Below are positions 1 to 11,036 of a DNA stretch of 11,036 nt, piece after piece. Location of the stretch: positions 1 to 11,036 of the forward strand of contig NZ_BAIO01000045.1 in NCBI RefSeq assembly GCF_000613305.1, in the 5' to 3' direction. The first letter of the stretch is position 1; each line of letters begins with the position of its first letter. The DNA is from Komagataeibacter kakiaceti JCM 25156 (GTDB lineage Bacteria > Pseudomonadota > Alphaproteobacteria > Acetobacterales > Acetobacteraceae). Position numbers and translations under genes: made by a program. The notes below the pieces were generated by a model. The model was given only the letters and a program-made list of their open reading frames with translations. It was not told where the DNA came from and ran no database searches.

Positions 1-544
1 CAGAGCGGCGGCCTTGATCCCCTGCTCGGCTGCGAAGCGGCGGGCGTTGGCCGCCCTGTTTTCCAGCCCGTCGACGCCATCCGGTCCTCTTCGCGATACT
101 CGTTGAACTGTGAGGACAGTTCGCGGGCCTGCGCGCGCTTGGCGTCATAGAACTGGGCAGCCCCGAAGGCGGACGCGACAGCGGCACCCGCCATGCGCTG
201 GAGGTGCATTTCCAGCCCCTTGTCGTTCTGCTCCCCGTTCCATGTGGTCACGACCAGCACGGGCGAGAGGCTGCGGGCGATGACGGTGAAAGCCTGCCGG
301 GCCGTTTCCGCGAGGGCGTCGGCGTCGAAGTCCTCAAGGCCGAAATGGGAAACGATCTTGGTGATCTGGTCGGGAACGGGGATCAGGCTTCGGCGGCCTC
401 GATGGTGATGACAGGCGCGCGCCGGGCCGCTTCCTCGAAGCGGCGGGCAGCGGGAGCCTTCTGGCCCGATTTTGCCTTGCTGGCGGCTTTCTTCTCTTGC
501 GCGGAAGCAAGGGCGGCGGTCATTGTGTTGGTAGCGTTGGACAT
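1..544 (-). CDS. Unknown conserved-looking protein, 5' part only, two frameshifts
   Basis: The start is the ATG at 544, with a weak AGAAAGG about 9 bases upstream. The first frame gives a Lys/Ala-rich N-terminus (MSNATNTMTAALAS...) and stops after 53 residues at 383-385. The next frame, read from 386 downward, gives a well-formed globular sequence (IPVPDQITKIVSHFGLEDF...) with no start codon of its own, and joins smoothly if one C is restored (EAL-IPVP). A second shift near 81-82 is cured by restoring one G (EEDR-DGVDGLENRAANARRFAAEQ). With both repaired, one open frame of exactly 182 codons runs to base 1 and off the window. I do not recognise the family. The later part is helix-rich and charged (AKRAQARELSSQFNEYREEDR). 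The two losses could be real decay or sequence errors. Confidence 0.6.
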
Positions 545-639
545 GAAACTAGGCCTTTCTGTCTGGCGTCAGCCCTGTCCGGTGTTCCACCACCGGGCGG
601 GGCGTCTGTGGCGGGAACCATTTCCCTCTCCACAAATAA

Positions 640-668
640 AGAATAGTACAGACAGACTATAAATGCAA
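640..668 (-). promoter_or_regulatory. Possible sigma70-type promoter of the gene starting at 544
   Basis: Read on the minus strand, TTGCAT (668-663) and TATTCT (645-640) are separated by exactly 17 bases, each matching 4 of 6 consensus positions, in an AT-rich island. Transcription would start near 633, giving a leader of about 90 bases before the ATG at 544. The match is modest and AT-rich DNA yields such matches easily. Confidence 0.3.
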
Positions 669-686
669 TAAAAAAGACAATGAATT

Positions 687-710
687 AGAAGTAAACATTA
701 GTTTACTTCT
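687..710. repeat. Perfect 10-bp inverted repeat, operator or terminator candidate
   Basis: AGAAGTAAAC (687-696), ATTA spacer, GTTTACTTCT (701-710). It lies just upstream of the -35 of the promoter proposed at 640-668, so a regulator's binding site is the favoured reading. On the plus strand it is followed by GTTTTTATT, so it could fold as a terminator in RNA, but no plus-strand gene leads into it. Confidence 0.55.
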
Positions 711-768
711 GTTTTTATTCCCTTTATTTCCTTATGCCCATTTTATTAATCGCAGTATTATCGGGAAT

Positions 769-783
769 CTCACAAGTATTCAT
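769..783. repeat. 15-bp direct repeat, copy 1
   Basis: CTCACAAGTATTCAT occurs here and again, in the same orientation, at 7066-7080. The flanks do not match. Both copies are in non-coding DNA. In the minus-strand direction both read ATG AAT ACT TGT GAG. An exact 15-mer shared by chance within 11 kb is not very rare, so significance is uncertain. Confidence 0.35.
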
Positions 784-804
784 TCTGAAGAACCCCAGGG
801 CGAG

Positions 805-913
805 CGGTCGAACCGTTGCGCGAAAGCGTGGAGACCCCGCAGGGGGCTCCAGTGAGGTTAGCGGCGCAGCCGCTTAGCGAACCAGAGTGAGAGAACCCCG
901 AAGGGGCCGCCCC
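805..913. repeat. Cluster of short GC-rich hairpins, possible oriT or origin element
   Basis: Five small fold-backs follow one another: CGGT-CGA-ACCG (805-815); CGC-GAAA-GCG (819-828); GGAG-A-CCCC-GCA-GGGG-G-CTCC (830-850, one internal mismatch); AGCGGC-GCA-GCCGCT (860-874); CCCC-GAA-GGGG (896-906), which competes with GGGG-CCG-CCCC (903-913). Most loops are three bases (CGA, GCA, GCA, GAA). A T-rich stretch follows. Nothing is coded here. Such structure suits a site recognised as single strand or a structured RNA. I see no nick-site motif that I can name, so the function is unassigned. Confidence 0.45.
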
Positions 914-1031
914 TGATTTTCATTTTTTTCCTGCTGAACAGAGATGTTTCCCGGACCAGGTCTTTCGGGAAAGGAAACCGTCTCCAGATGCCCTGGCTTA
1001 CGCCGCGTTTTGCGGGCATGCACTGCAGGGA

Positions 1032-1052
1032 CACAGATCCAGTTCATCTGTG
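1032..1052 (-). terminator. Stem-loop downstream of the cupin remnant
   Basis: CACAGAT (1032-1038) pairs with ATCTGTG (1046-1052) around a 7-base loop, 15 bases beyond the stop codon of the minus-strand cupin remnant. No T tract follows on the minus strand, so termination would be weak. Confidence 0.25.
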
Positions 1053-1067
1053 ACCCGCGGCATTACT

Positions 1068-1331
1068 TCAGATACTCTTGATGAAGCCGGAAGGCGTGCC
1101 TTCGGCAGGATTGACGAACACCACGTCATCCGGTGCCCGGCGCGGTGTGTCGATGGCAAGAAAAATGACAGGATCACGCAGGATACGCGGCACCGCACGC
1201 ACCGCACGCCGCGGAAAGACCAGCAGGTGCCCGGGGACAAACGGCGCTTCCTCAGCCGGGTCGTCAATCCAGAATGTCCCTTCTCCCGAAAGGACATGGA
1301 GGACTTCATCACACTGGGTGTGATAAGAGGC
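1068..1331 (-). pseudogene. Cupin-domain protein remnant (C-terminal 87 residues)
   Basis: The frame ends in TGA at 1068-1070. From 1331 it reads ASYHTQCDEVLHVLSGEGTF and so on, with the cupin pattern: His and Glu of the first motif (YHTQCDEVLHVLSGEG), then PGHLLVFPRR and a conserved-looking tail (IDTPRRAPDDVVFVNPAEG). Cupins of this type are small beta-barrel metal-binding proteins with varied roles. Upstream of 1331 the frame no longer looks like a cupin: the DNA belongs to a dehydrogenase fragment in another frame. The N-terminal part of the barrel is therefore missing and there is no start codon of its own. The open frame extends upstream to 1547 only by chance. I consider it a truncated relic; a chimeric product cannot be excluded. 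Confidence 0.6.
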
Positions 1332-1417
1332 CTGCTGTGATCCACCACATGATGTGCCCCGAGGGGTTTTACCCAGTCGCGTGTTTCTGGCCGGGAGGCG
1401 GTGGCGATGACCGTGAC
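1325..1417 (-). pseudogene. Zinc-type alcohol dehydrogenase fragment (about 31 residues)
   Basis: In a different minus-strand frame from the cupin remnant, bases 1417-1325 encode VTVIATASRPETRDWVKPLG followed by AHHVVDHSRPL. This closely resembles the segment just after the Rossmann nucleotide-binding loop of zinc-binding alcohol dehydrogenase/quinone oxidoreductase family proteins, where the sequence typically reads VIATASRPET..WV..LGAHHVIDHS.PL. Homology ends at about 1325, within a few bases of where the cupin remnant begins. The open frame continues upstream (DWGGKYQEPSMFRVKGRV, to about 1484), but I cannot place that part. This is an internal fragment with neither N- nor C-terminal domain. 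Confidence 0.55.
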
Positions 1418-1540
1418 ATCGGTCAGGACCCGGCCCTTCACCCGGAACATAGACGGTTCCTGGTATTTCCCGCCCCAGTCGCATGACGGACAGATATACG
1501 GGACACGCTATCGGGCCATGGAACCACAGGGGGAAACTGC

Positions 1541-2146
1541 GTGGCACGACTTCGACGTCATCGCATTAAGCCTCCCGGCAGATGCCGGCTGACGGCCCAT
1601 GAGGCGCAGGTCTGGCGATCCTTTCGCGCCGCCATCCAGGGCGAGAAAGGAGAGAGCGCCGTAGCCCACGTGCTCGACCGGAGCGGCCTGGCCGTGCTGC
1701 ACGACGCCATACTGCCGACGGGTGACGGCAGGACGACCCAGATTGACCATCTGTTCCTCGGCTCAAGGGGCATCCATGTCGTGGAGACAAAGCGGTATGG
1801 CGGCGAACTGACCGGACACCCGGAAGACGAACGGTGGCGACAGCGTTTTGCTGGCGAGGCGCCCGACGCCCCGCCCCGGCTGATTTACAGCCCGGTGATG
1901 CAGAATGCCGCCCATTGCCGGGCCGTCTACGCGCTGGCCCGCCTCGTGGACCCGACCATCCAGGTCTTCAGCCACGTTGTGATGACGGGAACTGCGGTCC
2001 TGTCACCTGCGCTTGTGGCCTGCACCCTTTCCCTTTCCGGATTGGAAACCCTGCTACATGGTCTTGAGCGCAACGTGCCGCGGGGCACACTGACTGACGC
2101 ATGGCGGCGCATCGGGCTTGCCTGCCATGCCAGCGGGCATCAGTAA
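1541..2146 (+). CDS. NERD-domain (nuclease-related) protein
   Basis: A 201-residue protein. The start is GTG at 1541, chosen because AGGGGG sits 8 bases upstream and no in-frame ATG fits better. The NERD pattern is clear: GEKGESAVAHVL (residues 34-45), then QIDHLFL with Asp69, then VVETKRYGG with Glu82-x-Lys84, then a Trp in the expected place (DERWRQRF). NERD is a nuclease-like fold related to archaeal Holliday-junction resolvase and PD-(D/E)XK enzymes; Asp and ExK are the likely catalytic residues and are present. The C-terminal 90 residues are not recognised. NERD proteins occur on plasmids and in defence-like settings, but their substrate is usually unknown. The gene converges on the next one, overlapping it by 7 bases. 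It is one of only two plus-strand genes here. Confidence 0.8.
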   Translation: MARLRRHRIKPPGRCRLTAHEAQVWRSFRAAIQGEKGESAVAHVLDRSGLAVLHDAILPTGDGRTTQIDHLFLGSRGIHVVETKRYGGELTGHPEDERWRQRFAGEAPDAPPRLIYSPVMQNAAHCRAVYALARLVDPTIQVFSHVVMTGTAVLSPALVACTLSLSGLETLLHGLERNVPRGTLTDAWRRIGLACHASGHQ

Positions 2147-2574
2147 GCGGCCTCCCTGTCGAGAAAATCGAGCAGTTCCGCGATTTCCGCAGTTGAAAGC
2201 ATACGCCCGCGACAGGCCTCACTATCGCGGGGAAAATCGAGCGGCTCACCACCATGGTCACGGTTGCCGGCACTGATCCAGAGTACACGCTCCGGCTCCT
2301 CGGGATCATAATCAAGGCGAACCCCGAGGCCATCTCCAAGGTCGATGAAATCGGAGAACAGGTCGTCCTCACACCGAAGCGGAAGCGTGCCGATTTCCAC
2401 ACCGACCCATCTGTCGGGAAATCTGGCCCGGAGAAGGTCGGCGAGCTGGCGCGTATGCAGCCTGAGATCCGTCGGATCCCGGACGGGCGGCGGTGGCTCC
2501 AGGGGCTGCAGGAAACCCGCCTCGTCATCATCCCAGTCATCGGGCTCAATCGGCGGCACTGGCTTTTTCGCCAT
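2140..2574 (-). CDS. Small acidic protein of unknown function
   Basis: 144 residues from ATG 2574, preceded by AAGGA about 9 bases upstream. The longer open frame to 2721 has a Cys/Arg-rich start that looks non-coding and is not used. The protein begins MAKKPVPPIEPDDWDDDEAG, a proline- and aspartate-rich likely flexible tail, then continues as a globular domain (RLHTRQLADLLRARFPDRWV, later LDYDPEEPERVLWISAG) ending in STAEIAELLDFLDREAAY. I do not recognise the family. Its start lies 130 bases downstream of the helicase stop, so it may be the last gene of the same transcript. It overlaps the NERD gene tail to tail. No signal peptide or membrane segment is seen. Confidence 0.7.
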   Translation of the reverse strand: MAKKPVPPIEPDDWDDDEAGFLQPLEPPPPVRDPTDLRLHTRQLADLLRARFPDRWVGVEIGTLPLRCEDDLFSDFIDLGDGLGVRLDYDPEEPERVLWISAGNRDHGGEPLDFPRDSEACRGRMLSTAEIAELLDFLDREAAY

Positions 2575-2704
2575 AAAGCAGACGTCCTTCGACCAAAAGA
2601 AAAGCAATTTAAGACCGAAGCGTCGGACGGAACCAGCCTGTTTGGTGCAATGCCCCGGCCACGCGAACGCATGTCGCCGCTGCCGGAGCATGCATTGTCC
2701 GCAT

Positions 2705-4757
2705 TCACAAGCCAAGCGCATTCAGTTCCTGATCAACCTGCCTCCAACGGCCGTCAGACTGAGGTGGTTCGTTCCTACCATGATTCCAGCTGCTGACCCG
2801 GTTCTCGAGTGGAATTTCGTCAATGAACCGGCTCGGACGGGAAGATCCGCCTTGGCGATAATCACAGAACGTGATCGTGGCCTGCTCCATGGCCCGGGTC
2901 AGCGCCACATAGGCAAGGCGACGCTCCTCTCCGGGATTGCGCGACATCGCACCGGGGAAAATCGCCTCTTCCCATGCAGGAAGAAAGACATGCCGGAATT
3001 CCAGTCCTTTCGACCGGTGCATGGTCATGAGCTGAACGCGATCACGACCTTTTTCTCCAGGTGCTCCGCCTGCCAGTGCCGCATGTTCGAGGAGGTGTTC
3101 CACGCGCCGGAAACCCTGGGCCAGTTCGATCAGTTCCACGAGGTTTTCGCGCTGGGTTGCAGCTTCATCCGAATCATCAGCCCGCAGCATGTCCAGATAC
3201 CCTGTTGCCTCGAGCAGGCCGGTAAGGCGCTCCCCAAGGCTTTCCCCTTCCCGACATCCGATCTGTCTGAGAATCTGGACGAATCCCTGCAGCGCCACGG
3301 CACATCTCGGGGACAGCCGGGTCCGTGTGGCCGCCGCGCATAGCGACAGCCCCCCCCGCCGAAGCCTCTATCTCGATTTTCCCCAGGCCCCTGGCGCCAA
3401 GGCCCCGCGGGGGCCGGTTGGCCATCCGCCGAAAGGCTTCGTCCGACCTGCGCTCATCGGGCCATGCACAAAGCGTCAGCAGGGCCAGAGCGTCCTTGAC
3501 GGCGGTACGCCGATAGAAACCCACATCCCCGATGATCTCGTAGGGGACACGGGCGTGGAGCAATGCTTCCTCCAGCGTTCGGGAAAGCCGGTTCTGGCGG
3601 TAAATGATAGCCATGTCATGCCAGGCGACGCCGGTCGCTGCGCGACGGCCAATCTCCCGGACGATCGCCGCAGCTTCCTCGGTGGCGTAGGAGAACCCCA
3701 GAACCTCGATCGGGAGGCCCTCGCCCCGACGTGTAAACAGTGTCTTTTCGATCCGCGACGGGTCAAATGAAATCACCGCATTCGACGCATCAAGAATATT
3801 GCTGGTAGAACGGAAGTTCTCCTCGAGCTTGAACGTCTTCACAGCAGGAAATTCACGCGGGAAGTTCCGCAGGAAGCCGACTTTCGCCCCCCGCCAGGAA
3901 TAGATGCTCTGGGAATCATCACCCACACAGAACAGTTCACCAGACGTCCTGCTGAGCAACGTGAGCCACAGGTACTGGGCGCGGTTCACATCCTGAAACT
4001 CGTCCGCCATCACGGCCGTAAAACGGGCGGACCACCGGCGATGGTATGCCGCATCATGCAGCATCGCGAGGGTCGGCCACATCAGCAGATCACCAAAATC
4101 CGCCGCGTTCTGCTCGCGCAGGATCGCCTGGTAACGACCATACAACCCGACGACAAAGCGCCAGCTTTCGTGATCCACATGGAGATTCGCCGACTGCCGC
4201 CTGCCGATCAGGCTTTCAACATGCGCGAAAGCAGCCACCGGTGTGATCAGATCCTCTTTCAGCCGCGCAATCCGCTCGGCCATTTTTTTGATCTGTCTCG
4301 CATCTCCTGGCGCTCCTTCCTGCGGCACGGGAAGCTTTTCCTTAGGGACAGTCCTGATCAGGCGGCGGACAATGGCGAGACTGTCCTCGGCGTCACGAAT
4401 GTCAAAACCGCTACGCAATTGCGCCACTTCAGGCTCGGCCCGTAGCTGTCGGGCCGCAAGGGCATGAAACGTTCCAAGCCATGTGGGTACCGAGTACGTC
4501 CCAAGAACGTCTCCGATGCGCTTGCGCATTTCCTGGGCGGCCTTGTTGGTAAAGGTTACACAGAGGATCTGGCCAGGAACCATGCCATGCAGTCCGACGC
4601 GGGTTGCGACCCCGGCTGTCAGGGTTTTGGTCTTGCCGGTGCCTGCCCCTGCCAGAACCAGAACATATCCCAGCGCCATCGCCGCGCGCCGCTGTTCTGG
4701 CGTCAGGCTATCAAGGACTGGCGCAAGCGCACGCGGAACGGGAAGATTACCGGTCAT
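2705..4757 (-). CDS. UvrD/Rep/PcrA-type superfamily 1 DNA helicase, frameshifted
   Basis: An ATP-dependent 3'-5' DNA helicase by family, about 683 residues when repaired, close to the usual UvrD/Rep size. Visible motifs: Walker A AGAGTGKT (36-43); VTFTNKAAQEMRKRI (67-81); TFHALAARQL (96-105); Walker B DEFQD (252-256); GDDSQSIYSWRGA (279-291); EENFRSTSN (312-320); after the shift, TMHRSKGLEF (about 577-586) and RRLAYVALTRA (about 615). The reading frame changes at a run of eight G (plus-strand C, 3350-3357): seven would keep the frame open (EASAGG-LSLCAAA). The ATG at 4757 overlaps the upstream stop as ATGA, so translation is coupled. The helicase could act on incoming or replicating plasmid DNA. 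A chromosomal uvrD would not sit in such an operon. Confidence 0.88.
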
Positions 4758-5397
4758 AGCTCTTCCAGCCCTTCCGCCATGCAACCCGGGGTCGTGGTGA
4801 TCTTACCGGTCGAGAGCAGGATCGTCGCCGGATAGGAAAGATCCCAGTTCCCAAGCCTGCGTTCCCAGCGTCCATCGATAACCAGGCCGACAGGACAGCC
4901 CGACCGTTCGTAGAGGCGGACTGCACTTTGCGGTATCGGGGGATCATCTTCGGCCTGCGCCAAATGCTGGCGCAGGTGGCGGTTCCAGATGGTCTGGGCC
5001 AGGGGCGACCGGACAAACATCCGTGAAAGGTCTACCTTCATCGCCAGACGCGCGATCCCCCGATCCGCATAGTCTGAAACAGATCCCATGACCCTCTCCT
5101 GTGTGAGATGATCCTGCGCGCAGGACCGTTCGGCGCCCACCTCTGTGGCATGCCAGCCGTAAATGACGATCATCCCGTGATCGTCGGTGAAGGAGGCGAT
5201 GCGGCCTGCCAAGTCCCGGCCTCGAGCCATCGAGGCCGCGCGTTGCCCCGCAACCGACGCGCCACGTAATTCCACATATCCGTCGCCACCCTGGCATAGG
5301 CGTTCGGGCATGCGCGCAGGCCTGCATATATCTGGACAAAGCCTGCAGCCCGCGATGCCGTCTGCCCGGTGAGCCGAAAGGATTCACGCTGGCTCAC
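4754..5397 (-). CDS. Unknown protein, about 214 aa, frameshifted
   Basis: The start is GTG at 5397, overlapping the TGA of the Toprim gene as GTGA; the stop overlaps the helicase start as ATGA. This coupling on both sides marks it as part of the same operon. The first frame reads MSQRESFRLTGQTASRAAGF to ..NYVARRLRG; it continues in the next frame as QRAASMARGRDLAGRIASFT if one G is restored to the GGGG run at 5246-5249. The remaining sequence is well formed (MIVIYGWHATEVGAE; VKVDLS-like MKVDLSRMFVRSPLAQTIW; GWERRLGNW-like RWERRLGNWDLSYPATILL). I do not recognise a family or any catalytic motif. No signal peptide or membrane segment is evident. Position between a primase-like and a helicase gene suggests a role in plasmid DNA processing, by context only. 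Confidence 0.7.
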
Positions 5398-6591
5398 AAG
5401 GACATCCCCGGCGATGAACCTAGCCGTGGTCCGGCAGGCTTCTCGACAGGTTCAGACGAAGCAGGCAATGAGGGAACCGAAACCCGCAGCGGCCGCTGCA
5501 TGCCGTGCGCCTCGGCCTGACCCAGCCATGACGGGGAAACCGTCTCCGGCTGCGCTTTCGCCCCTGAACCCAGGACTTCGGACAGGCGGCACAAGGGCGC
5601 AACGGGAACAGAACCTGCCTCCATTCCTTCCCTGCGGGTCCTCAGGACCGCATTCCAATCCTCTCCCGGCCCTTTCGGAGATATCCGTCCTGACCAGAGA
5701 CCGACGTCCCGTGCCATCGCAGCGAATTTCCCGGCATAACGATCCCCCTGCGGGTCGTTATCAACGGCAACAACCAGTCGCGCTTCAGGCTGGGCGGCGA
5801 CCTGCATCATGACCCGTTTCAGGTTCACTTCGCTCTCTGGCTCATGCCGCCACCCGTCGAGGTATAGAGCGTTCCTTGCTGGAAGCGATCGAGTGCTGCA
5901 AAGGACAATGCATCAATGGCCGCCTCGGTGACGACAAGGCGCGTCACGGGCGCTTCTCCCCCGTCGGCCCGGAAACCGAAGAGACGCTTGCCAATGCCGC
6001 CCGTCGAAAACCCCTTGTAATCCGGCCCGCGCATTTCCATGCCGGTGAACTGCCCGTCCGCATCCCGATGGCCAAACCAGGCGGTTCCGTGCGGGCCTTC
6101 CTTCAGCGCCCCCTGCTGTCCGGCAATCGCGACAATATGGTCGGGCAACCCACGGATCTCCGTCAGATAGCGCCATGCAGCCGTCCCCTGCCGGGTGCGG
6201 CACGACGGTTCCACAGTTCAGCGGGATCGCGGCGCGGTCTGTCACCGGCTCCCTTCGTACGCTCGACAACTTCGAGCGTCGGGCTCCTGCCGATCAGGCC
6301 GCGAAGTTCCTGCCTGACATGACCGAGGTTCTTCGAGGGATCGAGATACTGGACAAGCTTGAAGACATCACCTTTGCCGTCGCCCTTGGGGTCCCACCAG
6401 CCCTTGCCATCGTGATTGACAATAATGGCCTCACTGTCACGGCGAAATTTCAGGTTACGGGCGGAACGCTGCGCGGTGGCCTGCCGATCCAGCCGGAATC
6501 CGGCTTTCTCCAGAACAACGGCGCAGTTTACAGCATTGCGAAGCTCATCAAGTTCTCTTTGCTGTGCTTCTGGGGAAGACGTGTAAGCCAT
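5394..6591 (-). CDS. DUF3991/Toprim-domain primase-like protein, two frameshifts
   Basis: The start is ATG 6591, with a strong GAAGGAG (6606-6600) 8 bases upstream; a GTG at 6600 would overlap that site and is less likely. The N-terminal 110 residues resemble the CHC2-like region of plasmid primases (GKGWWDPKGDGKGDVFKLVQ, 63-80), but without zinc-binding cysteines. Next comes a DUF3991-like segment (AAWRYLTEIRGLP, YKGFSTGG) and a Toprim domain: Glu in VVTEAAIDALS (about 223) and the DxD of VAVDNDPQGD (about 278 and 280). The Glu and DxD parts of this single domain lie in different frames, so the gene is certainly broken as given. One shift is at the CCCC run 6185-6188 (restore one G), the other near 5835 (restore one base). 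Repaired length is about 399 residues, ending in a Pro-rich tail. Such proteins are thought to prime or process plasmid DNA; the exact role is unproven. Confidence 0.8.
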
Positions 6592-7065
6592 GAAAGACAC
6601 TCCTTCACGAACAGCATGGATTGTGTTTCAGACCGCTCCGGTATTTACGGTGAGTATTTGAGATGATCGTGCGGAAACACACGACGACCTCTGTATGGTT
6701 CGTCGAGATATTGCGTCCTGATGATCCGCGTTGAGGGTTTTTATTCTGCGTGAACTGCAAAAGAATACAGGACGCACGAATGGCCGCAGTTTACACGCGG
6801 CAGCAAACGGCATATGCCCGCGCCACTGCGCACGCATTACCGGGACTATGGACGAGCGGGCACTCACGACGCCTGATACTCCCTGTGGAGGATCCCGTCT
6901 GCGCCCACATCATGCGACTGACGAAAAAATAAGGTTCACGAACCCGCCTGAAGGCCGATGGAGAAACAGGAGAGACACAGTTCATCCCCGATGTGGACGG
7001 ACGACCGGCGTTCCGGTGTCGGCCGACAGGCTTTCCCGATCGCCCGCGCCATCAGCCTGTCAGTC

Positions 7066-7080
7066 CTCACAAGTATTCAT
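7066..7080. repeat. 15-bp direct repeat, copy 2
   Basis: The second occurrence of CTCACAAGTATTCAT, identical and in the same orientation as 769-783. The flanking bases differ. It lies in the non-coding gap downstream of ssb. Confidence 0.35.
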
Positions 7081-7136
7081 GACGGGAACTGGCGCGGCAG
7101 AAGCCGCAGTTTCTTCTCCCTGAACGGGCACAATGC

Positions 7137-7158
7137 TCCGGGTCGTTGACGACCCGGA
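7137..7158 (-). terminator. Strong stem-loop downstream of ssb
   Basis: TCCGGGTCG (7137-7145) pairs perfectly with CGACCCGGA (7150-7158) around TTGA. It begins 13 bases after the ssb stop codon in the direction of ssb transcription. No T run follows (GCATTGTG), so it may act as a mRNA 3'-end stabiliser, a factor-assisted terminator, or a leader element of the Toprim operon. Confidence 0.5.
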
Positions 7159-7170
7159 ACACCACGCGGC

Positions 7171-7641
7171 CTAAAACGGGATTTCGTCATCCACTTCCTG
7201 CGCGTTGGAAGTTGCGGCAGGAACGGGGCGCTGTGCAGCGCTCCGCGAGGGACGCTCTTCATCAAAACGTCCATCGCCCGTGCTTCGACCATTGGCCAGC
7301 ACCTTCAGGTTTCCATCAAACCGATCAATGATGATCTCGGTCACATAACGGTCCTGTCCCTGCTGATCGGTCCATTTGCGTGTCTCGAGATGGCCTTCGA
7401 CATAGACCAGCGTTCCCTTCTGGCACCGACGTTCGATCACAGCCGAAAGGTGATCGTTGAAAGAGACGACACGGTGCCACTGGGTTTTTTCCCGTCGCTC
7501 ACCGCTGGCGCGATCGGTCCAGGTTTCACTTGTCGCCACGCCGAAGGATGCGATTTTGCCCTCCCCTTCCCTACGTGCGGCAAGATCCGGATCCCGGCCC
7601 AGGTGACCGATGATGATGGCGCGATTGACTGACTGGCTCAT
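7171..7641 (-). CDS. ssb: Single-stranded DNA-binding protein SSB
   Basis: A 156-residue protein of normal SSB length. The start is ATG 7641 with AAGGAA 7 bases upstream. The OB fold is easily read: MSQSVNRAIIIGHLGRDPD at the N-terminus, Trp41, Trp55 and Trp90 at places matching the DNA-stacking tryptophans of E. coli SSB, and GTLVYVEGHLETRKW in the strand before the last. After residue 110 comes a flexible linker and the acidic tip DDEIPF at the C-terminus, which binds partner enzymes. SSB coats single-stranded DNA in the cytoplasm; a plasmid copy typically protects DNA arriving by conjugation and dampens the SOS response. It stands alone between two operons, and its long upstream leader contains the large inverted repeat at 7676-7872. 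Confidence 0.97.
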   Translation of the reverse strand: MSQSVNRAIIIGHLGRDPDLAARREGEGKIASFGVATSETWTDRASGERREKTQWHRVVSFNDHLSAVIERRCQKGTLVYVEGHLETRKWTDQQGQDRYVTEIIIDRFDGNLKVLANGRSTGDGRFDEERPSRSAAQRPVPAATSNAQEVDDEIPF

Positions 7642-7675
7642 GGTCTTGTTCCTTTTTTCCTTCCTGGTCGTCTCC

Positions 7676-7872
7676 GGCCCCTGCCGGAACTCTGACCTGG
7701 TGCGGTCGCGCGGAAGCGGGCCACAGGCGGCGGGCGCAACCCCTCGGGGCGGCAGTGGTGCGGAAGCCGCGCATGCGGCTTCACGGTGCCGTCCCGACCG
7801 CAGGCCTGGGGGTTGCGCCCGACGACGACCGCTTCAGACCGCAAAAACCAGGTCAGAGACCCGGCAGGGGCC
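7676..7872. repeat. Large nested inverted repeat upstream of ssb, candidate single-strand promoter or structured leader
   Basis: Seven blocks pair in nested order. GGCCCCTGCCGG (7676-7687) with 7861-7872, 12 bp; CTCTGACCTGG (7690-7700) with 7848-7858, 11 bp; TGCGGTC (7701-7707) with 7837-7843; AAGCGG (7714-7719) with 7829-7834; CGGGCGCAACCCC (7731-7743) with 7809-7821, 13 bp; CGGGGCGGCA (7745-7754) with 7787-7796, one mismatch; GAAGCCGC (7763-7770) with GCGGCTTC (7775-7782). About 66 base pairs in 197 bases, with an 8-bp palindrome CAGGCCTG (7801-7808) in an internal bulge. It ends 34 bases before the ssb start codon. No coding sequence fits here. F-plasmid Frpo is a precedent for a fold-back single-strand promoter ahead of leading-region genes. 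Confidence 0.8.
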
Positions 7873-7926
7873 GAGGTCATGCTTTTGGATTTTGAATTTT
7901 GATTTCTGTTTTATTTTTCTATTTCG

Positions 7927-7956
7927 CTCATAATCGTGTCATTTATTATTGTACAA
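7927..7956 (-). promoter_or_regulatory. Possible double-strand promoter of ssb
   Basis: On the minus strand, TTGTAC (7956-7951) and TATGAG (7932-7927) are 18 bases apart. Start of transcription would be near 7920, giving an ssb leader of about 280 bases that includes the whole inverted repeat. The -35 overlaps that of the divergent plus-strand promoter inside the palindrome ATTGTACAAT (7948-7957). Confidence 0.3.
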
Positions 7957-7977
7957 TTATGATAGTCGTCCTAGAAT
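7949..7977 (+). promoter_or_regulatory. Possible promoter of the gene at 8006
   Basis: TTGTAC (7949-7954), 17 bases, then TAGAAT (7972-7977, 5 of 6 consensus). It lies in an AT-rich island with a T-rich tract (7882-7924) upstream that could act as an UP element. The predicted start near 7984 leaves a short leader ahead of GGGAG (7996-8000) and the ATG at 8006. Confidence 0.4.
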
Positions 7978-8005
7978 TTCCCTGTCTCTACATTGGGAGT
8001 TCATC

Positions 8006-8518
8006 ATGGCGGTGATTACTGCGTCGGAAGGACGCATCACCCTGAAGGCCGACTTTCATCCCGAACTGGCAATCCAAGCCCGGCGTTACAGAGGACGTTT
8101 TCTCGGCAAGGAAATTGGCTGGTCCTTCCTGCCCGAACATGAGCAGGCGATCCGCCAGCTCTGCCAGACCCTGTATGGCGTGGATGGCACGCCAGATGCG
8201 TGGCATAACTGCTGCACCGTGCAGGTCGAAGTCGACGAGCAGGATATCCGGGCACCGCTGTGGCGCCAGTTCAACGCCGGTATTTACCTCGGTGGCCGTC
8301 ACGTTGTCGGCGTTTTTGGTCCACGGCAGGCAGTTCGCACCGGCAGGGGCATAAAATTCCTGCGCGGCCAGCCGCATTGCGCCACCCGGATCGGTGCCTA
8401 CCACATGGAGGTACCCACCGGCAGCGTTCTGGAAATCCGGAAATATCCGCGTGCCGCACTGGCGTTCCTGGGCAGGTGCCTCGACGGGCATGGCTCCTGG
8501 CGCATAGCCCAGAGCTAG
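8006..8518 (+). CDS. Unknown protein, 170 aa
   Basis: The start is ATG 8006, with GGGAG 5 bases upstream. The same 13 bases, GGAGTTCATCATG, precede the gene starting at 9787, which supports both starts. The protein begins MAVITASEGRITLKADFHPE and continues with RYRGRFLGKEIGWSFLPEHE, then a Gly/His-containing middle (YLGGRHVVGVFGPR). I do not recognise it. The early pattern, an aromatic-Pro-Glu followed by R..GR......W.F and a later YG, vaguely recalls HARP-like DNA-binding segments, but that is weak. The gene is divergent from ssb, sharing its promoter region, and converges on the next gene so that the two TAG stop codons share the palindrome CTAG (8515-8518). Being paired with ssb, it may act at the same stage of the plasmid's life. 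Confidence 0.75.
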   Translation: MAVITASEGRITLKADFHPELAIQARRYRGRFLGKEIGWSFLPEHEQAIRQLCQTLYGVDGTPDAWHNCCTVQVEVDEQDIRAPLWRQFNAGIYLGGRHVVGVFGPRQAVRTGRGIKFLRGQPHCATRIGAYHMEVPTGSVLEIRKYPRAALAFLGRCLDGHGSWRIAQS

Positions 8519-9021
8519 AGCAGCCCGAGTTGCACGGTGGGCACGGGTGCATCCGCTGCCGTCGCTGTTCCGCCATGCTTTGCCTGCAGACGGGCCAGCT
8601 CTGCTTTCTCGCGCGCAACCTGTTCCTCGCGGGCACGGGTCGTCCATGCCTCGACCAGCAGGTTTTCCCGGACACGCTGCCCGATTTCCTTCTCTACATC
8701 CGACCAGACAAAAGTCGGGTCGCCCCAGCAGGGATATCGCGCAACCTGATCGAGGAAATCGCGCCGTGTGGCTGCATTGTCGAACCATGTCTGCGCGAAG
8801 CCGGTCCGATTATAATGCGCGATAAATCCGTACATATTGCTCAGCCGGTTATACAGGGCCGGGGTAAATTTTTCTGCAGGCATTCCGAGTGCGATGAACC
8901 GCAGGATCGCATTACCAAGCTTTGCCTTTTGCTGGGCCGTCGCCCATTGGGTGGGTTTCAGGACAGCCGGGTCGACAGGCGGGATCCGAAGCCGCTCGCA
9001 CAGGATCGGCCCCGCCGTCAT
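8515..9021 (-). CDS. Unknown plasmid-type protein, 168 aa
   Basis: I chose ATG 9021 because it overlaps the preceding stop as ATGA; ATG 9039, six codons earlier, is possible. The sequence begins MTAGPILCERLRIPPVDPAV; a central part (LGNAILRFIALGMPAEKFTP, then LYNRLSNMYGFIAHYNRTGF) looks strongly conserved in style, followed by PCWGDPTFVWSDVE. The C-terminal third is a charged helix, probably a coiled coil (ARTRAREEQVAREKAELARLQ-like run), and a short tail. I have the impression of having seen similar unnamed proteins on alphaproteobacterial plasmids, but I cannot name a domain or reaction. It is the last gene of the ardC operon. Confidence 0.75.
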   Translation of the reverse strand: MTAGPILCERLRIPPVDPAVLKPTQWATAQQKAKLGNAILRFIALGMPAEKFTPALYNRLSNMYGFIAHYNRTGFAQTWFDNAATRRDFLDQVARYPCWGDPTFVWSDVEKEIGQRVRENLLVEAWTTRAREEQVAREKAELARLQAKHGGTATAADAPVPTVQLGLL

Positions 9022-9407
9022 GACACCTGGCTCCGGCATCGATAGCCGTTATGAAAGCGGTTCACATCCGGCAGATCCGGATAATGCCCCTCCCCCAGGC
9101 CCTCTTCATTCATCCTTTCCAGATAGCGCACTGCCATGGTCACACGGCGGGCATTGGCGAGGCTGCGCAATACGACCAGATCCGAGCGGCCTCGCATATA
9201 ACGGTCTTCCCAGAGACCCGTGACGGGGTTCAGCGCAGCCGCCCCCATCGTGGCGTTCAGAAAACATTCCACGATCCACGGCCGGGTCCGATAGGGACGT
9301 CCCGAAACAGGAGCCGGAAGACGGAAGATGGTTCCGCTGGCGATGGTCCCGACCCGAAGCGGGTTATTACCGCCCTGGAATGGAGACGTATAATACTGGC
9401 GGATCAT
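9018..9407 (-). CDS. Unknown protein, 129 aa
   Basis: The start is ATG 9407, with AAGGAGA about 6 bases upstream, and overlapping the previous stop as ATGA. The stop in turn overlaps the next start as ATGA. The protein begins MIRQYYTSPFQGGNNPLRVG and holds an Arg-rich helical middle (DLVVLRSLANARRVTMAVRY) and a C-terminus with HYPDLPDVNRFHNGYRCR. No signal peptide, membrane segment or known catalytic motif is visible. Its place in a tightly coupled operon behind ardC suggests a role in plasmid establishment, by association only. Confidence 0.7.
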   Translation of the reverse strand: MIRQYYTSPFQGGNNPLRVGTIASGTIFRLPAPVSGRPYRTRPWIVECFLNATMGAAALNPVTGLWEDRYMRGRSDLVVLRSLANARRVTMAVRYLERMNEEGLGEGHYPDLPDVNRFHNGYRCRSQVS

Positions 9408-9787
9408 GCCACGTCTCCTTTGCAGGACGCCATGTTTCCAGTTTCGGCTGCGGATCGTCCATGCAGGATCCGCGCGCCATCAGCGTCGTTATCGACCATG
9501 AGAACCCATCTGTCCGTCCCCAGGGCGCCAGCGCGGTAAGCCGCATCAAAGTCACGTGGCTTACGATCGCCCCGACGGATATGCACACTGATGGAAAATG
9601 AGCGCCCGGGATGCGCGCCGGCGATCCTCTCACCGTAAAGCGTTACGGCAGTCGAGATTTCCGCGAGCGTCCGGGCTTCTGTCATCCCCCGTGCACCAAG
9701 GTGTTCCATAGGCAGCGCCTGAAGGATGGCGCAGCCGTCGGAACGGATGCGCACGGCGGGAGTGGCAATCAGGACAAAGACAGGCAT
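9404..9787 (-). CDS. Unknown protein, 127 aa
   Basis: I chose ATG 9787 because GGAG lies 6 bases upstream in the same GGAGTTCATCATG context as the gene at 8006; an in-frame ATG at 9799 would overlap that site. The protein reads MPVFVLIATPAVRIRSDGCA, a predicted alternating strand/helix fold, and later WVLMVDNDADGARIL. The VDNDADG run looks like a Toprim DxD, but the upstream Glu motif is not seen, so I do not call it one. The stop overlaps the next start as ATGA. It lies 57 bases downstream of ardC, with no terminator between, so it is probably on the same transcript. Family unknown. Confidence 0.65.
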   Translation of the reverse strand: MPVFVLIATPAVRIRSDGCAILQALPMEHLGARGMTEARTLAEISTAVTLYGERIAGAHPGRSFSISVHIRRGDRKPRDFDAAYRAGALGTDRWVLMVDNDADGARILHGRSAAETGNMASCKGDVA

Positions 9788-9844
9788 GATGAACTCCATC
9801 GCTCAGCACGCCCTCGCGGGCGCACTGGTTTTTACGGTTGGGTT

Positions 9845-10744
9845 TCAGGCGGCAGAAGCCACGTCCTCGACGGACGGCTGACGTGCCGATGGGCTGAAAA
9901 TGTATTGGGCCGCGGCTGAAGCAGCGCTCGCTGCGGTGAAAATGGCGCGCTTGTCAGCCTTCAGCAGTTCCAGCCAGTTCCCGATGTAATCAGCATGGCG
10001 GACCGTCGGCTCGATCTGCAGTTCCGCGCACACGAAAGCTGATGTCATCTCTGCCACCAGTTCCTCGGCCGCGTAGGCATGGTCCCCAAACCGCCTGCCA
10101 AAGGTGCGCGACAGCCGGCTTTCAGCCCCGGTCCAGTGCCCGATCTCATGAAAGACGGTTCTGTACCAGTCGATCTGGTTGAAATAGGACTGCTGGGGCG
10201 GAAGCCGGATGAAGTCCGCATCCGGGGCATAAAATGCCTTGTCACCACCGATGCGAATGTCCGCCCCGGTTTCGCGCATCAGCGCTTCCGCGTGCGGCAC
10301 GATTTCGCGTTCCGGCAACGGCGCGGTCGGCGCGACCATGCTCTCCGGCAGGTTCTCGCACTGATCAACATTGAACACCGTAAACCGCTTTAGAAACGGG
10401 ATCTGGCGGGGCTCGTCGGAACCCGCTTCTGATTTTGGCGTGAAACGGTCAGCATAAAACACCGTCGTCCCCTTCTCGCCTTTCCTGACATTGCCGCCCT
10501 GCGCATGCGCCTGGCGGAACGTCAGCCATTTCTGGGTAGAAAACCCCTGCATCTCTACCGAACCCCACAGCATGAGGATGTTGATCCCGGAATAGGCCCG
10601 ATCGGTCGCAGCATTACGCGGCAGGGCAATGCCGCATTTCGCGCGGTTCCATGGGCAGACCCATGGCACGGTTCCTGCTTCAAGTTCGCGGATGATGCGG
10701 TCAGTGACGGACTGATGGATGTCGGTACGTTCGGTTCTGGCCAT
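9845..10744 (-). CDS. ardC: ArdC-type antirestriction protein with zincin metallopeptidase domain
   Basis: A 299-residue protein of normal ArdC length. The start is ATG 10744 with TGGAGA about 6 bases upstream. The N-terminal ArdC domain, which binds single-stranded DNA, is recognisable from YSGINILMLW (51-60), WLTFRQAHAQGGNVRKGEKG (73-92) and VFYADRF. The C-terminal part is a metallopeptidase-like domain with HEIGH (199-203) and a downstream Glu in AEELVAEM (about 228 or 232) as the likely third zinc ligand. In known plasmids ArdC protects entering single-stranded DNA from host restriction enzymes; whether it cleaves protein is open. It heads an operon with three unknown small genes and sits 3 kb from ssb, as expected for a leading region. 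A hairpin terminator separates it from the gene upstream. Confidence 0.93.
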   Translation of the reverse strand: MARTERTDIHQSVTDRIIRELEAGTVPWVCPWNRAKCGIALPRNAATDRAYSGINILMLWGSVEMQGFSTQKWLTFRQAHAQGGNVRKGEKGTTVFYADRFTPKSEAGSDEPRQIPFLKRFTVFNVDQCENLPESMVAPTAPLPEREIVPHAEALMRETGADIRIGGDKAFYAPDADFIRLPPQQSYFNQIDWYRTVFHEIGHWTGAESRLSRTFGRRFGDHAYAAEELVAEMTSAFVCAELQIEPTVRHADYIGNWLELLKADKRAIFTAASAASAAAQYIFSPSARQPSVEDVASAA

Positions 10745-10767
10745 GATCAGTCTCCAGAAAATGCAGA

Positions 10768-10787
10768 CGCCGCCCCGAAGGGCGGCG
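10768..10787 (-). terminator. UUCG-loop terminator between the small membrane protein gene and ardC
   Basis: On the minus strand CGCCGCCC, loop TTCG, GGGCGGCG-type stem of 8 perfect pairs (10787-10780 with 10775-10768). The C(UUCG)G tetraloop is very stable in RNA. It is followed by TCTGCATTTTC, a broken T tract. It lies 30 bases past the stop codon of the 51-aa gene and 23 bases before the ardC start. Confidence 0.65.
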
Positions 10788-10816
10788 CGGATGGGCAGCG
10801 GATGGCGAGGGTGGTG

Positions 10817-10972
10817 TCACCTGAGATCGATGATGCCCGTGCACGGATCGAGGAAGACGTCGGGCAGCAGGAGGAAAGTGACCATGGAGGCCGTCCAGAG
10901 GAGCACGATGGCGACGAATTTGGCGATTTCGACGGCAGGGCGGGACGGCGGCGCGATGCGGTTCTGTGCCAT
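10817..10972 (-). CDS. Small single-pass membrane protein, 51 aa
   Basis: The start is ATG 10972, preceded by AAGGA with a 7-base spacer. The protein is MAQNRIAPPSRPAVEIAKF followed by one hydrophobic segment (VAIVLLWTASMVTFLLL, about residues 20-36) and a short tail (PDVFLDPCTGIIDLR). The N-terminus carries Arg and Lys before the hydrophobic segment, so it is probably on the cytoplasmic side with the tail outside. It might be an entry-exclusion, Kil-like or conjugation accessory peptide, but nothing identifies it. A stable hairpin terminator follows. Composition and codon use agree with the neighbours. Confidence 0.65.
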   Translation of the reverse strand: MAQNRIAPPSRPAVEIAKFVAIVLLWTASMVTFLLLPDVFLDPCTGIIDLR

Positions 10973-11036
10973 TTCCAGATCCTTTTTTCGGGGGTTTCGA
11001 CCCCTTCCGGCGACCGCAGGCCAGACTGGCGGGCAA

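Follow-up and report, generated by a model that had tools for sequence, protein, structure and literature searches.

A covarying fold-back before ssb on plasmids of the Acetobacteraceae: a candidate single-strand promoter

The window, meaning the whole stretch of 11,036 nucleotides analysed here from Komagataeibacter kakiaceti JCM 25156 (contig NZ_BAIO01000045.1), is a Komagataeibacter-type MOBF/MPF_I plasmid region. Three genes on its minus strand are of particular concern: ssb (7171..7641, 156 aa, Pfam SSB), which is presumed to be driven by the element described below; an ArdC-type gene with ArdcN and MPTase-PolyVal domains (9845..10744), assigned to the same presumed leading region; and, at the left end (1..545), a distant homologue of a family of genes of about 198 aa (tblastn 37% over 97 aa, window 344-57, E 2e-7). 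Relatives share the neighbourhood: ssb is accompanied there by genes for DUF3991/TOPRIM, a UvrD-like helicase and an ArdC-type metallopeptidase, with almost every gene on the same strand. In the window, the helicase and DUF3991/TOPRIM genes (minus strand, 2705-4784 and 5394-6600) are broken up among several reading frames, each being one annotated CDS in the relative L001; these splits are either decay or sequence errors.

A complete fold-back element occupies positions 7676..7872 and is assigned to the plus strand, the better folder and the strand that templates ssb. The original prediction had described seven nested paired blocks without giving coordinates for them, and all seven were recovered at the sizes that it named: from the base upwards, a 12-bp stem (7676-7687/7861-7872), an 11-bp stem (7690-7700/7848-7858), a 6-bp stem (7701-7706/7838-7843), a 7-bp stem (7713-7719/7829-7835), a 13-bp stem (7732-7744/7808-7820, its last pair T.G), a 10-bp stem (7745-7754/7787-7796, with one G.T) and a terminal 8-bp hairpin (7763-7770/7775-7782). 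The 12-bp and 11-bp stems form the base, with a 5' arm at 7676..7700 whose sequence differs among lineages while its pairing with the 3' arm (7848..7872) stays. Above them lies a near-invariant helix, TGCGGT/ACCGCA, whose 5' arm is 7701..7706 and whose 3' arm (7838-7843) is followed by a 4-base A-rich bulge (7844-7847), the two together spanning 7838..7847. The GAAGCGG/CCGCTTC helix comes next (5' arm 7713..7719, partner 7829-7835), and the 13-bp stem, the 10-bp stem and the terminal hairpin make up the apical half (7732..7820). All of these parts are given on the plus strand.

On one side of the apical half runs an unpaired segment, ACCGCAGGCCT (7797..7807). The palindrome CAGGCCTG (7801-7808), earlier singled out as part of the architecture, does exist, but it does not hold up as a conserved feature: except for its last base it belongs to this unpaired segment, and Acetobacter has no such palindrome. 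The same site is the position of a full side hairpin in the Lichenicola and Roseomonas copies. The predicted gap of 34 bases between the base of the stem and the ssb start codon was found at 7642-7675. It also proved right that no gene leads into the element, since the next gene rightward, as annotated in L001, runs rightwards.

Folding of both strands as single-stranded DNA upheld the structure, giving -88.4 kcal/mol (z -10.95) for the plus strand and -79.6 (z -8.75) for the minus strand, with none of 200 shuffles folding as well on either. As RNA, the plus strand reached -143.1 kcal/mol (z -8.63; 0/200 shuffles as good); in a comparison of both strands as RNA the values were -145.8 kcal/mol for plus and -142.3 kcal/mol for minus. 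In a 200-nt sliding scan scored by GC-corrected residuals, with the window and five loci supplying the fit, the element was the most extreme place in the window at -4.3 SD, the next place standing at -3.0. This is a stable single-strand fold-back beyond chance. The model R1 matched the window at 7674-7873 with 204.3 bits, the window being among the sequences from which R1 was built; there is no second R1 match in the window, and no element accompanies the left-end homologue of the ~198-aa gene.

The element region was matched in 17 records of a plasmid collection (Komagataeibacter 8, Acetobacter 7, Novacetimonas 1, Lichenicola 1), 15 of them typed as conjugative. Each of three records searched whole held a single occurrence, a weaker second match in one being the element's own other arm. 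A repeat or mobile element was considered and rejected: the window holds no second copy, and the second place found in Komagataeibacter records was again the element matching its own other arm. Among 100 genomes drawn round the nearest genome match, 20 matched, five of them (L023-L027) only by short DNA matches without a similar fold, which were dropped; genome G015 carries one copy on each of two contigs. An Acetobacter query matched 43 of 397 family genomes, in many cases through short partial matches, and 21 loci from that search were scored with R1, yielding 15 strong matches, one weak match (L087) and none at L080, L081, L084, L085 and L086. An RNA-model search over the class, among the best six candidates per genome, gave a match in at least one of 385 genomes. 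A pattern scan returned 46 loci: 28 with strong R1 matches, two with weak matches clipped by contig ends, and 16 without a match (from Bifidobacterium and Streptomyces to Erythrobacter), which were taken as chance. By record title the 30 matching pattern loci consist of Acetobacteraceae and one MAG labelled only Alphaproteobacteria.

The element recurs in Komagataeibacter, Acetobacter, Lichenicola, Rhodopila and Acidisphaera, and weakly in Roseomonas; Rhodopila and Acidisphaera we take to belong to the Acetobacteraceae. The Roseomonas matches to R1, obtained with filters off, are weak (L091, E 0.0018; L090, E 0.16), the fold nonetheless being plain. Three weak R1 matches (L091:2913, L118:4002 and L131:4804) seem to belong to a different fold-back family and are not assigned to the element, although they are still counted among the 48 element entries used below. 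Two copies have unusual settings. On an Acetobacter ascendens plasmid (L041:5957-6157) the apical part is lost and the basal arms are kept, before an annotated ssb. In genome G044, a copy before a short ORF (L055:8580-8779) lies on a chromosome-sized contig of 3.4 Mb, near a transposase-like ORF, IS110 by eye.

An ssb-matching ORF on the opposite strand adjoins 30 of the 48 element entries, a set in which some genomes stand under two loci and from which many near-identical Komagataeibacter copies were left out. Among the 30, the ORFs at L038 and L042 are fragmentary and that at L040 is displaced by 133 bases; at L089, L090 and L113 a longer ORF starting inside the element was taken, the annotated ssb of L089 starting 35 bases away. 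SSB-like ORFs, recognised by eye from their translations, lie beside L077 and L079. The ~198-aa gene family, grouped by eye and unrelated to ssb, has the same element before it at eight distinct loci (L003, L082, L083/L129, L108, L118, L120, L123 and L131). Locus L118 holds both arrangements in the same orientation, one element 35 bases before the 198-aa gene and another 33 bases before ssb, the latter a weak model match (E 0.0037). Element and start codon are mostly 32-36 bases apart, in a range from 23 (L074/L127) to 41 (L082); at L091 the distance is 60 by the partial model match and about 41 by the fold.

The paired positions change together. In A1, a MAFFT alignment of 14 sequences, 23 of 69 pairs have changed on both sides, as against 11.0 in shuffles (0/500 as high). 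Standard pairs fill 96.1% of its cells, and sliding the partner by 1-3 columns lowers pairing to 32-44%, a control that favours this structure because the structure was predicted from A1 itself. In A2, the model-fitted alignment of 32 copies, both sides have changed in 40 of 69 pairs (shuffles 20.6; 0/500 as high) and 95.6% of cells are paired. At the base, helices 2 and 3 show both-side change in 15 of 18 pairs on A2 and 8 of 18 on A1; from Komagataeibacter to Acetobacter, Lichenicola and the G044 copy, the sequence of the basal stems has been rewritten, but most of their pairing is preserved. Helix 4 (7701-7706/7838-7843) is paired in 99.5% of cells of A2, with three of its six pairs invariant; this core helix and the A-rich bulge hardly vary, and the helix is kept in Roseomonas L091. 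The original prediction had made itself dependent on a stem that recurs and covaries in close relatives, and the element is present and covarying well beyond them.

The two strands are not equivalent. The plus strand, the template of ssb, is the more stable as DNA in all 32 copies, and in 11 of 11 lineage-spanning representatives with DNA and RNA parameters alike. Consensus DNA folds of the 32 copies, each strand on its own alignment, gave -40.4 with 56 pairs for plus and -9.9 with 36 pairs for minus; for the 11 representatives the values were -37.4 and -25.7. Among columns of the plus-derived structure with a Watson-Crick majority, 23 contained G.T as against four with A.C (binomial p 0.0003). 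In the minus-derived structure the corresponding wobble columns were 7 versus 6, a neutral result and not a mirror image, which counts against the promoter reading. Neither the strand counts nor the wobble counts are independent events, because the copies share ancestry. As expected of a Frpo/ssi single-strand promoter, the downstream gene has the better folder as its template; whether it acts as plus-strand DNA or plus-strand RNA is not separated by sequence alone.

The direction of transfer bears on which strand would be found single. A MOBF relaxase gene was searched in seven targets, the seventh of which, genome G044, showed none. Of the six replicons that have one, five (G004 C2, G009 C7, G015 C31, W02 and W03) carry it on the left, when turned as in the window, and on the ssb strand; for G004 the record is treated as circular, since the interval crosses its start. 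W01 speaks against the pattern, its relaxase gene being turned the other way. Since ssb points at the relaxase gene in five of the six, the plus strand is probably the one transferred, and it would enter first if oriT adjoins the relaxase operon. Comparison of three plasmids gave no shared nic site beside that operon. A Lichenicola gene beside the relaxase-side sequence was considered as kin of StbB of R388 (accessible text of PMC3098194) and set aside, Pfam giving just weak P-loop matches.

The F plasmid offers the closest parallel. Masai and Arai reportedly described, in 1997, Frpo1 and Frpo2 as single-strand promoters of F, and the title of that work, as cited in PMC11541004, describes Frpo as serving primer RNA synthesis as well. 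F ssb runs towards the tra genes, and we take the F oriT to lie before traM, so that F ssb is directed at the tra side, where that oriT would lie, much as ssb points at the relaxase gene in the five replicons above. Like the element, Frpo is a long fold-back before leading genes, and Frpo2 is placed upstream of F ssb in the accessible text of PMC9849209. In our folding of F, the template strand is the better folder upstream of both ssb (template -87.3, coding -78.6, over 350 bases presumed to hold Frpo2) and the antirestriction gene (-103.9 and -93.9), as it is for the window element in the same comparison (-90.6 and -81.8). The fold-back before the F antirestriction gene (L138, F plasmid 50000-68000, gene at 6756) is similarly built, with a long perfect basal stem and, across 390 nt of template strand, -103.9 kcal/mol.

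The likeness ends at sequence. The hosts here are alphaproteobacterial, and against 18 kb of the F leading region there is no sequence similarity (best E 0.2) and no R1 match. On this comparison the element is not a demonstrable sequence relative of Frpo and appears to be a sequence-unrelated counterpart. No -35/-10 pair scored above shuffles in nine elements scanned, which is weak counter-evidence because the F region upstream of ssb fails the same scan. Of 12 upstream regions of F, six reach z < -4 on one strand or both; traM and traJ, which lie outside the leading region, are among the genes concerned, as are two minus-strand genes that share intergenic space with another gene. Since strong fold-backs also occur outside the F leading region, a fold-back alone is no mark of leading-region use, and covariation, strand preference and position therefore carry the argument.

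To our knowledge, single-strand promoters are known mainly from enterobacterial plasmids. ColIb-P9 has Frpo-like/ssi elements, which are structured and stand before leading genes; the element resembles them in this description. The ColIb-P9 single-strand promoters are named in the accessible text of PMC9849209 and PMC11541004. Secondary-structure promoters called Frpo' and Frpo* are proposed in leading regions in the accessible text of PMC11541004, where BLAST with five known sequences, or a -35/-10/UP consensus, brought them to light; the present family differs in how it was found, namely by covariation. As far as they are accessible, the surveys of single-strand promoters (PMC11541004, PMC12826799) relied on BLAST with known Frpo/ssi elements, on candidates, or on a -35/-10/UP consensus, and the accessible main text of PMC11541004 mentions neither Acetobacter nor Alphaproteobacteria. 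No paper on leading-region single-strand promoters in Alphaproteobacteria, Komagataeibacter or Acetobacter was found in a literature search whose scope excluded most subscription journals and bioRxiv.

From these comparisons we lean towards the reading that the element is a cis-acting fold-back in single-stranded DNA, a single-strand promoter for ssb that works like Frpo. This had been the leading suggestion of the original prediction, and the geometry, the strand preference and the repeated use before leading-region genes fit it, so that the suggestion is supported in part. During transfer, the plus strand of the window would enter the recipient single-stranded, and the 200 bases of the element would close up into a long, GC-rich double-stranded stem next to the start of ssb. 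This duplex could serve RNA polymerase as a promoter, with RNA presumably starting there, and the entering strand would be read leftwards through ssb ahead of second-strand synthesis, which the RNA may also prime.

That last step, taken by itself, makes the strongest competing account: a single-strand initiation site, at which the folded entering strand loads or primes second-strand synthesis through primase or RNA polymerase, with no dedicated role for ssb. The single-strand fold on the presumed transferred strand, the DUF3991/TOPRIM gene near ssb and the primer RNA synthesis reportedly served by Frpo itself all agree with it. We nevertheless regard it as unlikely, for pure priming would need neither a spacing of mostly 32-36 bases to a start codon, nor placement before two unrelated genes, nor two occurrences in one contig.

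The remaining alternatives on the earlier list, an ssb mRNA leader and an Xer or relaxase site, agree less well with the data. If the element were a structured leader at the 5' end of the ssb mRNA, serving for example SSB autoregulation, it would be minus-strand RNA; the place directly before the start codon, the strong fold of that RNA (-142.3 kcal/mol, as given above) and two promoter-like matches on the minus strand to the right of the element are what one would expect of it. The preference for the plus strand argues against such a leader, the minus strand being the worse folder throughout the 32 copies as DNA and the 11 representatives as RNA. Consensus RNA energies differ in the same sense (minus -41.2 vs plus -89.1 for the 32 copies; -67.6 vs -86.2 for the 11), and the same element precedes an unrelated gene, so we consider a leader improbable. 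A plus-strand RNA, acting as a small RNA, as an antisense RNA or as the leader to a gene running rightwards, seems more doubtful again. Its fold is strong (-145.8 kcal/mol), Komagataeibacter and Lichenicola L089 have a rightward ORF after the element, and the annotation of L043 places a small rightward ORF within it; yet the next annotated gene at the right runs leftwards in L002, L003, L090 and L091, a rightward promoter would fall in or beside ssb, and no Rfam family reached its gathering score in the window. A site for site-specific recombination, an Xer or relaxase site, or a terminator would account for a long inverted repeat with a conserved core but is very improbable, given the short distance kept to start codons, the relaxase gene lying kilobases away, and the finding of no intrinsic terminator (a GC-rich stem with a direct T run) in 7550-8150 in a scan allowing loops of up to 8.

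If the element works as the single-strand promoter that we favour, plasmids of a further bacterial class would also express genes early from the strand that enters, by a sequence-unrelated solution that searches by similarity or by -35/-10/UP consensus would miss. The covariation model supplies testable sites together with a near-invariant core helix. More tentatively, and with less conviction than for ssb itself, Acetobacteraceae plasmids might possess their own, independently evolved single-strand promoters. These would fall into three or more fold-back families, distinct in sequence, that precede ssb, the ~198-aa gene, the ardC operon and small leading genes, and they would be read without canonical -35/-10 sequences, by way of a near-invariant helix of six pairs with asymmetric loops on its flanks.

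Other fold-backs in leading regions were counted among genes with at least 90 bases upstream, a fold-back being defined by z < -4 on either strand. At six window-oriented loci they precede 10 of 56 minus-strand genes and none of 16 plus-strand genes (p 0.10), the template strand folding better in all 10. In L052 and L053 together they precede six of 37 genes in leading orientation and one of 25 in the opposite orientation, with the template strand better in just three of the six; in Lichenicola L054, near the genes for relaxase and secretion, the count is one of eight. Pooled, L054 being left out, the figures are 16 of 93 for the leading orientation and 1 of 41 for the opposite (p 0.02), which is suggestive only, because some regions overlap or are homologous.

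Individual fold-backs stand out beside these counts. A second family lies before a small ORF upstream of ardC (L001:15357-15480 and L002:10170-10302), with relatives in Komagataeibacter, in Gluconobacter and, by short matches, on Roseomonas plasmids; in the window its place is lost beyond the right end. A third type, with a core like GCACCC..GTGGAGCACC, was recognised by eye near small genes (L003:11862-12020, L118:3960-4230 and L091:2906-3080). In L001, a K. europaeus relative, a very strong fold-back of -90.4 kcal/mol over 200 nt lies at 651-830, between convergent genes.
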